Source: Acidobacteriota bacterium (GTDB lineage: Bacteria; Acidobacteriota; Terriglobia; Terriglobales; Acidobacteriaceae). From it: 64,000 nucleotides of DNA. A model generated the notes under the pieces. That model saw only the letters and a list, made by a program, of their open reading frames with translations, was not told the DNA's origin and made no database searches. The stretch covers positions 1 to 64,000 of the forward strand of contig JAJXZT010000042.1 of assembly GCA_021779935.1 (NCBI GenBank), in the 5' to 3' direction. The position numbers and the translations under genes are program-made. Numbering within the stretch: position 1 is the first letter of the stretch; each line of letters starts with the position of its first letter. Positions 1 to 64,000 of this stretch are shown here, in pieces.

Positions 1-110
1 CTGGGGCGGAAATCGCTCGAGATCATGGACAGCGCCGCAGGAACGCTCGAACGCGAACAGAACGCGAGCTTAACCAACTTAGGCCAGAAACTTACTTGCA
101 CCACGGGCTG
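1..110. other. left edge, no identifiable gene
   Basis: Nothing recognisable is coded here. Similarity to the second RHS copy (from 2221) starts sharply at position 111, so position 110/111 is a recombination or deletion breakpoint that cuts RHS fragment A in its GAHTY segment. Read on the minus strand the frame continues into sequence with no RHS character. Confidence 0.4.
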
Positions 111-480
111 ATAGGTGTGCGCGCCGTCGCTGGTCAGGTTGCCGTCGGCGTCGTAACTGATCGTCGCTCCCGGCAGGCTGGAACTTTGGTTGGTCGTGGA
201 GGAATTGTTTCGCGCAGGGCCGACGGCTGGATGTTCGGACAAGCATCATGGCTGAAGTCAAGAGCCGTATCGATGGGACTACCGGAGGACGTGTCCCGGA
301 CCAGGTTCAGAACTGTGTCAGATGAGTTTTCGCACGACATCAAAGAACTGCCCCGCTCAAGCCAAAAGATGTGCCTAGTCCCAAGACACTCTGTAAACGA
401 TGTCTTGGGACTAGACACAAAAAATGGCTTGAACGGGCCACCGTCAGGTTTTTCGGTAACCCGCGCCACCTGCCTGCTTG
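111..480 (-). pseudogene. RHS core remnant (fragment A)
   Basis: This stretch is nearly identical to 2221-2539, which lies in and just upstream of the second RHS fragment. It encodes only the short YDADGNLTSDGAHTY part of an RHS repeat plus the non-RHS leader that precedes it. No frame carries a complete RHS core and the 3' side is lost at position 110. The main difference from the second copy is about 50 bp of extra palindrome at 371-418. It is the most decayed unit of the RHS array. Confidence 0.7.
352..437. repeat. nested palindrome before RHS fragment A
   Basis: An outer 12-bp stem (352-363 with 426-437, one mismatch) encloses an inner 18-bp stem (371-388 with 401-418, one mismatch, 12-nt loop). 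The inner core reads CTAGTCCCAAGACA and its complement. The outer stem is shared with 2464-2498, where the inner palindrome is absent and replaced by a few bases. It could be an inserted REP-like unit or a terminator-like or recombination structure preceding the RHS module on the minus strand. Confidence 0.7.
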
Positions 481-551
481 AAACTTGGCCGAAAAATCCC
501 GACAATCCTGATGCCTGCGCCTGCAGCGCCGTGCATTGCGGCTTCTGCGCA

Positions 552-1037
552 CTATTGTTTGAGGTGAATGATATTCAGTGTAATGATTTTCATCTTTCCA
601 TCCGGCTGCTTCTGAAACCACACCCTCCCACGGGCCGCCATAACACCTTGTCCATTCCCGAACAGACAATCCGATGACTGATCCAAAATCGCCTGTCGTG
701 CGCTAGGCGTGATAATCGATGCGTATTTCCGGGTCATCTCTGCGGGGGTTCTAATCTCGAATGTGCCCGCACCGTATACCTTCAGAGGATATTGAACAAG
801 AGCTGCAAAGCCCTTCTTATCGTTCTCTTTGACGACATGCTGGAGGGCAAGAAAGAATGTCTTGGCTTCGACTGCAAACTCGGGCCCCCATGCATCTGCG
901 ACTGTACTGTTGGGACACGCCGACGGAGATGCAGTTTGTGCCATGGAATTGGCATCGAATAGTCCACCTAAAAATGCCAAAAGAACGACTGCACTGACCA
1001 GTGTAGTCGCCTTCCGGAATGCATTACTGATGTGCAT
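552..1037 (-). CDS. secreted protein, candidate immunity to the lysozyme RHS tip
   Basis: Predicted 161-residue exported protein. The ATG at 1037 lies inside the last codons of the RHS-lysozyme gene, a 14-nt overlap that implies translational coupling. Residues about 1-34 form a signal peptide (basic N-region, long hydrophobic stretch, MAQTA near the cleavage site). The mature part has two cysteines (PSACPNS, SSDCLF) that could form a disulfide. I recognise no family. Position, size and periplasmic location fit an immunity protein protecting peptidoglycan from the upstream GH24 tip; this is inference. Longer starts up to 1163 are possible but would overlap the toxin more and lack the signal peptide at the N-terminus. 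Confidence 0.65.
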   Translation of the reverse strand: MHISNAFRKATTLVSAVVLLAFLGGLFDANSMAQTASPSACPNSTVADAWGPEFAVEAKTFFLALQHVVKENDKKGFAALVQYPLKVYGAGTFEIRTPAEMTRKYASIITPSARQAILDQSSDCLFGNGQGVMAARGRVWFQKQPDGKMKIITLNIIHLKQ

Positions 1038-2409
1038 AGCAGGCACTTGCGTATACTCCGTTCGAAAACATATTGGCCTCATTGGCCCTCCTGAATGGCA
1101 TGCCTGGCCCTCCAGCACTGAGAGAGCGGATGTCACCTGGCACGGCGACCGTATTCCCCGCACTCAAGTCTCGCCACACATCGTGCGTTTGCAATCGCCC
1201 CATCCCCATATTGAAGGTCAAGCTAAACATCGCATCATATTGCGACTGGGTTAGCGGCACGCTAAGGGCGTTGTTAAGCGCGGTCGCTGCGGAATTGGAA
1301 TCAATGGCAAATTGCGCCAATGCGGCTGGTCCAGTAACGCTCATGGCATTATCTGCGGCAGTACATGGACCGTAGTGCAACAGGTGCCCGTAGCCTATCG
1401 TGCAATTTCCTCGCGAGTCTGGATAAGCTGTCGGACTAAAACCTTCGCAATTGGCCACAAATCTCAGTCCTGCGTTACTTGGGGCCTGCCTTCCTCCTCT
1501 GCCTCCACCGCCGAACCTGATTGGCGGAAGAGAGGGAAGTAGTAGGCTGAGGTCAATTCCCGGGATTGCCTCCGGACAAATCTGGACACCCGCCTGAAGT
1601 CCGGCACCCCACTGACCCTTACCTGAACTTGGGTAAATTGTGACACAGTCTGTTGGTACCGTCTCATATAACCCCAGCGGATCTACAAACGACATCGGCA
1701 TGTTGTTGACATACGCATACCGGTTCCAGCTCTGCGGGTTCGCGGGATTAACTGCTGCCAGTCCTGCCGGGTCGGGACTGATCCAGCGTCCCTGCACGGA
1801 CGACTGCTCGCGGTAGAGGAAGTCGTAGAGGCCGGAGGCTGTGTCCTGGTTCTGGCCGGTGAAAGAGAGGTCCGAGACATTGGGAGGATACTGGTTGTAG
1901 GGTTCGCCGTACGGCGCGTACGAAACGTCGGAATACACAGTCTGACTTGTGGTCGAGGCCAAACGCGAACTCCCCAGCCAATCGGCGTGGCGATAGTAAT
2001 CCAATCCAGCCGAGTTATACACCGCAACGGCCCCGGCAGGTAACGCCACGAAAGCCTTGCTCAGCGTCGTCCCGTTCATCAGCGCGAACTTGCTGCCGTC
2101 CAGACCGTAGACGACCTGCGTATGGGTGCTACCAGTCGTCTGTTCCACGGCGCGGTCCAGAGCGTCGTACGTGATGGTCGTGCTGTCCACCGTGGTCGAG
2201 TTTCCATCCGCGTCCCAGGCATAGGTGTGCGCGCCATCGCTGGTCAGGTTGCCGTCGGCGTCGTAACTGATCGTCGCTCCCGGCAGGCTGGAACTTTGGT
2301 TGGTCGTGGAGGAATTGTTTCGCGCAGGGCCGACGGCTGGATGTTCGCATAGAAGCATCATGGCTGAAGTCAAGAGCCGTATCGATGGGACTACCGGAGG
2401 ACGTGCCAC
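1024..2409 (-). CDS. orphan RHS C-terminal cassette with GH24 (T4-type) lysozyme tip
   Basis: The frame encodes 461 residues, but the GTG at 2409 is arbitrary: only the end of an RHS core is present. Residues 48-247 carry RHS repeats and the core terminus (RHADWLG, YDFLYREQSS, GRWISPDP, ending FVDPLGL at 242-247). A variable stretch and the linker GGGGRGGRQAPSN (about 300-312) follow, then a lysozyme domain at 314-461. E322, D331 and T337 reproduce the E-x8-D-x5-T catalytic spacing of T4 lysozyme, with TIGYGH and MPFRRANEANMF matching GH24. The tip should cleave peptidoglycan. Lacking a full core and secretion N-terminus, it is probably a displaced cassette that acts only after recombination with a full-length rhs gene elsewhere. 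Confidence 0.85.
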   Translation of the reverse strand: MARPPVVPSIRLLTSAMMLLCEHPAVGPARNNSSTTNQSSSLPGATISYDADGNLTSDGAHTYAWDADGNSTTVDSTTITYDALDRAVEQTTGSTHTQVVYGLDGSKFALMNGTTLSKAFVALPAGAVAVYNSAGLDYYRHADWLGSSRLASTTSQTVYSDVSYAPYGEPYNQYPPNVSDLSFTGQNQDTASGLYDFLYREQSSVQGRWISPDPAGLAAVNPANPQSWNRYAYVNNMPMSFVDPLGLYETVPTDCVTIYPSSGKGQWGAGLQAGVQICPEAIPGIDLSLLLPSLPPIRFGGGGRGGRQAPSNAGLRFVANCEGFSPTAYPDSRGNCTIGYGHLLHYGPCTAADNAMSVTGPAALAQFAIDSNSAATALNNALSVPLTQSQYDAMFSLTFNMGMGRLQTHDVWRDLSAGNTVAVPGDIRSLSAGGPGMPFRRANEANMFSNGVYASACYAHQ

Positions 2410-2463
2410 CGGTCGGGTTCAAAACTGTGTCAGATGAGTTTTCGCACGACATCAAAGAACTAC

Positions 2464-2498
2464 CCCGCTCAAGCCAAAATGAAGAAGGCTTGAACGGG
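2464..2498. repeat. 12-bp-stem hairpin before RHS fragment B
   Basis: Arms CCCGCTCAAGCC (2464-2475) and GGCTTGAACGGG (2487-2498) pair with one mismatch around an 11-nt loop. The same outer arms occur at 352-437 with an extra palindrome inside. On the minus strand it immediately precedes RHS fragment B. Confidence 0.65.
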
Positions 2499-2619
2499 CC
2501 ACCGTCAGGTTTTTTCCGGTAACCCGGGCCACCTGCCCATGTTGCTCCTCTTAGATGATCGAGGAACAAACATTTACACAGAAATCAGAACACACTCGGA
2601 AGCAGATACACTGCAGCCG

Positions 2620-2630
2620 TTATTTGGGGC
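2620..2630 (-). repeat. orphan copy of the RHS tip-junction motif
   Basis: On the minus strand this reads GCCCCAAATAA, coding Ala-Pro-Asn-Asn, the same sequence that joins core linker to toxin in fragment C (3569-3579) and, with one change, in fragment B (1475-1485). Here it is 26 nt past the end of the 2657-3124 gene and opens a frame that stops after about 18 codons, so it looks like the stub of another tip. Confidence 0.6.
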
Positions 2631-2656
2631 GAGTAGCGCACAGTGCCGGCGCACGA

Positions 2657-3124
2657 CTATTTACTCGAACTGTCACGTTCAATAGTTGCTCTGGGATTCG
2701 CGGATGCAGGCATCCAAACCGAATTCCCAGCATTATTGCGTAACTGGACACTGAATTCACGCTGATTCTCCCGGTACACATCACCGATGACGACACGACA
2801 TACGTCCCGATAGGCTAAACAAATAGACGGCTTTCCATCCGGATCGGAAAGCAAGCTAATTGTTTGCTTCCCACGAACATCAGTCATTGCGATGCTAACC
2901 ATGCCGTCATCACCGACTTCTATCTTAACTCCCTGTTTCCCGGTCGGATTAATGACAGAAATCGAATGCGCTTGGATAGAGTTGGCAACGATGTCCGCAG
3001 GGTGCTGTGCCGCACTCACGTGAGTGCTTGCAGTACACCAGAACGTAATAGCTGTGGCTGCCAGCAAAAGCAGCAAGAGCCGGTTGGTCCGTTCAAGTCG
3101 CGTGATACGAGTTTCAAAATCCAT
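2657..3124 (-). CDS. membrane-anchored periplasmic protein, candidate immunity to RHS tip C
   Basis: Predicted 155 residues. A short polar N-terminus (MDFETRITRLERTNR) is followed by one hydrophobic segment (about 16-33), then a periplasmic region of about 120 residues with beta-rich repeats (VINPTGKQGVKIEV, VSIAMTDVRGKQTISLL). Two cysteines sit in ICLAYRDVCRV. ATG 3124 is chosen over a TTG at 3139 because GAGGG lies 8 nt upstream. It begins 36 nt after the stop of RHS fragment C on the same strand. No family is recognised; gene order and topology suggest an immunity protein against an effector acting in the periplasm or inner membrane. Confidence 0.6.
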   Translation of the reverse strand: MDFETRITRLERTNRLLLLLLAATAITFWCTASTHVSAAQHPADIVANSIQAHSISVINPTGKQGVKIEVGDDGMVSIAMTDVRGKQTISLLSDPDGKPSICLAYRDVCRVVIGDVYRENQREFSVQLRNNAGNSVWMPASANPRATIERDSSSK

Positions 3125-3159
3125 AACATTCACCCTCAATTCGCCTTCGATTCTCGGTG

Positions 3160-4194
3160 CTACGGGTTAGGACAGGTCATCGTCGACGGCACCTGAAACT
3201 GCATGCCATTCACATTGCCGAGGTCTTGCCCACCTGGAAGCTCAAAGAGCACACGCCCCGGATAACGCTGTATCAAAGCAGCAACCCCCGAAGCTGGACC
3301 CATATTGTCGCTAACTCCGTTGAATACCTGTATATATCCACCATTGCCATTAGGAATGTATCCAGATATTTGAGTTCTGTATTGATTGATATAGGCGTTC
3401 GCTTGCGCGGAAGTCCAAGAGGAGGAACCGGGCGGTAGCCATTGTGAACGGTCAATGGCGGCTGTGCCAGGCGTTTCGGGTACTCCATATGCGCCTGCAC
3501 GATTCGGAGCGCGGGTCGGAAGGTTATTCTCTACGCCATGCGCATTCGTCGTGCATGTTTTCATCGGGTTATTTGGGGCCTTTCTTCCGCCTCTGCCCCC
3601 GCCACCACCGGGCCTAGCTGGCAAATATGGTGCATCCGAGAACCACCATCCACCAAAATCAACGCCGCCGTCGTAGATGCCGGGCGGCCATGGGGACAAA
3701 GGAAGATAAGGAGGAAGGAGAGGTAGCTTAGCAATTAGTCCCAGTGGATCGATCATGCTCAGTGGGTTGTTCCCCACGTATGCATACCGGTTCCAGCTCT
3801 GCGGATTCGCGGGATTGACTGCCGCCAGTCCTGCGGGGTCGGGGCTGATCCAGCGTCCCTGCACCGACGACTGTTCGCGGTAGAGGAAGTCGTAGAGGCC
3901 GGAGGCTGTGTCCTGATTCTGGCCGGTAAAAGAGAGGTCCGAGACATTGGGAGGATACTGGTTGTAGGCCTCGCCGTAGGGCGCGTACGAAACGTCCGAG
4001 TACACGGCTTTGCTTGTGGTCGAGGCCAATCGCGAACTCCCCAGCCAATCGGCGTGGCGGTAGTAATCCAATCCCGAAGAGTTATACACCGCCACGGCCC
4101 CGGCAGGTAAGGCCACGAAAGCCTTACGAGGGTAAGGTAGGGCGTAATTCGAGGTATAGCGATAGGCTATAAGTGGCGCACCCACATCTGCCAA
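3160..4194 (-). CDS. orphan RHS C-terminal cassette with unknown tip (fragment C)
   Basis: The frame is 344 residues, but its TTG start falls in a palindrome, so the true 5' end is missing. Homology to fragment B runs from about 4129 to 3775 (KAFVALPAGAV through RYAYVGNNPLSMIDPLGL, residues 24-153). After the DPLGL cleavage motif comes a Pro-rich stretch and GGGGGRGGRKAPNN (about 196-209), almost the same linker as in fragment B, then a roughly 135-residue tip. The tip has few cysteines and the segments SQWLPPG and GRVLFELPGGQDLGN; I recognise no toxin family. The adjacent membrane-anchored gene suggests a periplasmic target. Probably an unexpressed cassette in its present form. Confidence 0.75.
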   Translation of the reverse strand: MADVGAPLIAYRYTSNYALPYPRKAFVALPAGAVAVYNSSGLDYYRHADWLGSSRLASTTSKAVYSDVSYAPYGEAYNQYPPNVSDLSFTGQNQDTASGLYDFLYREQSSVQGRWISPDPAGLAAVNPANPQSWNRYAYVGNNPLSMIDPLGLIAKLPLLPPYLPLSPWPPGIYDGGVDFGGWWFSDAPYLPARPGGGGGRGGRKAPNNPMKTCTTNAHGVENNLPTRAPNRAGAYGVPETPGTAAIDRSQWLPPGSSSWTSAQANAYINQYRTQISGYIPNGNGGYIQVFNGVSDNMGPASGVAALIQRYPGRVLFELPGGQDLGNVNGMQFQVPSTMTCPNP

Positions 4195-4216
4195 CTACTG
4201 GCAGATATGGGGCACC
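4179..4216. repeat. 38-bp palindromic repeat, left copy
   Basis: A self-complementary unit (CCCACATCTGCCA with TGGCAGATATGGGG around a short loop) whose reverse complement recurs at 4687-4724 with 36 of 38 matches. It lies exactly where RHS fragment C loses its 5' end. A degenerate half-copy (GCAGATGCGGGCCACC) follows at 4231-4246. Confidence 0.8.
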
Positions 4217-4284
4217 CTCAAGCTAGAAGGGCAGATGCGGGCCACCCGCCACGAGCTGCAGTGCACCTCTGACTTTGGCCATTA

Positions 4285-4295
4285 TTATTTGGGGC
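4285..4295 (-). repeat. orphan copy of the RHS tip-junction motif
   Basis: GCCCCAAATAA on the minus strand, 10 nt beyond the stop of the SH3-domain gene. The frame it opens (APNNNGQSQRC...) ends after about 25 codons inside the palindrome zone. This repeats the arrangement seen after the 2657-3124 gene, where a junction motif also directly follows a putative immunity gene. Confidence 0.55.
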
Positions 4296-4305
4296 TACAC
4301 AGAGC

Positions 4306-4677
4306 TCATCCAGAAATCACATCAATCCACTTTTTCTTGACCCATCCAGATTGGCACCCTTTTGTTTTTTGCACATCCAATCCGGTGTGGGATGTTGAGC
4401 CGCAAGGTCCATTGGGACCACTATAGAAAACTCTGAACCAAGCGCCCTCTTCATCGCAGATATATACCCCTCTACCTGAATGAAGCTGGCCGATCTTTTT
4501 GAACTTAACCCCAGGTCCCGACCGTACCGTCACATAGTTGCCCTGCTCGACATGATCTTTCACTTTTGCAAAATTGCATGTGTAAGAGGTACTCGAAGTC
4601 CCGCTCGGGTTTTGTGCTGGCAAACTCGTCGGCCACAATGCCATCAGCAGCCCTAACATTACCAATCGTAAATACAT
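4306..4677 (-). CDS. secreted bacterial SH3-domain protein
   Basis: Predicted 123 residues with a clear signal peptide (MYLRLVMLGLLMALWPTSLPAQ). The mature part has the hallmarks of an SH3b domain: YVTVRSGPGVKFKKIGQLHSGRGVYICDEEGAWFRVFY at about 51-88, with four or more cysteines likely paired in disulfides, ending GWVKKKWIDV. SH3b domains bind peptidoglycan or proteins in the envelope. The gene lies between two inverted 38-bp palindromes and upstream of RHS fragment C on the same strand, so it may be the immunity gene of a lost RHS tip; it could equally be an independent envelope protein. ATG 4677 is preferred because it opens the signal peptide. Confidence 0.65.
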   Translation of the reverse strand: MYLRLVMLGLLMALWPTSLPAQNPSGTSSTSYTCNFAKVKDHVEQGNYVTVRSGPGVKFKKIGQLHSGRGVYICDEEGAWFRVFYSGPNGPCGSTSHTGLDVQKTKGCQSGWVKKKWIDVISG

Positions 4678-4686
4678 GTTCTGCCT

Positions 4687-4724
4687 GGTGCCCCATATCT
4701 GCCAGCAGTTGGCAGATGTGGGTC
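4687..4724. repeat. 38-bp palindromic repeat, right copy
   Basis: Inverted partner of 4179-4216 (36 of 38 positions). It lies 9 bp upstream of the SH3-domain start codon on the minus strand, where it could also influence that gene's transcription or translation. The pair brackets a segment of about 545 bp. Confidence 0.8.
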
Positions 4725-5039
4725 TTTTACGTCCATCCTGCAACGTACTCAATCGCACCGATCACTTTACGCCCCTCCCCTCGCAGACGCGAATGAATTC
4801 TCCTCTTTCGCCATTCCACTTTTCACTTGTCGCCGGGTCGTCCGACGCTGGCTGGGCGTCAACCCGGTAATTCTAAAATCCGATAAGTTCATTAACTACA
4901 TAGTTACTCCCGGGTATTTACTTCATCAGTAGCTTTGTTTACCCGAACGCCACTGGCGCCCATGGCGCTTGACACCGCAAAACACAACACAAGAATCATA
5001 TTCGAGACGAACTTCGCACGTTATAATTCGCCGCAGACA
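4725..5039. other. divergent intergenic region
   Basis: No gene is seen. A TATAAT hexamer stands at 5022-5027, 12 bp before the start codon at 5040, so transcription may begin at about 5034 with almost no leader. I could not find a convincing -35 element at the right distance. Confidence 0.35.
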
Positions 5040-6242
5040 ATGACCCGACTCATACGGCTCTTATTGATCGTCTCTGTCCTCGTCCCTGCCGCCGTGGCGG
5101 CAACATCGTCCTGGACCGCTCCAGCAGCGGCTTTCGCGCATCGCATCGCCAACGTCGCCGGCCCCGGCCCCGCCACCCTCACCGTCGAGAACGACTCTCC
5201 GCTCTCGTCTTCCGACGTCACAACCATCCGTGATCTTATCCTCCAGAACCTCGCCTCCGAGGGTGTCATCATCCGCGACGCTTCCACCACCGCTCCCAAC
5301 GCCATCCGCATCATCTTCTCCAGTAATCCCACCGGCCTTCTCTGGATCGCGCAGATCGCGCAAGGCCCGCAAACACTGGTCGTAATGCAATCTTTGCCCC
5401 TGCCTGAATCCGCACCGCCTGCGCATTCGGCGCCGCTGCTTACGCTGCGCACAACACGTCTTCTTGCGCTCTCATCTCCAATTCTCGACGTCGCTACCAT
5501 CGACCTTGCGGGCGTTCAAACCCTCGTTGTACTCACTCCCTCTGCAATCATTCTCTTTCAGCAATCCAGCGGCACCTGGCAGCAGATCCAATCGCTTCCC
5601 GTAACCCACAACAACGTTTTTCCCCGCGATATTCGCGGTCGAATCGCACTTTCCAGTGATCACTTTTTCGACGCGTATCTGCCCGGAGCCGTTTGCAGCA
5701 GCACTACTGCCGCTCCCGTTTCTATCGCCTGCCGCGACAGCGATGACCCCTGGCCGCTCGGCAGCCAGAGCGCTTTCTTCAACTCCGCACGAAACTATTT
5801 CACCGGCGTTCTCGTCCCCGGCCTCGAAAAAAAACAATTTCCCCCCTTCTACACCGCCGCCGCACTTCAGCGTTCGACTTATCTGCTGTGGCTCTTCGCC
5901 GGCATAGACGGAAAGGTTGTTTCGTTCGACGGCATAAATCAGCGCACGCTCGGTGCTGTAACTGTCGATTGGGGTAGTGATTTTGCTGTGGTGCACAGCA
6001 CATGCGGTTCCGACGAACAACTGCTGGTCACGGCATCGAGCGATGATCTTTCTACCGATTCCCTTCGCGCTTACGAGATTCCTGACCGCGAACCAATTGC
6101 CGTTAGCTCTGCAATCGCCTTCGGCGGACCGATCACCGCTCTCTGGACCAACGCGGATGCATCGAGCGCCATTGCAGTGGTCCACAACCTACAGACTGAT
6201 ATATATGAAGCATACAGCGTCTCAGTGGCTTGCAATCAGTAG
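5040..6242 (+). CDS. secreted protein of unknown function, first gene of a sensory operon
   Basis: Predicted 400 residues. MTRLIRLLLIVSVLVPAAVAA is a typical signal peptide, which is why ATG 5040 is taken rather than an upstream in-frame start at 4935. The mature protein is rich in short beta-strand-like segments (TVENDSPLSS, LDVATIDLAGVQTLVVL, DGKVVSFDGINQRTLG), suggestive of a beta-propeller, but no diagnostic repeat is clear. The next gene starts inside this one (38-nt overlap), and the following kinase and regulator overlap in turn, so all four are likely co-transcribed. It may present or modulate a signal for the downstream solute-binding protein and kinase; this is inference from context. 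Confidence 0.75.
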   Translation: MTRLIRLLLIVSVLVPAAVAATSSWTAPAAAFAHRIANVAGPGPATLTVENDSPLSSSDVTTIRDLILQNLASEGVIIRDASTTAPNAIRIIFSSNPTGLLWIAQIAQGPQTLVVMQSLPLPESAPPAHSAPLLTLRTTRLLALSSPILDVATIDLAGVQTLVVLTPSAIILFQQSSGTWQQIQSLPVTHNNVFPRDIRGRIALSSDHFFDAYLPGAVCSSTTAAPVSIACRDSDDPWPLGSQSAFFNSARNYFTGVLVPGLEKKQFPPFYTAAALQRSTYLLWLFAGIDGKVVSFDGINQRTLGAVTVDWGSDFAVVHSTCGSDEQLLVTASSDDLSTDSLRAYEIPDREPIAVSSAIAFGGPITALWTNADASSAIAVVHNLQTDIYEAYSVSVACNQ

Positions 6243-7560
6243 TATCTCGGTTGTGCTCGTCGTGTCTGCGTTCGCTCGCACGCGCCCTCGCTACGGTGGA
6301 AACCTGCGCGTCGAGACCGCCGACGTAGTAACCAACAGCGCGGACTTTCTTCGTCCGCTTATTGGTGACACACTCACGTCACTCGACCCGCAAGGGAATC
6401 CGCAGCCTCGTCTTGCGTTGCGCTGGGAATCGCAGAACGGCGGCGAGCGTTGGCAGTTCTGGATTCGTCCAGACACCAAACTGACTGATGGATCATTCTT
6501 GACTGCGACGTTAGTTGCACAGAGTCTCACGACGTTGACCGCTCAATTTCATCGCTGGCAATCGGTTCGTGCCAGCGGAAACTCGGTGATCTTCGAGTCC
6601 GGCACGCCAATGCCCAACATGCCCGCTGAACTCGCGTCTCCACTCAACGCGATTGTATTTGCCGATGCCTCCGGAGCGACAGTCGGCACTGGACCTTTTC
6701 GCATCGCCGGCAGTTCGCCAAATACGGTCATTCTGAAAGCAAATTCTGAATACTGGCGTGGGCGTCCGTTCGTTGATTCTCTCGACATTACGGGCCAGCA
6801 GTCCGTACGCACTCAATGGCTAGATCTGAACGTCACGCGGACTGATATTGCCGAAGTTCCACCCGACGTAATTCGTCTTGCCGTACAAAGTCGAATGCGA
6901 ACAGCAATCTCACCAGTCAACGAGCTGCTCGTACTGCAGATATCGGACGGCACGTCACAATTGCAGGATGTCCATCTTCGCCAGGCAATCGCCAACAGCA
7001 TCGACCGGAATTCCATCCTTAACTTTATTTACCAAAAGCAGGGCGAGGCGACCGGATCGCTGCTGCCGAATTGGATGACGGGCTACGGGATGCTCTTCGA
7101 TTCATCGCAGCAACTTGCAGTCGCCAGGGACCTTCGAGCTGCGCTCCCTTACGTCCCGGCATTGACAATTGCCTATCCTTCCGGAGATTCCACTCTTCAG
7201 CTTATTGCCGAGCGGATTGCGCTCAACATTCGCGACGCTGGACTCAACGTGCAGACGGCTCCCGACAGTGCGACATTGAGAGCGGATATGCATCTCATGC
7301 GTTTACGTCTGCCATCGGACAATCCTGTCGTTGCTCTCGCCGGAATCGCGAATGAACTCGGCATCACTATTCCGCCCCTCACGTCTAATAGTATGGAGGG
7401 CATTTGCAAAGCCGAGCAGGCGATGTTGTCTACTTATAAGGTGGTTCCATTGCTTTACCTGCCTACTGCTTACGCCGCCAGCAACCGCGTGCGCGATTGG
7501 CATCTCGACAAGATGGGTACGCCTTTGTGGCAAGGCTATTGGCTGGAGGATCGCAAGTGA
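6205..7560 (+). CDS. extracellular solute-binding protein, family 5
   Basis: Predicted 451 residues. A signal peptide (MKHTASQWLAISSISVVLVVSAFA) precedes RPRYGGNLRVE, the usual N-terminal strand of dipeptide/nickel-type binding proteins. LRQAIANSIDRNSILNFIYQKQGEATGSLLP (about 255-285) matches the family signature, and NSEYWRGRPFVDSL is also typical. There is no lipobox cysteine and no permease or ATPase gene nearby. The gene overlaps the preceding secreted protein by 38 nt and the kinase by 4 nt. Without transporter partners, a role as periplasmic ligand receptor feeding the kinase is more likely than uptake. At about 450 residues it is shorter than the usual 500-550. Confidence 0.85.
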   Translation: MKHTASQWLAISSISVVLVVSAFARTRPRYGGNLRVETADVVTNSADFLRPLIGDTLTSLDPQGNPQPRLALRWESQNGGERWQFWIRPDTKLTDGSFLTATLVAQSLTTLTAQFHRWQSVRASGNSVIFESGTPMPNMPAELASPLNAIVFADASGATVGTGPFRIAGSSPNTVILKANSEYWRGRPFVDSLDITGQQSVRTQWLDLNVTRTDIAEVPPDVIRLAVQSRMRTAISPVNELLVLQISDGTSQLQDVHLRQAIANSIDRNSILNFIYQKQGEATGSLLPNWMTGYGMLFDSSQQLAVARDLRAALPYVPALTIAYPSGDSTLQLIAERIALNIRDAGLNVQTAPDSATLRADMHLMRLRLPSDNPVVALAGIANELGITIPPLTSNSMEGICKAEQAMLSTYKVVPLLYLPTAYAASNRVRDWHLDKMGTPLWQGYWLEDRK

Positions 7561-9344
7561 CACTGCGGCAGCGACTCTTACTGATGTTCTCGCTGGTGGT
7601 CGTACTTGCGGTCGGCGCCGTCGCGTGGATCGTCTCCCTCCGTACTCGTAACGCATTTGAACAGGTAGACCAACAACGCACTGCGGCTCTTATCTCCGAG
7701 ACTCGCGGAGAGTTTGCGAGGCGCGGGGAAGAAATATCGCAGACACTCGACCGAATTGCGGCCAGCGATCATGTACAACGGATCGCCGTGGACGTGACGC
7801 AAGGTGGTGACCAGGCACCATATATCCGCGATGCAGGCTCTCTTGCGCAGGAGTATCAGCTCGACTTGCTCGAGATCGTTGCCGCCGACGGCACTATCAT
7901 TTCTTCGGCACAGTGGCCGGCGCGATTTGGCTACAAGCAGAGACTACCGAGCCCTAATGGTTCCGAAGCGTTTCTTCAGAAGGTCGACTTGCCGAACAAA
8001 ACGATCCTGGCGATGATGGCGATACGGGCGGTGCACTCCGGAGAAGGAGTCATCTATCTCATCGGAGGCGACCGGCTCGACAGTGGCTTTCTTCAGGCGT
8101 TTTCAATGCCCATTGGGAGTTATGTGTGGCTATACCGCTTCACGCAAACCGCGCTTACACCAAACGATCTTCTCGGTCCTCCGGCATCCTTCGACACTTT
8201 TCGGCCTCTACTTTCGGCCGTGCAGGCAGACTCAGGAGAGCACACGGGATTCGTTGATCTTTCCGACAGGCATTTTGATCGTGCCACGATACAAGCCTTT
8301 CCCTTGAAAGACGACGCCGGTTCAGTCGCCGCCGCACTCCTGGTTGGCACGTCACGGCGGCCATTCCTGGAATTACAACAGCACATTCGCTCGACTGCGT
8401 TTGGCGTGGCTGGCATTGGCATACTGCTGGCCATCATCGCGAGCCTCTGGATCACGGCTCGCATCAGCCGTCCCATCGAACTGCTTGCAAATGCTTCCCA
8501 GGAAGTCGCTTCCGGCAATTGGGATGTCCGCGTGGATTCACATTCGCAAGATGAGCTTGGGCAACTGGCTGAATCGTTCAATGTGATGACCCACCAACTC
8601 ATCGAGCAACGTGATCGGCTTCTGCAAGCCGAGCGCGTTGCAGCCTGGCGCGAACTTGCGCGACGTCTCGCACACGAACTCAAGAACCCCCTGTTCCCTC
8701 TCCAGCTCACGGTTGAAAATCTTGCGCGAGCGCGCGAAGTTGCTCCTGATCAATTCGAAGAAATATTTCGTGAGAGCACATCGACGCTGCTCGCCGAAAT
8801 TTCGAACTTGAAGACGATCATCGGTCGCTTTAGCGATTTCTCAAAGATGCCGCGTCCTCAGCTCCAGCATGTTTCGCTCAACGAACTTGTTCGTGGTGTA
8901 GCTTCGCTCCACCAGGCACAACTTGCACAATCTGCCCATCCGATTTACTTAGATCTCCGTTTCGACGACGACCTGCCACAGATTGCGCTCGACCCTGAGC
9001 TCTTCCATCGAGCTCTCTCAAACCTTGTGCTCAACGCAGTGGATGCAATGTCCAATGGCGGCACGATTACGATTTGCACTTCTCGCTTCGACGATTGCGC
9101 GCGAATTGAGGTCATGGATACGGGCACGGGGCTTACTCCCGAAGAGCGCGAGCGCCTATTTACGCCCTACTACACGACAAAACAGCATGGCACAGGACTG
9201 GGGTTAGCCGTTGTACAGTCTGTCATCAGCGACCACGGAGGCAGTATTTCGGTGGAGAGCGAGACTGGCAGGGGCACAACATTTATTATTCAGTTGCCGA
9301 TACAGTCTCGGAAGACTACGAGCATGGAAGGAACTAGCGCGTGA
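7557..9344 (+). CDS. NtrY-like sensor histidine kinase
   Basis: Predicted 595 residues. The GTG at 7557 overlaps the previous stop (GTGA) and has GGAGGA six nt upstream. Order: TM1 (about 7-27), a periplasmic sensor of about 250 residues resembling a Cache domain, TM2 (about 281-301), HAMP (300-352), H-box RRLAHELKNPLFP with phospho-acceptor H373, then an ATPase domain with N-box LVLNAVDAMSNGG, DTGTGLT and GTGLGLAVVQSVISDHGG. It should phosphorylate the NtrC-like regulator encoded next. Gene order suggests that it reads ligand occupancy of the upstream binding protein. Confidence 0.92.
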   Translation: MTLRQRLLLMFSLVVVLAVGAVAWIVSLRTRNAFEQVDQQRTAALISETRGEFARRGEEISQTLDRIAASDHVQRIAVDVTQGGDQAPYIRDAGSLAQEYQLDLLEIVAADGTIISSAQWPARFGYKQRLPSPNGSEAFLQKVDLPNKTILAMMAIRAVHSGEGVIYLIGGDRLDSGFLQAFSMPIGSYVWLYRFTQTALTPNDLLGPPASFDTFRPLLSAVQADSGEHTGFVDLSDRHFDRATIQAFPLKDDAGSVAAALLVGTSRRPFLELQQHIRSTAFGVAGIGILLAIIASLWITARISRPIELLANASQEVASGNWDVRVDSHSQDELGQLAESFNVMTHQLIEQRDRLLQAERVAAWRELARRLAHELKNPLFPLQLTVENLARAREVAPDQFEEIFRESTSTLLAEISNLKTIIGRFSDFSKMPRPQLQHVSLNELVRGVASLHQAQLAQSAHPIYLDLRFDDDLPQIALDPELFHRALSNLVLNAVDAMSNGGTITICTSRFDDCARIEVMDTGTGLTPEERERLFTPYYTTKQHGTGLGLAVVQSVISDHGGSISVESETGRGTTFIIQLPIQSRKTTSMEGTSA

Positions 9345-10732
9345 CTTCAGTACGCAAAGCCGACATCCTGATCGTGGATGACGAAGCCAATACGCTCGCT
9401 TCGCTCGCGCGAGCCTTCCGTCTCGCGGGACACGAAGCAACCGTTTGCGACAACGCAGCCCGCGCCCTGGAACTGGCGCAGTCACGGCCCTTTGATCTCA
9501 TACTTTCCGATGTCGTGATGCCCGTTCGAGACGGACTCTCACTCCTTGAGGATCTGCGCAGTGCAGGCATTACAGTTCCGGTAGTGATGATGTCAGGGCA
9601 GGCACACATTGAGATGGCTGTGAAAGCGACACGTCTCGGTGCTCTTGACTTCCTCGAAAAACCAATTTCCACCGACAAGTTGCTGTTGACGGTGGAGAAC
9701 GCGTTACGACTGCACCGGCTTGAAGCCGAGAACCGCGATCTTCGAGGACGCGTTGGCAAACACCAGATCATCTGGACGGGCAACGCGATGCACCGTGTGA
9801 TGACGCAGATCGAGCGGGTCGCCGCCAGCGAGTCCAGAGTCTGCATCTATGGCGAGACTGGAACCGGCAAGGAACTCGCCGCACGCACGCTGCATGAAAA
9901 GAGTTCCCGACGTGAGGGACCATTTGTCACGCTGAACTGTGCCGCCGTGCCCGCAGAGTTGATCGAGTCGGAACTTTTCGGGCATGAGAAGGGTTCGTTC
10001 ACGGGCGCCGCTAACAGACACATTGGAAAATTCGAGCAGGCACACCGCGGCACACTCTTCCTCGATGAGATCGGCGATATGCCGCTTGCGATGCAGGCAA
10101 AGTTATTGCGCGTACTGGAGGAGGGTGAAGTGGAGAGGATCGGCGGCGACAAGCCGACCTTGGTCGATACGCGCGTGATTGTCGCCACTCACCGCAACCT
10201 GGAAGACCTGGCGCGCGAAGGACGATTTCGCCAGGACCTCTTTCATCGTATCTACGTCTTCCCTCTTGTGCTGCCTCCGCTTCGGGAACGGAGCGAAGAC
10301 ATTCCTGCACTGGTTGCGCACTTCGCCTCGCAGGTGGCGGCGCAGAATGGTTGGAAGCCAGCGAACTTCACACCCGAAGCGGTCGCGGCGTTACAACACT
10401 ATCGCTGGCCGGGAAATATTCGTGAGTTACGCAATGTGGTGGAACGATTGTTGCTGCTAGCAGTGGATAACAAAATCGATCGCGCGACAGTGGAGCTCGC
10501 CATTCCCGACCTCATTCCAACGTCTATCCGCGTAGAGGTCGAGAACTTCCCGGGGACACTGGCCGAGCGGGCAACAGAGTTCGAACGCAAAACTATCCTG
10601 GCGGAGTTGGATCGACACGCACATCACATCACGAACACGGCAAAAGCCCTCGGCTTAGAGCGAAGCCACCTCTACAAGAAATGCCAGCAACTCGGGATTG
10701 ATCTTCGCTCGGCGCGAAACGGCGCAGGGTAA
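9341..10732 (+). CDS. sigma-54-dependent response regulator (NtrC family)
   Basis: Predicted 463 residues, GTG start overlapping the kinase stop by 4 nt. The receiver domain (about 7-120) has phospho-acceptor D57 in LILSDVVMP. The AAA+ domain follows with Walker A GETGTGKE, the sigma-54 contact loop GSFTGA at 218-223 (serine in place of the more common alanine of GAFTGA), Walker B GTLFLDEIGD, and RWPGNIRELRNVVERL. The C-terminus has a Fis-type helix-turn-helix (NTAKALGLERSHLYKKCQQLG). It should activate sigma-54 promoters. None with a clear -24/-12 signature was seen nearby, so its targets may lie outside the window. Confidence 0.95.
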   Translation: MTSVRKADILIVDDEANTLASLARAFRLAGHEATVCDNAARALELAQSRPFDLILSDVVMPVRDGLSLLEDLRSAGITVPVVMMSGQAHIEMAVKATRLGALDFLEKPISTDKLLLTVENALRLHRLEAENRDLRGRVGKHQIIWTGNAMHRVMTQIERVAASESRVCIYGETGTGKELAARTLHEKSSRREGPFVTLNCAAVPAELIESELFGHEKGSFTGAANRHIGKFEQAHRGTLFLDEIGDMPLAMQAKLLRVLEEGEVERIGGDKPTLVDTRVIVATHRNLEDLAREGRFRQDLFHRIYVFPLVLPPLRERSEDIPALVAHFASQVAAQNGWKPANFTPEAVAALQHYRWPGNIRELRNVVERLLLLAVDNKIDRATVELAIPDLIPTSIRVEVENFPGTLAERATEFERKTILAELDRHAHHITNTAKALGLERSHLYKKCQQLGIDLRSARNGAG

Positions 10733-10755
10733 ATTCACGACGTCGCCAGCTTGCC

Positions 10756-13700
10756 TCAAACAAGTTCTTCAAGCCTGTAACCCGCATCCTTCGCTGCATT
10801 CATCCTCTGGAGAATTGCTGTTTCGAGTGTGTTAATTCTTGCGCGATCAAAATTCTCTTCGCCGGCAATTTCAAGCAGCATGGGCAACGCCATCCACCAC
10901 AGCAGGCCTTTATAGGGCTCCTTAATCAAGTATCGAACGCCCTCGTGCTCATGGGCTCCGATCAACCAGCCAAACTCCGCATCGTGAATCCAACTCATGA
11001 CTCCGACGGAGCGCTCGCTGACACGAGCAACACCTGGCGCCCAGGAAGCATGGGCAAACGCAACACGCACCCTTGCCGATGCACGCCACCGCTCTTCTCC
11101 CACAAGGCCGAGCAATCCGAACGTATTCGCAAACACATCGTGCAGATGCAGTTCATCGAACAGGCGGGCACTTGCGCGATTTGGATTTGCAGCATCTGCC
11201 TGAACGCCCAGCGCGTGCACCGCGCACCACGCTACAATGCTGCCCCAGATGGCTTTCTGTTCGGCATGTTCTTCTCCCGATGGAAGGACATCGCCGGGCC
11301 ACGGCTCCGACAATTCCTGCATAAGAGAGGGAAGGCACAGCGCCGATTTAAGAGATTCCGAAAAGATTTTGGGCGCAGCAGCTGTGGTCCCGCTCCACGG
11401 TACAGTCGTGTCCACGCCTCCCTGTAGTAGCAACCGCTCGTCGATCCGATGAGCCGTCTCAATCAGTGTCGAAAGTCGCGCTGTTGCCTGTGCAATCAGT
11501 TGCTCAGACTGCATTGTCTTTGAGGATGTATCGTCTGTTGGTTCTTCCGCTGCATCGCGAACGTGCGCCGCGGATTCCGCGGCTGCGGCAATATCTCCAA
11601 TGAACTTGGGATCAAGCAATGAGTAGATCGCCTCGTGGACGGGCTTCAACTCAAGCGCACGCAACGCGTCATCCAGACTGGCGACACCGCTCCCGGCCAG
11701 CATTGCGCACAATTCGCTCCACGGCCGTGTGCCGTCATCAACGATGTCCTGCCAATCGAGAAGTACCTGACATTTGTACGCGCCGAGTTCAAAGTGCAAA
11801 CCACGCTCGGCAACATCACGCGAGTTGTGCAGATACTCCAACCCGGTAAACGCATCGCGGAATGCCACAAGCGCGCGGTCGCCAATTGAGAGATTGAAAC
11901 TCTCACCCAGGCTCTGCTGACGCAAGCGGCGTCCGCCATCCGGCAACTTCTCGGCAAACGCGCAGGACGTGCGCACCCACCCGCGTGCAGTGGCATACTT
12001 ATTATGGAAGACGACGAGCGCGCGCTCGCTCCCACGACAGTTGGAGTACGCGTAGACGTCTTCGTTCACCCAGCCTTCATCGGAATAGAAATCGTAAAGC
12101 AGAAAGTTTTCGGACTCGGCAAAGAGGGAGCGCCGATGCAGCAGCGGAGAAATTTCGCGCTCATGTCGCGCCATCAGCCACTGGTCAGGCTGCTCTTCGT
12201 GGTATGCACGGCGGTACTCCATTCCATATTTTTCAGTGAAGCCCTCGACCTGTCCGTGTCCGAACATCGGCAATCCAGGCAGCGTAGCCATCACCGTGCA
12301 GATTCCGAAATACTTGTCGCCTTTGCCGAACTGCTCGACCGCGGTGCGCTCGTCAGGATTGTTCATGAAATTGACGTAGCGCTTCAGAATATCCGGGTCA
12401 AACTCAATGGTGTTCTTGATGACGCTGCGATAGTTCGCGTTCTCCTCGTCGCGCATCATATTCATGAACGCACTGTTGTAGACGCGATGCATGCCGAGCG
12501 TGCGGACGAAGTAGCCTTCCATCAGCCAGAATGCTTCGGCCAGTAACAGTGTTCCTGGAACTTCCGTCGCCACGCGGTCCACTACCTCGCGCCAGAACTC
12601 CAATGGAATCGCCTTGTCGAACTCAGCCTTTGTCATCCCATATTCCGCGCGCGACGGAATGGCTCCGCCAGTTCCCGGTTCCGGGAACCAGAGGCGCTGA
12701 AAGTGGCGCTTGGCAAGGGTCATCGCGGCATCGAAGCGGATGATGGGGAACATGCGCGCAACATGCAGGATGGTCTGAATGACGGCTTCGCGAACGTCCG
12801 CCCGCAGGTAATTCAACTGCGCCGTATCGTTCCACGGGAAACTTGTGCCGTCGTTTCCGTGGTAGATGTAGCGCGTATCTCCGCTCCACCTGTCTACGCG
12901 GCGGAAAACAACGGCGGCGTCGGTGTGATCGTAGTAGTGATCTTCAATCTTGATTTCGACGCGGCCGTCGCTTGAGAGATCGGGACCGTCAAACTTATAG
13001 GCAGGATAGGGAGTATAGGGAAGCGACAGAAACCAGTCAGGATGCTCCACGACCCACTTGGAATCGATGCCCATGTGGTTCGGCACCATGTCGCTCGCCA
13101 ACCGGACTCCCCTGACCCTGGCCCGTTCCTTTAGATTGACATATGCCGATTCACCGCCGAGATCGTCCGCGATGCTGTAGTCGAAGAGAGAGTATGCCGA
13201 GGCAACCGCATCGCTCTTGCCCATGATCTGCTTGACGCGCTGCGACGCCTGACTTCGCTCCCACACGCCAATCAGCCAGAGCGCATTGAAGCCGCGGCGC
13301 GCCAGCAAATCCAACTCTTCGTCGGGAACCTGATCAAGCCGGTGAATGTCACGACGGTATTTTTTTGACAACTGGTCGAGCCACACGTAGGTGCTCTTGG
13401 CAATCAGAACGGTGCGCGGCATCCAATCCACGTCTGGACTGAAGCGTTCGTATTCCGGATCAATACGCGCATATTGCGGAATGGCCATAGCGCCGGAATC
13501 TCCCCCGAGAGATAGCATGCCACCAGGCCTCTCTGTTGGCGGATGAAACCGCAGCCAGACAGCCATTTCCTCTTCCTTCAGGACATCCAGAGCCTGTAGG
13601 AATCGCTTGAAGTTCTCTCCCAGATAACGAACCCAGCGACGCCGGATAAAGGCGAGCTGGCCAGAGAGTGAATCGGGAGAGGCAAGAGCCGGAGCGCGCA

Positions 13701-14319
13701 AAAGATCGAACAGATTCTCGTCTTCGAAGCGAGGACGTGTTTCAAAATAGTCGCGCAATGCCGCCGTGATCTTCGCGTACTCAGTCTGCGTGACAAGTTT
13801 GAGGTCGGCGAACAACTCCTCGAACGGCTGGAACGCGGGATTCGCATTGGCCAGCCACAACATCATCATCTCTTCAAGTGCAATGGCACGATGCGGCGTG
13901 GTTGCCGTTGTACCGCGCAGCCATTCCGCGGGCGATATCTCTTCGCGAAAAACGGCGACCGGGGGAAACTCTTCGATGAAGCTCAGCAGCGTGTGGTCGA
14001 GTGCTTCCCTGCTCAACCGTGCTTCGAACCAATCAAGCGCGTCGATCAGCACGCGCGGGTCCTGTTGTTCGCGATACACGGCAATCATCGCGTGCAGGGC
14101 CTCGTCGATCAGCGCCATGGCGTTCAGTGCGCCTGCATTCACCGTACGTTCGGGGTGAGTGGCGGTGTCGCGAACCTCATTCATGCGCTGCGCGAATTGA
14201 CGGCAAGCCGCCAGATTCGCGAACAGAACGTTTCCCGTCAGGGAGTACAGTGTCCCGTCAAAACGGTAACGGTGACGAGCATCGCTGGAGACATGGAACT
14301 CAAAACGAGGAGCACTCAT
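10756..14319 (-). CDS. very large GH13 (alpha-amylase superfamily) protein
   Basis: Predicted 1187 residues, about twice a typical GH13 enzyme. Conserved GH13 regions are visible in order: ASDMVPNHMG (about 408), IIRFDAAMT with the predicted nucleophile Asp (about 528), LLAEAFW with the predicted acid/base Glu (about 595) and VNFMNNPDERT (about 652), where the usual His of the NHD motif is Pro. About 300 residues of helical N-terminal sequence and over 350 C-terminal residues (Trp-rich near the end) flank the catalytic part. There is no signal peptide, so it is probably cytoplasmic and acts on an alpha-glucan or alpha-glucoside. No glycogen or trehalose genes are adjacent. It lies 78 bp downstream of feoB on the same strand. 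Confidence 0.85.
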   Translation of the reverse strand: MSAPRFEFHVSSDARHRYRFDGTLYSLTGNVLFANLAACRQFAQRMNEVRDTATHPERTVNAGALNAMALIDEALHAMIAVYREQQDPRVLIDALDWFEARLSREALDHTLLSFIEEFPPVAVFREEISPAEWLRGTTATTPHRAIALEEMMMLWLANANPAFQPFEELFADLKLVTQTEYAKITAALRDYFETRPRFEDENLFDLLRAPALASPDSLSGQLAFIRRRWVRYLGENFKRFLQALDVLKEEEMAVWLRFHPPTERPGGMLSLGGDSGAMAIPQYARIDPEYERFSPDVDWMPRTVLIAKSTYVWLDQLSKKYRRDIHRLDQVPDEELDLLARRGFNALWLIGVWERSQASQRVKQIMGKSDAVASAYSLFDYSIADDLGGESAYVNLKERARVRGVRLASDMVPNHMGIDSKWVVEHPDWFLSLPYTPYPAYKFDGPDLSSDGRVEIKIEDHYYDHTDAAVVFRRVDRWSGDTRYIYHGNDGTSFPWNDTAQLNYLRADVREAVIQTILHVARMFPIIRFDAAMTLAKRHFQRLWFPEPGTGGAIPSRAEYGMTKAEFDKAIPLEFWREVVDRVATEVPGTLLLAEAFWLMEGYFVRTLGMHRVYNSAFMNMMRDEENANYRSVIKNTIEFDPDILKRYVNFMNNPDERTAVEQFGKGDKYFGICTVMATLPGLPMFGHGQVEGFTEKYGMEYRRAYHEEQPDQWLMARHEREISPLLHRRSLFAESENFLLYDFYSDEGWVNEDVYAYSNCRGSERALVVFHNKYATARGWVRTSCAFAEKLPDGGRRLRQQSLGESFNLSIGDRALVAFRDAFTGLEYLHNSRDVAERGLHFELGAYKCQVLLDWQDIVDDGTRPWSELCAMLAGSGVASLDDALRALELKPVHEAIYSLLDPKFIGDIAAAAESAAHVRDAAEEPTDDTSSKTMQSEQLIAQATARLSTLIETAHRIDERLLLQGGVDTTVPWSGTTAAAPKIFSESLKSALCLPSLMQELSEPWPGDVLPSGEEHAEQKAIWGSIVAWCAVHALGVQADAANPNRASARLFDELHLHDVFANTFGLLGLVGEERWRASARVRVAFAHASWAPGVARVSERSVGVMSWIHDAEFGWLIGAHEHEGVRYLIKEPYKGLLWWMALPMLLEIAGEENFDRARINTLETAILQRMNAAKDAGYRLEELV

Positions 14320-14397
14320 TTGACTGGAAGTATAACAACCCCGGCTCGCTACTTCTCTTGCAATATGAAGAATTGGGCCGTGAAAGCCGGAAAGCCG

Positions 14398-16278
14398 CTA
14401 CGTCCAAAAGAGATTGACAATGCGGAAGGCGATGAAGGCGGACACGTAAGCCACGGCCGTCATGTAGGCAAACTGCAGTATCGGCCACTTCCAGCCGTTA
14501 GTTTCGCGCCGCACCACTGCAATTGTCGACATGCATTGCATAGCAAAGGCGAAAAACACCAGCAGAGCGATGGCGCCCGCCGGCGACAGTTCGTGCCGCA
14601 AAACGGTCTGCAGATCCATGGAATGGGATTGAGGGTCAACCCCGTAGAGCGTGCCCAGCGTCGAAATGATCACTTCGCGCGCTGCTATGGAAGTAAGCAA
14701 GCCAACGCCAATTTTCCAGTCAAAACCCAGCGGACGAATCGCGGGTTCGATCGTCTTGCCGACCATTGCCACAACGCTGTCCTGAATGGCCGGCGGCTGG
14801 CCATTGTGCATTGGAAAATTCGTCAACACCCAGAGCAGTATCGAGATCCCGAGGATCACGGTACCTGCCCGGTAGACAAACGCCTTGCAGCGATCCAGAA
14901 GACGCAGGAGTAACGACGACATAGTTGGCCAGCGGTACGGCGGCATCTCCATTACAAACTGCGCATCCTTGCTCTTCAGTACGGACGACTTCAACAGTTT
15001 TGCCGTGAACACCGCCATCAGGAAGCCCAGAACATACAGGCCAAGCATGGCAGCCGCACGCGTACCAAAGAAGACGCCGAGCAACGGGTGATTCGGAATA
15101 AACGCCGCGATGATCATGGTGTAGACCGGTAGCCGCGCTGAGCATGTCATGAACGGCGCGATCAGAATTGTTGCGGTACGGTCACGCTTGTTCTCGATCG
15201 TGCGCGTTGCCATGATCGCCGGAACTGCGCATGCGTAGGCCGAGAGCAACGGGATAAAGGACTTGCCATTGAGCCCGACCCGAGCCATGGTCTTATCGGC
15301 AATAACGGCCGCGCGCGATAGATAGCCGGAATCTTCAAGAATGCCGATCACCAGGAAGAGCAGCAGGATTTGCGGCAGAAATACAAGAACCGCACCGGTT
15401 CCCTTCCACACTCCATTTACCAGCAGAGATTGCACGACGCCATGGGGAAGAACCACGCTCATCCAGACGGCCGAACGGTCCAGCAGAAATTGCAGCCCAT
15501 TTGACAGCGGCTGACCAACCGAGAAAATTGTCTGGAAAACGCCAATCACTACAACGCCGAAAATCACCGGCCCCCAGATGCGATGGAGAAATACGGAATC
15601 AAGCCGCCGAGTCCAGAGCGGCGTCGCAGGGCGATGGTAGTGCGCCTTGGCGCCGACGCGAACGGCCCATTCGCGGCATAACCTTGCATCCTGCACCACA
15701 GGCAGCTCGAGCGGCTCCGGAGCGCGAGCAGCGGAAGACATGAAATTCTGAACCGCGCCCAACCCTTGGCCGCTAACAGCACTCACCAGCGCGACCGGAG
15801 TTCCAAGCTGGCGCGCCATGGAGAGAACGTCGATATGTCCGCCCTGGTTGTGGAGTTCGTCAGCCATGTTGAGCAGGACGAGTGTCGGCAACCCCAGGGC
15901 AATCACCCTTGCAGCCAGCATCAAATGCCGGTTCAGGTTCGTCGAGTCCAGTACGAGGATGATGGCGTCCGGACGCGGAATGCCATCCATATCTCCGTTC
16001 AGAACATCGACAGTCACTTTTTCGTCTTCGGATTTTGGCGTGAGGCTGTAGACGCCGGGGAGATCAATGAGCGCGACTTCCCGGCCACCGTTCATCTTTA
16101 ACACGCCGGTGTGGTGCTCCACGGTAACGCCGGGAAAATTCCCAACTTTCTGCCGCAGTCCGGTGAGCCGGTTGAAGAGCGTGGTCTTGCCGGAGTTGGG
16201 GGGACCAACTACCGCTACGGTTCGATACGCCTGAGCTGTTGCCGCTTCCTGCGGAGTAAGTTCCGAAATTGGGGTCAT
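14398..16278 (-). CDS. feoB: ferrous iron transporter B
   Basis: Predicted 626 residues: an N-terminal GTPase with G1 GPPNSGKTT, the switch segment NFPGVTVE, G3 DLPGVYS and G4 LNMAD, then a linker and a polytopic membrane region with Gate-type repeats (SGYLSRAAVIADKTM, GLNGKSFIPLLSAYACAVPAIMATRTI). It imports Fe2+ across the inner membrane. It is shorter than E. coli FeoB (773), mostly in the linker and C-terminus. ATG 16278 is used; a GTG at 16293, just past the feoA stop, is an alternative. feoA lies directly upstream and shares the Fur-controlled promoter. Confidence 0.95.
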   Translation of the reverse strand: MTPISELTPQEAATAQAYRTVAVVGPPNSGKTTLFNRLTGLRQKVGNFPGVTVEHHTGVLKMNGGREVALIDLPGVYSLTPKSEDEKVTVDVLNGDMDGIPRPDAIILVLDSTNLNRHLMLAARVIALGLPTLVLLNMADELHNQGGHIDVLSMARQLGTPVALVSAVSGQGLGAVQNFMSSAARAPEPLELPVVQDARLCREWAVRVGAKAHYHRPATPLWTRRLDSVFLHRIWGPVIFGVVVIGVFQTIFSVGQPLSNGLQFLLDRSAVWMSVVLPHGVVQSLLVNGVWKGTGAVLVFLPQILLLFLVIGILEDSGYLSRAAVIADKTMARVGLNGKSFIPLLSAYACAVPAIMATRTIENKRDRTATILIAPFMTCSARLPVYTMIIAAFIPNHPLLGVFFGTRAAAMLGLYVLGFLMAVFTAKLLKSSVLKSKDAQFVMEMPPYRWPTMSSLLLRLLDRCKAFVYRAGTVILGISILLWVLTNFPMHNGQPPAIQDSVVAMVGKTIEPAIRPLGFDWKIGVGLLTSIAAREVIISTLGTLYGVDPQSHSMDLQTVLRHELSPAGAIALLVFFAFAMQCMSTIAVVRRETNGWKWPILQFAYMTAVAYVSAFIAFRIVNLFWT

Positions 16279-16294
16279 GGCCGAAACGCTCACT

Positions 16295-16576
16295 TCAATA
16301 AGCCGCCACTGCGACAGGAAGCACGGTAATGAGCTTTGACAATTCCTTGCGCAAAGCCACTTCAGTTCCGTCGACGCGGTAGATTCGCGGATCGCCGCCC
16401 GGACCAGAGTTTGCAACCGTAACTTCCAACCCAGGCACAAAACCAAGGTTCATCAGATATTCGGCCACGTCATGAGAGAGACTGAAATCGTAAAGGATGC
16501 CGCGTTCGCCGACAGCGAGGTCGGCAAGTGCCGCGGATTCTGGAGTGCAATTACCGGATATGAAGTTGAAAATCAT
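16295..16576 (-). CDS. feoA: ferrous iron transport protein A
   Basis: Predicted 93-residue SH3-like FeoA: LADLAVGERGILYDF, YLMNLGFVPGLEVTV and DGTEVALRKELSKLITV are the standard family segments. It is a small cytosolic partner of FeoB. ATG 16576 is preferred; an in-frame TTG at 16582 is possible. Stop and feoB start are 16 nt apart, so the two are co-transcribed. The start codon lies inside a Fur-like palindrome, pointing to repression under iron sufficiency. Confidence 0.92.
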   Translation of the reverse strand: MIFNFISGNCTPESAALADLAVGERGILYDFSLSHDVAEYLMNLGFVPGLEVTVANSGPGGDPRIYRVDGTEVALRKELSKLITVLPVAVAAY

Positions 16577-16582
16577 TTTCAA
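16566..16582 (-). promoter_or_regulatory. Fur-box-like palindrome over the feoA start
   Basis: TTGAAAATCATTTTCAA is a perfect 8-1-8 palindrome. Its central 15 bases match the 7-1-7 Fur consensus TGATAATNATTATCA at 12 of 14 defined positions. It begins about 11 bp past the feo -10 element and covers the feoA ATG, a position suited to blocking transcription. Confidence 0.75.
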
Positions 16583-16593
16583 TTCCGACTTCT

Positions 16594-16621
16594 ATTGTAC
16601 CCCTCCCGGCCAATTGGTCAA
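16594..16621 (-). promoter_or_regulatory. sigma-70-type promoter of feoAB
   Basis: On the minus strand TTGACC (16621-16616) and TACAAT (16599-16594) are separated by 16 bp, each one base from consensus. The predicted start near 16587 gives a leader of about 10 nt before the feoA ATG, running straight into the Fur-like palindrome. Confidence 0.65.
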
Positions 16622-16768
16622 TGTACGGGAATCACACTTATTTGTGATATGGAACACACAAAGGAACAGTTCCCGTCGAGAATCGCGTCGCAGACTCCTT
16701 TTCAGGCAGATTGCAGCCTGTGCCGCAAGTACACAGCGCAAGTCTTAGTGCCACATGGACTTATCCAA

Positions 16769-16807
16769 AGTACAGACAGGCAGCCCGGAAGGCTGCCTGT
16801 CTGTACT
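16769..16807. terminator. 17-bp perfect hairpin downstream of the peroxiredoxin gene
   Basis: AGTACAGACAGGCAGCC (16769-16785) pairs perfectly with 16791-16807 around a 5-nt loop. It sits 20 bp past the stop of the minus-strand peroxiredoxin gene and before the feo promoter. There is no long T-tract, so it may be a terminator helped by Rho, an mRNA stabiliser or a repeat unit. Confidence 0.5.
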
Positions 16808-16826
16808 CTTGGGGGTAGTCGAAGAT

Positions 16827-17387
16827 TTATTCCTTCAGTTTTTGGCGCTGGCATGCGGTGACGATCTTGGTCGGATCAATTGCGGCACTGTCTTCTTGCA
16901 TTTCGACGACTTTGCCGGTTTTGTCGATCAGGTACGTAATACGTCGCGCCGCTTTGTACTTGGGGTTATAGATTCCGTATTTCTGTGTGACGGTGCCGCC
17001 AAGGTCGGAGAGCAACGGGAACGTGACTCCGATCTGTTCGGCCCAGGCTTTGTTGGCGAAGGGAGAGTCCATACTCACACCCAGTACCTGGGTGTCGGTG
17101 GCTTCCAGCTTGTCCAGGTTCTGCTGGAACGCCTTCATCTCCTGCGTTCAGCCACCGGTGAAGGCGAAGATATAGAACGCCAGTGCGACGTTCTTCTTCC
17201 CGCGGAAGGAGTGCAATGAGATCTGCTTGCCGCTCTGATCGGTCAGGGTGAAGTCGGGAGCGATGTCTCCGACTTTCACCGTGGGCTCCGGTTGCGCCGG
17301 CTTGCTTTGCGCGAGTGCCGAAGGTCCAACCAGAGCGAACGACAGCAGAAGCACCCCACCCATAAGTGCTACTCGAAGTTTTCGCAT
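16827..17387 (-). CDS. predicted selenocysteine-containing peroxiredoxin (in-frame TGA)
   Basis: Read through a TGA at 17150-17148, the frame gives 186 residues. Residues 1-26 are a signal peptide ([26 protein letters not shown]). The AhpC/TSA fold follows: [30 protein letters not shown], then U80 and [54 protein letters not shown]. The usual active site is F-T-x-x-C-T-x-E; here TGA replaces exactly that peroxidatic Cys, both halves stay in frame and both look conserved. A Cys near the C-terminus (VTACQRQ) could resolve the intermediate. It should reduce peroxides in the periplasm. The alternative is a nonsense mutation. No selA, selB or selC lies in the window. Confidence 0.8.
17123..17152 (-). 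promoter_or_regulatory. candidate bacterial SECIS stem-loop
   Basis: On the minus strand GCTGAACGC (17152-17144, containing the TGA) pairs with GCGTTCCAGC (17132-17123) in a 9-bp stem with one bulged base, closing an 11-nt loop AGGAGATGAAG. A stem-loop at and just after the UGA is what bacterial selenocysteine insertion needs. The loop contains GG, but I cannot show the full SelB-binding geometry. Confidence 0.5.
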
Positions 17388-17658
17388 AATGTGAACCCCA
17401 CGTTCAGCGTGAGAATAGGCCCGTTGAGGCTCCGCGTCAACAAAACGCGCGATTTTTTGACAAATCTGCGACAAAGGGCGGTCCACTGGTGTTCCCTTCT
17501 CGTGGAATGTGCTGCGCACTTTGCACAGTAACCGTTGCGAAAAACACTCGAATGCAAGTACAGTGTCTCCCATCCGTTTCATGGCAGGAAGAGATGGCGT
17601 TGCCCGCACGGAACATCATTTCCGATCGCAACCACGCAGCCGAAAGAGACGAGCCCTC

Positions 17659-18291
17659 GTGCCGAAACGCGAATCCCCGGAAGCAGAAGGTACCGCAACG
17701 ACAGCCGCTCGCGGCACCGGAGAAAAGTATCCGCGCATTCTCGACGCCGCCGTCGCGGTATTCGCCGAGAAGGGCTTTCATTTGGCCCGCGTTGCCGATA
17801 TCGCGTCGCGCGCCGGAGTAGCCGATGGCACCGTATACCTCTACTTCAAGAACAAGGAAGAGATCCTGATGACGGCGATCAACACGGCATTCAACGCATT
17901 TATGACGGATGCGCGCGCCGAGTTGCACCAAATATCTTCCCCGGCAGAGCGACTCCGCCGGCTGGCGAACATGCATCTTCACGCGCTGGGGTCGAACCGG
18001 AATCTCGCCGTCGTTTTCCAGATGGAGCTTCGCCAGAGCACGCGGTTCCTCACAACCTTCTCGCACGAGCATATGGTTGAATATCTCGAGTTGGTGCGCG
18101 ACGCAATCCGCGAAGGCCAGCAAAAAGGGATATTTCGTCCGGAGCTGAACGAGAAGATTGCCGCCAACTGTTTTTTTGGCGCAGTTGATGAAATCGTCAC
18201 ATCGTGGGTACTGGCCGAAGAAGATTATCCTCTGGCCAGCGCCGCCGATGCCGTTGCAAACGTGATCCTGGGTGGTCTGGAAACAAAGTAA
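17659..18291 (+). CDS. TetR-family regulator (fatty-acid type)
   Basis: Predicted 210 residues from GTG 17659; longer in-frame starts exist but extend past normal TetR size. The helix-turn-helix is clear: RILDAAVAVFAEKGFHLARVADIASRAGVADGTVYLYFKNKEEIL (about 25-69). The C-terminal domain is helical and would bind a ligand. It lies 28 bp upstream of an acyl-CoA ligase gene in the same direction, so acyl-CoA-responsive control of fatty acid use is the natural guess. It is divergent from the peroxiredoxin gene. Confidence 0.88.
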   Translation: MPKRESPEAEGTATTAARGTGEKYPRILDAAVAVFAEKGFHLARVADIASRAGVADGTVYLYFKNKEEILMTAINTAFNAFMTDARAELHQISSPAERLRRLANMHLHALGSNRNLAVVFQMELRQSTRFLTTFSHEHMVEYLELVRDAIREGQQKGIFRPELNEKIAANCFFGAVDEIVTSWVLAEEDYPLASAADAVANVILGGLETK

Positions 18292-18319
18292 TCTTGCGTA
18301 GGACGAAGAACCTGCAACT

Positions 18320-20125
18320 ATGAGCGGTCAAAACTCGAACCCGAAGCCTCGCACGCTGAACGACATCTTTTTCCAGGTCGTGGAGCGCAACGCAACACGC
18401 GTGATGACTCACGAACAGAATGGCTCCTGGGTGTCCATCTCCTCAGCGGATTTCTATAAGCGTGTTGCGGGCACAGCCCGTGCGCTGATCTCGTGGGGCA
18501 TCGGTCGCGGTGACCGCGTGGCCATACTCAGCGAAAACCGGCCCGAGTGGGCCATCGCGGACTTTGCCCTCCTGATGATTGGAGCCGCCGTGGTTCCGAT
18601 CTACGCCACGCTGACTGCCGAGCAGTGCTCCTATTTGCTGCGACACTCCGGGGCGCGAGCCGTCTTCGTTTCGTCGAAGGATCAACTCACGAAAATCGCG
18701 GACATTCGAACGGAAACGACAATCGAGCGAATCATCATGATGGACCGGCCGGATGAGTCCGAACCAACAGTCGCGTTCATGAAGGACATCATGGACTCCG
18801 GTCCGGAGAGCCGCGATGCCGAGCTCGACGCCAACGCCCGGACGGTGACTCGAGACGATCTTGCCACGCTGATTTACACGTCAGGCACCACCGGGACGCC
18901 CAAGGGCGTGATGCTGACGCACGGCAATCTTGCGTCGAACCTGGAAGTCTCGCTTGATGCATTTGACTTCCTTGCCGGCGATATCTCGGTTTCGTTTCTG
19001 CCGCTGTCGCACATCACGGCACGCCACGTGGATTTCGCTCTGTTCTATCGTGGCGTTGCACTTGCTTACTGCCCCTTCATCGAGGAACTGCCGCGCGTGT
19101 TGCAGCAAATCCATCCGACGGTTTTCGTCGCGGTGCCGCGCGTCTACGAGAAGATTTACAACCAGGTGCAGAAGCAGGTGGGGGCAGGATTCAAGCGCAG
19201 GCTCTACAACTGGGCGATTGGCGTCGGCGAGCGCAACATCAGCACGGTGCTCAGCGGAAAGCGGCCGCACAACTTGCGCTGGCAGATTGCGGAACGATTG
19301 TTGTTTTCAAAGGTGATGCACGCCATGGGTGGACGCGTGCGCACGTTTATTTCGGGTGGTGCGCCGCTCGGCAAGGATCTTGGCCTCTGGTACGCGAAGA
19401 TTGGCATCCAGATCAACGAAGGCTACGGCCTCACCGAGACCTCGCCGGTCATCGCCGTCAACAACCCTCACGGCTACAAACTTGGGACGGTCGGAAAGCC
19501 TCTCGACAACCTGCAGGTGCGCATCGCCGACGACGGCGAAATTCTGGTGCGCGGCCCGAACGTCTTCAAGGGTTACTGGAATATGCCGGACGAAACGCGC
19601 GACACATTCGACGGCGAGTGGTTCAAGACGGGCGATATCGGATGCCTCGACGTCGATGGATTCCTCTGCGTCACTGATCGCAAGAAGGATCTCATCAAGA
19701 CCTCAGGCGGCAAGTTCATCGCTCCGCAACCGATTGAGAATTCGTTGAAGGCCAATGCGCTCGTCAGCGAAGCCGCCGTAATTGGCGAGCGGCGTAAATT
19801 TCCGTCAGTAGTCATAGCGCCTGCGTTCAGTCATCTGGAAGAGTGGGCGCGAATACATGGCGTCGGGTTTTCTTCGCATCAGGAGTTGGTATGCAATCCA
19901 CAAGTGCAGGCGCTTTACGAGTCTATCGTCGAGGCCGTCAACCATAACCTTGCGAAGTACGAGAAGCTCAAGAAAGTCCTGGTGATCCCGGAGGAACTGA
20001 GCATTGAAAGCGGAACCCTGACCCCGACGCTCAAACTCCGGCGCCGCAATGTTGAAGCGCGCTACCGGGAGTTGATCGACACACTCTACGTCGAAGATTC
20101 CGCCGGTACCGCGCAGATGAAATGA
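18320..20125 (+). CDS. long-chain fatty acid CoA ligase (AMP-forming)
   Basis: Predicted 601 residues, of the ANL superfamily. ATP-binding motif LIYTSGTTGTPKGVMLTHGNL (about 192-212), INEGYGLTETSPV (about 370-382), EWFKTGDIG and DRKKDLIKTSGGKFIAPQPIEN near the C-terminal domain. It should activate long-chain fatty acids via acyl-adenylates to acyl-CoA at the cytoplasmic face. No clear Shine-Dalgarno sequence is visible. The preceding TetR gene is probably its regulator and co-transcribed. Confidence 0.92.
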   Translation: MSGQNSNPKPRTLNDIFFQVVERNATRVMTHEQNGSWVSISSADFYKRVAGTARALISWGIGRGDRVAILSENRPEWAIADFALLMIGAAVVPIYATLTAEQCSYLLRHSGARAVFVSSKDQLTKIADIRTETTIERIIMMDRPDESEPTVAFMKDIMDSGPESRDAELDANARTVTRDDLATLIYTSGTTGTPKGVMLTHGNLASNLEVSLDAFDFLAGDISVSFLPLSHITARHVDFALFYRGVALAYCPFIEELPRVLQQIHPTVFVAVPRVYEKIYNQVQKQVGAGFKRRLYNWAIGVGERNISTVLSGKRPHNLRWQIAERLLFSKVMHAMGGRVRTFISGGAPLGKDLGLWYAKIGIQINEGYGLTETSPVIAVNNPHGYKLGTVGKPLDNLQVRIADDGEILVRGPNVFKGYWNMPDETRDTFDGEWFKTGDIGCLDVDGFLCVTDRKKDLIKTSGGKFIAPQPIENSLKANALVSEAAVIGERRKFPSVVIAPAFSHLEEWARIHGVGFSSHQELVCNPQVQALYESIVEAVNHNLAKYEKLKKVLVIPEELSIESGTLTPTLKLRRRNVEARYRELIDTLYVEDSAGTAQMK

Positions 20126-20197
20126 GCGGCCTGGGACATCACGAAGGATTGTGACTTAATCCATCCCCTGCAAGTGCCAAGGTTTTACAATAGACGC

Positions 20198-20968
20198 ATG
20201 GACTCTCTCGTAATAGCTGGCAAGTCATTTCGTTCCCGTCTTATCGTCGGCACCGGCAAATACAAGTCCGGCGAAGAGACGGCGCGTGCGCTGGAAGCCA
20301 GCGGCGCCGAAATGGTCACCGTCGCGGTTCGTCGCGTCAACCTCGACCGCAGCAAGGAATCGCTCCTCGACTTCATCGACCCGAAGAAATATTTTCTTCT
20401 TCCCAACACAGCCGGTTGTTACACGGCCGATGAAGCCATTCGCGCTGCGCGGCTCAGTCGCGAAGTGGGGCTCTCCGACTGGGTAAAGATTGAAGTCATT
20501 GGCGACCAGAAAACGCTTTATCCGGATGTCACGGCCACCATTGAAGCCACGCGCGTGCTGGTAAAGGAAGGCTTCACGGTTCTTCCGTATACGTCCGACG
20601 ATCCGGTGATTGCACAGCGCCTGCTGGATGCCGGCGCGAGTGCGGTCATGCCATTGGGCGCACCCATCGGCAGCGGGCTTGGGATTCAGAATGTCGCCAA
20701 CCTGCGCATCCTTCGGGAGATGATCACATCCGTCCCCCTTGTCGTCGATGCAGGAGTGGGCACTCCGTCCGACGCTGTGCTCGCCATGGAACTTGGCTTC
20801 GACGCAGTGCTGATGAACACCGGAATTGCCGGGGCAAAAGACCCAATTGCCATGGCCGATGCGATGCGCCACGGCGTTATCGCCGGTCGCCTCGGATATC
20901 TCGCTGGCCGCATGCCGAGGAAGTTGTACGCCACGGCGAGCTCGCCGCTGGAAGGAATTTCAAAGTAG
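20198..20968 (+). CDS. thiG: thiazole synthase
   Basis: Predicted 256-residue Thi[49 protein letters not shown] (K97, the expected Schiff-base lysine), [35 protein letters not shown] and [10 protein letters not shown]. It builds the thiazole phosphate of thiamin in the cytoplasm. Unusually, no thiS, thiE, thiF or thiH is nearby and no TPP riboswitch is visible. ATG 20198 is used; an in-frame GTG at 20174 is less likely. TACAAT ends 6 bp before the ATG, so a leaderless transcript is possible. The next gene overlaps by one base. Confidence 0.95.
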
Positions 20969-22083
20969 TGATTCGGCGTCCATCCTGGCTCCCCGACTAC
21001 GTACCGGAGCTCGACGGCTTGCGTGGCATCGCCATCGGGGCCGTCCTTCTCTATCACTGCCAGGAGCGGTTTGCGGGTACGCCGCTTCACGCCGTCGTCG
21101 AGTGGGGATGGGCTGGCGTCAACCTGTTCTTCGTCCTCTCCGGTTTCCTCATCACCGGTATTCTCCTGGAATCGCGCGGGCGAGAACGCTTCTTCACAAA
21201 CTTCTACGCGCGTCGTGCACTTCGCATCTGGCCGGTTTACATTCTGCTGCTCGTGCTTTATTACATCGCGGTTCCGTGGATCTTCAGCGGCTTCTGGTGG
21301 GCGTGGCACGAAACCAAATCCGCGCCCTGGCTGCACTATGCATTCTTCGTGCAGAATCTGTTCGTGCTCGCCTTACCGGGAGCGATCGGCCCTACGTGGA
21401 GCCTCGCGATCGAGGAACAGTTTTACGTGGTATGGGCCCCGATCACACGATTCCTCAAGCCTTCCGTGCTTATCGCGGTACTCATCGCGATGCTCTGCGC
21501 ATCTCCATTTTTGCGCATGGCCAATCTGCCTTTCTCGTCGACGCATACATTGTTCCATCTCGACGGTCTCGCCGTGGGCTCGCTTATCGCCGTCAGCCTG
21601 CGCACTCTGCAGTGGTCAGAACGCGTCTGGAGAAGGATCACAATTGCGGCACTCATGATGGGCAGTTGCGGCGCGATTGCGTTGCTCTATAGGGGATCAG
21701 CATTTTCGGATTCGTTCCTGGCGCTGACTTTCGGGGGAATGCTGCTTGCCGCCGTGCTTGGCACAAAACGACGTTCGGTCTATGGCTCCGCGCTGAAGTG
21801 GGCGCCACTGAGTTTTCTCGGCACCATCAGCTACGGGCTCTATATGACACACATTCTCATGTTCAGCCTGATTGGGGCGTTTGATCGCAGGATGGACGCA
21901 TATGGCATAGCCGGCAACCTGGCGGTCGTGGCCGTTCGCCTCGTCGTCTCCATCACTTTCGCCACCATGCTGTGGTACGGATTCGAAAAACCGATCCTGC
22001 GGCTCAAAAAGCACTTCAGCGCTTCGCGCAAACCCGCGGCACCCGCGCCGGAGATGGCGCTGGAACCGGCTGCAGGCGACTAG
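20968..22083 (+). CDS. acyltransferase 3 family membrane protein
   Basis: Predicted 371 residues, GTG start sharing a base with the thiG stop. About ten hydrophobic segments and the family signatures YVPELDGLRGIAIGAVLLYH, GWAGVNLFFVLSGFLITGIL, FYARRALRIWPVY, GPTWSLAIEEQFYVVWA and FLGTISYGLYMTHI identify an OafA/YrhL-type enzyme that O-acylates envelope sugars using acyl donors from the cytoplasm. The C-terminal tail (KPAAPAPEM) is Pro/Ala-rich. Coupling to thiG looks positional rather than metabolic. The substrate cannot be told from sequence. Confidence 0.9.
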   Translation: MIRRPSWLPDYVPELDGLRGIAIGAVLLYHCQERFAGTPLHAVVEWGWAGVNLFFVLSGFLITGILLESRGRERFFTNFYARRALRIWPVYILLLVLYYIAVPWIFSGFWWAWHETKSAPWLHYAFFVQNLFVLALPGAIGPTWSLAIEEQFYVVWAPITRFLKPSVLIAVLIAMLCASPFLRMANLPFSSTHTLFHLDGLAVGSLIAVSLRTLQWSERVWRRITIAALMMGSCGAIALLYRGSAFSDSFLALTFGGMLLAAVLGTKRRSVYGSALKWAPLSFLGTISYGLYMTHILMFSLIGAFDRRMDAYGIAGNLAVVAVRLVVSITFATMLWYGFEKPILRLKKHFSASRKPAAPAPEMALEPAAGD

Positions 22084-22096
22084 CATCTGTGAGCAA

Positions 22097-22129
22097 ATGA
22101 AACGGGCGCCTTACTTCCGCCCGCTTCAT
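22097..22129. terminator. hairpin between convergent genes
   Basis: ATGAA-CGGGCG pairs with CGCCCG-TTCAT (11 bp with single-base bulges) 14 bp after the acyltransferase stop. There is no T-tract on either side, so it is at best a weak bidirectional terminator between this gene and the convergent small secreted protein gene. Confidence 0.4.
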
Positions 22130-22167
22130 GGTAATTGTGCGCAGAACTTGTTACTGATTCTTGCCGT

Positions 22168-22497
22168 TTACTTCACCCCAAGTGCTTTCACTGAATCCAC
22201 ATGCATCGATCCATCAGCCGTCAATTTTCCGGTCACGGTGACATGTTCGCCCGCATGAGAAGTGATCTCGTTCTGGTTGGCGATGTTGATGGCTTTGCCG
22301 TCCTTGTCGTTGATCAGGATGGCCTTCTTGCCGTTCCGGATGCAATTCCGCGCGCAGGCTGCATGACTCGGTCCTTTTGCCGAGGCGCCGCACGCGCTGT
22401 CTCCGACCCAACCGCTGATTGTCACGGTTGGATTCGCGGCCACGACAAAGGCAGCCGTCGCCAGCATCATTATTCCCACAAGCAGTAGTTTTCTCAT
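22168..22497 (-). CDS. small secreted Cys-containing protein with OB-like C-terminus
   Basis: Predicted 109 residues. Signal peptide MRKLLLVGIMMLATAAFVVAA; mature motif SGWVGDSACGASAKGPSHAACARNC with three Cys and one His, then GKKAILINDKDGKAINIANQ and a terminal GEHVTVTGKLTADGSMHVDSV that resembles an OB-fold or similar beta-barrel. The tail matches that of the interrupted gene at 34390-34858 (GKNVEVTGVLDPTTNTLHVISV), so they share a family. Function is unknown; the Cys/His cluster could bind metal or form disulfides. ATG 22497 starts the signal peptide. Confidence 0.8.
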   Translation of the reverse strand: MRKLLLVGIMMLATAAFVVAANPTVTISGWVGDSACGASAKGPSHAACARNCIRNGKKAILINDKDGKAINIANQNEITSHAGEHVTVTGKLTADGSMHVDSVKALGVK

Positions 22498-22671
22498 AGT
22501 CTTTCCTCCAATTCGCCGACGAGAACCGTCCGCGAACCCCACATACGGCTGGCATGCAAACCAAGCCTAAAATCACTAAAAGTGCTGGCATCATATCACG
22601 GCACAATGCACTCCATGCCGTCAAAGAAAGACGCTTCCTGCCAGGAGCGCGCATTTATTGCATAGCCATGA

Positions 22672-23028
22672 TCACTTCTGCGGCGGGGGTGTTTGGGATG
22701 AAGCCTGGGGGCGTGGCTTGGGCATAACGTAGATGACTTCACCCGGACGCGCATAGCGCAATTGTTCCCGTGCCACTTTTTCGATTGTTTCCGGGTCGCT
22801 CTTTAATCCCTTGATCTGCTGTTCGAGCCGTTTATTCTGCTGCTGCATCTGCTCCACTTCCTGCTGCAGATGCTTGTATTCCTCTTTTTTGTGACGATAC
22901 GCGACCCAGCCGTTCTCGCCGAATATTACGTGAAATGCTACATAGACGGTCAGCAACGCGACAGCCGCCGTCGCGATCTTGCGGCGCCACTGCGAGAACT
23001 TTGTCGAAATCGTCTGCAACAGTTTCAT
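22672..23028 (-). CDS. ftsB: septum formation initiator family protein (FtsB/DivIC-like)
   Basis: Predicted 118 residues: a short cytoplasmic basic N-terminus, one transmembrane segment (IATAAVALLTVYVAFHVIFG, about 18-37), a coiled coil (EEYKHLQQEVEQMQQQNKRLEQQIKGLKSD) and the family segment PETIEKVAREQLRYARPGEVIYV. It links the divisome in the inner membrane with its coil in the periplasm. The Pro/Gln-rich tail is an addition. ATG 23028 gives the proper topology. It lies 16 bp downstream of the phosphohexomutase gene on the same strand. Confidence 0.88.
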   Translation of the reverse strand: MKLLQTISTKFSQWRRKIATAAVALLTVYVAFHVIFGENGWVAYRHKKEEYKHLQQEVEQMQQQNKRLEQQIKGLKSDPETIEKVAREQLRYARPGEVIYVMPKPRPQASSQTPPPQK

Positions 23029-23044
23029 CTCTGGCCCGGATATC

Positions 23045-24454
23045 CTACTCAAAAATCCATTGTTTGGCGGTAGCACTCAACTTCTTCGTGCCGTCTTCGG
23101 TACGCGCCTCACTGTAAACGCGCACAACCGGCTCAGTTCCGCTCAACCGGTAGCAAACCCACGACCCATCCTGCAGGACGAGCTTAAGCCCGTCCGTCCG
23201 GACAACCTGGCTGACGTTCAGCCCAGCAAAGTTCGAGGGATTTGCTCCCAGTTTCGTAGTGAACTTCGCCTTCACCTCCGGCGTCAACCGGAAATTCTCG
23301 CGAACGGGGTAGTAGGAACCAACTTTGACAAATAGTTCCCGCAACTGTTCGCCCAGCGACTTGCCGCGCTTTGCAACCATTTCGCAGCAGAGCAGTCCGG
23401 CGATGACGCCATCCTTCTCCGGTACATGGTAGCGAATCGACAGCCCCGCGCTCTCTTCCCCGCCAATCGCGATCTTGTCCTGCTTGATCAGTTCGCCGAT
23501 GTACTTGAATCCCACCGGAGTCTCGTAGAGTCGCACTCCGTGATGCTCCGCCAGGGCGTTGATCAGGTTGGTGGTCGCCACCGACTTCGCCACGCCATTC
23601 TTCCAGCCGCGACTCTCCACCAGGTAGTCGAACAGAAGCGCGATGATGTAGTTCGGCGAAATGAAAGTTCCATCCCGATCCACGATGCCGAAGCGGTCGG
23701 CGTCTCCGTCGGTCGCGATACCGATCGCGGCGTTCGTCTCGCGCATCTTTGTGCGCAAATCTTCCAGCAGATGGTCGTCCGGCTCTGGCGAGTGCCCGCC
23801 AAACAGCACATCACGATTGTCGTGCACCGCCGCCGCATCAATGCCACTCTCGCGCAACAGGACATCGGAATATCCACGCGCCGAACCCCACATGGGATCA
23901 AAACATACGCGCAGGCCGGCCTTCTTGATCGCGTTCAGATCCACGACTTCACGGATCCGCTCCACGTAGGCCGGCTTCACGTCGATCGTCCGCGGCTCCG
24001 GCTTTTTCACGCCCGCAGGCGCCGCACCACCGTCGTTATCGGCAGCTACTACGGCAGCCTCAATCTTGTTTGTCACTTCCGGCAACGCGGGAGCCCCGTC
24101 CGGCGTGGAAAACTTGATGCCGTTGTACTCCGGCGGATTATGTGATGCGGTGAAGTTGATGGCGCCGTCGGCCTTCAAGCGCATCACTTCCCACGCGATG
24201 GCCGGCGTCGGCGCAGGCTCTGCAATCTCCAGCGGCTGCACTCCATACGACACAAGAACCTCGGAGGCGATTTGGACGAATGTCTCCCCAAGGAAACGCG
24301 GATCTCGGCCCACGATCAGCTTCGCACCGTCCGGTTTCACGCTGCTCACGTAGCGGGCAATTCCACGCACGGCCCGGCGCACATTTTCGTAGGTAAATTC
24401 GTCGGCAATGACAGCCCGCCATCCTGAAGTACCAAATTTGATTTGAGTAGGCAT
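23045..24454 (-). CDS. phosphoglucomutase/phosphomannomutase family protein
   Basis: Predicted 469 residues of the alpha-D-phosphohexomutase family. Active-site phosphoserine S104 in NFTASHNPPEYNG, metal-binding loop ATDGDADRFGI, sugar loop GGEESAGLSIRYH and phosphate-binding RLSGTEPVVRVY are all present. It interconverts hexose 1- and 6-phosphates in the cytoplasm. Glucose versus mannose specificity cannot be read safely from the sequence, though GGEESAG is common in phosphoglucomutases. Probably co-transcribed with ftsB downstream. Confidence 0.92.
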   Translation of the reverse strand: MPTQIKFGTSGWRAVIADEFTYENVRRAVRGIARYVSSVKPDGAKLIVGRDPRFLGETFVQIASEVLVSYGVQPLEIAEPAPTPAIAWEVMRLKADGAINFTASHNPPEYNGIKFSTPDGAPALPEVTNKIEAAVVAADNDGGAAPAGVKKPEPRTIDVKPAYVERIREVVDLNAIKKAGLRVCFDPMWGSARGYSDVLLRESGIDAAAVHDNRDVLFGGHSPEPDDHLLEDLRTKMRETNAAIGIATDGDADRFGIVDRDGTFISPNYIIALLFDYLVESRGWKNGVAKSVATTNLINALAEHHGVRLYETPVGFKYIGELIKQDKIAIGGEESAGLSIRYHVPEKDGVIAGLLCCEMVAKRGKSLGEQLRELFVKVGSYYPVRENFRLTPEVKAKFTTKLGANPSNFAGLNVSQVVRTDGLKLVLQDGSWVCYRLSGTEPVVRVYSEARTEDGTKKLSATAKQWIFE

Positions 24455-24586
24455 GGTTGCGACCTTCGATCCGAATTGGGAGTTGCAACTTCCTTAAGGC
24501 TACACGTCGTGAATCGACGTGAATCAATCGACGCTTGATGTTACATTTTGCGGGGCGCCTCTGTCAGCGGCCCACGGAGAAAATAC

Positions 24587-24904
24587 ATGAGCGACAAGAG
24601 ACTGCTGCTTACCACCACCGCTTCCCGCGAAGATGCTCAGTCCATCGCCCAGACGCTCGTATCGCACCGCATTGCGGCATGCGTCAACATTGTCGGCCCA
24701 ATCGAGTCAATTTACCGCTGGAAAGGCGAGGTGGAAAACGCGCAGGAATACATACTGATCATCAAAACTTCAGCGGAGCGTGTCCCAACCCTGCGCGAAG
24801 AACTCCGCCGTGTGCATCCCTACGAACTGCCGGAGCTAGTCGAATTCGGCATCGAGGGCGGTCTCCCGGAGTATCTCGACTGGATCGGAGAATCGGTCCG
24901 CTAA
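24587..24904 (+). CDS. cutA: divalent-cation tolerance protein CutA
   Basis: Predicted 105 residues, the usual length. Family motifs are TTTASREDAQSIAQTLVSHRIAACVNIVGPIESIYRWKG, EYILIIKTSAERVPTLREELRRVHPYELPE and WIGESVR. CutA forms a ferredoxin-like trimer in the cytoplasm. Copper tolerance is the historical link, but its role is unsettled. GGAG lies 9 nt before ATG 24587. The last four bases overlap the end of the convergent methyltransferase gene. Confidence 0.93.
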   Translation: MSDKRLLLTTTASREDAQSIAQTLVSHRIAACVNIVGPIESIYRWKGEVENAQEYILIIKTSAERVPTLREELRRVHPYELPELVEFGIEGGLPEYLDWIGESVR

Positions 24905-25698
24905 ACAGGCTTTCGTGCGCGAATCGTCAATCGCATGTAGTCCAACAGGAACGGCGGATCATCGAGTGCAGCCCGCCGCGCCAGGTGATCCAGAAACTCC
25001 TCTTCCAACTCCCGCGGAAGTTGCGCGACAAAGCGATGCGCGTTAACCTTGCGCACAAACGTCACGAAAGAGTCCGCGTCGGGAAACTGCACCGGAGCCG
25101 CATGCAGCCCCGTCTCGACATTCTCAAACCCCGCATTGCGCATCCGCTCCGCTGTCTCTTCCTCGGAGGCATTGTTCTTCGTATCCTTCCAGCCGGCGAG
25201 GTATGAACTGAACGGAGGCGTCGATCGCAATGTGAGCAGGTGCGACGTCAGGCGACTGATATTTCCCTTCCCGCCGAATTGCGCTATCAGCCAGCCGCCC
25301 GGTTTCAGAGCAGCAAACAGTCCACGAAAAAGAGCGTTATGGTCAGGGACCCAATGGAACACTGCGTTGCTGAAGATTCCGTCGACTTGCTCGTCGAGTT
25401 TCAGCGCGCCGAGATCGGCTTCAACAAACCGAACGCGTGCGCCGAACTCAGGCTCCAGCCGTTCGCGAGCCGTGCGCAGCATGTTGTCTGACGAATCCAC
25501 CGCGACCACGCGCCCGAGTGGCAAGCGGCGCAGCAACTCCGCCGTCAGGCGCCCTGAACCACACCCCGCATCCAACACAGTTTCTGCGCCGGTGAGAGTA
25601 ATCGTCTCAAGCAGCTTCGTTCCCCAGCTGAATTGCGGATCGGAAAGGCGGTCGTATGCCTCCGAATCCCACTCCATTCTCTTACTTTTTTCCGTCAT
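24901..25698 (-). CDS. class I SAM-dependent methyltransferase (Tam-like)
   Basis: Predicted 265 residues. SAM-binding motif VLDAGCGSGRLTAELL (about 41-56), acidic motif VVAVDSSDNML, then VDGIFSNAVFHWVPDH and LKPGGWLIAQFGGKGN, which strongly resemble trans-aconitate 2-methyltransferase and relatives. The substrate remains a guess. ATG 25698 lies within GGGGTGAGGATG; an ATG at 25677 is also possible. It is 61 bp downstream of the MetB-like gene on the same strand and may belong to that operon. Confidence 0.85.
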   Translation of the reverse strand: MTEKSKRMEWDSEAYDRLSDPQFSWGTKLLETITLTGAETVLDAGCGSGRLTAELLRRLPLGRVVAVDSSDNMLRTARERLEPEFGARVRFVEADLGALKLDEQVDGIFSNAVFHWVPDHNALFRGLFAALKPGGWLIAQFGGKGNISRLTSHLLTLRSTPPFSSYLAGWKDTKNNASEEETAERMRNAGFENVETGLHAAPVQFPDADSFVTFVRKVNAHRFVAQLPRELEEEFLDHLARRAALDDPPFLLDYMRLTIRARKPV

Positions 25699-25759
25699 CC
25701 TCACCCCATAGAATGAAACACCGCGCCGGAGCGCGGTGCTCTGAACATCATAACAATGC

Positions 25760-26920
25760 CTACAACGCAGCCAACGCCTGCTCGAGATCGGCGATGATAT
25801 CGTCTACATCCTCAATGCCAACCGAGATGCGCACAAGGCCGTCGGTAATTCCGATCTTCTTGCGTCCCTCCGCACCGAGCGCCGCATGAGTCATGCTTGC
25901 CGGATGCGAGATCAGCGTCTCTACTCCGCCGAGCGACTCGCCGAGCGTACAGACCTTCACTCGCTTCAACAGTTTCTTCGCATTCGATAGCGAGCCGGTT
26001 TCAAAGGTGATCATCGATCCGAAGCCGCGCATCTGTCGCTCCGCCAGTTCATACTGCGGATTGCTTGCCAGGCCGGGGTAGAAGACCTTCTTCACCTTTT
26101 TGCTGCCATCCAGGAAGGCCGCGACAATGCGTCCGCTCTCGTCGTGCTGTTTCATTCTTATGGCGAGAGTCTTCACGCCGCGCAGCACCAGCCAGCACTC
26201 GAAGGGCGACATAATTCCGCCCGCCGATTTCTGAATGAACGCCAGCCGCTCCGCCTGTTCCTTTTTTGTGCAGACAAGCACGCCACCCAATCCATCGCTG
26301 TGGCCGTTTAGAAACTTCGTCGTCGAGTGCAGCACCATGTCCGCACCGAGGGCGATGGGGTTCTGGAAATATGGGGACATGAATGTGTTGTCGACCACGA
26401 GTTCAATGCCTCGCTTGTGTGCAACCTTTGCAATGGCCTCGATGTCGCTCAACGTCATCAGCGGGTTTGTCGGAGTCTCAACATACACGTAACGCGTATT
26501 TTTGCGTAACGCACGTTCCACGGCTCGCACGTCTGATGTATCGACATATGTAAATTGGAGACCGTAGTTCACCATGACCTGGTTGAACAACCGCGGCACA
26601 CCGCCGTAGACGTTGCTGGTGCAGACGACGTGATCGCCGCTCTTCATCATGGTGCACAGGGCGGTAACCGCCGCCATGCCGCTGGCGAAGACTCGCGAAG
26701 CCAATCCGCCTTCCAGTGATGCGAGGTTCTTCTCCAGACGGTCTCGCGTTGGGTTCGTGACGCGGGCATACTCATATCCCAAGCGCGGCTTTCCCAATTC
26801 ATCCTGTGCGTAGGTTGATGTAGCGTAGATCGGCACTCCAACCGAACCGGTCAGTGCCTCTGGTTCCTGTCCATCATGAATCGCGCGGGTCGAAAACCCG
26901 GCGCCTTTTCCATTTGCCAT
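25760..26920 (-). CDS. cystathionine gamma-synthase/gamma-lyase family enzyme
   Basis: Predicted 386-residue PLP enzyme of the Cys/Met metabolism family: STRAIHDGQEPE, YEYARVTNPTRDRLEKNLASLEGG, VETPTNPLM, VVDNTFMSP and the PLP lysine K202 in HSTTKFLNGHSD. Next to a CysK/CBS-like gene it most plausibly acts in transsulfuration, either making cystathionine or cleaving it to cysteine. ATG 26920 is chosen because GAGGGAC lies about six nt upstream. A structured 50-bp hairpin lies between the two genes. Confidence 0.9.
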   Translation of the reverse strand: MANGKGAGFSTRAIHDGQEPEALTGSVGVPIYATSTYAQDELGKPRLGYEYARVTNPTRDRLEKNLASLEGGLASRVFASGMAAVTALCTMMKSGDHVVCTSNVYGGVPRLFNQVMVNYGLQFTYVDTSDVRAVERALRKNTRYVYVETPTNPLMTLSDIEAIAKVAHKRGIELVVDNTFMSPYFQNPIALGADMVLHSTTKFLNGHSDGLGGVLVCTKKEQAERLAFIQKSAGGIMSPFECWLVLRGVKTLAIRMKQHDESGRIVAAFLDGSKKVKKVFYPGLASNPQYELAERQMRGFGSMITFETGSLSNAKKLLKRVKVCTLGESLGGVETLISHPASMTHAALGAEGRKKIGITDGLVRISVGIEDVDDIIADLEQALAAL

Positions 26921-26939
26921 AAGTCCCTCTAGATAGGCT

Positions 26940-26989
26940 GGAGGACCGGATTGCACCGCTGTTTCAGCGGCTTCGCACATCGGTCCTCC
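26940..26989 (-). promoter_or_regulatory. intercistronic nested hairpin
   Basis: A 9-bp outer stem (GGAGGACCG at 26940-26948 with CGGTCCTCC at 26981-26989) encloses an inner CCGCTG-TTT-CAGCGG hairpin (26956-26970). It fills most of the 76-bp gap between the CysK-like stop and the MetB-like start, ending about 20 nt before the start codon. It may tune translation or mRNA decay between the two genes; no known riboswitch pattern was recognised. Confidence 0.5.
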
Positions 26990-26996
26990 CGGCCAA

Positions 26997-27950
26997 TTAC
27001 CCTTTGAAGTGGAAGATGTCCTTTGAAAGATAACGTTCGGCTGAGTCGGGGATGAGTGTGACGACACGTTTGCCCGGCCCGAGCCTCCTGGCTACTTCTA
27101 CGGCGGCCCAAACGTTCGCGCCCGAGCTCGACCCACCAAGCACGCCTTCCTCCGCGGCAAGCCGGCGAACCATTTCGAATGCGTCAACGTCTTTCACCGA
27201 GATAACTTCATCACAAACGCTTGCGTCATAGGTTTTTGGAATGAAGCTGGATCCGATCCCCTCGACCGCATGCGAGCCGGGAGTTCCGCCACCGTAGACC
27301 GAATTCTCCGATTCCACCGTGACGGTCCACACACCGGATACGTGCTCCTTGAGATAACGCGCAATGCCGGTGAAGGTGCCACCTGTGCCCGCCCCAACCG
27401 TCACAGCGTCGATGCGGCCTTCCATCTGTTCGTAGATTTCACGGCCCGTTGTTTCGTAGTGATAATCGGGATTACCCTGGTTTTCAAACTGCGCCGCAAA
27501 CCAGTGACGAGGATTTTTCTCCGCCAGTTCGCGTCCGCGACGGATCGCACCCTCCATGCCTTCTTCATCAGGAGTGCGAATAACTTTTGCGCCAAACGCC
27601 TCCATCAGCATGACTTTCTCTTTTGAAAATTTCTGGGGAACGAAGAACGTGACCTTGTAGCCGCGTTGTGTGCCAACAAGTGCCAGTCCTACGCCGGTGT
27701 TTCCGGCCGTGGCCTCCACAATGGTGTCGCCGGGGTGCAGCGATCCGTCACGTTCAGCTTTCTGCACCATGCCAAGCGCCGCACGGTCCTTCACGCTGAA
27801 GGACGGGTTCAGAGATTCTAGTTTTACGAAGATATCCGCCGCTCCCGGTGGAACGATCTTTTTCAGATGAAGCATCGGCGTATGGCCGATGAGGTCAAGG
27901 ATATTTTCTGCGACGCGATACGAGGAATAGGTAAGTTCAGCCGCCTTCAT
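26997..27950 (-). CDS. cysteine synthase / cystathionine beta-synthase family enzyme
   Basis: Predicted 317 residues of fold-type II PLP enzyme. NILDLIGHTPMLHL, K54 in SFSVKDRAALG as the PLP lysine, substrate loop EATAGNTGVGLA and VGAGTGGTFTGIARYL with GGSSSGAN. The substrate-loop variant and the adjacent MetB/CGL-like gene fit a reverse-transsulfuration pair (as in the mccA-mccB arrangement), but plain O-acetylserine sulfhydrylase activity is equally compatible. ATG 27950 excludes an upstream extension to 28031 with no family similarity. Confidence 0.9.
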   Translation of the reverse strand: MKAAELTYSSYRVAENILDLIGHTPMLHLKKIVPPGAADIFVKLESLNPSFSVKDRAALGMVQKAERDGSLHPGDTIVEATAGNTGVGLALVGTQRGYKVTFFVPQKFSKEKVMLMEAFGAKVIRTPDEEGMEGAIRRGRELAEKNPRHWFAAQFENQGNPDYHYETTGREIYEQMEGRIDAVTVGAGTGGTFTGIARYLKEHVSGVWTVTVESENSVYGGGTPGSHAVEGIGSSFIPKTYDASVCDEVISVKDVDAFEMVRRLAAEEGVLGGSSSGANVWAAVEVARRLGPGKRVVTLIPDSAERYLSKDIFHFKG

Positions 27951-28036
27951 GACATATATCCTGGCAGGGCTGTCGAAGCATGGATGCATTGCTTCTACCC
28001 CGCAATGGATAAACCGAGTCGCACGGTCCACCCGGC

Positions 28037-28078
28037 ATAAAAAGAGCCCAGGCCGCTTGCGCGAGCTGCCTGGGCTCT
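28037..28078 (-). terminator. Rho-independent terminator of the VWA operon
   Basis: AGAGCCCAGGC (28043-28053) pairs perfectly with GCCTGGGCTCT (28068-28078); on the minus strand the stem is followed by a run of five T. It lies 18 bp past the stop of the VWA gene at 28096. Confidence 0.85.
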
Positions 28079-28095
28079 AGCGACCGGATATTGTA

Positions 28096-29103
28096 CTACT
28101 GCGAGGTGTGTCCCGGCTCGCTGGCGTAATAGCCGGTACGAGTGCGCACGATCAAATGCCGGTATCCGTGAGCCTTCGCCTCAACTCGAATCGTCCTGTA
28201 TCCTCCCTGGCTCTGGGGCGTGCTTGGTTTGTAGCCGATGGAGTATTGGCTGCGAATATCGCGCGCCACTTCACGCGTGATAGCATCCACTTCCGCCAGG
28301 TCCTTGGGGAAGTAAGCAATTCCACCTGTCTGCTCGGCAAACATCTTCAGCGCGCGCCGCGCTTTCTTCTCCCGCTCTCCACCCAACAGACCAATGGTGT
28401 AAATGACTGGGCCACCGTCCACGGCGACTCTCCGCACGGCCGTCTCAAGCGACTCCTTGCTGGCGTTATCTTCGCCGTCCGTCACCACCAGCAACACTTT
28501 CTTGTCCAGCTTTGGTTCTTTCTTCAGTTCATCCGCAGAGGCAACAATGGCGTCGTATAGCGCAGTGCCGCCGCGCGATTCAATGCGATCCAGCGCATCG
28601 CGCAGCAGGTCGACATTCGACGTGAAACCCTGATCGAGATACGGCTGCTGGTTGAAATTAACGATGAACACTTCGTCCTGCGGATTGCTTGCCCTTACAA
28701 AATTTATCGCCGCCTGATTTACCGCCGGACGCTTGTCCCTCATGGAGCCGGAATTGTCGATGACAATCCCAAGCGCTACGGGAATATCTTCGTGACGGAA
28801 GGAAGTGATCGTCTGCAGCTTGCCGTCTTCGAACACCTTGAAGTCGTTCTTTGTAAGGTCGGTGACAAGCCCTTTTTTGCCGTCCAGCACCGTGGCATGA
28901 AGGAGGACTTCATTCACTTGCTTCTTGAAGACGAAAACTCCGCCTTCGGTCGATACGGGCGCTTGTCCCTGCTGCGAGGTCTCGGGCTTCTTTTGATTTT
29001 TGTCCTTCTGTGGCGAGGCGGCCCGCAACGGCGCATTCGCAGACAACAGAATCAAACACAGAATGAAAATGGAGAGGGCAGATTGCTTAGTGAGTCGGAG
29101 CAT
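28096..29103 (-). CDS. secreted VWFA-related Acidobacterial protein (second of pair)
   Basis: Predicted 335 residues. Signal peptide MLRLTKQSALSIFILCLILLSANAPLRA, then a lysine/glutamine-rich spacer, a beta-strand segment ending TKNDFKVFEDGKLQTITSF, and a von Willebrand A domain with the MIDAS motif DNSGSM, GGTALYDAI and VVTDGEDNAS. The C-terminal RSQYSIGYKP...GYRTIRVEAK is characteristic of the acidobacterial VWFA family (TIGR03436-like). It likely binds proteins or matrix outside the inner membrane. ATG 29103 gives a clean signal peptide and a 17-nt overlap with the upstream paralogue; ATG 29121 is possible. Confidence 0.9.
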   Translation of the reverse strand: MLRLTKQSALSIFILCLILLSANAPLRAASPQKDKNQKKPETSQQGQAPVSTEGGVFVFKKQVNEVLLHATVLDGKKGLVTDLTKNDFKVFEDGKLQTITSFRHEDIPVALGIVIDNSGSMRDKRPAVNQAAINFVRASNPQDEVFIVNFNQQPYLDQGFTSNVDLLRDALDRIESRGGTALYDAIVASADELKKEPKLDKKVLLVVTDGEDNASKESLETAVRRVAVDGGPVIYTIGLLGGEREKKARRALKMFAEQTGGIAYFPKDLAEVDAITREVARDIRSQYSIGYKPSTPQSQGGYRTIRVEAKAHGYRHLIVRTRTGYYASEPGHTSQ

Positions 29104-30340
29104 AGTATCCCGATTTTGCATATACCGTCAGTGGAGGCAGCCCTTTCGGTGGGTTCAATTTAACTCTAATTTTTCTCCACTTGCCATCGTGCGCAGGGTC
29201 CGTTGGGCGGTAGCCAAGAACGTACTGGTTGCGCAACTCAATTCCAATTTTTGTCGCAACATCCGAAAGATCGTTCGGATTATTGATCGTAAATGTTCGC
29301 CCGCCGGTCACATCCGTGATCGCTGACAACGTCGCCGGCCCCATTTGTTCCTCCGGGGTTCCCGGGTTTTGCGAGAAGAGACCAATCGCGTAAATCTGAA
29401 CGTCCGCTTCCTTCACCAAAGAAAGTATCTCACTCTCCGTGTAACGGCTATGGTTGTCGCCCCCATCGGAGATAATCAGCAACGCCTTTCTCTGGTGCTG
29501 CGCCTCGCGCATCTTGGCGAGACCCATGTAGATAGCGTCCATCAGTGCGGTTCGTCCCTTCGGAATCGCATACACCAGTTGTCCCTGAACCTTCGAGACA
29601 GATTGCGTGAAGTCGGAGACGAGCTCAGGCTTATCATTGAAGGCCACCAGGAAAAATTCATCCTGGGGATTGGCGGTCTTAAGGAATTCGACTACCGCCT
29701 CTTTCGCCTTATCAATCTTGTCGGCCATGCTGCCGCTCATGTCAAAGATCACGCCCAGCGAAATCGGCGCGTCCTGACTTGAAAAGCTACTGATCTCCTG
29801 CTTCCTCCCATTGTCCCAGACAGAAAAATTGTTCTTGTCGAGGCCCGTCACCAAGCGGTTCATCGGGTCCGTGATCGTCACCGGAACGAGCACAAGATCG
29901 ACGTCTACCTTGATGGGCTTGCTGTAAGTCTTCAGGCTCGGATCAAGTTCGGAAGGCGTGGGCACGTCGGGAACCGGCTTGCCTTCCACCATTCCTGGTT
30001 CTTTTCGCGGACGAATATGGACTTCGTCGAAAGTACCCTCGACGGGAAGGCGCGGGGGTTGTGCCGTGGCTGGAGGCGTCTGCGGCTTTTGCCCTTCAGT
30101 AGGGGTGCTCGGCTTCTGATCGGGTTTTGTTTTTGTATTGGCCTTGGTAGCTTGTCCGGTGCTGGCCGAGGAACTGTCTTGCCCGGAATTCGGCGGTGTG
30201 GGTTGAGGAGGATTCGCGGGCGTTTGGCCCATCACTAAAGAAGCTGAGCACAGCAACATGGCGATGCACAGGATTTCCCGTGCTGCCGCAATCCACGGCC
30301 GCTTCCGTCTGGACCTGCGCAACGCCTTCTCCGTGCACAT
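29087..30340 (-). CDS. secreted VWFA-related Acidobacterial protein (first of pair)
   Basis: Predicted 417 residues. A basic N-terminus and hydrophobic stretch (EILCIAMLLCSASLVMG) form the signal peptide, followed by a long Pro/Gln/Thr-rich linker (about 40-100). A segment TGLDKNNFSVWDNGRKQEISSF leads into a VWA domain with MIDAS DMSGSM, GRTALMDAIYMGL and IISDGGDNHS, ending RNQYVLGYRPTDPAHDGKWRKIRVKL. It is paralogous to the next gene and overlaps its start, so the two were duplicated in tandem and are translated together. AGGG 7 nt before ATG 30340 supports this start over one at 30391. Confidence 0.9.
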   Translation of the reverse strand: MCTEKALRRSRRKRPWIAAAREILCIAMLLCSASLVMGQTPANPPQPTPPNSGQDSSSASTGQATKANTKTKPDQKPSTPTEGQKPQTPPATAQPPRLPVEGTFDEVHIRPRKEPGMVEGKPVPDVPTPSELDPSLKTYSKPIKVDVDLVLVPVTITDPMNRLVTGLDKNNFSVWDNGRKQEISSFSSQDAPISLGVIFDMSGSMADKIDKAKEAVVEFLKTANPQDEFFLVAFNDKPELVSDFTQSVSKVQGQLVYAIPKGRTALMDAIYMGLAKMREAQHQRKALLIISDGGDNHSRYTESEILSLVKEADVQIYAIGLFSQNPGTPEEQMGPATLSAITDVTGGRTFTINNPNDLSDVATKIGIELRNQYVLGYRPTDPAHDGKWRKIRVKLNPPKGLPPLTVYAKSGYYAPTH

Positions 30341-30782
30341 GTTCGACCCTGACCCGTTCCGACGACCCCACTGGCCATCCGTTCGGAACATCGCTTTGTG
30401 AGTGCCGATGCTACCACAGTCCTGCCGCCGCGAAACCCGTCCGTTTCCGGCGACCCGCCTATGGATGCTTCCGGTAACCTATTTCGATGTTCGGCAGAGG
30501 TCCCCGGTTTTCTTTTTTCGCAGGAAGTTCGGCTGCATCACTGTGCCGGTTCAGTACCTTCAGGACCATGAGAAGAATCGCCCGAAACGTGCCGTTCGTC
30601 CTGACCAAAAGAACTCATCTAAATAGTCGCCTGGTTCATTATCCGCCTGTTTGCACCGGTTTAAGCATGACGAAAACAGCTACGGACGGGAGAACCGGAA
30701 ATCGGAACCTGTTTGGGATCCTCATTACAATTTCGGTACCGGAAAGAAGATCTTGCCTCCGTTGGTCTCTGGCACAGTTACG
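30341..30782. other. divergent intergenic region, no gene seen
   Basis: About 440 bp separate the VWA gene (minus) from the amidase gene (plus). Short frames exist but none has coding character. A TACAAT at 30726-30731 could be a -10 for the amidase operon; no matching -35 stands out. Confidence 0.3.
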
Positions 30783-32297
30783 ATGAGTAGTATCAGCGTT
30801 CAAATTACATTCCGTTGTCGTGACTTTGTGGCGCGCCGGTTCCGCATCGGAAGGCGACGGGCTTCTCGAACTCGCCTGATCGCCGGGACAGTCGCCGTAC
30901 TTGCGTTCCTGTTGATCCCGGGACACGCCCGCGCGGCGGACCAACCGCATCTCGCTATCTTTGCGCAGCAGATCAACTATCTCGTCAACGTCCAACTCCG
31001 CGACGGGTCTGAATATGTCGGCCTGCTTGATGTGCTTGATCCCCTCGGACAGGTCGCGACACATATCAACGGTAAGAAATGGACGCTCGATTTCAGTTCG
31101 AGCGGGAACCGGGTTGAAATCGTCTGCCAAGAGGGTAAGCGAAAATGCTCGATTCGCGGCGCGGACGTCGAGATGGCCGCAAAGTTCGTCGTCTCCGAAG
31201 GCCACGGATACGTTCCCGTTTCGGCTCTCGCTGAAATCCTCCCGCGCGTTACAAACCTCATTGCGAATCTCAATGTGCACGGACGCCGACTGTTACTCGG
31301 GATAAGCGGTGTACATCTTTCCTCCGATGTCCTGAAAAATCCGTCACGACTCGTATTGACTTTTCCCTCGCCAGTCAAGCCGGCGGTCACGAATGAGGGA
31401 AACACGCTGCTGCTGACCTTTACACGCGAGCCGGTCACGACTACTGGGCCAGAGACAACCAACTTCGGGGACCCGCTGATCACATCGGGGCGATTCATGG
31501 TGGTCAACGGGGCGGCACTGTACCTGGTCACCGCCACCGCCCCGGTCGTCACCATGTTCTCCGAGGGGAACCGGGTGATCACCATAAGTGCCCCACCGGC
31601 GGCGGTTCCGGCGACGCCGGCGCAGCCTCCTGTGACGGCACCAGTGCAAGCACAGCCAGTACCGGCTCCCACACAGCCAGTGCCGCAGAAGCCGGCGGCA
31701 CCGGCGTTCATCGTGGCGATTGACGCCGCGCATGGCGGTACAGAGACCGGAGCCCTGCTCAGCCCGACCCTGGCGGAGAAGGACGTAACACTGGCCCTCG
31801 CCCGGCGCATCGCCCGGGAACTTCAGTCGAAGGGCATCAGTGTCTACATGGTGCGCGCGGGCGACACACAGATGACGCTCGACCAGCGGGCTTCGGCGGC
31901 CAACACGGCGCACGCCGCGCTCTATATCGCCATCCACGCGGCCGCGCAAGGGCATGGTGTACGCCTATATACAGCCATGCTTCCGCCATCGATGGCCGTT
32001 CCGACTCACCACGCCTTCGTCCCGTGGGAGACCGCGCAGTCGGCATGGCTCGACCTGAGCGCCACAGCCGCCGGGTCGATTGCAGACGAGTGCAACCGGC
32101 GCAATATCCCAGTACGCGCCATGCCAGCGGCAGTCCGCCCGCTGAACAATATCGAGGGGCCGGCGATTGCGCTGGAGGTTGCGCCGCCCTCGGATACGCT
32201 GGAAGACATCAACTCTGCAACCTATCAGCAGAGCATTGCCTCGGCGGTGGCGGCGGGAATCACCGCAATACGTCCCAAACTGGAGGCGGCGCGATGA
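30783..32297 (+). CDS. N-acetylmuramoyl-L-alanine amidase (Amidase_3)
   Basis: Predicted 504 residues. A basic N-terminus and TVAVLAFLLIPGHARAA form a signal peptide. Residues about 55-270 look like AMIN or copper-amine-oxidase-N-type beta domains (QQINYLVNVQLRDGSEYVGLLDVL, GHGYVPVSALAEILP). A Pro/Gln/Ala linker (about 275-315) precedes the catalytic domain: zinc ligands in IDAAHGG, LAEKDVTLALA and ALYIAIHAA, catalytic Glu in AIALEVAPPSD. It cuts the amide between MurNAc and the stem peptide in the periplasm. Its stop overlaps the GerMN gene start. Confidence 0.88.
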   Translation: MSSISVQITFRCRDFVARRFRIGRRRASRTRLIAGTVAVLAFLLIPGHARAADQPHLAIFAQQINYLVNVQLRDGSEYVGLLDVLDPLGQVATHINGKKWTLDFSSSGNRVEIVCQEGKRKCSIRGADVEMAAKFVVSEGHGYVPVSALAEILPRVTNLIANLNVHGRRLLLGISGVHLSSDVLKNPSRLVLTFPSPVKPAVTNEGNTLLLTFTREPVTTTGPETTNFGDPLITSGRFMVVNGAALYLVTATAPVVTMFSEGNRVITISAPPAAVPATPAQPPVTAPVQAQPVPAPTQPVPQKPAAPAFIVAIDAAHGGTETGALLSPTLAEKDVTLALARRIARELQSKGISVYMVRAGDTQMTLDQRASAANTAHAALYIAIHAAAQGHGVRLYTAMLPPSMAVPTHHAFVPWETAQSAWLDLSATAAGSIADECNRRNIPVRAMPAAVRPLNNIEGPAIALEVAPPSDTLEDINSATYQQSIASAVAAGITAIRPKLEAAR

Positions 32298-32878
32298 TCT
32301 CCCGTCCGATGCAGATCACGATAGCGCTGCTGGTCGCCGCGATCCTCGGCATGGGTTTCTACGCCCTGAAGCTGAAGCAGAAGGTAGAAACGCTGCATGC
32401 CACCAGCGACAACCGTCCGGCGGCTCCACCGGTGACAGGAGACCTGCAGACGGTAACACTGTGGGTGGCGCACGACGACGGCACGCTGCACCAGCAGCAA
32501 ATGCAGTTGGCCATGCCTAACGAACCAGCAGCGCGCGCCATGCGAGTGCTACAGGCGCTGGTGCAGATCTATACCGGCAAAGACTCGCCGCATCCGCTGG
32601 GAGCGGGGTCAGACATCGAGGACGTGTATCTTGTAAATGGCACGACCGCGGTCGTCGACCTGAACCAGACACTCGCCGATACGCATCCCTCGGGAATCAT
32701 GGTGGAACAGTTGACGATCGTCTCGCTGATCCAGACACTGACGGCCAACGTCCCGAACGTGACCAGGGTGAAGTTCCTGGTGGGCGGCAAAGAGCGCGAC
32801 ACACTGGCCGGGCACGAGGACCTGAAGATGACGTATGACGTATCGACAGTCTCCCAAGTGGCGCAGGAGCTGCAGTGA
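32294..32878 (+). CDS. GerMN-domain membrane-anchored protein
   Basis: Predicted 194 residues. One N-terminal transmembrane anchor (ITIALLVAAILGMGFYAL), then a GerMN domain: VTLWVAHDDGTLHQQQ, PNEPAARAMRVLQALVQI, LGAGSDIEDVYLVNGTTAVVDLNQTLADTHPSG, LTIVSLIQTLTANVPNVTRVKFLVGGKE. GerMN proteins function at the envelope and are often coupled to amidases. It overlaps the amidase by 4 nt (ATGA) and murI by 4 nt (GTGA), so the three form one translationally coupled unit. Confidence 0.88.
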   Translation: MISRPMQITIALLVAAILGMGFYALKLKQKVETLHATSDNRPAAPPVTGDLQTVTLWVAHDDGTLHQQQMQLAMPNEPAARAMRVLQALVQIYTGKDSPHPLGAGSDIEDVYLVNGTTAVVDLNQTLADTHPSGIMVEQLTIVSLIQTLTANVPNVTRVKFLVGGKERDTLAGHEDLKMTYDVSTVSQVAQELQ

Positions 32879-33702
32879 GCCAGGCATCCACGAAGACAAC
32901 CCACAGGCCTCGCATCGCCGTGTTCGACTCCGGCGTTGGCGGACTCACCGTGTTGCGTGCCATCGCGGGACAAGTTCCGGACGCGGATTACCTCTACTTC
33001 GGCGACACGGCTCGCCTGCCTTATGGGACCAAGTCACGCGAGACCGTGGCGCGCTACGCGATTGAGGCCGCACTCTTCCTGCAAGACCTCGGCATCGACA
33101 TGCTGGTGATCGGCTGCAATACGGCGACAGCGCTGGCGCTCTACGACATCAAGGGCGCGGTCGACGTGCCGGTGATCGGCGTGATCGATCCGGGCGCGGA
33201 CCGCGCGGCGGAGATCAGCCGCAGCCGCGAAGCAGTGGTTTTCGCCACGGAAGCCACGATCAGCAGTCACGCTTACCAGCGCGCGCTGGCGCGGCGCGGA
33301 TTCGCGACCCATGAGAAGGCTTGTCCGCTGCTCGTCCCGCTGGTGGAAGAGGGATGGATCGAACATCCGGTGACGGAACAGGTGGCGCGCATCTATATGA
33401 TCGAGGCGCTGCGGGTTGCATCGATGAATACCGATGTACTCGTGCTGGGTTGCACGCACTATCCACTGATCCGTCCGCTGCTGCGACGCGTGGTGCCGCA
33501 GAAGATCGCCATCGTCGATTCGGCGGAGTCAACGGCGCAGGTGGTGGCGAAGGAACTCGGAGTTGCGCCGGGAGCGCAACCGAACGCTCTTCCCTCGTAC
33601 CGCTTCTTCGTCACCGACTCAACGGAGAAGTTCCGGCGGATGGCTCCTCTGTTCCTCGGCTTCCCGGTCGACGGAGTGGAGCACGTGGATCTGGGCGGAT
33701 GA
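32875..33702 (+). CDS. murI: glutamate racemase
   Basis: Predicted 275 residues. IAVFDSGVGGLTVLRAI, YFGDTARLPYGTKS, catalytic C81 in VIGCNTATA and the second catalytic Cys in VLGCTHYPL (about 193) define MurI. It supplies D-glutamate for peptidoglycan in the cytoplasm. GTG start overlapping the GerMN stop. The operon groups precursor supply with cell-wall remodelling. A terminator is seen about 200 bp downstream. Confidence 0.95.
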   Translation: MSQASTKTTHRPRIAVFDSGVGGLTVLRAIAGQVPDADYLYFGDTARLPYGTKSRETVARYAIEAALFLQDLGIDMLVIGCNTATALALYDIKGAVDVPVIGVIDPGADRAAEISRSREAVVFATEATISSHAYQRALARRGFATHEKACPLLVPLVEEGWIEHPVTEQVARIYMIEALRVASMNTDVLVLGCTHYPLIRPLLRRVVPQKIAIVDSAESTAQVVAKELGVAPGAQPNALPSYRFFVTDSTEKFRRMAPLFLGFPVDGVEHVDLGG

Positions 33703-33703
33703 G

Positions 33704-33743
33704 AAGAATTTTCGAATTTTCGAATTACCGGATTTTCGAATTG
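33704..33743. repeat. TTCGAA-rich repeat block, first copy
   Basis: ATTTTCGAATT occurs here in staggered copies separated by ACCGG. The same pattern (GATTTTCGAATTGCCGAATTTTCGAATT) recurs at 34176-34214, so the blocks bracket the palindrome and terminator between them. Confidence 0.6.
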
Positions 33744-33798
33744 CGTTGCTTCAAGTCCGATTAAGGAAGTACCCCCACCCCCCATTTTTTAAATACTT

Positions 33799-33843
33799 TG
33801 TTATCTAATATTTACCGATACTCTGCGTAAATATTAGATAACA
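33799..33843. repeat. 17-bp perfect AT-rich inverted repeat
   Basis: TGTTATCTAATATTTAC (33799-33815) is the exact reverse complement of 33827-33843, with an 11-nt loop. It is AT-rich in a GC-rich neighbourhood. It is not followed by a T-tract, so a protein-binding site or integration-type site is possible. Confidence 0.7.
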
Positions 33844-33900
33844 GGGCAGTTAGCTGTTTTGCGCTTAGCCCTAGCCGTTAGCCAACAACAAAACGACAAA

Positions 33901-33928
33901 AGCCCGCACTCGGCGGGCTCTTTGTTTT
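33901..33928 (+). terminator. Rho-independent terminator after the murI operon
   Basis: AGCCCGC-ACTCG-GCGGGCT followed by CTTTGTTTT on the plus strand; an A-rich stretch on the other side makes it potentially bidirectional. Confidence 0.75.
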
Positions 33929-34175
33929 AGCTCTATATCTAGTGTGACATATGGCAGGGGGAAAAGGGGACATCGAATTTGAAACTCTATTTGCTTTGTT
34001 TTGAAATAGCTGGGGGAAATGTGTGACCAAGAACATCTTGACGCGTGACTAAAGCAGGTTTCGGAGGTGTCAGAGGTTTCGAAAAACTTAAAGATCACCA
34101 CAGGGGGCACGGAGGAAAGTCAAAAAATGAAGACGGAAGACCAGAGTAAGGACGAAATATGAAGGACAAGGGAAA

Positions 34176-34214
34176 GAAAAGATTTTCGAATTGCCGAATT
34201 TTCGAATTGAAGCG
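34176..34214. repeat. TTCGAA-rich repeat block, second copy
   Basis: Contains two ATTTTCGAATT units separated by GCCGA, matching the block at 33704-33743 in sequence and orientation about 470 bp away. Confidence 0.6.
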
Positions 34215-34389
34215 AATGGAATCCCGCCCGAACGGTCATAGTGCAAAACCTACAAGTTTCACCGCAAAACTTCCTGCGCAAATTTTTCATGGTTCCCGCT
34301 AAGTTCTTGTTTTCAGGAGCGAGGCATGGGATGGCCTGAGGCTTGCAACATCGGAGGCACAGGCGAACACATATAGGAGGTCAGGAACC

Positions 34390-34858
34390 ATGAAGTGTCC
34401 AAATTGTTTGCGGTTTTTCGGGCCTTTCGCGGTTGCGATTGGACTGATGGTCATTCCACTCTATGGACAAAATCTGCCGGGAACTCAGCCGCAGAAGCAA
34501 CAGCAGCAATCTCAAGAGATGCAGGCGCAAGCCAGAGCGGTTCCACGGTTGGTGTACCTCGGGGGCTGAAGCCCCATCTCTCTGCGTTTGGCAACGCCGG
34601 GCTAAAGCCCGGCTCTACCAGAGGGTATACCTTCCGTGAATCTGCTCTAAGGGTCAGCAGGAAACGATCTCGGTCGCGGGAACAATAAAGACGTCCTCGG
34701 GCAAAGTCGTGGTTGAAGATCCGTCGACCGGCGTCAGCTACATTGTGGACAACCCCGACAAGGTTCAGCAGTTCGAGGGGAAGAACGTGGAGGTCACCGG
34801 GGTACTGGACCCCACGACGAATACTCTTCACGTAATCAGCGTGAAACCGAGTAAGTAG
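34390..34858 (+). pseudogene. small secreted OB-like protein gene interrupted by a palindromic element
   Basis: AGGAGG at 34375-34380 precedes ATG 34390. The frame encodes MKCPNCLRFFGPFAVAIG...YGQ (signal peptide) and a Gln-rich stretch, then enters inserted sequence and stops at 34567-34569. After the insert, a frame shifted by one base resumes as GQQETISVAGTIKTSSGK, VVVEDPSTGVSYIVDN, then VQQFEGKNVEVTGVLDPTT and NTLHVISVKPSK to the stop at 34858. The tail is related to the intact protein at 22168-22497. So a formerly intact gene of about 120 codons was split. A terminator at 34996-35037 remains downstream. Confidence 0.8.
34534..34648. mobile_element. 115-bp palindromic miniature element
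   Basis: Imperfect terminal inverted repeats (AGAGCGGTTCCACGGTTGG at the left, matching 13 of 19 bases of the complemented right end CCTTCCGTGAATCTGCTCT) enclose two strong hairpins: GGGGCT-GA-AGCCCC (34562-34575) and GCCGGGCT-AA-AGCCCGGC (34596-34613). It interrupts a coding sequence, which defines it as an insertion. It carries no gene; a REP- or MITE-like unit moved in trans is the likely nature. No clear target-site duplication was found. Confidence 0.7.
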
Positions 34859-34995
34859 CAGATCGAGCAAGAAACGTGAACGGGCTCCAGAGACTTCTCA
34901 GCTCTTCTCAAAGCTCGCCCTTTTGCGTGTATTAGACGGTAGGTCTACCGTTGGGTCCGGTTGGAGGAGCCGGGCTCGGCGGGCGCAGGTGGGCG

Positions 34996-35037
34996 AGAGC
35001 CTGTCCTTCAGCAGAGGGGAGGACAGGCTCTTTTATT
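34996..35037 (+). terminator. Rho-independent terminator
   Basis: AGAGCCTGTCC (34996-35006) pairs perfectly with GGACAGGCTCT (35021-35031), followed by TTTATTTATTT. It would terminate transcripts from the interrupted gene at 34390. Confidence 0.85.
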
Positions 35038-35159
35038 TATTTGCGGAAATTTCACCCTTCGCCGCGCTCAGGATGAAGTGCCCGACGACGCTTTTCGCGA
35101 CGAGAATTCGCCTTTCGAAAAGACTCAGAGATGGCGGCGGATTGGGTTAGACTTCCATC

Positions 35160-35561
35160 ATGCGGAAACTATACGCAGTCCTCGCAGTGCTGCTCGCGGC
35201 AGGAACGGCTTTGGCCTCGGGGCCGTGCAGGCCAAAGTTCGAACGCAAGCCCATCAACCAGGCGACGATCGAAAACATCCAAAAACTCCAGGTGAACAGC
35301 GGGGACGAACTCTGGCGGCTGGACGCGAACAAGGTGGCGCAACGCGAGGCCGTTAGCCTGGACCCGGCGCTGACGACGGCCAAGCCCGACGTGAAGGGCA
35401 GCGAGATGGTGCAGATGTACACCTATCGCTCAGGCAGCACAACCTACGTCATCACACTAAAAAAGTTCGACTGGCTGCTTCCCTACTCCGGCATCTACAA
35501 GATGATGATGTGGACGGTGACGGACGTGCGGACGATTTGTCCTGCGGCCAGAAAAAAGTAA
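35160..35561 (+). CDS. small secreted protein of unknown function
   Basis: Predicted 133 residues. Signal peptide [20 protein letters not shown]; mature part begins [14 protein letters not shown] and includes [51 protein letters not shown] and a second Cys near the end (TICPAARKK), so one disulfide is possible. No family recognised. It lies 25 bp upstream of rph in the same direction, so they may be co-transcribed, though no functional link is obvious. Confidence 0.75.
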
Positions 35562-35586
35562 GACCATACCTGGACTGATAAAACTC

Positions 35587-36318
35587 ATGATCTATCGCTC
35601 GGATAATCGCACGCCGGAGGAAATGCGACCGGTAAAAATCACGACTGAATTCATCAGAACCGCCGAGGGCTCATGCCTGATCGAGATCGGCAATACACGC
35701 GTTATTTGTACGGCAACGATTGAAGAATGCGTGCCGAACTGGATGCGCAACGGAGGCAAAGGCTGGATTACCAGCGAATACTCGATGCTGCCGCGGGCCA
35801 CGCTGACACGCACGGCGCGCGAAAGCGTAAGGGGAAAAGTCGGCGGACGGACGCACGAAATCCAGCGGCTGATTGGGCGCTCGATGAGGGCGGTGGTGGA
35901 CCTGCAAAAGCTGGGCGAACGGACGGTGTGGATCGACTGCGACGTGATCCAGGCAGACGGCGGCACACGGACGGCGTCGATTACGGGCGGGTTCGTGGCG
36001 ATGGCGCTGGCCATGCAGAAACTGGTTTCGGCAGGCACTCTGAAAAAATTGCCGCTGCGCGATTTTGTGGCGGCAACCAGCGTGGGCATCGTGGACGGCG
36101 AGGTGCTGCTGGACCTGGCATACGAAGAAGACTCGCGTGCAGATGTCGACATGAACTTTGTGCTGACGGGCGGGAACAAGTTCATCGAAGTCCAAGCGAC
36201 GGCGGAGAAAGAACCTTTCGGCGACGATCTGCTGGCAAAGATGACCCAGTTCGCAAGAAAAGGGATCGCGGAGTTGGTGAAGATACAGAAAGAGACGCTG
36301 GGTGGAATGAGCCTGTAG
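35587..36318 (+). CDS. rph: ribonuclease PH
   Basis: Predicted 243 residues, full length. [91 protein letters not shown]-type segment and [21 protein letters not shown] are the diagnostic motifs. It trims tRNA 3' ends phosphorolytically in the cytoplasm. Taken from ATG 35587. It is followed by a run of TTTC-type repeats and a hairpin before the convergent fba gene. Confidence 0.96.
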
Positions 36319-36390
36319 ATTTTCCCACTCGAAAGACAGTTTCGAGTTTCAAGTTTCGGGTTTCGAGAAACGCACGGAAAGAACATAAGC

Positions 36391-36424
36391 GAAAAGGGTT
36401 GCGGGAAAGATTCCGCAACCCTTT
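36391..36424 (-). terminator. terminator between rph and fba
   Basis: AAAGGGTTGCGG (36393-36404) pairs with CCGCAACCCTTT (36413-36424) around an 8-nt loop. On the minus strand it is followed by TTC, fitting termination of the fba transcript; it may also serve rph. Confidence 0.65.
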
Positions 36425-36446
36425 CGTGTGTCCGGTTACATACTAA

Positions 36447-37478
36447 TCATTTGGCGACGACGGCGCTTTCCGCGTAGAACTTCGTCATCTCCTTGAGGGA
36501 GATGGGCGCGTAATCGCCGGCGTGTCCTGCCTGGCCGAATTGCGTCATGCGCTCTGCAACGACCTTCTTCATGGCTTCGCGCGCGGGCTTCATGTAGTCG
36601 CGCGGATCGAACTTCTCGGGCGTCTCGAAGAGCACCTTGCGGATGGCTCCGGTGATAGCGAGGCGATTGTCGGTATCGACGTTGATCTTGCGCACGCCAT
36701 TCTTGATGCCGAGCTGGATCTCTTCGACCGGCACGCCCCAGGTGGGCTTCAGGCTGCCGCCGTACTTGTTGATGATGTCCTGGAGATCCTTGGGCACGCT
36801 GGAGGAGCCGTGCATGACGAGATGGACGTTGGGAAGCCGCTTGTGAATTTCCATGAGGCGGTCCATTTTGAGCACGGAGCCGTCGGGCTTCTTGGTGAAC
36901 TTGTAAGCGCCGTGGCTGGTTCCGATGGCGATGGCGAGAGCATCGAGGCCGGTCTTTTCGACGAACTCGACGGCCTGATCGGGGTCCGTGACGTGCTCGA
37001 GGCCGGTGCCGCCGGCGCCGTGACCATCTTCAATTCCGCCAAGCACACCGATTTCACCTTCAACAGTGACGCCGCGGGCATGCGCATATTCGACGACTTC
37101 ACGCGTGGCCTGGACGTTGTACTCGAAGGAGGACGGCGTCTTGCCGTCGGGCATGAGCGAGCCATCCATCATGACGCTGGTGAAGCCGAGCTCGATGGCT
37201 GACTTGCAGGTTTCGACGCTATTGCCGTGGTCGAGGTGGAGGACGGTGGGGATTTCAGGATAGAGCTCGGTGGCGGCGAGCATCAGGTGATAGAGGAACT
37301 TGTCCTGCGAATAGCTGCGGGCTCCGCGACTGGCCTGCACGATGACCGGCGACTGAGTTTCGCGCGCAGCCTCCATGATGGCCTGGATCTGCTCCATGTT
37401 GTTTACGTTGAAGGCGCCAACGCCGTAACCGCGTTTGGACGCCTCATCCAGCAATTGGCGCATCGAGACTAATGGCAT
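36447..37478 (-). CDS. fba: class II fructose-bisphosphate aldolase
   Basis: Predicted 343 residues. [30 protein letters not shown], zinc-site HLDHG with later histidines (VMHGSSSVP), [10 protein letters not shown] and IGTSHGAYK identify a zinc-dependent class IIB aldolase of glycolysis and gluconeogenesis. AGGAG lies 10 nt upstream of ATG 37478. It is divergent from a class I LacD-type aldolase 221 bp away, so the cell carries two unrelated catalysts for similar chemistry side by side. Confidence 0.95.
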
Positions 37479-37699
37479 GAGCAGGGTTCTCCTTTATGAA
37501 TCTTTCAAGGCTATAATTCCAAACAGATGGTACCCGAGGGGTGTCGGGTGGCGCTGTGACGCAGACCACAAATTCGTGGCAAGGCCGCACGGATTTACTG
37601 GTCTCGCGCAAATACCTGATCGAATCCCGTAAACCTGCCCCTAAAGTCTTGTATTGGCAACCCATTTTGCTGCGTTGAGAACGACGTAGGAGGAGAAAG

Positions 37700-38674
37700 A
37701 TGAAGCTTACGCCCGGAAAACTGGCTGGTCTGAAGGCAGTCTCGAACGAACGCGGGGTGATTGCCGCCGCCGCGATGGACCAGCGCGGTTCGCTGAAAAA
37801 GGCCCTTGGGCCAACCGCCGGAGACAAGGAATTGATCGAGTTCAAGGTGGCAGTGTCGGAGGTGCTGACACAGCACGCAAGCGCCATTCTGCTGGACCCG
37901 GAATGGGGACTGCAGGCAGCGGCGAAACGAAACAAAAAGAGCGGTCTGCTGCTGGCCTACGAAAAAACCGGCTACGACAAGCAGACTCCGGGACGGCTGC
38001 CAGACCTGCTGGACGTGTGGAGCGCGCAGCGGTTGAAGGCCGCAGGAGCGGACTGCGTCAAGATCCTGCTCTACTACGCGCCGGCCGATCCGAAGAATAT
38101 CAACGATCTGAAGCACGCCTGGGTGGAACGAATCGGCGATGAGTGCCGGGCAAACGATATCGCGTTCTTCCTGGAGATCATAGGCTACGAAGAAGGCACG
38201 GACGAAAAAGGCCTGGAATACGCGAAGAAGAAGCCGGAAATCGTGAAGGCCTACATGCGGGAGTTCACCAAGGAGCAGTACGGCGTGGACGTGCTGAAGC
38301 TGGAAGTGCCGATCAACATGAAGTTCGTGGAAGGCACGAAGAGCTTCAAAGGCCAGACGGCCTACACGCGGGCGGAAGCAATGGAACACTTCCGGGAATC
38401 GGCAAAGTGCACGAACAAGCCGTTCATCTACCTGTCGGCGGGCGTGAGCAACGCGGAGTTCAGCGAGACGCTGGACCTGGTGGCAGAGTCGGGCGTGAAA
38501 TATAACGGCGTGCTCTGCGGACGGGCGACGTGGGCGGACGGTGTGCCGATCTACGCCGAAAAGGGGCTGAAGGCGTTCGAAGAGTGGCTGAACACGGAAG
38601 GCGTGAAGAACATCCAGAACGTAAACAACAGCCTGAAGGCGGCATTACCGTGGTATCCGATCTACGGCGTATAG
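37700..38674 (+). CDS. tagatose 1,6-diphosphate aldolase (LacD-like, class I)
   Basis: Predicted 324 residues. AAAAMDQRGSLKKALG, SAILLDPEWGLQAA, GADCVKILLYYAPADP, FFLEIIGYEEG and VLKLEVPINMKFVEG match the LacD family, which forms a Schiff base through lysine. Substrate may be tagatose or fructose 1,6-bisphosphate; the family is often unspecific. AGGAGGAGAAAG stands right before ATG 37700, one of the strongest ribosome-binding sites in the window. No lac or tagatose genes accompany it. Confidence 0.9.
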   Translation: MKLTPGKLAGLKAVSNERGVIAAAAMDQRGSLKKALGPTAGDKELIEFKVAVSEVLTQHASAILLDPEWGLQAAAKRNKKSGLLLAYEKTGYDKQTPGRLPDLLDVWSAQRLKAAGADCVKILLYYAPADPKNINDLKHAWVERIGDECRANDIAFFLEIIGYEEGTDEKGLEYAKKKPEIVKAYMREFTKEQYGVDVLKLEVPINMKFVEGTKSFKGQTAYTRAEAMEHFRESAKCTNKPFIYLSAGVSNAEFSETLDLVAESGVKYNGVLCGRATWADGVPIYAEKGLKAFEEWLNTEGVKNIQNVNNSLKAALPWYPIYGV

Positions 38675-38697
38675 GTCGCGTTACGATGTTTTCGGAG

Positions 38698-38724
38698 GGG
38701 TGCGCCGCTTGGTGCACCCTTTCC
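38698..38724 (+). terminator. weak terminator after the LacD-like gene
   Basis: GGGTGC (38698-38703) pairs with GCACCC (38714-38719), followed by TTTCCCGTTT. Short stem, so termination may be partial. Confidence 0.5.
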
Positions 38725-38864
38725 CGTTTATGGCACCTTTGTGTCGAAAATCACTGCAATCCTGTATCCAGCGGCGAATAATTAAATTAACGGATTCGTC
38801 CGGGACATGACTGGTGAAGCACGCCGTGAAAAGCGTGTGCCGGTTGTGCCGGGAGGATACGAGT

Positions 38865-38957
38865 ATGAAAGCCTGGTCGTGGCGAGAAAGCCTGCTGTGG
38901 TCCCTGCTGGCATATGTGGGGCAGAGCCCGCGAGAAGCACACCGGATGTATCTGTGA
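38865..38957 (+). CDS. candidate 30-residue small protein
   Basis: The frame runs MKAWSWRESLLWSLLAYVGQ then SPREAHRMYL, 30 residues with an amphipathic or membrane-seeking N-terminal half rich in Trp and Leu. GGGAGG at 38851-38856 lies 8 nt before ATG 38865, an ideal ribosome-binding site, and a good Rho-independent terminator follows at 39060-39086. The combination suggests a short transcript with a translated peptide, but such a short frame can be chance. An overlapping longer frame (38807-39139) has no protein-like composition. Confidence 0.35.
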   Translation: MKAWSWRESLLWSLLAYVGQSPREAHRMYL

Positions 38958-39059
38958 TGGAAAGCTACGAGGCACGCGAGAAGGACCGCCGCACCGGTTC
39001 AGTCGATGACAGGAAAGCATCTCCATCATTCGCATTCATAACTTCCTCTCGCTCCATGG

Positions 39060-39086
39060 GCGTGCGGCGCGGCGCACGCATTTTTT
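39060..39086 (+). terminator. Rho-independent terminator of a short plus-strand transcript
   Basis: GCGTGCG (39060-39066) pairs with CGCACGC (39073-39079), followed by ATTTTTT. No annotated plus-strand gene ends here except the candidate small protein at 38865-38957. Confidence 0.65.
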
Positions 39087-39151
39087 CTGCAAAAAGAAAT
39101 GAGGCGGCGAATGGTCGCCGCCAGATTCCCCCGATCTAAATTGCAATTGGT

Positions 39152-39478
39152 CTAGCGTCCGCGATAGTCGTGACGAAGATCCTTCTTGTCATGACGAATG
39201 TCACGTTTGTCGTGACGAATGTCGCGGCGATCCCGGCGAGCATCGCGGGCCTTTGCGCGGGCGACCAGCGGGTGGCCGGTGGCGCGAGCGACGCGTGCCT
39301 GGCGGACATCGCGATGTATGTCCTTGCGGTCGTGACGAATGTCGCGTTTGTCGCTGCGAACGTCGCGACGATCATGACGAATATCGCGGCGGGACGCCGT
39401 CTGCGCAAAGGCAGTGATGCCCAGGCTGAAGGCGGCGGTAATAGCAAAGATCGAAATCCTGTGAAGTAAGCGGCTCAT
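39152..39478 (-). CDS. secreted basic heptad-repeat protein (RDIRHDK)
   Basis: Predicted 108 residues. Signal peptide MSRLLHRISIFAITAAFSLGITAFAQ; the mature part is built from seven-residue repeats of the form RDIRHDK/RDVRSDK in two blocks (about 30-60 and 85-108) around an Ala/Arg spacer. Highly charged, alternating Arg/Lys and Asp, likely an extended helix. GGGGAGGG precedes ATG 39478 by 5 nt. Function unknown; the charge pattern suits binding to polyanions or metal ions in the periplasm. The DNA shows the matching 21-bp periodicity. Confidence 0.75.
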   Translation of the reverse strand: MSRLLHRISIFAITAAFSLGITAFAQTASRRDIRHDRRDVRSDKRDIRHDRKDIHRDVRQARVARATGHPLVARAKARDARRDRRDIRHDKRDIRHDKKDLRHDYRGR

Positions 39479-39644
39479 TTGGCCCTCCCCGTGACTGCTT
39501 TCCGAGTCACGCTGGATTGAACCCTGTCGATGTATGCGAGTTGTCCGGAAATCCGCAATTGACGCGGGTTTCGGCGATTACCGTGGGACAGTGTACCAAA
39601 GCGCGATGGCGAAACTAATCCCGCAGAGCAGGGTTAGCGGGCAT

Positions 39645-39666
39645 GAAAAAGAGCGCCCGAGGGCGC
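39645..39666 (-). terminator. Rho-independent terminator of guaA operon
   Basis: GCGCCC-GA-GGGCGC (39653-39666) followed on the minus strand by TCTTTTT, 27 bp past the guaA stop. Confidence 0.8.
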
Positions 39667-39692
39667 CCTTGCATAAGGATTCGAGAAGTTCC

Positions 39693-41252
39693 CTACTCCC
39701 ACTCGATGGTTCCCGGCGGTTTTGAAGTGATGTCGTAGACGACGCGGTTGATGCCCTTGATCTCGTTGACGATGCGGCTGGAGATTGTCTTGAGAACTTC
39801 ATAGGGCAGCGGAACCCAGTCGGCGGTCATGCCGTCCTCGGAGTTCACGGCGCGGATGGCGCAGGTGTATGCGTATGTACGCTGGTCGCCCATGACGCCG
39901 ACGGACATGACGGGAAGCAACACGGCGAAAGACTGCCAGATTTCGTTATAGAGACCGGCACGCTTGATCTCGGCGACGACGATGTCGTCGGCGTCCTGGA
40001 GCAACCGGATTCGCTCGGGAGTGACTTCGCCAAGGATGCGGACGGCGAGTCCGGGGCCGGGGAACGGCTGGCGCTGGAGCATTTCGTCGGGCATGGCGAG
40101 GTCGCGTCCGATGCGGCGGACTTCGTCCTTGAAGAGATCCTTGAGCGGCTCGATGAGCTTGAGCTTCATCTTGTCGGGCAGACCGCCGACGTTGTGATGG
40201 CTCTTGATCGTCTGCGAAGGGCCGCGCACGGAGACGGACTCGATGACATCGGGATAGAGCGTGCCCTGTACGAGCCAGTCGACCGCGCCGGACTGGCGCT
40301 CGACGCGCCGCGCTTCGGCGTCAAAAACTTCGATGAATTCGTTGCCGATGATCTTGCGCTTGCGCTCGGGTTCTGTGACGCCCGCGAGTTTGGAGAGAAA
40401 GCGGTCAGTGGCGTCGACGGCATCGACGTTGAGATGAAGCTTGTTGCGCAGGTTCTCCTGCACCTTCTCGTACTCGTTCTTGCGCAGGACGCCGTTGTTG
40501 ACGAAGACGCAGGTGAGGCGATCTCCGATGGCGCGGGCAACAAGCGTGGCGGCGACGGAGGAATCGACTCCGCCGGAGATCGCGCAGATAGCGCGGCCAT
40601 GCTCGCCGACGGTCTGGCGGACACTGGCGACGGTGGCGTCGATGAAGCGCTGCGGCGTCCAGTTGGGCTGCGCCTGACAGATGCGGAAGACAAAGTTCTT
40701 GAGCAGATCCGTGCCGAAGCGCGTGTGGTGGACTTCCGGGTGGAACTGCACGGCCCACATGCGCTTCGAGGCGTTCTCAATGCCAGCGACAGCGCTGGGC
40801 GATTTCGCGATCAGGCGGAAGCCTTCGGGCAAAACTTCGGCTTCGTCGCCGTGCGACATCCAGACGGAGAGCGAGCGCGGCATACCTTCAAAGAGCACCG
40901 ATGGTTCGATGACCGAGACTTCGGCGTGGCCGTACTCGCGCTTGGACGCGGCGCGAACCGTGCCGCCGAGCGTGTGCGTCATGAACTGGAGGCCGTAGCA
41001 GATACCGAGCACGGGCAATCCGAGTGAGAGAATTTGCGGGTCGGTCGGCGGAGCATCGGCGTCATACACCGAGCAAGGGCCGCCAGAGAGGATGAGTCCG
41101 GCGGGATTGTAGCCCTGTATCTCGGTGAGGCTCGCGGTGCATGGCAGCACGACGGAAAAGACATTCTGTTCGCGAATACGGCGCGCAATGAGCTGGGTGT
41201 ATTGCGAGCCAAAGTCGAGGACGACGATTGATTGCAGGGCTGGATGGTCCAC
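39693..41252 (-). CDS. guaA: GMP synthase (glutamine-hydrolysing)
   Basis: Predicted 519 residues from GTG 41252. Glutaminase domain: VVLDFGSQYTQLIARRIRE, LILSGGPCSVYD, catalytic C85 in GICYGLQ, and QFHPEVHHT. ATP pyrophosphatase domain: P-loop CAISGGVDSSVAA, and dimerisation segment RQPFPGPGLAVRILGE to the end TSKPPGTIEWE. It aminates XMP to GMP. The frame extends upstream to 41402 but that part has no family similarity. It lies 43 bp after the membrane protein gene, probably in one operon with it and murB. Confidence 0.95.
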   Translation of the reverse strand: MDHPALQSIVVLDFGSQYTQLIARRIREQNVFSVVLPCTASLTEIQGYNPAGLILSGGPCSVYDADAPPTDPQILSLGLPVLGICYGLQFMTHTLGGTVRAASKREYGHAEVSVIEPSVLFEGMPRSLSVWMSHGDEAEVLPEGFRLIAKSPSAVAGIENASKRMWAVQFHPEVHHTRFGTDLLKNFVFRICQAQPNWTPQRFIDATVASVRQTVGEHGRAICAISGGVDSSVAATLVARAIGDRLTCVFVNNGVLRKNEYEKVQENLRNKLHLNVDAVDATDRFLSKLAGVTEPERKRKIIGNEFIEVFDAEARRVERQSGAVDWLVQGTLYPDVIESVSVRGPSQTIKSHHNVGGLPDKMKLKLIEPLKDLFKDEVRRIGRDLAMPDEMLQRQPFPGPGLAVRILGEVTPERIRLLQDADDIVVAEIKRAGLYNEIWQSFAVLLPVMSVGVMGDQRTYAYTCAIRAVNSEDGMTADWVPLPYEVLKTISSRIVNEIKGINRVVYDITSKPPGTIEWE

Positions 41253-41295
41253 GCAATAGATTCGCAAATAGCAGGGCGAAATGTAAAGCGGCAGG

Positions 41296-42228
41296 TTAGG
41301 TGGCTGGTTCTGCGGAAGTTGCGGGCACGAAATCCGGGCGTTCGACGTGGGCGACGAAAAGATAGGCCGCATGGCGCGCCAGCAGGAACCAGTCGGAGAC
41401 AACGCAATAAATCATGGTGGTAAGGAAAACAAGGATGGCAACGGCCCACGAAGGGATCACCGAGCCGGCTACCACCGCCGCGACACCCACGATGGTGATC
41501 ACTATGTTGACGATGGTGCGGATGAGGCCGTTCCAGAAAGAGGCAACCACCAGGGAAATCCATTGGCACTTGACGAAGTAGATGGCGTCGGCAGTGGCGT
41601 CGAGCGCGGGGCGGCCGTCACGCACGAGAAAGACAACCGCCAGCGAGAGAAACCAGTTGGCAAATCCCCAGATGACGAGCGACACGCCGAAGATCGCAAG
41701 AAAAACGATGATGGCGATGATGTAATGCGGGTTTTCATAAGAACCCATGACCGGAACAACGGAAAGAGCACCGAGCCGATAACCGATGGCGATGATAAGC
41801 AAGGCGACGATGCGCATGAGGTGCAGGAGCCAGAGCTGCCGCCACTGGATGTTGACGCGAGCGGCCGCCTCGGGGTCGAACTCGGCGAGGATCATGCGCG
41901 TGGTGACGCCGCGCCCGATGGTGGCCGCGATGGTCCAGAGAATGCAGATCAGGGGTATGACGAAGAGCAACATGGGAGCGAGCAGCGGCAGGGCCTCGGA
42001 GAGAATTCCTGAGACGCCTTGCGCCAGCGTCATGATGTCGTGCGGGCCGGCGATGAGTTCGTCGCCGCCGCTGAGCGAGATGGCCACGAGCACGCGCTGT
42101 ATGTAAAGAAAGGCGAGACCCAACGCACCGAGTCCGAATGACCAGCGCCAGATGAGCTCCACGAGGAAGGCCGACTGATTGTGGCGCACAACGCGAATCG
42201 ACTCGGACGTGGGAGTTGCGGCGGCCAA
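41296..42228 (-). CDS. polytopic membrane protein of unknown function
   Basis: Predicted 310 residues with about six hydrophobic helices (for example FGLGALGLAFLYI, LLAPMLLFVIPLICILWTIA, IIAIIVFLAIFGVSLVIWGF, TIVNIVITIVGVAAVVAG, WAVAILVFLTTMIYCVVSDWF). No family recognised. A TTG at 42228, with AGGAGG 7 nt upstream placed just after the murB stop, is the most convincing start; the longer frame to 42378 overlaps murB. Linked to murB and guaA by short gaps. Confidence 0.75.
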   Translation of the reverse strand: MAAATPTSESIRVVRHNQSAFLVELIWRWSFGLGALGLAFLYIQRVLVAISLSGGDELIAGPHDIMTLAQGVSGILSEALPLLAPMLLFVIPLICILWTIAATIGRGVTTRMILAEFDPEAAARVNIQWRQLWLLHLMRIVALLIIAIGYRLGALSVVPVMGSYENPHYIIAIIVFLAIFGVSLVIWGFANWFLSLAVVFLVRDGRPALDATADAIYFVKCQWISLVVASFWNGLIRTIVNIVITIVGVAAVVAGSVIPSWAVAILVFLTTMIYCVVSDWFLLARHAAYLFVAHVERPDFVPATSAEPAT

Positions 42229-42241
42229 GGGCTGGTCCTCC

Positions 42242-43300
42242 TCAGGGAAGATCGAATCCGACGAAAACCGGTTCGGGTTGAAGTTCGACTCCGAACGTAT
42301 CAAAAACGCGCTTCTGCACAAGGTCCTTGAGTGCCAGAACATCGGTAGCGGTCGCGCCTCCACGATTGACGAGGGCAAGCGTGTGACGGCTGGAGATGCC
42401 CACGGTTCCGAAGGTGAAGCCCTTGTGAAAACCAGCCTGCTCGACGAGCCAGGCGGCAGGAACCTTTACGCGTCCCTCGCCGACGGGATACTTCGGCAAG
42501 GTGAGATGGCGGCTTTCGGCAATGGCAAAGATTCGCTGATAGTGCTCGGCGGCGATGACCGGATTCTTGAAAAACGAGCCGGCACTGCGCGCGTCGGCGT
42601 CGCCTTCCACGAGCAGCATGGCCTTGCCATGACGGATTTCGCGCACGGCCTCGCGCACGTTGGCGAGCGTCGGCGGCTTGGGCTGAGTTTCGAAATATCG
42701 CTTGATGTCGGCGTACTCCAGGCGCGGTGCGCCACCGGGATGGGTGGCGAAGGTGACGGCAAGAATCACGTAACGGCCGCGATTGCGGGAGTTAAAGCGG
42801 CTGGAACGGTAAGCGAATTCGCACTCAGCGTTGGAGAACTCGACGGTGGCGCCGCTCTGCAAGTCGAAGGCGCGAACGCGAACGATGGTCTCGGAAACAT
42901 CCTGACCGTAGGCGCCAACATTCTGCACCGGCGTGCCGCCGACGGTGCCGGGGATTCCGCTGAGACACTCCATGCCGGAGCAGTTTGCAGCGACCGATTG
43001 CTCGACGACGCGATCCCACTCTTCGCCCGCGCCATACTCGACGGCCTCGCGACCGTTGTCCGGGCCGAGAGGATTGCGTCCGAGAATCGACATCTTGAGA
43101 ACGATGCCGGGCCAGCCGGAGTCGGAGATTACAAGATTGCTGCCGCCGCCAAGAATGAACAAAGAAAGCTGGCGCTCAGTGGCCCACTCGACGGCCTGAC
43201 GGACGTCCGGCTCAGTGGCGGTCTCCGCGAAAAAACGCGCGGGCCCTCCAACACCAAGGGTTGTGTACGGCCCAAGTGCAACGTGTTCCCGAATCTCCAT
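42242..43300 (-). CDS. murB: UDP-N-acetylenolpyruvoylglucosamine reductase
   Basis: Predicted 352 residues. FAD-binding TTLGVGGPARFFAE, ILGGGSNLVISD, MECLSGIPGTVGGTPVQNVGAYGQDVSETI, substrate segment SAGSFFKNPV, and PEPVFVGF at the C-terminus. The length and NVGAYGQD/YRSSRF segments fit type I (E. coli-like) MurB. It completes UDP-MurNAc synthesis in the cytoplasm. Confidence 0.95.
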   Translation of the reverse strand: MEIREHVALGPYTTLGVGGPARFFAETATEPDVRQAVEWATERQLSLFILGGGSNLVISDSGWPGIVLKMSILGRNPLGPDNGREAVEYGAGEEWDRVVEQSVAANCSGMECLSGIPGTVGGTPVQNVGAYGQDVSETIVRVRAFDLQSGATVEFSNAECEFAYRSSRFNSRNRGRYVILAVTFATHPGGAPRLEYADIKRYFETQPKPPTLANVREAVREIRHGKAMLLVEGDADARSAGSFFKNPVIAAEHYQRIFAIAESRHLTLPKYPVGEGRVKVPAAWLVEQAGFHKGFTFGTVGISSRHTLALVNRGGATATDVLALKDLVQKRVFDTFGVELQPEPVFVGFDLP

Positions 43301-43449
43301 GGGTCAACTATACGCCGGACGGAATGGCCCACTGAATGGCTCGCAGCGACCGGCCAGGGCGCCAGGGCCGCACTTCAGCAAGGCGGCTTTGGAAAAACCA
43401 GACGCCCCTGCCATACTGTTTATATCTCGAAATGTGGGGAGTACAAAAC

Positions 43450-43890
43450 ATGGGAATGTATCCGGAATTGATGTTGATTCCGATGCGCGAGGAACTGACA
43501 CGCGCAGGAGTGAAGGAAGCGCGTACGCCGGAAGCGGTGGACGCGGCGGTGACGGGAACGAAGGGCACGCTGATGATCGTGGTGAACTCGGTGTGCGGGT
43601 GCGCGGCGGGAAAGATGCGTCCGGCGGTACGGCTGGCCATGGAAAACGCGGTGAAACCGGAAGAGAGCGTGACGGTATTCGCCGGCCAGGACACGGAGGC
43701 CACGCAACGCGCACGGGAATACTTTGCGGGACAGCAGCCATCGTCACCGTCGATTGGACTGATGCGCGAAGGCAAGCTGGTGTACTTCATGCCGCGGGCG
43801 ATGATTGAAACCCGCGACGCAGCCTTGATTGCATCCGAGTTGAAACAAGCGTTTGAAAAATACTGCGGCACGGCTGCGGTGACTCAGTAA
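43450..43890 (+). CDS. BrxA/BrxB (YphP/YqiW) family CxC protein
   Basis: Predicted 146 residues. Thioredoxin-like fold with the family hallmark NSVCGCAAGKMRPAV (C49, C51), ATQRAREYFAGQQPSSPSIGLMREGKLVYFMPR and a C-terminal LKQAFEKYCG. Bacilliredoxins remove bacillithiol from proteins; whether this organism makes bacillithiol is not shown here. GGGGAG 10 nt before ATG 43450 supports this start; ATG 43432 is possible. Divergent from murB. Confidence 0.9.
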   Translation: MGMYPELMLIPMREELTRAGVKEARTPEAVDAAVTGTKGTLMIVVNSVCGCAAGKMRPAVRLAMENAVKPEESVTVFAGQDTEATQRAREYFAGQQPSSPSIGLMREGKLVYFMPRAMIETRDAALIASELKQAFEKYCGTAAVTQ

Positions 43891-43893
43891 CAG

Positions 43894-43922
43894 GAAAGGC
43901 TCCGGCGAAACCGGAGCCTTTC
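43894..43922. terminator. 12-bp hairpin between convergent genes
   Basis: GAAAGGCTCCGG (43894-43905) pairs perfectly with CCGGAGCCTTTC (43911-43922), 5-nt loop. It lies between the stops of the BrxA-like gene and the rhomboid gene, so it can serve both, although T-tracts are short. Confidence 0.7.
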
Positions 43923-43940
43923 AAACTTCCCTTCCCATCG

Positions 43941-45353
43941 CTACTTGCCTCCGCGCAGAATTGCCTCCGCCCTGGCCTTGTCACCCTTGGAGTCGTACGC
44001 CAAGGCGAGCATCTTGCGCGTCTGCGCATCGTCTGGAAACTTTTTCAACGTGCTCCCGAGTTGCGTGATCGCGGCGTCGTAGTCCTTTGCCTCCAATAGG
44101 GCAAGTCCGTAATAAAAATTCTCGCGAAGACGGTTGGGACGGCGCTCGGCGGCGGTCTTCAGATATTTGATCGCGTCGGGATAATTCTTCAGCATGTCAT
44201 TCAGCACGCCGAGATAGAAATAGTTGTCGGAGTTTTTGGGATCGAGTTGCAGGGCCTTCTCACAGTTGGCCTGCGCTTCAGGGTACCTCTTCTGCTGCAA
44301 CTGGACGGAACAGAGATCGGTGTAAGCCGGTGCAAAATCAGGCTGAAGCGAGGCGGCCTTCTGGAATTCGGTTTCGGCGCCGGATTGGTCTCCGGAAGCC
44401 ATGTAGAGCTCGCCAAGCTGAAAATGGGCGGTGGGCGAACCGGGGTCAATCTGCACGGCCCGCGTGGAGTGCTGGATGGCGCCCTTGATGTTGCCTGCGT
44501 GACGAAGATCCTCGGCCTGAATCATCTCGATCACGCCGGCGTTCGTGCGACGAACAAAAGCGAAAGCCGCAAAAAGCACAATGGCGATGGCAACGAACGT
44601 GGTGACGCGCCGGGTGACGTGCGTCTCGACGTCGTGTCCCGGCGACGAAGGCAGCAGGACTCCAAGGATGATACCGGTGACGAGACCTCCGAGGTGCGCG
44701 GCGTTGTCGATGTGCGCCTCGCGAGCACCGTAAGCGATGTTGTAAAGCACGAATATGCCGATGATGAAGAGATTGCCCTTGAGGGCGGCGCGCAGGCGTG
44801 CGTTCTTCTGGAAAGCGAGCGCGGGAAGCAGGGCTCCGGCCACGCCGAAGATGGCGCCCGAGGCTCCAATGCTGACAACCTCAGGACTCCACCAGACGCT
44901 GACGATGCTGCCGGCGAGCCCGCAGGCCATGTAGAGAAAGAAGTAGCTGCGGCGGCCGAAGAGAATCTCCGCCAGGAGACCGAGGTTGAGCAACGCCCAC
45001 ATGTTGAGCGTGATGTGGACCAGGCCGCCGTGGAGAAACATGCTCGAGAGCAGCCGCCAGGATTGTCCTCCGAGCGTGTCCGGGCCATAGTTGGCTCCCC
45101 ATCGCAGCAGAATGTTGACGCTGGGATTGAGGACACTGCCGCCGCTGGCAATCACGGTCAAAAACATAAGGATGTTGACGCCGATAAGCACGGCGGTAAC
45201 GGAACGGAAGAGATGTCCGTACTTTTCAAGAAATGACGGCCCGGGCGGACGGTTCTGATATCGCTGGCGCAAGCTCTCCATGCACTCCGGACAGATTACC
45301 TGCCGGGGTTCAGGAGGAATAAATTCCGTTCCACAGCGTGGACATTTCGCCAT
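43941..45353 (-). CDS. zinc-ribbon/rhomboid/TPR fusion protease
   Basis: Predicted 470 residues. N-terminal zinc ribbon (CPRCG and CPEC, C4, C7, C21, C24), then a six-to-seven helix rhomboid domain: HGGLVHITLNMWAL (H113, N117), catalytic Ser in GASGAIFG (S165) and His in NAAHLGGLVTG (H220). The C-terminal third is a run of TPR-like repeats (AVQIDPGSPTAHFQLGELYMASG, ALQLDPKNSDNYFYLGVLND). It should cleave membrane proteins, with TPRs recruiting substrates or partners on the side where the C-terminus lies. Close downstream spacing (8 bp) from the YVTN gene suggests one operon with it and aroF. Confidence 0.92.
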   Translation of the reverse strand: MAKCPRCGTEFIPPEPRQVICPECMESLRQRYQNRPPGPSFLEKYGHLFRSVTAVLIGVNILMFLTVIASGGSVLNPSVNILLRWGANYGPDTLGGQSWRLLSSMFLHGGLVHITLNMWALLNLGLLAEILFGRRSYFFLYMACGLAGSIVSVWWSPEVVSIGASGAIFGVAGALLPALAFQKNARLRAALKGNLFIIGIFVLYNIAYGAREAHIDNAAHLGGLVTGIILGVLLPSSPGHDVETHVTRRVTTFVAIAIVLFAAFAFVRRTNAGVIEMIQAEDLRHAGNIKGAIQHSTRAVQIDPGSPTAHFQLGELYMASGDQSGAETEFQKAASLQPDFAPAYTDLCSVQLQQKRYPEAQANCEKALQLDPKNSDNYFYLGVLNDMLKNYPDAIKYLKTAAERRPNRLRENFYYGLALLEAKDYDAAITQLGSTLKKFPDDAQTRKMLALAYDSKGDKARAEAILRGGK

Positions 45354-45361
45354 AGGGAGCC

Positions 45362-46555
45362 TTAGTGAGCCGCTTTCTCCGGCGCGATGGCCTTGACGGC
45401 AATCTGGTTGGGCTGCGCGCCGACGGGGATCATGGTGAAAAGACGCTGTGGGGGAGCCTGCTGGTTTTTCTTGTCGCGGCGCTTGTCGAGCCGCAGAACA
45501 GACACGTCCCCGGAGCGCGAGTCCGCAACCAGCAGCATGTTTTCGCGAGGCGTGAGAGCGAGTGCATCCGGACCGTCGCCCACGGTGACGGAAACAAGCA
45601 GCGTGCGGGTACCAATATCGAAGACCGCGACGTTGTTCGAGCCCATGTTGCTGACGAAGAGCAGAGAGCTGTCGGCGGTGATGGTGGCGCCGGAAGGATT
45701 ATTGCCGGCGAGAAAACTCTCGCTGACCTCATCGGCCGAAGTGTTGATGACGGAGATGGTGTGAGCGTCAAAATTGCTGACAAATAGTTCGCCGCCGTCA
45801 GGCTTGAGCGCAAGCGTCACGGGAACTCCACCAACACGCAGGATGGAAAGCAGATGTCCCTGCTTGAGATCGATGACGGCGACTTCGTCGGACTCCGTGC
45901 AGGCAACAAACGCCTTGCGGCTGTCGGGAAGAATCGCGATGTCCTCGGGGTTCTTGCAGACGGGAATGGTGGCGCGCACGGAACGGCTGGCAGCGTCGAT
46001 CAACGAGACAGTGGAGTTGCCGCGCGAGGAAACGACAACCGTGTCGCCATTGGGAGAGACGCGGGCAAGACCGGGTTGCGCACCGACGGCGACGTTCGCA
46101 ACAGTGCGGCGGGCGTTGAGGTCGATAACGCTGACAGTGTTGGAACCGGAATTGGCGACGTATCCCCAGCGACCGTCAGACGAAACCGAGATGAAGTACG
46201 GCTGGCGCTGCACGGGGATGGTAGCGACAACGGCATTCTTAATCGCGTCAATGACGGAGACCGTGCCGGCATCCGTGCTGACGGCGTAGACCTCATTCTT
46301 TACCGGATTCGCCTCGATGCCCGTTGGATTGGCTCCGACGGGAAGAGTTCGCACCGCCTGCAACGCATTGAGGTCGATGACGGTGACAGAGTTGCCCTTG
46401 CCATTGGTGACGTAGGCGTATTCGGGGCCAGGATTGGCGCTTTTGCTTTTGCAGGCAACGGCGGCCAAGACCATGGCAACGGCGACCAGGAGAAAGGCCG
46501 CTCGCCGAATGCGGCGTGCCGCGCGATTGCGAAACATCGAAGAAAGTAAATTCAC
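45362..46555 (-). CDS. YVTN-type beta-propeller lipoprotein
   Basis: Predicted 397 residues. A basic N-terminus, hydrophobic segment and AVACKS suggest a lipoprotein signal (Cys about 35). Repeats of about 42 residues follow with the pattern [65 protein letters not shown], giving a six- to seven-bladed propeller. The GTG start overlaps the aroF stop by 4 nt (GTGA), so translation is coupled to a cytoplasmic aromatic biosynthesis enzyme, an odd pairing. Confidence 0.88.
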
Positions 46556-47622
46556 AGTACCGTCGCTGGAGTTGCGGAAAGCGGAAGTTGCGCGGTAGCA
46601 GCAGGGGCGGTCCGTCCGACAACGCCGGCAATGGACCGGACCTGCGCCATGAGTTCGGAGAACTGCTCCGGGTAAAGCGACTGCACGCCGTCAGAAAGCG
46701 CGCGCTCGGGATCGCAATGAACCTCGATGATAAGACCGTCGCAACCGACGGCGACAGCAGCGCGAGAGAGCGGAGTGACCTTGTCGCGCTTGCCCGTGCC
46801 ATGGCTCGGATCAACGATGATGGGCAGATGACTTGCGCGCTGTGCGGCCGGCACCACGCTGAGGTCGAGCGTGTTGCGAGTGTGATCGGCAAACGTCCGC
46901 ACTCCGCGCTCGCACAACACCACCTGCGTGTTACCTTCGCTGAGCACATACTCGGCCGCCATGAGGAATTCTTCAAGAGTGGCGCTCATGCCGCGCTTGA
47001 GCAGAACGGGCTTGCGGGTCTGGCCGACGCGCTTGAGCAGAGAAAAGTTCTGCATGTTGCGCGAACCGACCTGGATCATGTCAGCATGTTCTTCCACCAG
47101 TTCGAGCGAGAATTCATCCATCGCCTCCGTAACGATGAGAAGGCCGAACTGCTTCCTGACTTCGGCGAGAATCAGGAGCCCTTCCTTGCCAAGCCCCTGG
47201 AACGAGTAAGGCGATGTGCGCGGCTTGAAGGCGCCTCCGCGGAAGAAGCGCACCCCTTCGCGAGCGACGCACTCCGCCACGGCAAAGGCCTGCTCGCGAG
47301 ATTCCACCGAGCAGGGACCGGCGATGATGCCAAGCTCGGTTCCGCCGAAGGTGGCATCGCTGCCGGCAAAACGGACAATCGTGTTCTCGGGTTTTACTTC
47401 GCGGCTCACAAGCTTATAGGGCTTACTGACACGAATCACTTCCTGCACACCGGACATGGTCTCGAAGGCGGAGGAGTTAACCTCTCCGCGATTCCCGGTG
47501 ATGCCAACGGCGGTACGCTGCGCTCCTTCGACGGAGTGCGCACGGAGGCCGAGTGATTCGATCTTCCGGCAAACGGCGCGAACCTGTTCCTGCGTCGCGT
47601 TCGCCTGCATGACGACCAACAT
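46552..47622 (-). CDS. aroF: 3-deoxy-7-phosphoheptulonate (DAHP) synthase
   Basis: Predicted 356 residues, of the AroF/AroA-beta type: an N-terminal ferredoxin-like regulatory domain ([31 protein letters not shown]) and the KDO8P-like barrel with [79 protein letters not shown]. It begins the shikimate pathway. AGGGGA 7 nt before ATG 47622 favours this start over ATG 47643. Confidence 0.95.
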
Positions 47623-47706
47623 CGTGTGATCCCCTGAAACCATTCAGTTTAATTCGCTTTGCGAGGCGGGGCAATGGCGGGGACTTTGTTACACTCGGAA
47701 AACCCT

Positions 47707-48654
47707 ATGCCACGCTCCGAAAGTAAGGGACAAGAAAAAGACATCCTGAAACTGATTCCTCCGCCAAAGGTGCCACCCACGCTCACTTCGCGAAGGATCG
47801 GAATCCACACATCCACTGCCGGCGGCGTGGAGACCGCGGCCGAACGCGCCTACCGCCTCGGCTGCAATACCTTCCAGGTTTTCTCCTCCAGTCCGCGGCA
47901 GTGGAGGCCGTTTCCGCTGGCTCCGGGACAGTGCGCGACGATGCGAGAGTTGCGGGCGAAGTATGACCTCCGGCCGCTGGTCATTCATGCGAATTACCTG
48001 ATCAACGTGGCGGGAGTGAACGCCGAATTCCATCGCAAATCGATCGAGGCATTCCACGCGGAGGTGGAGCGCGGGTTGGCGCTGGGCGCGGAGTACGTGG
48101 TGCTGCATCCAGGGTCGTGGCGCGGAGGTTCACGCGAAGAAGGGCTACAACGCGCGGCGGAAGCCATCGGCGAGGCATCGCAAGGTCTGGACCTGGCGGG
48201 CGGAGGACTCACCATCCTGATCGAAAATACGGCAGGCGCGGAGTTCTCGCTGGGCGGCAGCTTTGAACAGGTCGCCGAACTGGTGGAGAGACTGCGCGCC
48301 ATCATTCCGGTCGCAGCCTGCATCGACACATGCCATACCCACGTTGCCGGATACGAACTGGCAACGGCGGAGGGTTATGAAGAAACAATGCGGAAGCTGG
48401 ACGCAACGGTGGGGTTGAAGAACGTTCCCGTGTGGCACTGCAACGACGCCAAGGCAGAGTGCGGATCGAAACTCGACCGACACGAGAACATCGGCCAGGG
48501 CACGATCGGGACAAGGGCATTCCGGCTGTTGCTCAACGATCCGCGTACGGCACACGCGGCGTTTATTGCTGAAACACCGATCGATGAACCGCTCGACGAT
48601 CAGAGAAACGTGAACGCGCTGAAGTCCGTGGTGAAAGACCCAGCGCGTCCGTAA
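47707..48654 (+). CDS. nfo: deoxyribonuclease IV (endonuclease IV)
   Basis: Predicted 315 residues. IGIHTSTAGGVETAAERAYRLGCNTFQVFSSSPRQW, LVIHANYLIN, YVVLHPGSW, ILIENTAG, ACIDTCHTH, VWHCNDAKAECGSKLDRHENIGQG and FIAETP supply the metal ligands of the three-zinc AP endonuclease. It repairs abasic sites. ATG 47707 leaves a basic N-terminal extension of about 25 residues. Divergent from aroF and convergent with arsM. Confidence 0.95.
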   Translation: MPRSESKGQEKDILKLIPPPKVPPTLTSRRIGIHTSTAGGVETAAERAYRLGCNTFQVFSSSPRQWRPFPLAPGQCATMRELRAKYDLRPLVIHANYLINVAGVNAEFHRKSIEAFHAEVERGLALGAEYVVLHPGSWRGGSREEGLQRAAEAIGEASQGLDLAGGGLTILIENTAGAEFSLGGSFEQVAELVERLRAIIPVAACIDTCHTHVAGYELATAEGYEETMRKLDATVGLKNVPVWHCNDAKAECGSKLDRHENIGQGTIGTRAFRLLLNDPRTAHAAFIAETPIDEPLDDQRNVNALKSVVKDPARP

Positions 48655-48668
48655 ACCATTCGCAAAAA

Positions 48669-49472
48669 CTACGCCTTCATCCCGTGCAATTTGATGGACG
48701 CTACGGCGCTGGCAGCCGCTTCGGCAAGTTCGGTCTTGCTGCCGCAGCAACCCTGTCCAGGCTCGGGGGCAAGCACGGCGGCAATCTTGGAACCGTGCGC
48801 GATCTGAGGCACGCTGAGATTCGTCAGGCCAGCCTCAAGGGCGTAGCGGATGTAGTCGTGCATCATGCTGGCGCCGGAGATGCATCCGACATAGGCGCTG
48901 ACGTCGTTACGAACGCTGTCAGGAAGATCGGCGAGCAGAACGATGTCGCTGACGGCAAAGCGGCCACCGGGCTTGAGCACGCGGAAAATTTCGCGGAAGA
49001 CCCTCGTCTTATCAGGACTGAGATTGATGACGCAGTTGCTGATAACGAAATCGACGGAAGCATCGTCGACAGGCAGCTCTTCGATGTGGCCCTTGCGGAA
49101 TTCAACGTTCGTGGCCTTGAGGTTCGCTGCGTTTTCGCGCGCGCGGGCGAGCATGTCATCCGTCATATCGACGCCGATAACCTTGCCGCTGTCACCTATT
49201 TGCCGCCACGCGAGAAAAGCGTCAAACCCGGCGCCGCTTCCGAGATCAAGGACGGTCATGCCAGGGCGAAGCTCGGCGAGGGCGAGCGGGTTGCCGCAAC
49301 CGAGGCCGAGATTGGCATCGCCGGCGATCTTGAGTTCTTCCGGCGTGTAGCCAATGGCCTGGGCGACTGAATCTTTCGAAGCGCACCCGCAACCGGACTT
49401 CTGGCCGCGAGCGATGGCGCCGTAGTGTTCCCGCACGGACTCCAGAACTTCATCTTCTTTTTGCATTGGCAT
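48669..49472 (-). CDS. arsM: arsenite S-adenosylmethyltransferase
   Basis: Predicted 267 residues. Cys pair GCGCASKD (C28, C30), SAM motif VLDLGSGAGFDAFLA, NCVINLSPDKTRVFREIFRVLKPGGRF and YVGCISGA contain the conserved ArsM cysteines; the end has GQGCCGSKTE. It methylates As(III) in the cytoplasm, giving volatile or less retained species. ATG 49472 is preceded by GGAAGGAAG. It is transcribed divergently from arsR out of an overlapping promoter pair. Confidence 0.93.
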   Translation of the reverse strand: MPMQKEDEVLESVREHYGAIARGQKSGCGCASKDSVAQAIGYTPEELKIAGDANLGLGCGNPLALAELRPGMTVLDLGSGAGFDAFLAWRQIGDSGKVIGVDMTDDMLARARENAANLKATNVEFRKGHIEELPVDDASVDFVISNCVINLSPDKTRVFREIFRVLKPGGRFAVSDIVLLADLPDSVRNDVSAYVGCISGASMMHDYIRYALEAGLTNLSVPQIAHGSKIAAVLAPEPGQGCCGSKTELAEAAASAVASIKLHGMKA

Positions 49473-49510
49473 GATTGTTTCTTCCTTCCGCGCGGCAAGC
49501 CACGCTCTAT

Positions 49511-49561
49511 ATATGTCTAGGCAAATATAGTAGCCGGTGATATATTTGTCAAGGCGTATAT
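49511..49561. promoter_or_regulatory. face-to-face arsM/arsR promoters with ArsR-type inverted repeat
   Basis: For arsM (minus): TTGACA (49552-49547), 17-bp spacer, TATATT (49529-49524). For arsR (plus): TAGGCA (49518-49523), 17-bp spacer, TATATT (49541-49546). The two promoters occupy the same DNA. They lie in an inverted repeat, left arm 49511-49529 and right arm 49541-49559/61, matching at 15 of 19 positions, the likely ArsR operator. Confidence 0.75.
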
Positions 49562-49958
49562 GACAAACAAAGGAATGGCACTGGAAACCGTACTGCGGGC
49601 ACTGGCCGACCGGACACGGCTGCGTCTGCTGAACCTGCTGCGCGAGGGAGATGTCTGCGTCTGCTACCTGGTGGCGGCGCTGAAGATGAGCCAGCCGACG
49701 ATCTCGCGGCACCTGGCGTACCTGCGGAAGAGTGGACTGGTTGCGGCACGGCGGGAGGGGCTGTGGATGCACTACAGCATGGTGTTGCCGGAAAACGATG
49801 CGGCGCGCAGCGTGGTGGAATGCGTTCTGCAAAGCCTGCGGCGCGATGCGGCGATGCAGCGAGACGGCGAACAACTGCGGTCGGCGTGCTGCGCCCCGGA
49901 AAAATTCGTGCGGCTGTTCCCTGCCCCGGTGCCCACGCTTCGCCGGATAAAGAAATAG
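49560..49958 (+). CDS. arsR: ArsR-family arsenical-responsive repressor
   Basis: Predicted 132 residues. Winged helix with LRALADRTRLRLLNLLREGDVCVCYLVAAL: C33 and C35 form the CVC metalloid site on helix 3, as in classical ArsR. MSQPTISRHLAYLRKSGLVAARREG is the recognition helix and wing. A C-terminal ACCAPEKF could add ligands. As(III) binding should release it from the 49511-49561 operator. The predicted transcript starts about 7 nt before the ATG, so it is nearly leaderless. Confidence 0.93.
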   Translation: MTNKGMALETVLRALADRTRLRLLNLLREGDVCVCYLVAALKMSQPTISRHLAYLRKSGLVAARREGLWMHYSMVLPENDAARSVVECVLQSLRRDAAMQRDGEQLRSACCAPEKFVRLFPAPVPTLRRIKK

Positions 49959-49965
49959 ACGGCCA

Positions 49966-50466
49966 TTACCTCACTGGACTGTCGGACGTCTCCGCGCCAG
50001 GAACGAGCGGGCCGTGCGTCTTTCGCATCAACAGTTCAGACGCGCCGGTGATTACGTAGTCGCGAAGTTCCCCCACCAATTCATAACCCAAGCGCTCGTA
50101 GAGTTTCCGCGCCCGCGTATTGAACGACGAGACGCAGAGGAAAACATTCGGAAAGCGGGAGAAGACCTGCTCCTCGGCAAAGTGGAGCGTGCGTGTGCCG
50201 AGTCCGGAGCCGCGAAATTCGGGCGCAATGCAGATACTCTTGATGTAACCGACGAAGGCTCCCTGCATCTCCAGCACGATGAATCCGGCTGGTGTGCCGT
50301 CCACCTCGACAAGCCAACTCTCCTTGCCGGGATCGCGAAAGAGACGTTCCGCACCGGCATGGTCGCGATGCAGCGTGAGCCATGGCTCGGAGCCGCACAT
50401 GAGCGTGGCGCAGAAACGCACGTCGTCGTCAGTGGTGATGCGGCGGAATGTCGGATCCGTGGGCAT
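49966..50466 (-). CDS. GNAT-family N-acetyltransferase
   Basis: Predicted 166 residues. Acetyl-CoA motif IKSICIAPEFRGSGLGTRTLHFAEEQVF (motif A, about 86-112) and FNTRARKLYERLGYELVGELRDYV (motif B) define a GNAT domain. Substrate unknown. ATG 50466 is chosen since the upstream extension to 50604 has no family similarity. It faces arsR convergently (7 bp gap) and is divergent from leuS. Confidence 0.85.
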   Translation of the reverse strand: MPTDPTFRRITTDDDVRFCATLMCGSEPWLTLHRDHAGAERLFRDPGKESWLVEVDGTPAGFIVLEMQGAFVGYIKSICIAPEFRGSGLGTRTLHFAEEQVFSRFPNVFLCVSSFNTRARKLYERLGYELVGELRDYVITGASELLMRKTHGPLVPGAETSDSPVR

Positions 50467-50639
50467 GAGGTGCGTTGGCAATTTCGACGGCGCACCACCA
50501 TCGTGCAACGCGAGACGGCGAGTTGTACAGCCCCGGAGATTAGCGCGAGCACAAGATTCAGCCGGGAGGAATTCAGGAAAGCGGCTCCAGCGTTGTAAAA
50601 TCAAGGTTTAGACAAACGGTAATCATCTAAAGCAGAGAC

Positions 50640-53396
50640 ATGCCAAACAAGAAAAAATCAAGCGGAAGCAGGAAGCCCAAGGATGTCGCCAAAGTGGTGG
50701 AAAAGGCGGCGGATGCAGTGCGCGAAGTCGCGGAAGAAATCGCGGAGAACATGAAGGACGCGGTGCGCGACATCCGGGAAGACGTGAAAAACGTTGCGCA
50801 GGACCTGGGCTTGACGCCCTCCGTGCAGAGCGTTGTGCCGGCAACGGAAGGAAACGCTCGCGGCGATCGTCCAGACGAGGCGCGCTACGCGCCACAGGAG
50901 ATCGAGACGAAGTGGGCGGAGAAGTGGGTGGCAAATCCCGCGCTCTACGCGGCGGAACCATTCGACAGCGGCAAGCAAAAGTATTACGTGCTGGAAATGC
51001 TTCCCTATCCATCGGGCGCGCTGCATATGGGACACGTGCGCAATTACTCGATTGGCGACGCACTGGCGCGCTATATGTGGATGAACGGCTACAACGTGCT
51101 GCATCCGATGGGATGGGATTCGTTTGGCCTTCCGGCGGAAAACGCGGCGATCAAGAATAAACGTCCGCCGCGCGAGTGGACGCTGAACAACATTGCAAAT
51201 ATGAAGGCGCAGATGAAGCGCCTTGGCTTCGGCTACGACTGGTCGAAGGAAGTAACAACGTGCCTGCCGGAGTACTACCGCTGGAACCAGTGGTTCTTCC
51301 TGAAGCTCTTCGAAAAAGGATTGGCATACCGGAAGAAGAGCAAGGTGAACTGGTGTCCGGAGTGCGCCACGGTGCTGGCGAACGAGCAGGTGGTGGGCGG
51401 ATGCTGCTGGCGTCACGAGACGACGCCGGTGGAACAGCGGGAGTTGGAACAATGGTTCGTGCGGACGACGCAGTATGCCGACGAATTGTTGCAGGGAATC
51501 GAACAACTGGATGGCTGGCCGGAAAAAGTCCGCACCATGCAGCGTAACTGGATTGGGCGCTCGGAAGGCGCACTGGTCGACTTCAAACTGGACGGCGCGG
51601 CGGGCGCGGGCGGCGACACGATTACCGTGTTCACGACGAGGATCGACACGATCTTCGGCGCGACGTCAGTGCAACTTGCGCCGGAACATCCGGTGACGGC
51701 GGACCTGATAGGCGATGACGCGCTCAAACTGGCGAAGCTGGAAGAGATGCTGGCGGACCAGCGCAAGGCAAAAGAGATCGGCGACATTGGCGCGCTGGAA
51801 AAGCGTGGATTCTTCACGGGTCGCTATGCGATCAACCCGTTCAACGGCGAGCAAGTGCCGGTCTGGGTGGCGAACTACATTCTGATGGATTACGGCACGG
51901 GCGCGATCATGAGCGTTCCGGCGCACGACGAACGCGATTACGAATTTGCGAAGAAGTTCGACCTGGAAATTCGCGTGGTGGTGCTGCCGAGACGCGAGAG
52001 TGAACCTCCGGCGGCGGGAGAACGGGAACAGCCGATACTTCCCTTCTCCGGCGAAGATAGTTTGCTGATCAACTCGGGCGAGTTCAATGGATTGTCGTGC
52101 GAGCAAGCGCAGCAGAAGATGGCGGCGCTGGCGGAAGAAAAAGGCTTCGGAAAAGCGACAGTCACATACCGGTTGAAGGATTGGGGAATTTCGCGCCAAC
52201 GCTACTGGGGCACGCCGATTCCGATGGTGTACTGCGAGAAAGACGGCGTGGCGCCGGTGCCGGAAAGCGAATTGCCGGTGCTGCTGCCGGAGAGCGTGGA
52301 CATAACGCTGGCAGGCGGCTCGCCGCTGGGACGAGTGCCGGAGTTCGTCAATACGAAGTGCCCGAAATGCGGCGGCCCGGCAACGCGCGAGACGGACACA
52401 ATGGACACGTTTGTCGATTCGAGCTGGTACTTCTACCGCTACACGAGCCCGATCGACACTGCTCCGTTCGATTCGGCGACGGCGAATTACTGGTTCGCCA
52501 TCGATCAATATATCGGCGGAGTGGAACACGCGATCCTGCACCTGATCTACTCGCGCTTCTGGACGAAGTTCATGCGCGACCTGGGATTGATCAAGAACGA
52601 CGAACCGGCGACGCGGCTGTTCACGCAGGGAATGGTGATCAAGGACGGCGCGAAGATGTCGAAGTCGCTGGGCAACGTGGTGTCACCGGACGACATGGTG
52701 GCGAAATATGGCGCGGACGCAACCCGCATGTACACGCTGTTTGCGGCTCCTCCGGACCGCGATTTGGACTGGCAGGATGCGGGAGTGGAAGGCATAAGCC
52801 GCTTCCTGAGCCGCGTTTATCGCTATGTGTTGAAGAATGCGAAGCCGTCCGAAGCGAATTGGAACGCAGCGATTCCCACGGAGCTTTCGCCGGTGGCACG
52901 CAGAGTACAGCGCAAGTTGCATCAGACGATCAGGCGCGTGAGCGATGACTTCGGCGGGCGCTGGCACTTCAACACTTCGATTGCGGCGATCATGGAGTTG
53001 GTGAATGAACTCTATGGTGCAGAGGAACGCGCAAAAGGCGAGCTGCCACTGGCGCTGCTGGCGGACGTGCAGAAAAAGCTGGTGCTGCTGCTGGCGCCGT
53101 TCGCTCCGTACCTGGCGCATGAGTTGTGGGCGATGCTGGGAGAAGATGCAGACACACTGTTGCGGCACGCATGGCCGAAGTACGATTCGGCGCTGGCGAA
53201 GGAAGATGAAATTGAGATCGTGGTGCAGATCAACGGCAAAGTGCGGACGCGACTGGTAGTGGCAGCAGACGCGGACGAGACGACCGTGCGCGAAGCCGCG
53301 TTGAATGAAGAAAAGATCAAGACCGCGATGGAAGGCAAGCAGATCGTGAAAGTGATCGTGGTGCTCGGAAAGCTGGTAAATATTGTCGTGAGGTAA
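50640..53396 (+). CDS. leuS: leucyl-tRNA synthetase with N-terminal helical extension
   Basis: Predicted 918 residues against about 860 for most bacterial LeuRS. Residues 1-80 are an extra, highly charged helical segment ([20 protein letters not shown] and on). The enzyme proper starts at [14 protein letters not shown] (about 83), with HIGH motif [11 protein letters not shown] (122-132), zinc-type cysteines WCPECATV, the editing domain ([31 protein letters not shown]), KMSKS at about 671-675 and a C-terminal anticodon-binding part. ATG 50640 has only a weak ribosome site, but no good start lies nearer the core. Confidence 0.95.
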
Positions 53397-53415
53397 CGCA
53401 CAATTCAGGCAGCGG

Positions 53416-53444
53416 AGCAGGAGCCTCGGGGCTCCTGCTTTTTT
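53416..53444 (+). terminator. Rho-independent terminator of leuS
   Basis: AGCAGGAGCC-TCGG-GGCTCCTGCT followed by a run of T. Stem 10 bp, loop 4 nt, 20 bp after the leuS stop. Confidence 0.9.
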
Positions 53445-53449
53445 ATGCG

Positions 53450-54304
53450 CTAATTGCGGCTAAGCAGGCGCAGTGGATGTTCGAAACTCAAGTAAAGGAT
53501 AAAACCCTTCTGGCCGGAACTGGAGCCAACGCCAAGTGGAACCGCAACTCCGGGAACAATCTGCAATCCACTGGAAAAGTTGTAGGCCCAACGCGCTCCC
53601 GGACTGATGAATAGATCGTGGGCGGGTTCGGTTCTCCCGGGCGCAACGACCGAATCACTGCCGGTCCAGAGGGTCTCAACAAGGACGTTGAAACGCGGGG
53701 TTGCGAGCCATACGGTAGATTGCCCGAAGTTATATCCCCAACTGCGGGCGCGGTGATTGGCCTGGTTGCGAGCGTTGGGAATCCAGGTGGCGCCTGCATT
53801 CCAGTGGGTGACGAAATGCCGGCTAAGCACGACGCTGAGAGGGAGATTTGTCTGCAGGCCACTGCCGCCATAACCGCGGCCGAGGGCCTGATTTCCAGTT
53901 GCAAGGAGAAGGCTGATGCGCGGAGAAAAGGCGACGCGCGTTTCCCCGCTGCCGATGAGTTGATAACGGTAGTTGATGGCAGTATCGCCGAAACCTGCGC
54001 CAACACTGGCGAATTCGCCAGAGCGCAATCCGGTGAGGGTTAGGCTTAGCTGGTTCTTGAGGCCGCCGACAGGCCATTCTTCGGTGAAGGTGTACACCCA
54101 CTCACGGGAGGGAGTGAGGCGGGAGAAGTAATTGATGTGCTGAATAACACCGGGTTCCTGATTATAGGCCTCTTCGATGAGGAAGCTATTGTCCTGAATG
54201 GGGCCCAGCGATTGAGGGGTGGGCGCCTTCTGGGCCGGGGCAGGTAAGCCAAGGAAAATCAACGAAATAGCGAGAGCAGGAAGCATGAGACGGGAAGATT
54301 TCAC
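53450..54304 (-). CDS. putative outer-membrane beta-barrel protein under Fur-like control
   Basis: Predicted 284 residues from GTG 54304, with AGAGG 6 nt upstream. Signal peptide SRLMLPALAISLIFLGLPAPAQ; the rest alternates short amphipathic strands (REWVYTFTEEWPVGGLKNQLSLTLTGL, TAINYRYQLIG, TRVAFSPRISLLLATGN, FNVLVETLWTG) and ends SFEHPLRLLSRN, consistent with a transporter-like outer-membrane barrel. Substrate unknown. A Fur-box-like sequence 14 bp upstream of the start (54318-54337) suggests iron regulation. Confidence 0.75.
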   Translation of the reverse strand: MKSSRLMLPALAISLIFLGLPAPAQKAPTPQSLGPIQDNSFLIEEAYNQEPGVIQHINYFSRLTPSREWVYTFTEEWPVGGLKNQLSLTLTGLRSGEFASVGAGFGDTAINYRYQLIGSGETRVAFSPRISLLLATGNQALGRGYGGSGLQTNLPLSVVLSRHFVTHWNAGATWIPNARNQANHRARSWGYNFGQSTVWLATPRFNVLVETLWTGSDSVVAPGRTEPAHDLFISPGARWAYNFSSGLQIVPGVAVPLGVGSSSGQKGFILYLSFEHPLRLLSRN

Positions 54305-54317
54305 GGCAGCCTCTTAT

Positions 54318-54337
54318 TGAAATTGATTTTCATTTTC
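54318..54337 (-). promoter_or_regulatory. Fur-box-like sequence
   Basis: On the minus strand 54337-54319 reads GAAAATGAAAATCAATTTC, matching 15 of 19 positions of the Fur consensus GATAATGATAATCATTATC. A possible promoter (TTGCTG, 16 bp, TGTAAT) lies just upstream, so Fur would sit downstream of the -10. Similar to the box in front of feoA. Confidence 0.6.
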
Positions 54338-54500
54338 ATTACAAAGAATATCGAAATCGCAGCAAGACAGTCTGTGACCCTTATCACCTAACGGCAAAAA
54401 TGACGAAGTTGATTAGCCGGTAACGAGTACCGCAGCCGTCAACTTCCCTATTCAGTAACTAGTTACCGGGGGGTGGCCAGAAGTCAACGGGAGGTGCGGC

Positions 54501-55640
54501 TTATCGGAGGAGGTGGCAGGAATGGGTTTTGACGATCAGCCAGACAAGATTTCCGGGGGCAAGAGCGAGAGAACGGACGGCTCCGGCGGTGAGGTGGACA
54601 CGGAAATTGACGGGGCGGCTGCCGGGGAAGAGGCACTCTACATCGACAATGATCAATCCATCTCCAAGGTGGCAGGAGAGGATGGAGCCCCGGAGTACAT
54701 TGCGGGCACTGAGGCCACGAGGCTCCACGATGGCCAGCAGGATGTCTCCAGCACGGATGCCGATACGAATGCGCTCGCCGAGAGCGGCGTGGGTGAGAGG
54801 ACATTCAAGAGTAAACCCGAAGGAGTCGAGCGCGCAGGTCATGGTGCCGAGTTCGGGATGCTCGGCAACGACGGAGGCCTCGAAGATGTTCTCGAAACCG
54901 GCGAGTTGCGCGACGCCCAGTTGTCGCGGAGCGCCGAGCACCTTGTGCGGGGAACCTTCGCCGGTGACGAGTCCCTCTTCAAGGACGACCACGTGGCGGG
55001 CAAGCGCGAAGACCTCGGCGCGATCGTGGGTGACGTAGACGATGGGAATGTCGTGTTCGGCATTCCAAAGTTCGAGGTCTTCGATGATGTGCGCCTTGGT
55101 GCGGGCATCGAGTGCGGAGAGCGGCTCGTCGAGAAGAAGATAGCCGGGCGACGTAGCAAGAGCACGGGCGAGAGCAACTCGCTGGCGCTCACCGCCGGAG
55201 ATGCGGGCGGGACGACGATTCGCGAGGTGCGCCACTCGGAAACGCGTGAGCAGATCAAGGGCAAGGGCGCGGCGTTCGGCGGCACTTCCCTGCCGGATTC
55301 CGTAGAGGACGTTGTCGAGGGCGGACATGTGCGGGAAGAGTCCCAACTGCTGGAAGAGGTATCCGGCCCGGCGGTGGCGCGCAGGAACATTGACGTGTTG
55401 CGATGCGTCGAAAAGGACGCGGCCGTCCACGGAGATGGAACCGGTCTCGGGTGCGATGAGTCCGGCGAGAGTGTTGAGGAGCGTGGTCTTGCCGGAACCG
55501 GAGGGGCCGAAGAGGACAGTGATACCGGGTGCAAACGAGAGGCTGACGTCGAGAGTGAAGTTCGACAGCGGGACGCGGACGGCGGATTGGAGGACGGTGG
55601 ACAATGCGTTAGTTTCAAGTTTCAAGTTGACCGAAAACAT
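54501..55640 (-). CDS. modC: molybdate ABC transporter ATP-binding protein
   Basis: Predicted 379 residues at most. Walker A LFGPSGSGKTTLL, Q-loop YLFQQLGLFPHMS, signature ISGGERQRVALARAL, Walker B LLLDEPLSALD, H-loop VYVTHDRAEV, then a TOBE/Mop-type domain (ENIFEASVVAEHPELGTM, LSARNVLRGSILS) that binds molybdate. The start is uncertain: ATG 55640 lies in a TTTCAAG repeat, and the domain proper begins near LSNFTLDVSLSF. It is separated from modAB by about 1.5 kb including another gene. Confidence 0.88.
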   Translation of the reverse strand: MFSVNLKLETNALSTVLQSAVRVPLSNFTLDVSLSFAPGITVLFGPSGSGKTTLLNTLAGLIAPETGSISVDGRVLFDASQHVNVPARHRRAGYLFQQLGLFPHMSALDNVLYGIRQGSAAERRALALDLLTRFRVAHLANRRPARISGGERQRVALARALATSPGYLLLDEPLSALDARTKAHIIEDLELWNAEHDIPIVYVTHDRAEVFALARHVVVLEEGLVTGEGSPHKVLGAPRQLGVAQLAGFENIFEASVVAEHPELGTMTCALDSFGFTLECPLTHAALGERIRIGIRAGDILLAIVEPRGLSARNVLRGSILSCHLGDGLIIVDVECLFPGSRPVNFRVHLTAGAVRSLALAPGNLVWLIVKTHSCHLLR

Positions 55641-56093
55641 GCAGCCAGCCGGCAAAAGCAACAACAAAGACAAATACAAAAAGAGAACTTGAATGAGTAC
55701 CCCGTGGATCACACTTCCCCACCCTGTCGCGAACTGCGCGCGACAAGGGTAGGGCACGAAGCAAGCAAAGACAGTTTCGAAGAAAGATTACCACGGAAGT
55801 CACGAAGGAATGCGGCGGGAGAAGGACACCACAGAGCGATTCATGATGCCATAACAAGCTGCTGAGCTACTAAGCCGCTAAGCGACTGAGCAAAAGCAAA
55901 TACATAGATCCTTAGCCAAAAGATGGTTCAGGATGACGACTTCAAAAAACAAAAGCAACAGCAACGACCCCACGTTATCGTCCAACAACGGGACGCGAAC
56001 GTGGGGCACCCGGCATAGATCCTGAGTCGCAAAAGCACGACTCAGGATGACGACATCAAAAATAACAGCCTTCTGTCCCACTGTTCGCAGGGC
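55641..56093. repeat. intergenic repeats between modC and the methyltransferase gene
   Basis: No gene. A 9-nt-period run of GAGCTACTA/GCCGCTAAG type lies at about 55858-55890 and recurs near 56868. Two direct copies of a 47-49 bp unit (CATAGATCC ... TCAGGATGACGAC, then CAAAAA) lie at 55902-55948 and 56014-56062; the last 21 bases differ at one position. A partial third copy begins near 56094. A related TCAGGATGA stretch is at 35063. Confidence 0.65.
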
Positions 56094-56720
56094 TCAGGAT
56101 GGGGCACCGGCGGTATGGAGTGCGTCAGAAGTTTCCCTCCGCTTAGCAGCCGATCGCAAGGGATCGACAGTGCATCGGAAAACGTGCGCGGGCGGGAAAT
56201 TGCGGATCTCATAGTCGCTGTCGACGGAGGAAAACGTCGTCTGCAAGAGAGGGAAAAGAAGCTTGCGATATTGAAACAAGACAAAACTGCCGTCCGGACG
56301 GAGGACGTCCAACGACGCCTGTAATATCTCGTGTCGAATGGCAGGCGGCATATTGGCGAAAGGCAATCCGGAGACGATACAGTCGGCCGAGCGAAGGCCT
56401 GCACATTCCAGGCCATCCCTCACTTGAGTTGCCGAGGAGAGCACGACGTGGAGCCGCGGATCGCTAAACGAGCGGCGCAGGATTGCGGTGAATTCAGGAT
56501 TGCAGTCGATGGCTATGAGGACGGCGTCCGGATGCATGCGCGAAAGGATCTGCTCGGTAAAGCAGCCAAGGCCGGGTCCGAGTTCGACGATGACGCGGGC
56601 ACGATCCCAATCTATATTCCGTAGCACTCTGTCGATAAGAAAACGTGAACTCGGAACCAGAGAACCAGTGGCCGAAGGATTGCGGAGAAAAGCCTGAATG
56701 AACTGGAGACTATTCCTCAT
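56094..56720 (-). CDS. KsgA/PmtA-like methyltransferase
   Basis: Predicted 208 residues. FLRNPSATGSLVPSSRFLIDRVL followed by SAM motif VIVELGPGLGCFTEQIL and LIAIDCNPEF, then SADCIVSGLPFANMPPAIRHEIL and a Pro-containing motif IV (SGLPF). The start SLQFIQAFLRNPSATGSLVPSS is typical of phospholipid N-methyltransferase-like proteins rather than true KsgA. A role in phosphatidylethanolamine methylation is likely but not certain. ATG 56720 is preferred. It interrupts the mod genes. Confidence 0.8.
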   Translation of the reverse strand: MRNSLQFIQAFLRNPSATGSLVPSSRFLIDRVLRNIDWDRARVIVELGPGLGCFTEQILSRMHPDAVLIAIDCNPEFTAILRRSFSDPRLHVVLSSATQVRDGLECAGLRSADCIVSGLPFANMPPAIRHEILQASLDVLRPDGSFVLFQYRKLLFPLLQTTFSSVDSDYEIRNFPPAHVFRCTVDPLRSAAKRRETSDALHTAGAPS

Positions 56721-57120
56721 TACAGTGATGTTCCCGTGTGGACAATGGTACCTCTTTAAAGATGTTGCTCCAAGCTTGCGCGGTACAGCCAAGCCGATAC
56801 ATTGTACCTCTTATTAATACTTCGAGGTCTGGAATGAAAGATTCAAGCCGGTGCGAGGAAGCTGCTGAGCTACTGAGCTACTGAGCAAAGGCAACAACAG
56901 CAGCAACTATCTCACTCTGGCAAAAGCGGCCTGAAGTATCTGCGTGAAAACTTCAGCCGTCCCTCCGGGACTTGGTCCGATGTTCCACTTTCTCCCGGCC
57001 ATGAATGGCCGGGCTATTCTCAAACGCCCCTGACGGGGCTCAATGCAAAACTCTCGGTCCACCGGCAGGCAGCAGAACTTGTTCTCCCGCACACACTGAA
57101 GGGGGCACCCGTGACAAAAA
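56721..57120. other. intergenic region with clustered palindromes
   Basis: No gene seen in 400 bp. It contains a short-period GAGCTACTG repeat (about 56866-56887) and three small hairpins within 81 bp: GTCCC-TCC-GGGAC (56959-56971), CCCGGCC-ATGAAT-GGCCGGG (56994-57013) and GCCCC-TGAC-GGGGC (57026-57039), resembling the composite element at 34534-34648 in style though not in sequence. Confidence 0.6.
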
Positions 57121-57795
57121 TCATTTGAAGGGCCAGACGGCCCAGACTCTTCTATTCAATCCGTAGATCAAACAAAGCATGGCAAAGGACAGGAGCACCA
57201 AGGTGAGAGCGGCGTGATTGGCTCCGGCGAAGTCGAGCGCCTGGGTTTGATCATAGATGGATATCGATATTGTCCGGGTGGCTCCGGGGATGTCGCCGCC
57301 GATCATGAGGACGACACCGAACTCTCCGAGGGTGTGGGCGAAGCTGAGGGCGAAGCCGGTGACAATGCCGGGAAGCGAGAGCGGAAATACAACCCGCCAG
57401 AAGGTTCGCCAGCGCGAAGCTCCAAGAGTGGCCGAGGCGGCCAGCAGAGCCGGATCGACGGATGCGAATGAAGCGGCGAAGGGCTGCACGGCAAACGGAA
57501 GGCTATAGATGACGGAGCCGATGACCAGAGCCTCAAAGGTGAAGGCCAGAGGGTGTCCGGTCCAGCGCGTCCAGGCGGCGCCGACGGGGCTGCGAGAGCC
57601 CATGGCGACAAGCAGGTAGAAGCCGAGAACAGTAGGCGGAAGGACGATGGGCAGTCCAACGATGGCTTCCACGAGGAAAGACAGGCGGTTGCGCGAGAAG
57701 GCGATCCACCAGGCAATGGGCAGACCGATGACGAGCAACGCGGCGGAGACGATGGCGGCAAGGCGGAATGTGAGCCAGAGCGCAGTCCAGTCCAA
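57121..57795 (-). CDS. modB: molybdate ABC transporter permease
   Basis: Predicted 224 residues, five to six transmembrane helices. LPIVLPPTVLGFYLLVAMG and the EAA-type loop AASATLGASRWRTFWRVVFPLSLPGIVTGFALSFAHTLGEFGVVLMIGG are the ModB hallmarks. It forms the inner-membrane channel for molybdate. It lies 3 bp after modA; the partner ATPase gene modC is displaced downstream beyond an unrelated gene. Confidence 0.94.
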   Translation of the reverse strand: MDWTALWLTFRLAAIVSAALLVIGLPIAWWIAFSRNRLSFLVEAIVGLPIVLPPTVLGFYLLVAMGSRSPVGAAWTRWTGHPLAFTFEALVIGSVIYSLPFAVQPFAASFASVDPALLAASATLGASRWRTFWRVVFPLSLPGIVTGFALSFAHTLGEFGVVLMIGGDIPGATRTISISIYDQTQALDFAGANHAALTLVLLSFAMLCLIYGLNRRVWAVWPFK

Positions 57796-57798
57796 GGG

Positions 57799-58623
57799 TC
57801 AGTTGTCCTCCGCGGCAGGCAACTTAAATCCGTAGCGCTGAAAGATAGTACGCGCGGATGGGGTTGAAAGATAGTGAAGGAAGGCGCGGGCGGCGGGGCT
57901 GGACTGGCCATGGATAAGCAGGACGGCTGCCTGATTGATAGGCGGATATGAATCCATGGGAATCTCCCAGAGTTTTCCCGCAACGGGCCTGCCGCTGCGA
58001 ACGAGGGAAAGGGCGACGATGCCGGCCTGGGCGTTGCCGTATTCGACGAACTGGGCTGTCTGTGCGATGTTCTCTCCCATCACGAGTTTAGGCGAAATTT
58101 TCGCATACAGTCCGACCTTCTTCAGCGAGGCTTCAGCCGCTCTTCCATAAGGTGCATGGTGGGGGTTTGCGATTGCGACCTTCCGCACGGACGGCGAGAG
58201 TAAGACACCGTATCCGTCCTTCGAGGGATCGGCGGAAACGCCCGGAGCGATCCAGAGCACGAGGGCGCCACGGGCATATCGCACGAGCGATCCGGGAACG
58301 GCGGCATGAGCCTGGATGAGCTTCTCGGGATAAGCGACATCGGCCGAGAGGAAAACATCGAAGGGCGCGCCGTTGGTGATCTGGGCGAAGAAGTTGCCCG
58401 AGGAGCCATAAGTAACGCGCAGGGTGTAGCGAGTTTGCTGCTGGAAATCGCGCGAGAGATCGGCGAAGGCGAACTTGAGATCGGCAGCGGCGGCAACGGT
58501 GACAGGCTGCGAAGTCTGCTGGGCGGCTGAGGTTACCGGAAACAGGAAGAGAGCAATTAAGAGCAGCCGCGGGATTTGTGCCAGTGAGAAACTGGCAACG
58601 GGCGGACGGGACAGGATCGGCAT
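57799..58623 (-). CDS. modA: molybdate ABC transporter substrate-binding protein
   Basis: Predicted 274 residues. Signal region LLLIALFLFPVTSAAQ, then VTVAAAADLKFAFADLSRDFQQ, TYGSSGNFFAQITNGAPFDVFLSAD, VAIANPHHAPYGRAAEASL, MGENIAQTAQFVEYGNAQAGIVALSL, and PINQAAVLLIHG. These match ModA, which captures molybdate or tungstate in the periplasm. No molybdate riboswitch or ModE site was recognised upstream. It is divergent from the MacA-like gene. Confidence 0.94.
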   Translation of the reverse strand: MPILSRPPVASFSLAQIPRLLLIALFLFPVTSAAQQTSQPVTVAAAADLKFAFADLSRDFQQQTRYTLRVTYGSSGNFFAQITNGAPFDVFLSADVAYPEKLIQAHAAVPGSLVRYARGALVLWIAPGVSADPSKDGYGVLLSPSVRKVAIANPHHAPYGRAAEASLKKVGLYAKISPKLVMGENIAQTAQFVEYGNAQAGIVALSLVRSGRPVAGKLWEIPMDSYPPINQAAVLLIHGQSSPAARAFLHYLSTPSARTIFQRYGFKLPAAEDN

Positions 58624-58746
58624 AAGCGTGCAGAAACCTCGGGCCTGGATTGGGTTCGATTGTATGCCGAACGCAGGGGAAGCACGCGAGAAATTCGGCG
58701 GAAATGCCGAGGAAAGATTCGTTACTACTGGCAGAGGGACAGAAGC

Positions 58747-60261
58747 TTGAACTTCCTAAAGAATAAATGGTTTCTATTGGCTGCAGCACTGGTGATCGTG
58801 GCGCTGGCGGCGTCGTTTACGCTGCGCGGCGAAACCAAGGTGCAGTATTACACGGCGAACGTAAGCAATGGCGACGTCAGCGACGTGGTGCAGGCGACGG
58901 GCACGATCAACGCAGTGACCACGGTGCAGGTCGGCTCGCAGGTTTCCGGGACGATCATGCAGTTGATGGCCGACTTCAACTCAAAAGTGAAAAAGGGCGA
59001 ACTGGTGGCACGCATCGAGCCCTCGCTGTTCCAGGGAGCGGTGTTGCAGGCGAAGGCGAACCTGGAGAACGCGAAAGCGAACATGGCGTCGGCAAAGGCC
59101 AACCTGGAGAAGGCAAAGGCCGCCGAAGTGCAGTCGAAGCAGGACTACGACCGCACGGTGAGCCTGACAAAAGCCGGCGTGATGAGCCAGCAACAACTGG
59201 ATGCGGCCAAGGCGACCATTGATTCGGCGGTGGCACAGGTGAACGCGATGGCGGCAACAGTAACGCAGGCACAGGCCCAGATCTCACAGAGCCAAGCGGC
59301 GCTGGATGTGGCGAACACCAATCTGGAGCACACCTATATCTATGCGCCGATCGACGGGACGGTGATCGCCAGAAGCGTGGACGTGGGCCAGACGGTGGCT
59401 GCTTCGCTGCAAGCGCCGACGCTGTTCACGATTGCGCAGGACCTGACAAAGATGCAGGTGTATACGAACACGGATGAATCGGACGTGGGCATGATCCGTC
59501 CGGGACAGAAGGTTGAGTTCACGGTGGACGCGTTCCCGAAAGACAAGTTCTACGGCGAAGTGGTGCAGATACGGTTGAACGCGACGGTGATCCAGAACGT
59601 GGTGACGTATAACACGGTGATCGAGTTCGACAACGTGGGAATGAAGCTGTTTCCAGGGATGACGGCGTATGTGAATATCCCGGTGGCCGAGGCGCATAAC
59701 GTGATGAAAGTTCCGGACGGGGCACTGCGGTTCAAGCCTGACCTGACGGCGCAGCAGTTGACGGCAACGCTGGCGAAGTACGGGATTTCCCAGGGACAGG
59801 GCCGTGGAGCGGGCGCAGGCACAGGCCAGGGCGCGGGCGAAGGAGTTACCGCGGCTGCGACTGGCGGAGCGGCGGCTGAAGGCAACCAGAACGCAGCGAT
59901 GCGTAATGGCGGACAGCGTGGACAAGGCGCAGCGAACGGCGGAGGCGGAGCGCAGATTGGCGCACGGCGCAAAACCGGCGACCAATCGGTAATCGAGCCG
60001 GCGATAGCGGATCCGAAGAGCCTGCCGCCACCGCATGTAGACCAGAAGCAGCAGATTGCGACGGTGTGGAAGCTGATGCCGGACAACAAGACGCTGGAGC
60101 CGGTGCAGGTGAAGCTGGGCATCACGGACCACACGATGACACAGGTGATCGACGTGCTGAAAGGCACGCTGAATAACGGGGACAAACTGGTAATCGGCGA
60201 AAGCAAGGGTAGTACGCTTGCTGCCCGGCCAGGTGGTCCGATGGGCAGCGTAAGGCACTAG
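58747..60261 (+). CDS. periplasmic adaptor of a MacAB-type exporter
   Basis: Predicted 504 residues from TTG 58747 (GAGGG upstream; no ATG fits). N-terminal anchor FLKNKWFLLAAALVIVALAASF, lipoyl/biotinyl half VGSQVSGTIMQLMADFNSKVKKGELVARIEP, a long Ala/Lys/Gln-rich coiled-coil hairpin (about 95-200), TYIYAPIDGTVIARSVDVGQTVA, then beta-barrel and membrane-proximal domains. Between about 355 and 420 is an inserted Gly/Ala/Gln low-complexity stretch. It bridges the inner-membrane transporter to an outer-membrane factor, none of which is encoded here. Confidence 0.9.
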   Translation: MNFLKNKWFLLAAALVIVALAASFTLRGETKVQYYTANVSNGDVSDVVQATGTINAVTTVQVGSQVSGTIMQLMADFNSKVKKGELVARIEPSLFQGAVLQAKANLENAKANMASAKANLEKAKAAEVQSKQDYDRTVSLTKAGVMSQQQLDAAKATIDSAVAQVNAMAATVTQAQAQISQSQAALDVANTNLEHTYIYAPIDGTVIARSVDVGQTVAASLQAPTLFTIAQDLTKMQVYTNTDESDVGMIRPGQKVEFTVDAFPKDKFYGEVVQIRLNATVIQNVVTYNTVIEFDNVGMKLFPGMTAYVNIPVAEAHNVMKVPDGALRFKPDLTAQQLTATLAKYGISQGQGRGAGAGTGQGAGEGVTAAATGGAAAEGNQNAAMRNGGQRGQGAANGGGGAQIGARRKTGDQSVIEPAIADPKSLPPPHVDQKQQIATVWKLMPDNKTLEPVQVKLGITDHTMTQVIDVLKGTLNNGDKLVIGESKGSTLAARPGGPMGSVRH

Positions 60262-60385
60262 CCGACGGGAACAAGGAAGCCGGCCTTAAGAGGCGGTCCC
60301 GGAGGGATTCTCCGCAGAGGAGATAAGAACCGGGGCCGCTTCCCTCCCGCAGGAACAACCGAGAAAAGACAAAGGCAGCGGCCAG

Positions 60386-61180
60386 ATGGAAATCATGACC
60401 AAAGAACAAACGGTGACACCCTCGGTAGAGAAATCGGAGTACGTGATCCGAGTGGAGGACGTGCACAAGTACTACCAGCTGGGCGAAACGCAGGTACACG
60501 CGTTGCGCGGCGTGTCCGTGGGAATAAAGCGCGGAGAGTTCGTGGCGATCATGGGCGCGAGCGGCAGCGGAAAATCGACATTCATGAATATGTTGGGCTG
60601 CCTGGACAAGCCATCGAGCGGACACTATTTCCTGGAAGGAACGGACGTCTCAAAACTGACGAAGCAGGACCTGGCACGGATCAGGAATCACCAGATCGGA
60701 TTCGTCTTCCAGGGATTCAACCTGCTGGCGCGGACAACGGCACTGGAAAACACGGAGCTGCCGACACTGTATGCGCGCATCAGCAAGGAAGAACGGCATC
60801 AGCGCGCGTCGGAGGCGTTGACACTGGTGGGACTGGGCGATCGCATCCACCACTACCCTTCACAACTCTCAGGCGGACAACAACAGAGAGTGGCGATTGC
60901 ACGGGCGCTGGTGAACCGGCCGTCGATACTGCTGGCGGACGAACCGACGGGAAACCTGGACAGCCGAACGTCAGTGGAAATCATGGACATCTTCCAGACA
61001 CTGAACAATGAAAAAGGATTGACGATCGTGCTGGTAACGCACGAACCGGACATCGCACGCTTTGCGAAGCGGAATATCGTGTTCCGCGACGGGAAGATCC
61101 GGAAGGACGAAACGGTGGACGCGCGTCCAGTGGCGCATGAAGTTCTGAGGACGATGCCGGCAGTGGACGTGGACGACTAG
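60386..61180 (+). CDS. MacB/LolD-type ABC ATPase
   Basis: Predicted 264 residues. Walker A GASGSGKST, QIGFVFQGFNLL, signature LSGGQQQRVAIARAL, Walker B ILLADEPTGNLDS, VLVTHEP. It powers the permease encoded 47 bp downstream. In E. coli MacB these two are fused; here they are separate, as in LolCDE-like and many MacB-family systems. A 124-bp gap separates it from the adaptor gene. Confidence 0.93.
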   Translation: MEIMTKEQTVTPSVEKSEYVIRVEDVHKYYQLGETQVHALRGVSVGIKRGEFVAIMGASGSGKSTFMNMLGCLDKPSSGHYFLEGTDVSKLTKQDLARIRNHQIGFVFQGFNLLARTTALENTELPTLYARISKEERHQRASEALTLVGLGDRIHHYPSQLSGGQQQRVAIARALVNRPSILLADEPTGNLDSRTSVEIMDIFQTLNNEKGLTIVLVTHEPDIARFAKRNIVFRDGKIRKDETVDARPVAHEVLRTMPAVDVDD

Positions 61181-61227
61181 GGGAAAAGCGCGGAAGCGGC
61201 GGGAATGACCGAGGAAGCGAGCAAGAC

Positions 61228-62451
61228 ATGGATCTAGTATCAATACTTCGAATCGCGATGCGGGCGCTGGCGCGGAACAAGATGCGCTCAAGCCTGACGA
61301 TGCTGGGCATCATCATCGGCGTGGGCGCGGTGATCGCGACAGTGGGCCTGGGGCAGGGAGCACGGCAGGCAGTGCAGAACCAGATTGCCGCGATGGGATC
61401 GAACATACTGTTTGTCGGTTCAGGATCGGTGAACCGCGGCGGACAGCGGACGGGATTCGGCGGGACAAAAACGCTGGTGATGGGCGACCTGGACGCGATC
61501 CTGAAAGAGATTCCGCTGGTGAAGGAAGGCGCACCGATGACCAGTTCGAGCGCACAACTGGTGTACGAAAACCAGAACTGGTCGACGCGCGTGAACGGCA
61601 CGACGCCGGCATACTTCGACGTGCGGGTGTGGCCCGTGCAGCGAGGGACGGTGTTTTCGCAGGACGACGTGGAACAGTCGGCGAACGTAATCGTGCTGGG
61701 AACGACGGTGGCGACGAACCTGTTCGGCACAACGGACCCGATCGGAAAAACGATCCGGGTAAGCAACCTGCCATTTCGCGTAGTGGGCGTGCTGGTGTCG
61801 AAGGGATACTCATCGGGCGGGATGGGCGGCGACCAGGACGACACGGCGTTCGTCCCGGTGACGACGCTACAGAAGAAAATGGCGGGGCAGACGTGGCTGA
61901 ACGGCATTATTCTTTCAGCGGTATCGAAAGACGCGAGCTTCGCGGCGCAACCACAGATCACGGCACTGCTGCGGGACCGTCACAGAATTCGGCCGGGCAT
62001 GGATGACGACTTCTTCGTGCGCAACATGGCGGACTTCGCGGAATTGCAGGACCAGTCAAGCAAAACGCTGACGTACCTGCTGGCCTCGGTGGCGAGCGTG
62101 TCGCTGCTGGTAGGCGGTATAGGAATCATGAACATCATGCTGGTGTCGGTGACGGAACGGACGCGGGAAATCGGCATACGCATGGCAATCGGCGCGACGG
62201 AAGACGACGTGCAGACACAGTTCCTGATTGAAGCGGTGGTGCTGAGCCTGACGGGAGGATTCATAGGCATTGCGCTCGGGGTGGGGATCTCATTCCTGGT
62301 TACAAACCTGCTGGGGTGGGCAGTGCTGGTGTCGCCGTGGGCGATCGGGACGGCGGTGCTATTCTCGATGGCGGTGGGAGTGTTCTTCGGATTCTACCCG
62401 GCGCGGAAAGCAGCGCGGTTGGATCCGATTGAGGCGTTGCGTTACGAATAA
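61228..62451 (+). CDS. MacB-type ABC permease
   Basis: Predicted 407 residues with four transmembrane helices: one near the N-terminus (SLTMLGIIIGVGAVIATVGLG), a large periplasmic MacB_PCD domain (about 40-270), and three at the C-terminus (LLASVASVSLLVGGIGIMNIMLVSV, LTGGFIGIALGVGISFLV, IGTAVLFSMAVGVFFGFYPA), ending AARLDPIEALRYE. It works by mechanotransmission to expel substrates from the periplasm. Antibiotic, siderophore or peptide substrates are all possible. Confidence 0.94.
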   Translation: MDLVSILRIAMRALARNKMRSSLTMLGIIIGVGAVIATVGLGQGARQAVQNQIAAMGSNILFVGSGSVNRGGQRTGFGGTKTLVMGDLDAILKEIPLVKEGAPMTSSSAQLVYENQNWSTRVNGTTPAYFDVRVWPVQRGTVFSQDDVEQSANVIVLGTTVATNLFGTTDPIGKTIRVSNLPFRVVGVLVSKGYSSGGMGGDQDDTAFVPVTTLQKKMAGQTWLNGIILSAVSKDASFAAQPQITALLRDRHRIRPGMDDDFFVRNMADFAELQDQSSKTLTYLLASVASVSLLVGGIGIMNIMLVSVTERTREIGIRMAIGATEDDVQTQFLIEAVVLSLTGGFIGIALGVGISFLVTNLLGWAVLVSPWAIGTAVLFSMAVGVFFGFYPARKAARLDPIEALRYE

Positions 62452-62484
62452 CCGGTAAATCGGAAGAATTTACGCATCACGAAA

Positions 62485-62523
62485 GGGCCTGAACCGTTGA
62501 ATCGGTCTGGGCCCGATCTTTTT
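62485..62523 (+). terminator. terminator of the MacAB-type operon
   Basis: GGGCC..ACCG (62485-62496) pairs with CGGT..GGGCC (62503-62514) around an internal loop, followed by GATCTTTTT. It lies 34 bp past the permease stop. Confidence 0.65.
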
Positions 62524-62670
62524 GACGTAAATTTCTCGGTACTTATGCCGACTCCGCAGTAGAATCTTATCCGCTTTCCAATTGACACCAACGTGCCGGT
62601 AAAACCATACTTCTCTCGCGCCGAGTCCCCCCTCGAAAAAGCGCAGAATTGCACCCAAAGGACCTACCAG

Positions 62671-64000
62671 ATGCTTCGAACTTCGTCGTATCTCCGCCCG
62701 TGGTACTTCCTGATTTTGTTTCTTGCGATCAGCACTCTTGCCGTGGCACAGGGAACATCAACGAATCCCGTCACGAACAAACAGGAAGATGCGGATCAAC
62801 CGTTGGCGCGCGAGCAGTGGTTCCGCGATGGCCGGATGATTCCTGGCAGCAATTCAGCAGTGCTGCGGCAGAAGGCGTACGCGACGAAGATGGCTGAGCG
62901 CGCGGCACGAGCGGCGGGGCAACAGCAACTGATGAGCAACCAGGAGAGCGGGGGCACGGTGATCGTGGGCGGGCCGTCGACGACATGGACGCCGATGGGA
63001 CCCGCGCCGATTCTGCCGGACAGCTACCAGTCGCAGAACTATGGGCCGGTGACGGGCAGAGCGACAGCAGTGGCGATTGATCCGACGGACGCCTCGGGCA
63101 ACACGATCCTGATTGGCGGGGCGTATGGCGGAGTGTGGAAGTCAACGAACGCGGCGGCAACCGATCCGACGACGGTGACGTGGACGCCAATCCTGGATAA
63201 CCAGGCGACACTGGCGGTGGGCGCGATCGTCTACAAACCGGACAACGACAACGTGATCCTGGTGGGTACGGGCGAAGCGAAAAACGCCGTGGACTCCTAC
63301 TACGGCCTTGGAATATTGCGCTCGACGGACGGGGGCTCGACGTGGACGCTGATCCAGACGGCGAACGGCGGACTGATCAATTTTGGCGGCGTGGGTTTCG
63401 CCCGCATGGCATTCAGCACGGACAATACGAATGTCGTGGTGGCGGCTACGGCTTCGACACCGGTAGGACGCAACACGGGACTGTTCACGAGCACGTCGGT
63501 AAGCGGACTGTTCTATTCAACCGATGCGGGCGCGACGTGGAACACGGTGACGATGACAGATCCGGGCGGGGCCGCGACATCGGCAGCAGCAGCCAGTTCG
63601 GTGATCTACAACCCGCAGGAACACAAGTTCTTTGCGGCGGTGCGATTCCACGGGATTTACACGTCTACAGACGGGATCAACTGGACGAAGACAACGGGAT
63701 CGATGAGCAACGGAACGGTGACGATCGATCAAACTTCTTGTCCGGCGGTGGCGAACACCAATACGTGTTCCTTCTACAGGGCGGAGTTGACGGTGCGTCC
63801 GGACCGGGACGAGATGTATGCGTGGGTGGTAAACCCGTTTGCGACGCAGGGCGCAACAGACCCGCATAACAACATCGGCATCTTCAAGTCAACAGACGGC
63901 GGAACAACGTGGACAGCGCTGACGATGGCGGGGATCAACGCATGCGTGAGCACGGCACCGTCGAATGACTTTGGCGGTTGCGGCGCGGAGCAGGATTACT
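62671..64000 (+). CDS. large secreted BNR/sortilin-type propeller protein (3' end outside window)
   Basis: The frame is open from ATG 62671 to the window end (443 codons so far). AAGGA lies about 9 nt upstream. A signal peptide (WYFLILFLAISTLAVAQ) is followed by a region with EQWFRDGR, then propeller blades with Asp-box-like motifs: GGAYGGVWKSTNAAATDPTTVTWTP, GILRSTDGGSTWTLI, GLFYSTDAGATWNTV, GIYTSTDGINWTK, GIFKSTDGGTTWTAL. Such proteins are exported and often have C-terminal Ig-like or sorting modules, which here would lie outside the window. Ligand or enzyme activity unknown. Confidence 0.85.
   Translation, partial: MLRTSSYLRPWYFLILFLAISTLAVAQGTSTNPVTNKQEDADQPLAREQWFRDGRMIPGSNSAVLRQKAYATKMAERAARAAGQQQLMSNQESGGTVIVGGPSTTWTPMGPAPILPDSYQSQNYGPVTGRATAVAIDPTDASGNTILIGGAYGGVWKSTNAAATDPTTVTWTPILDNQATLAVGAIVYKPDNDNVILVGTGEAKNAVDSYYGLGILRSTDGGSTWTLIQTANGGLINFGGVGFARMAFSTDNTNVVVAATASTPVGRNTGLFTSTSVSGLFYSTDAGATWNTVTMTDPGGAATSAAAASSVIYNPQEHKFFAAVRFHGIYTSTDGINWTKTTGSMSNGTVTIDQTSCPAVANTNTCSFYRAELTVRPDRDEMYAWVVNPFATQGATDPHNNIGIFKSTDGGTTWTALTMAGINACVSTAPSNDFGGCGAEQDY

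Follow-up and report, generated by a model that had tools for sequence, protein, structure and literature searches.

The window, that is the whole stretch of 64,000 nucleotides of acidobacterial DNA analysed here, carries on its minus strand a gene for a predicted selenocysteine (Sec)-containing peroxiredoxin. The gene is flanked by feoA and feoB directly downstream and by two divergent genes on the other side. The features of this locus are as follows:

16827..17387, minus strand: gene for the predicted Sec-containing peroxiredoxin, ATG to TAA, 186 aa with the UGA read as Sec80
17148..17150, minus strand: in-frame TGA, predicted Sec80, the peroxidatic residue in FTGG-U-T (from the reading frame and the homologue column)
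17310..17387, minus strand: predicted signal peptide, residues 1-26 (pattern by eye, and hydropathy count in relatives)
17100..17133, minus strand: predicted SECIS hairpin (type 1), stem UUCCAGC/GCUGGAA, 13-nt apical loop AGAACCUGGACAA
16851..16853, minus strand: Cys179, proposed resolving residue, the only Cys besides position 80 and invariant in 77 close loci
14398-16582, minus strand: feoA and feoB, immediately 3' of the peroxiredoxin gene (from the ORF list of the window)
17509..18291, plus strand: TetR-family regulator (YsiA-like C-terminal domain), divergent neighbour, adjacent in 7 of the 26 type 1 loci
18320..20125, plus strand: AMP-binding protein (acyl-CoA synthetase-like), divergent neighbour, adjacent in 17 of the 26 type 1 loci

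Farther away in the window, two minus-strand ORFs at 1024-4194 share a near-identical stretch (...SGLYDFLYREQSSVQGRWISPDPAG...), which we take to resemble the ends of RHS-repeat proteins.

The original prediction, made from the letters of the sequence, placed a TGA between FTGG and TQEMKAFQ in a single frame, and re-reading the reverse strand confirmed this: from 17387 to 16827 one frame runs from ATG to TAA, with the TGA at 17150-17148 as its sole internal stop. The TGA is residue 80 of 186, preceded by FAFTGG and followed by TQEMKAFQ. A gene finder would split the gene, as had also been foreseen: under translation table 11 one ORF stops at 17148 and another, of 103 aa, occupies 17138-16827. 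The Pfam model PF00578 (AhpC-TSA) matched the read-through product across the TGA, over residues 39-162 (E 4.2e-38), and its score of 130.5 bits against a cut-off of 26 identifies an AhpC/TSA domain.

The chance of 106 open codons after the TGA is about 0.023 at the GC content of the window, and the openness of the frame is, taken alone, weak evidence. Pairwise comparisons of loci gave dN/dS values of 0.095-0.180 after the TGA in six of seven pairs, at dS values of 1.2-2.5 that are near saturation; in the seventh pair dS was saturated and the ratio not computable. Because homology spans the TGA and dN/dS is low downstream of it, the open frame is not due to chance. Decay of the 3' half among homologues would have counted against the prediction; none was seen, the TGA occupies the same column, and the substitution ratios indicate that the half of the gene 3' of the TGA is under purifying selection.

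We searched the window protein in 61 genomes, its own and those of 60 relatives, at E<=1e-20. The original prediction had asked which residue, Cys or U, homologues carry at position 80. Both occur: column 80 could be read in all 64 matches, with TGA in 37 and TGC or TGT in 27. In a phylum-wide draw of 396 genomes, with up to 8 candidates scored per genome, every one of the 59 matches at E<=1e-30 includes a TGA; in the 48 whose column 80 was read, that column always holds it. Four more loci from a named collection, the closest named matches and all in acidobacterial MAGs, with E values from tblastn, have TGA as well, although two of them merely duplicate genes found before. When all fetched loci at E<=1e-30 were pooled, whatever their codon, and identical post-TGA DNA was counted once (81 reduced to 77), we obtained 77 close loci, and TGA stands at column 80 in 77 of 77. 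Such identity is seen between L024 and L036, one from a genome of the window's own family (G010) and the other from an acidobacterial MAG. Among the loci read, no Cys form occurs at E<=1e-30, the best Cys row reaching 6.9e-28. The close loci carry a TxxU motif, FTGG-U in the window, with Thr at -3 in 76 of the 77 and Ser in one. The extra stops in rows L092, L094 and L117 sit 5' of the start codon. Six TGA loci weaker than E 1e-30 (L102, L106, L110, L119, L129 and L130) were counted apart; these are less similar acidobacterial TGA peroxiredoxins without a Cys at the C179 column.

On the free quick tree, the U and C labels must change three times. Four of the six weaker loci (L102, L110, L129 and L130) fall with Cys rows, which suggests repeated exchange of Cys and Sec. 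Free quick trees do not recover the 77 close loci as one group, at weak support: AhpE-like rows, both TGA and Cys, come to lie among the 77, and L097, L098, L100 and L103 beside other Cys rows. A tree in which the 77 loci were held together lay 25.5 log-likelihood units above the free search (p-AU 0.81); after removal of four long rows the constrained tree, then with 76 loci, was 13.5 units better (p-AU 0.67). A single clade for the close loci is favoured by these comparisons.

The machinery for Sec decoding, which the original prediction had named as a thing to look for, was found in the host genome, a draft of 4.49 Mb in 72 contigs that is 99% complete. It contains a tRNA-Sec (66.6 bits; called tRNA-SeC(tca) by ARAGORN) and, in family searches, selB (381 bits) and selA (555 bits), together with selD (361 bits), so that all four Sec-decoding genes are present. 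The selD match itself holds one in-frame TGA near its start, and selD is likely a second selenoprotein gene of this genome and as such an internal check on Sec decoding. PF00578 matches 25 places in the host genome; three of them contain an in-frame TGA, in every case at the peroxidatic position. The TGA genes outside the window are:

L018, 1480-2526: selD with in-frame TGA, followed by a predicted hairpin with GGU as its apical loop
L136, G000:C9:101785-102171, plus strand: TGA peroxiredoxin with TPGU-x4-C
L140, G000:C67:154350-154754, minus strand: TGA peroxiredoxin with TPVU

We take L136 to be PrxQ-like and L140 to be AhpE-like. Both share with the window gene the TGA at the peroxidatic column, but differ from it in having no signal peptide by eye, no C-terminal Cys and different post-UGA hairpins. 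With one model for the formate dehydrogenase alpha subunit we found 12 matched stretches in the host genome, none above the cut-off and none with a stop. Because three peroxiredoxins carry a TGA while the formate dehydrogenase stretches hold no stop, the genome content suggests that Sec decoding is repaid here by peroxide defence.

Close loci also tend to occur where selA does. Among the 61 genomes (selA taken as present at E<=1e-50), a close locus was found in 30 of 48 genomes with selA and in 0 of 13 without (Fisher p 5e-5; this test and those below assume independent genomes, which relatives are not). Of the 30 genomes with a close locus, 27 have a tRNA-Sec match at E<=1e-9 (Fisher over the 61 genomes, 7e-4); the three without a match at that threshold, G001, G023 and G044, are 75-90% complete. 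Over the phylum sample, where the lists of loci and of selA were compared by eye, selA is present in 54 of 58 genomes with a close locus and in 198 of 338 others (Fisher p 4e-8). The four genomes with a close locus and no selA match (G196, G279, G319 and G367) are 72-91% complete, in 260-650 contigs. In one relative, at G038:C44:180672-181390, a match to the Sec peroxiredoxin ends about 100 bp from a tRNA-Sec on the opposite strand.

An Rfam scan of the window gave no match at gathering scores. The predicted hairpin of the window gene starts near nucleotide 15 past the UGA; it has a lower stem GGC/GCC, one unpaired G between the stems, and a loop beginning with AG. From the residues after Sec and from the folds, the 77 close loci were sorted post hoc into types 1, 2 and 3 (27, 45 and 5 loci). 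A branch with support 99 separates the 27 rows of type 1, including the window's gene, from all other rows. We compared the folding of codons 4-17 behind the TGA with that of synonymous-codon permutations within each gene. The mean folding z was -2.13 for types 1 and 3 pooled (n=32; 78% at p<=0.05) and -1.22 for type 2 (n=45; 29% at p<=0.05 one by one), against -0.43 for the 27 Cys paralogues (15% at p<=0.05) and -0.31 to +0.52 in three later gene windows over all sets. RNA structure after the TGA thus exceeds the synonymous-codon null, and does not clearly do so in the Cys paralogues or elsewhere in the genes. The window's own fold, over the first 56 nt after the TGA, had a z of -1.50, with 20 of 200 shuffles as stable, which is not significant alone.

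The type 2 hairpin, GGCG-UAUCA-GGC-UGAUA-U-CGCC, closes on a loop of 3 nt of the form G(G/U)N and covaries: 21 two-sided cells were counted, against 6.5 in shuffled alignments, with 0 of 500 as high. Pairing holds in 86.8% of its cells and in 15.5-54.3% in slid controls; sliding by -1 gave 23 two-sided cells, but 37% paired. In L065, L067, L097 and L100, which span two families and include two rows identical at this place, UAU...GAU has become UAC...GGU, so that an Asp-to-Gly change goes together with a synonymous change of the Tyr codon on the opposite side of the stem. Covariation in type 1 is weak because the hairpin core hardly varies: 6 two-sided cells were counted where shuffled alignments gave 3.7, and 51 of 500 shuffles reached that count; the covariation score was 0.092 against 0.071 (13 of 500). 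Sliding type 1 by +1 raised the covariation to 0.147 with 8 two-sided cells, at a lower pairing (59.7 vs 79.3%). In the five type 3 loci the stem is shifted.

The published bacterial SECIS model, as set out in the excerpt of PMC13188914 that describes it, has a loop of 3-9 nt, and the window element with its 13-nt loop lies outside the model in that form. Considering folds within 2 kcal/mol of the MFE and a stem minimum of 4 bp, we found that 2 of 27 type 1 loci, 43 of 45 type 2, 2 of 5 type 3 and 6 of 27 Cys controls agree with the excerpted model. When loops of up to 14 nt were allowed, 19 of 27 type 1 loci and 8 of 27 Cys controls fitted. In the host, the PrxQ-like TGA gene folds into a hairpin with a GUU loop; since this gene and the host's own selD, with its GGU loop, have canonical loops, the same SelB would have to read both these and the long-loop element of the window. 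Two hairpin architectures in one family amount to a natural experiment on what SelB recognises.

Taken together, the machinery, the TGA of the homologues and the selection 3' of it uphold the original reading, and the UGA at codon 80 is almost certainly read as selenocysteine. Three other accounts of the TGA have to be set against this. A pseudogene, or a sequencing or assembly error by which TGC or TGT became TGA in the host genome, would be conceivable from a single genome, the more so as the assembly is a draft in 72 contigs; yet the 77 distinct close loci, which come from many genera and families, all share this TGA, purifying selection continues after it, and its occurrence goes with that of selA, which leaves an error extremely improbable. 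Alternatively, a suppressor or a changed genetic code might put a different amino acid (Trp or Cys) at this codon; the frame would be open in that case as well. We consider this very improbable in a genome with a dedicated tRNA-Sec, SelA, SelB and SelD, at a position that is the peroxidatic Cys of the paralogues, followed by an excess of RNA structure, and with selD also interrupted by an in-frame TGA. Equally improbable, in our view, is that the TGA terminates and that the two halves are separate products with a restart at the ATG at 17138. An ORF from this ATG to 16827 does exist; however, neither half would contain the whole fold, the Pfam match extends over the two, in every one of the 77 close loci the TGA occupies the catalytic column, and the excess folding stability lies just after the TGA and not in the three later gene windows.

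The protein had also been proposed to be secreted. The signal-peptide pattern agrees with this, and export itself is predicted: by eye, residues 1-26 comprise an n-region MRK, a hydrophobic core and an AxA site, ending in ALA. A hydropathy count, for which 3 of the 77 close loci were not scorable, found a hydrophobic stretch upstream of the domain in 26 of 26 type 1, 44 of 44 type 2 and 4 of 4 type 3 loci. From pattern and count together, the enzyme is likely exported to the periplasm. Predicted export is not peculiar to the close loci, because a hydrophobic stretch is also present in 22 of the 23 Cys paralogues that were scorable, as well as in 2 of 3 other TGA peroxiredoxins.

To the original prediction we add that the enzyme probably works with its conserved C-terminal Cys. 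Cys occupies the C179 column in 77 of 77 close loci, in 0 of 27 Cys paralogues and in 0 of 6 other TGA peroxiredoxins, and lies 97-106 residues from Sec across the close loci. It is a conserved second residue of the kind found in 2-Cys-type enzymes with a C-terminal resolving residue. A lone invariant Cys that is specific to the close loci suggests a pair of Sec80 and Cys179, which would probably act via a selenenylsulfide. It may also be that Sec80 is right but that the enzyme is a 1-Sec peroxidase, like the 1-Cys AhpE, with another role for Cys179; this is compatible with Sec decoding and rivals the pair only. The nearest solved relatives are indeed AhpE structures of Mycobacterium tuberculosis (E 3.4e-28), which we take to be a cytosolic 1-Cys enzyme. 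The variable spacing points the same way, and the AlphaFold model (five rows; mean pLDDT 72.6), in which neither residue is resolved, leaves room for this reading: pLDDT is below 50 at mature residues 49-54, with Sec80, and 143-160, with C179. Nevertheless, a sole second Cys kept in all close loci and missing from every Cys paralogue and every other TGA peroxiredoxin speaks against a 1-Sec enzyme, which we consider the less likely of the two.

The Sec80-Cys179 pair gives the following picture. The product would be an exported, periplasmic peroxidase with an AhpC/TSA peroxiredoxin fold, in whose synthesis the ribosome would read UGA codon 80 as Sec by means of tRNA-Sec, SelA, SelD and SelB and the post-UGA hairpin. 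Sec80 would attack H2O2 or an organic or lipid hydroperoxide and become a selenenic acid; Cys179 would then probably resolve this by forming a selenenylsulfide, and a thioredoxin-like donor in the periplasm may reduce the latter. Sec insertion, export, catalysis, the bond between Sec80 and Cys179, and the nature of substrate and reductant are inferred from sequence. The explanation as a whole, an exported Sec80 peroxidase with hairpin-guided decoding of its UGA and resolution by Cys179, appears to us very likely. A wider proposal is more tentative, and we give it somewhat less than an even chance: that the close loci are an obligately Sec-dependent exported lineage across Acidobacteriota, with the Sec80-Cys179 pair, that this lineage disappears, instead of being converted, where Sec decoding is lost, and that its hairpin has been rebuilt between canonical and long-loop forms, the long-loop form being read by a SelB that in the same cells serves canonical elements too.

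The neighbouring genes offer a hint as to the substrate. In 7 of the 26 type 1 loci with upstream sequence, the TetR gene sits between the peroxiredoxin gene and the AMP-binding gene. In the 45 type 2 loci, an AMP-binding gene was found in divergent position in none, with one distant match downstream. As a speculation, the AMP-binding neighbour hints at lipid metabolism and lipid hydroperoxide substrates. A link to ferrous iron through feoA and feoB was rejected, as tblastn at 1e-5 found them in no other locus, over flanks of mostly about 1.5 kb. Since an ordinary ORF list cuts the gene in two and no matching NCBIfam model reaches its cut-off, an exported antioxidant enzyme of many acidobacteria is probably mis-annotated.

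Among known proteins, the closest solved structure is that of AhpE (Rv2238c/MT2298) of M. tuberculosis, which has Cys as its peroxidatic residue and aligns over residues 33-165, so that the alignment stops short of C179. In the same acidobacteria, the Cys peroxiredoxins, a 22-row Cys group in the tree that we presume to be PrxQ/BCP-like, share with the window protein the domain, the Thr/Ser at -3 and a conserved Arg column, but differ in their peroxidatic Cys and in having no Cys at the C179 column (0 of 27). Sixteen NCBIfam models matched the window protein, none at its cut-off; Prx-SUH (NF045827) gave 29.6 bits against 298. In the open PMC literature we found no title on an exported acidobacterial peroxiredoxin of this kind. 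Table 2 of PMC1794560 lists four selenoproteins in three families for Acidobacteria, the families not being named there, and for Occallatibacter riparius, also an acidobacterium, a passage of PMC12013277 counts three known selenoprotein genes without naming them; the window gene may already have been counted in earlier surveys.

TxxU peroxiredoxins (PF00578) are an established bacterial selenoprotein family, according to the sections of PMC13188914 and PMC1794560 that treat them. With PrxU of Eubacterium acidaminophilum, as presented in the same sections, the window protein shares the AhpC/TSA fold and a UGA-encoded TxxU at the peroxidatic position. It scores 74.5 bits with the NCBIfam PrxU model (NF040737), below the cut-off of 270, and has a likely signal peptide and an invariant C-terminal Cys, traits that earlier TxxU peroxiredoxins may also have. 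As judged from its sequence, the gene is a new TxxU selenoperoxiredoxin outside NCBI's PrxU model, the kind of enzyme itself being already known. What makes it worth following is that the close loci include no Cys form, that they keep a candidate C-terminal Cys partner, and that they use two forms of hairpin.
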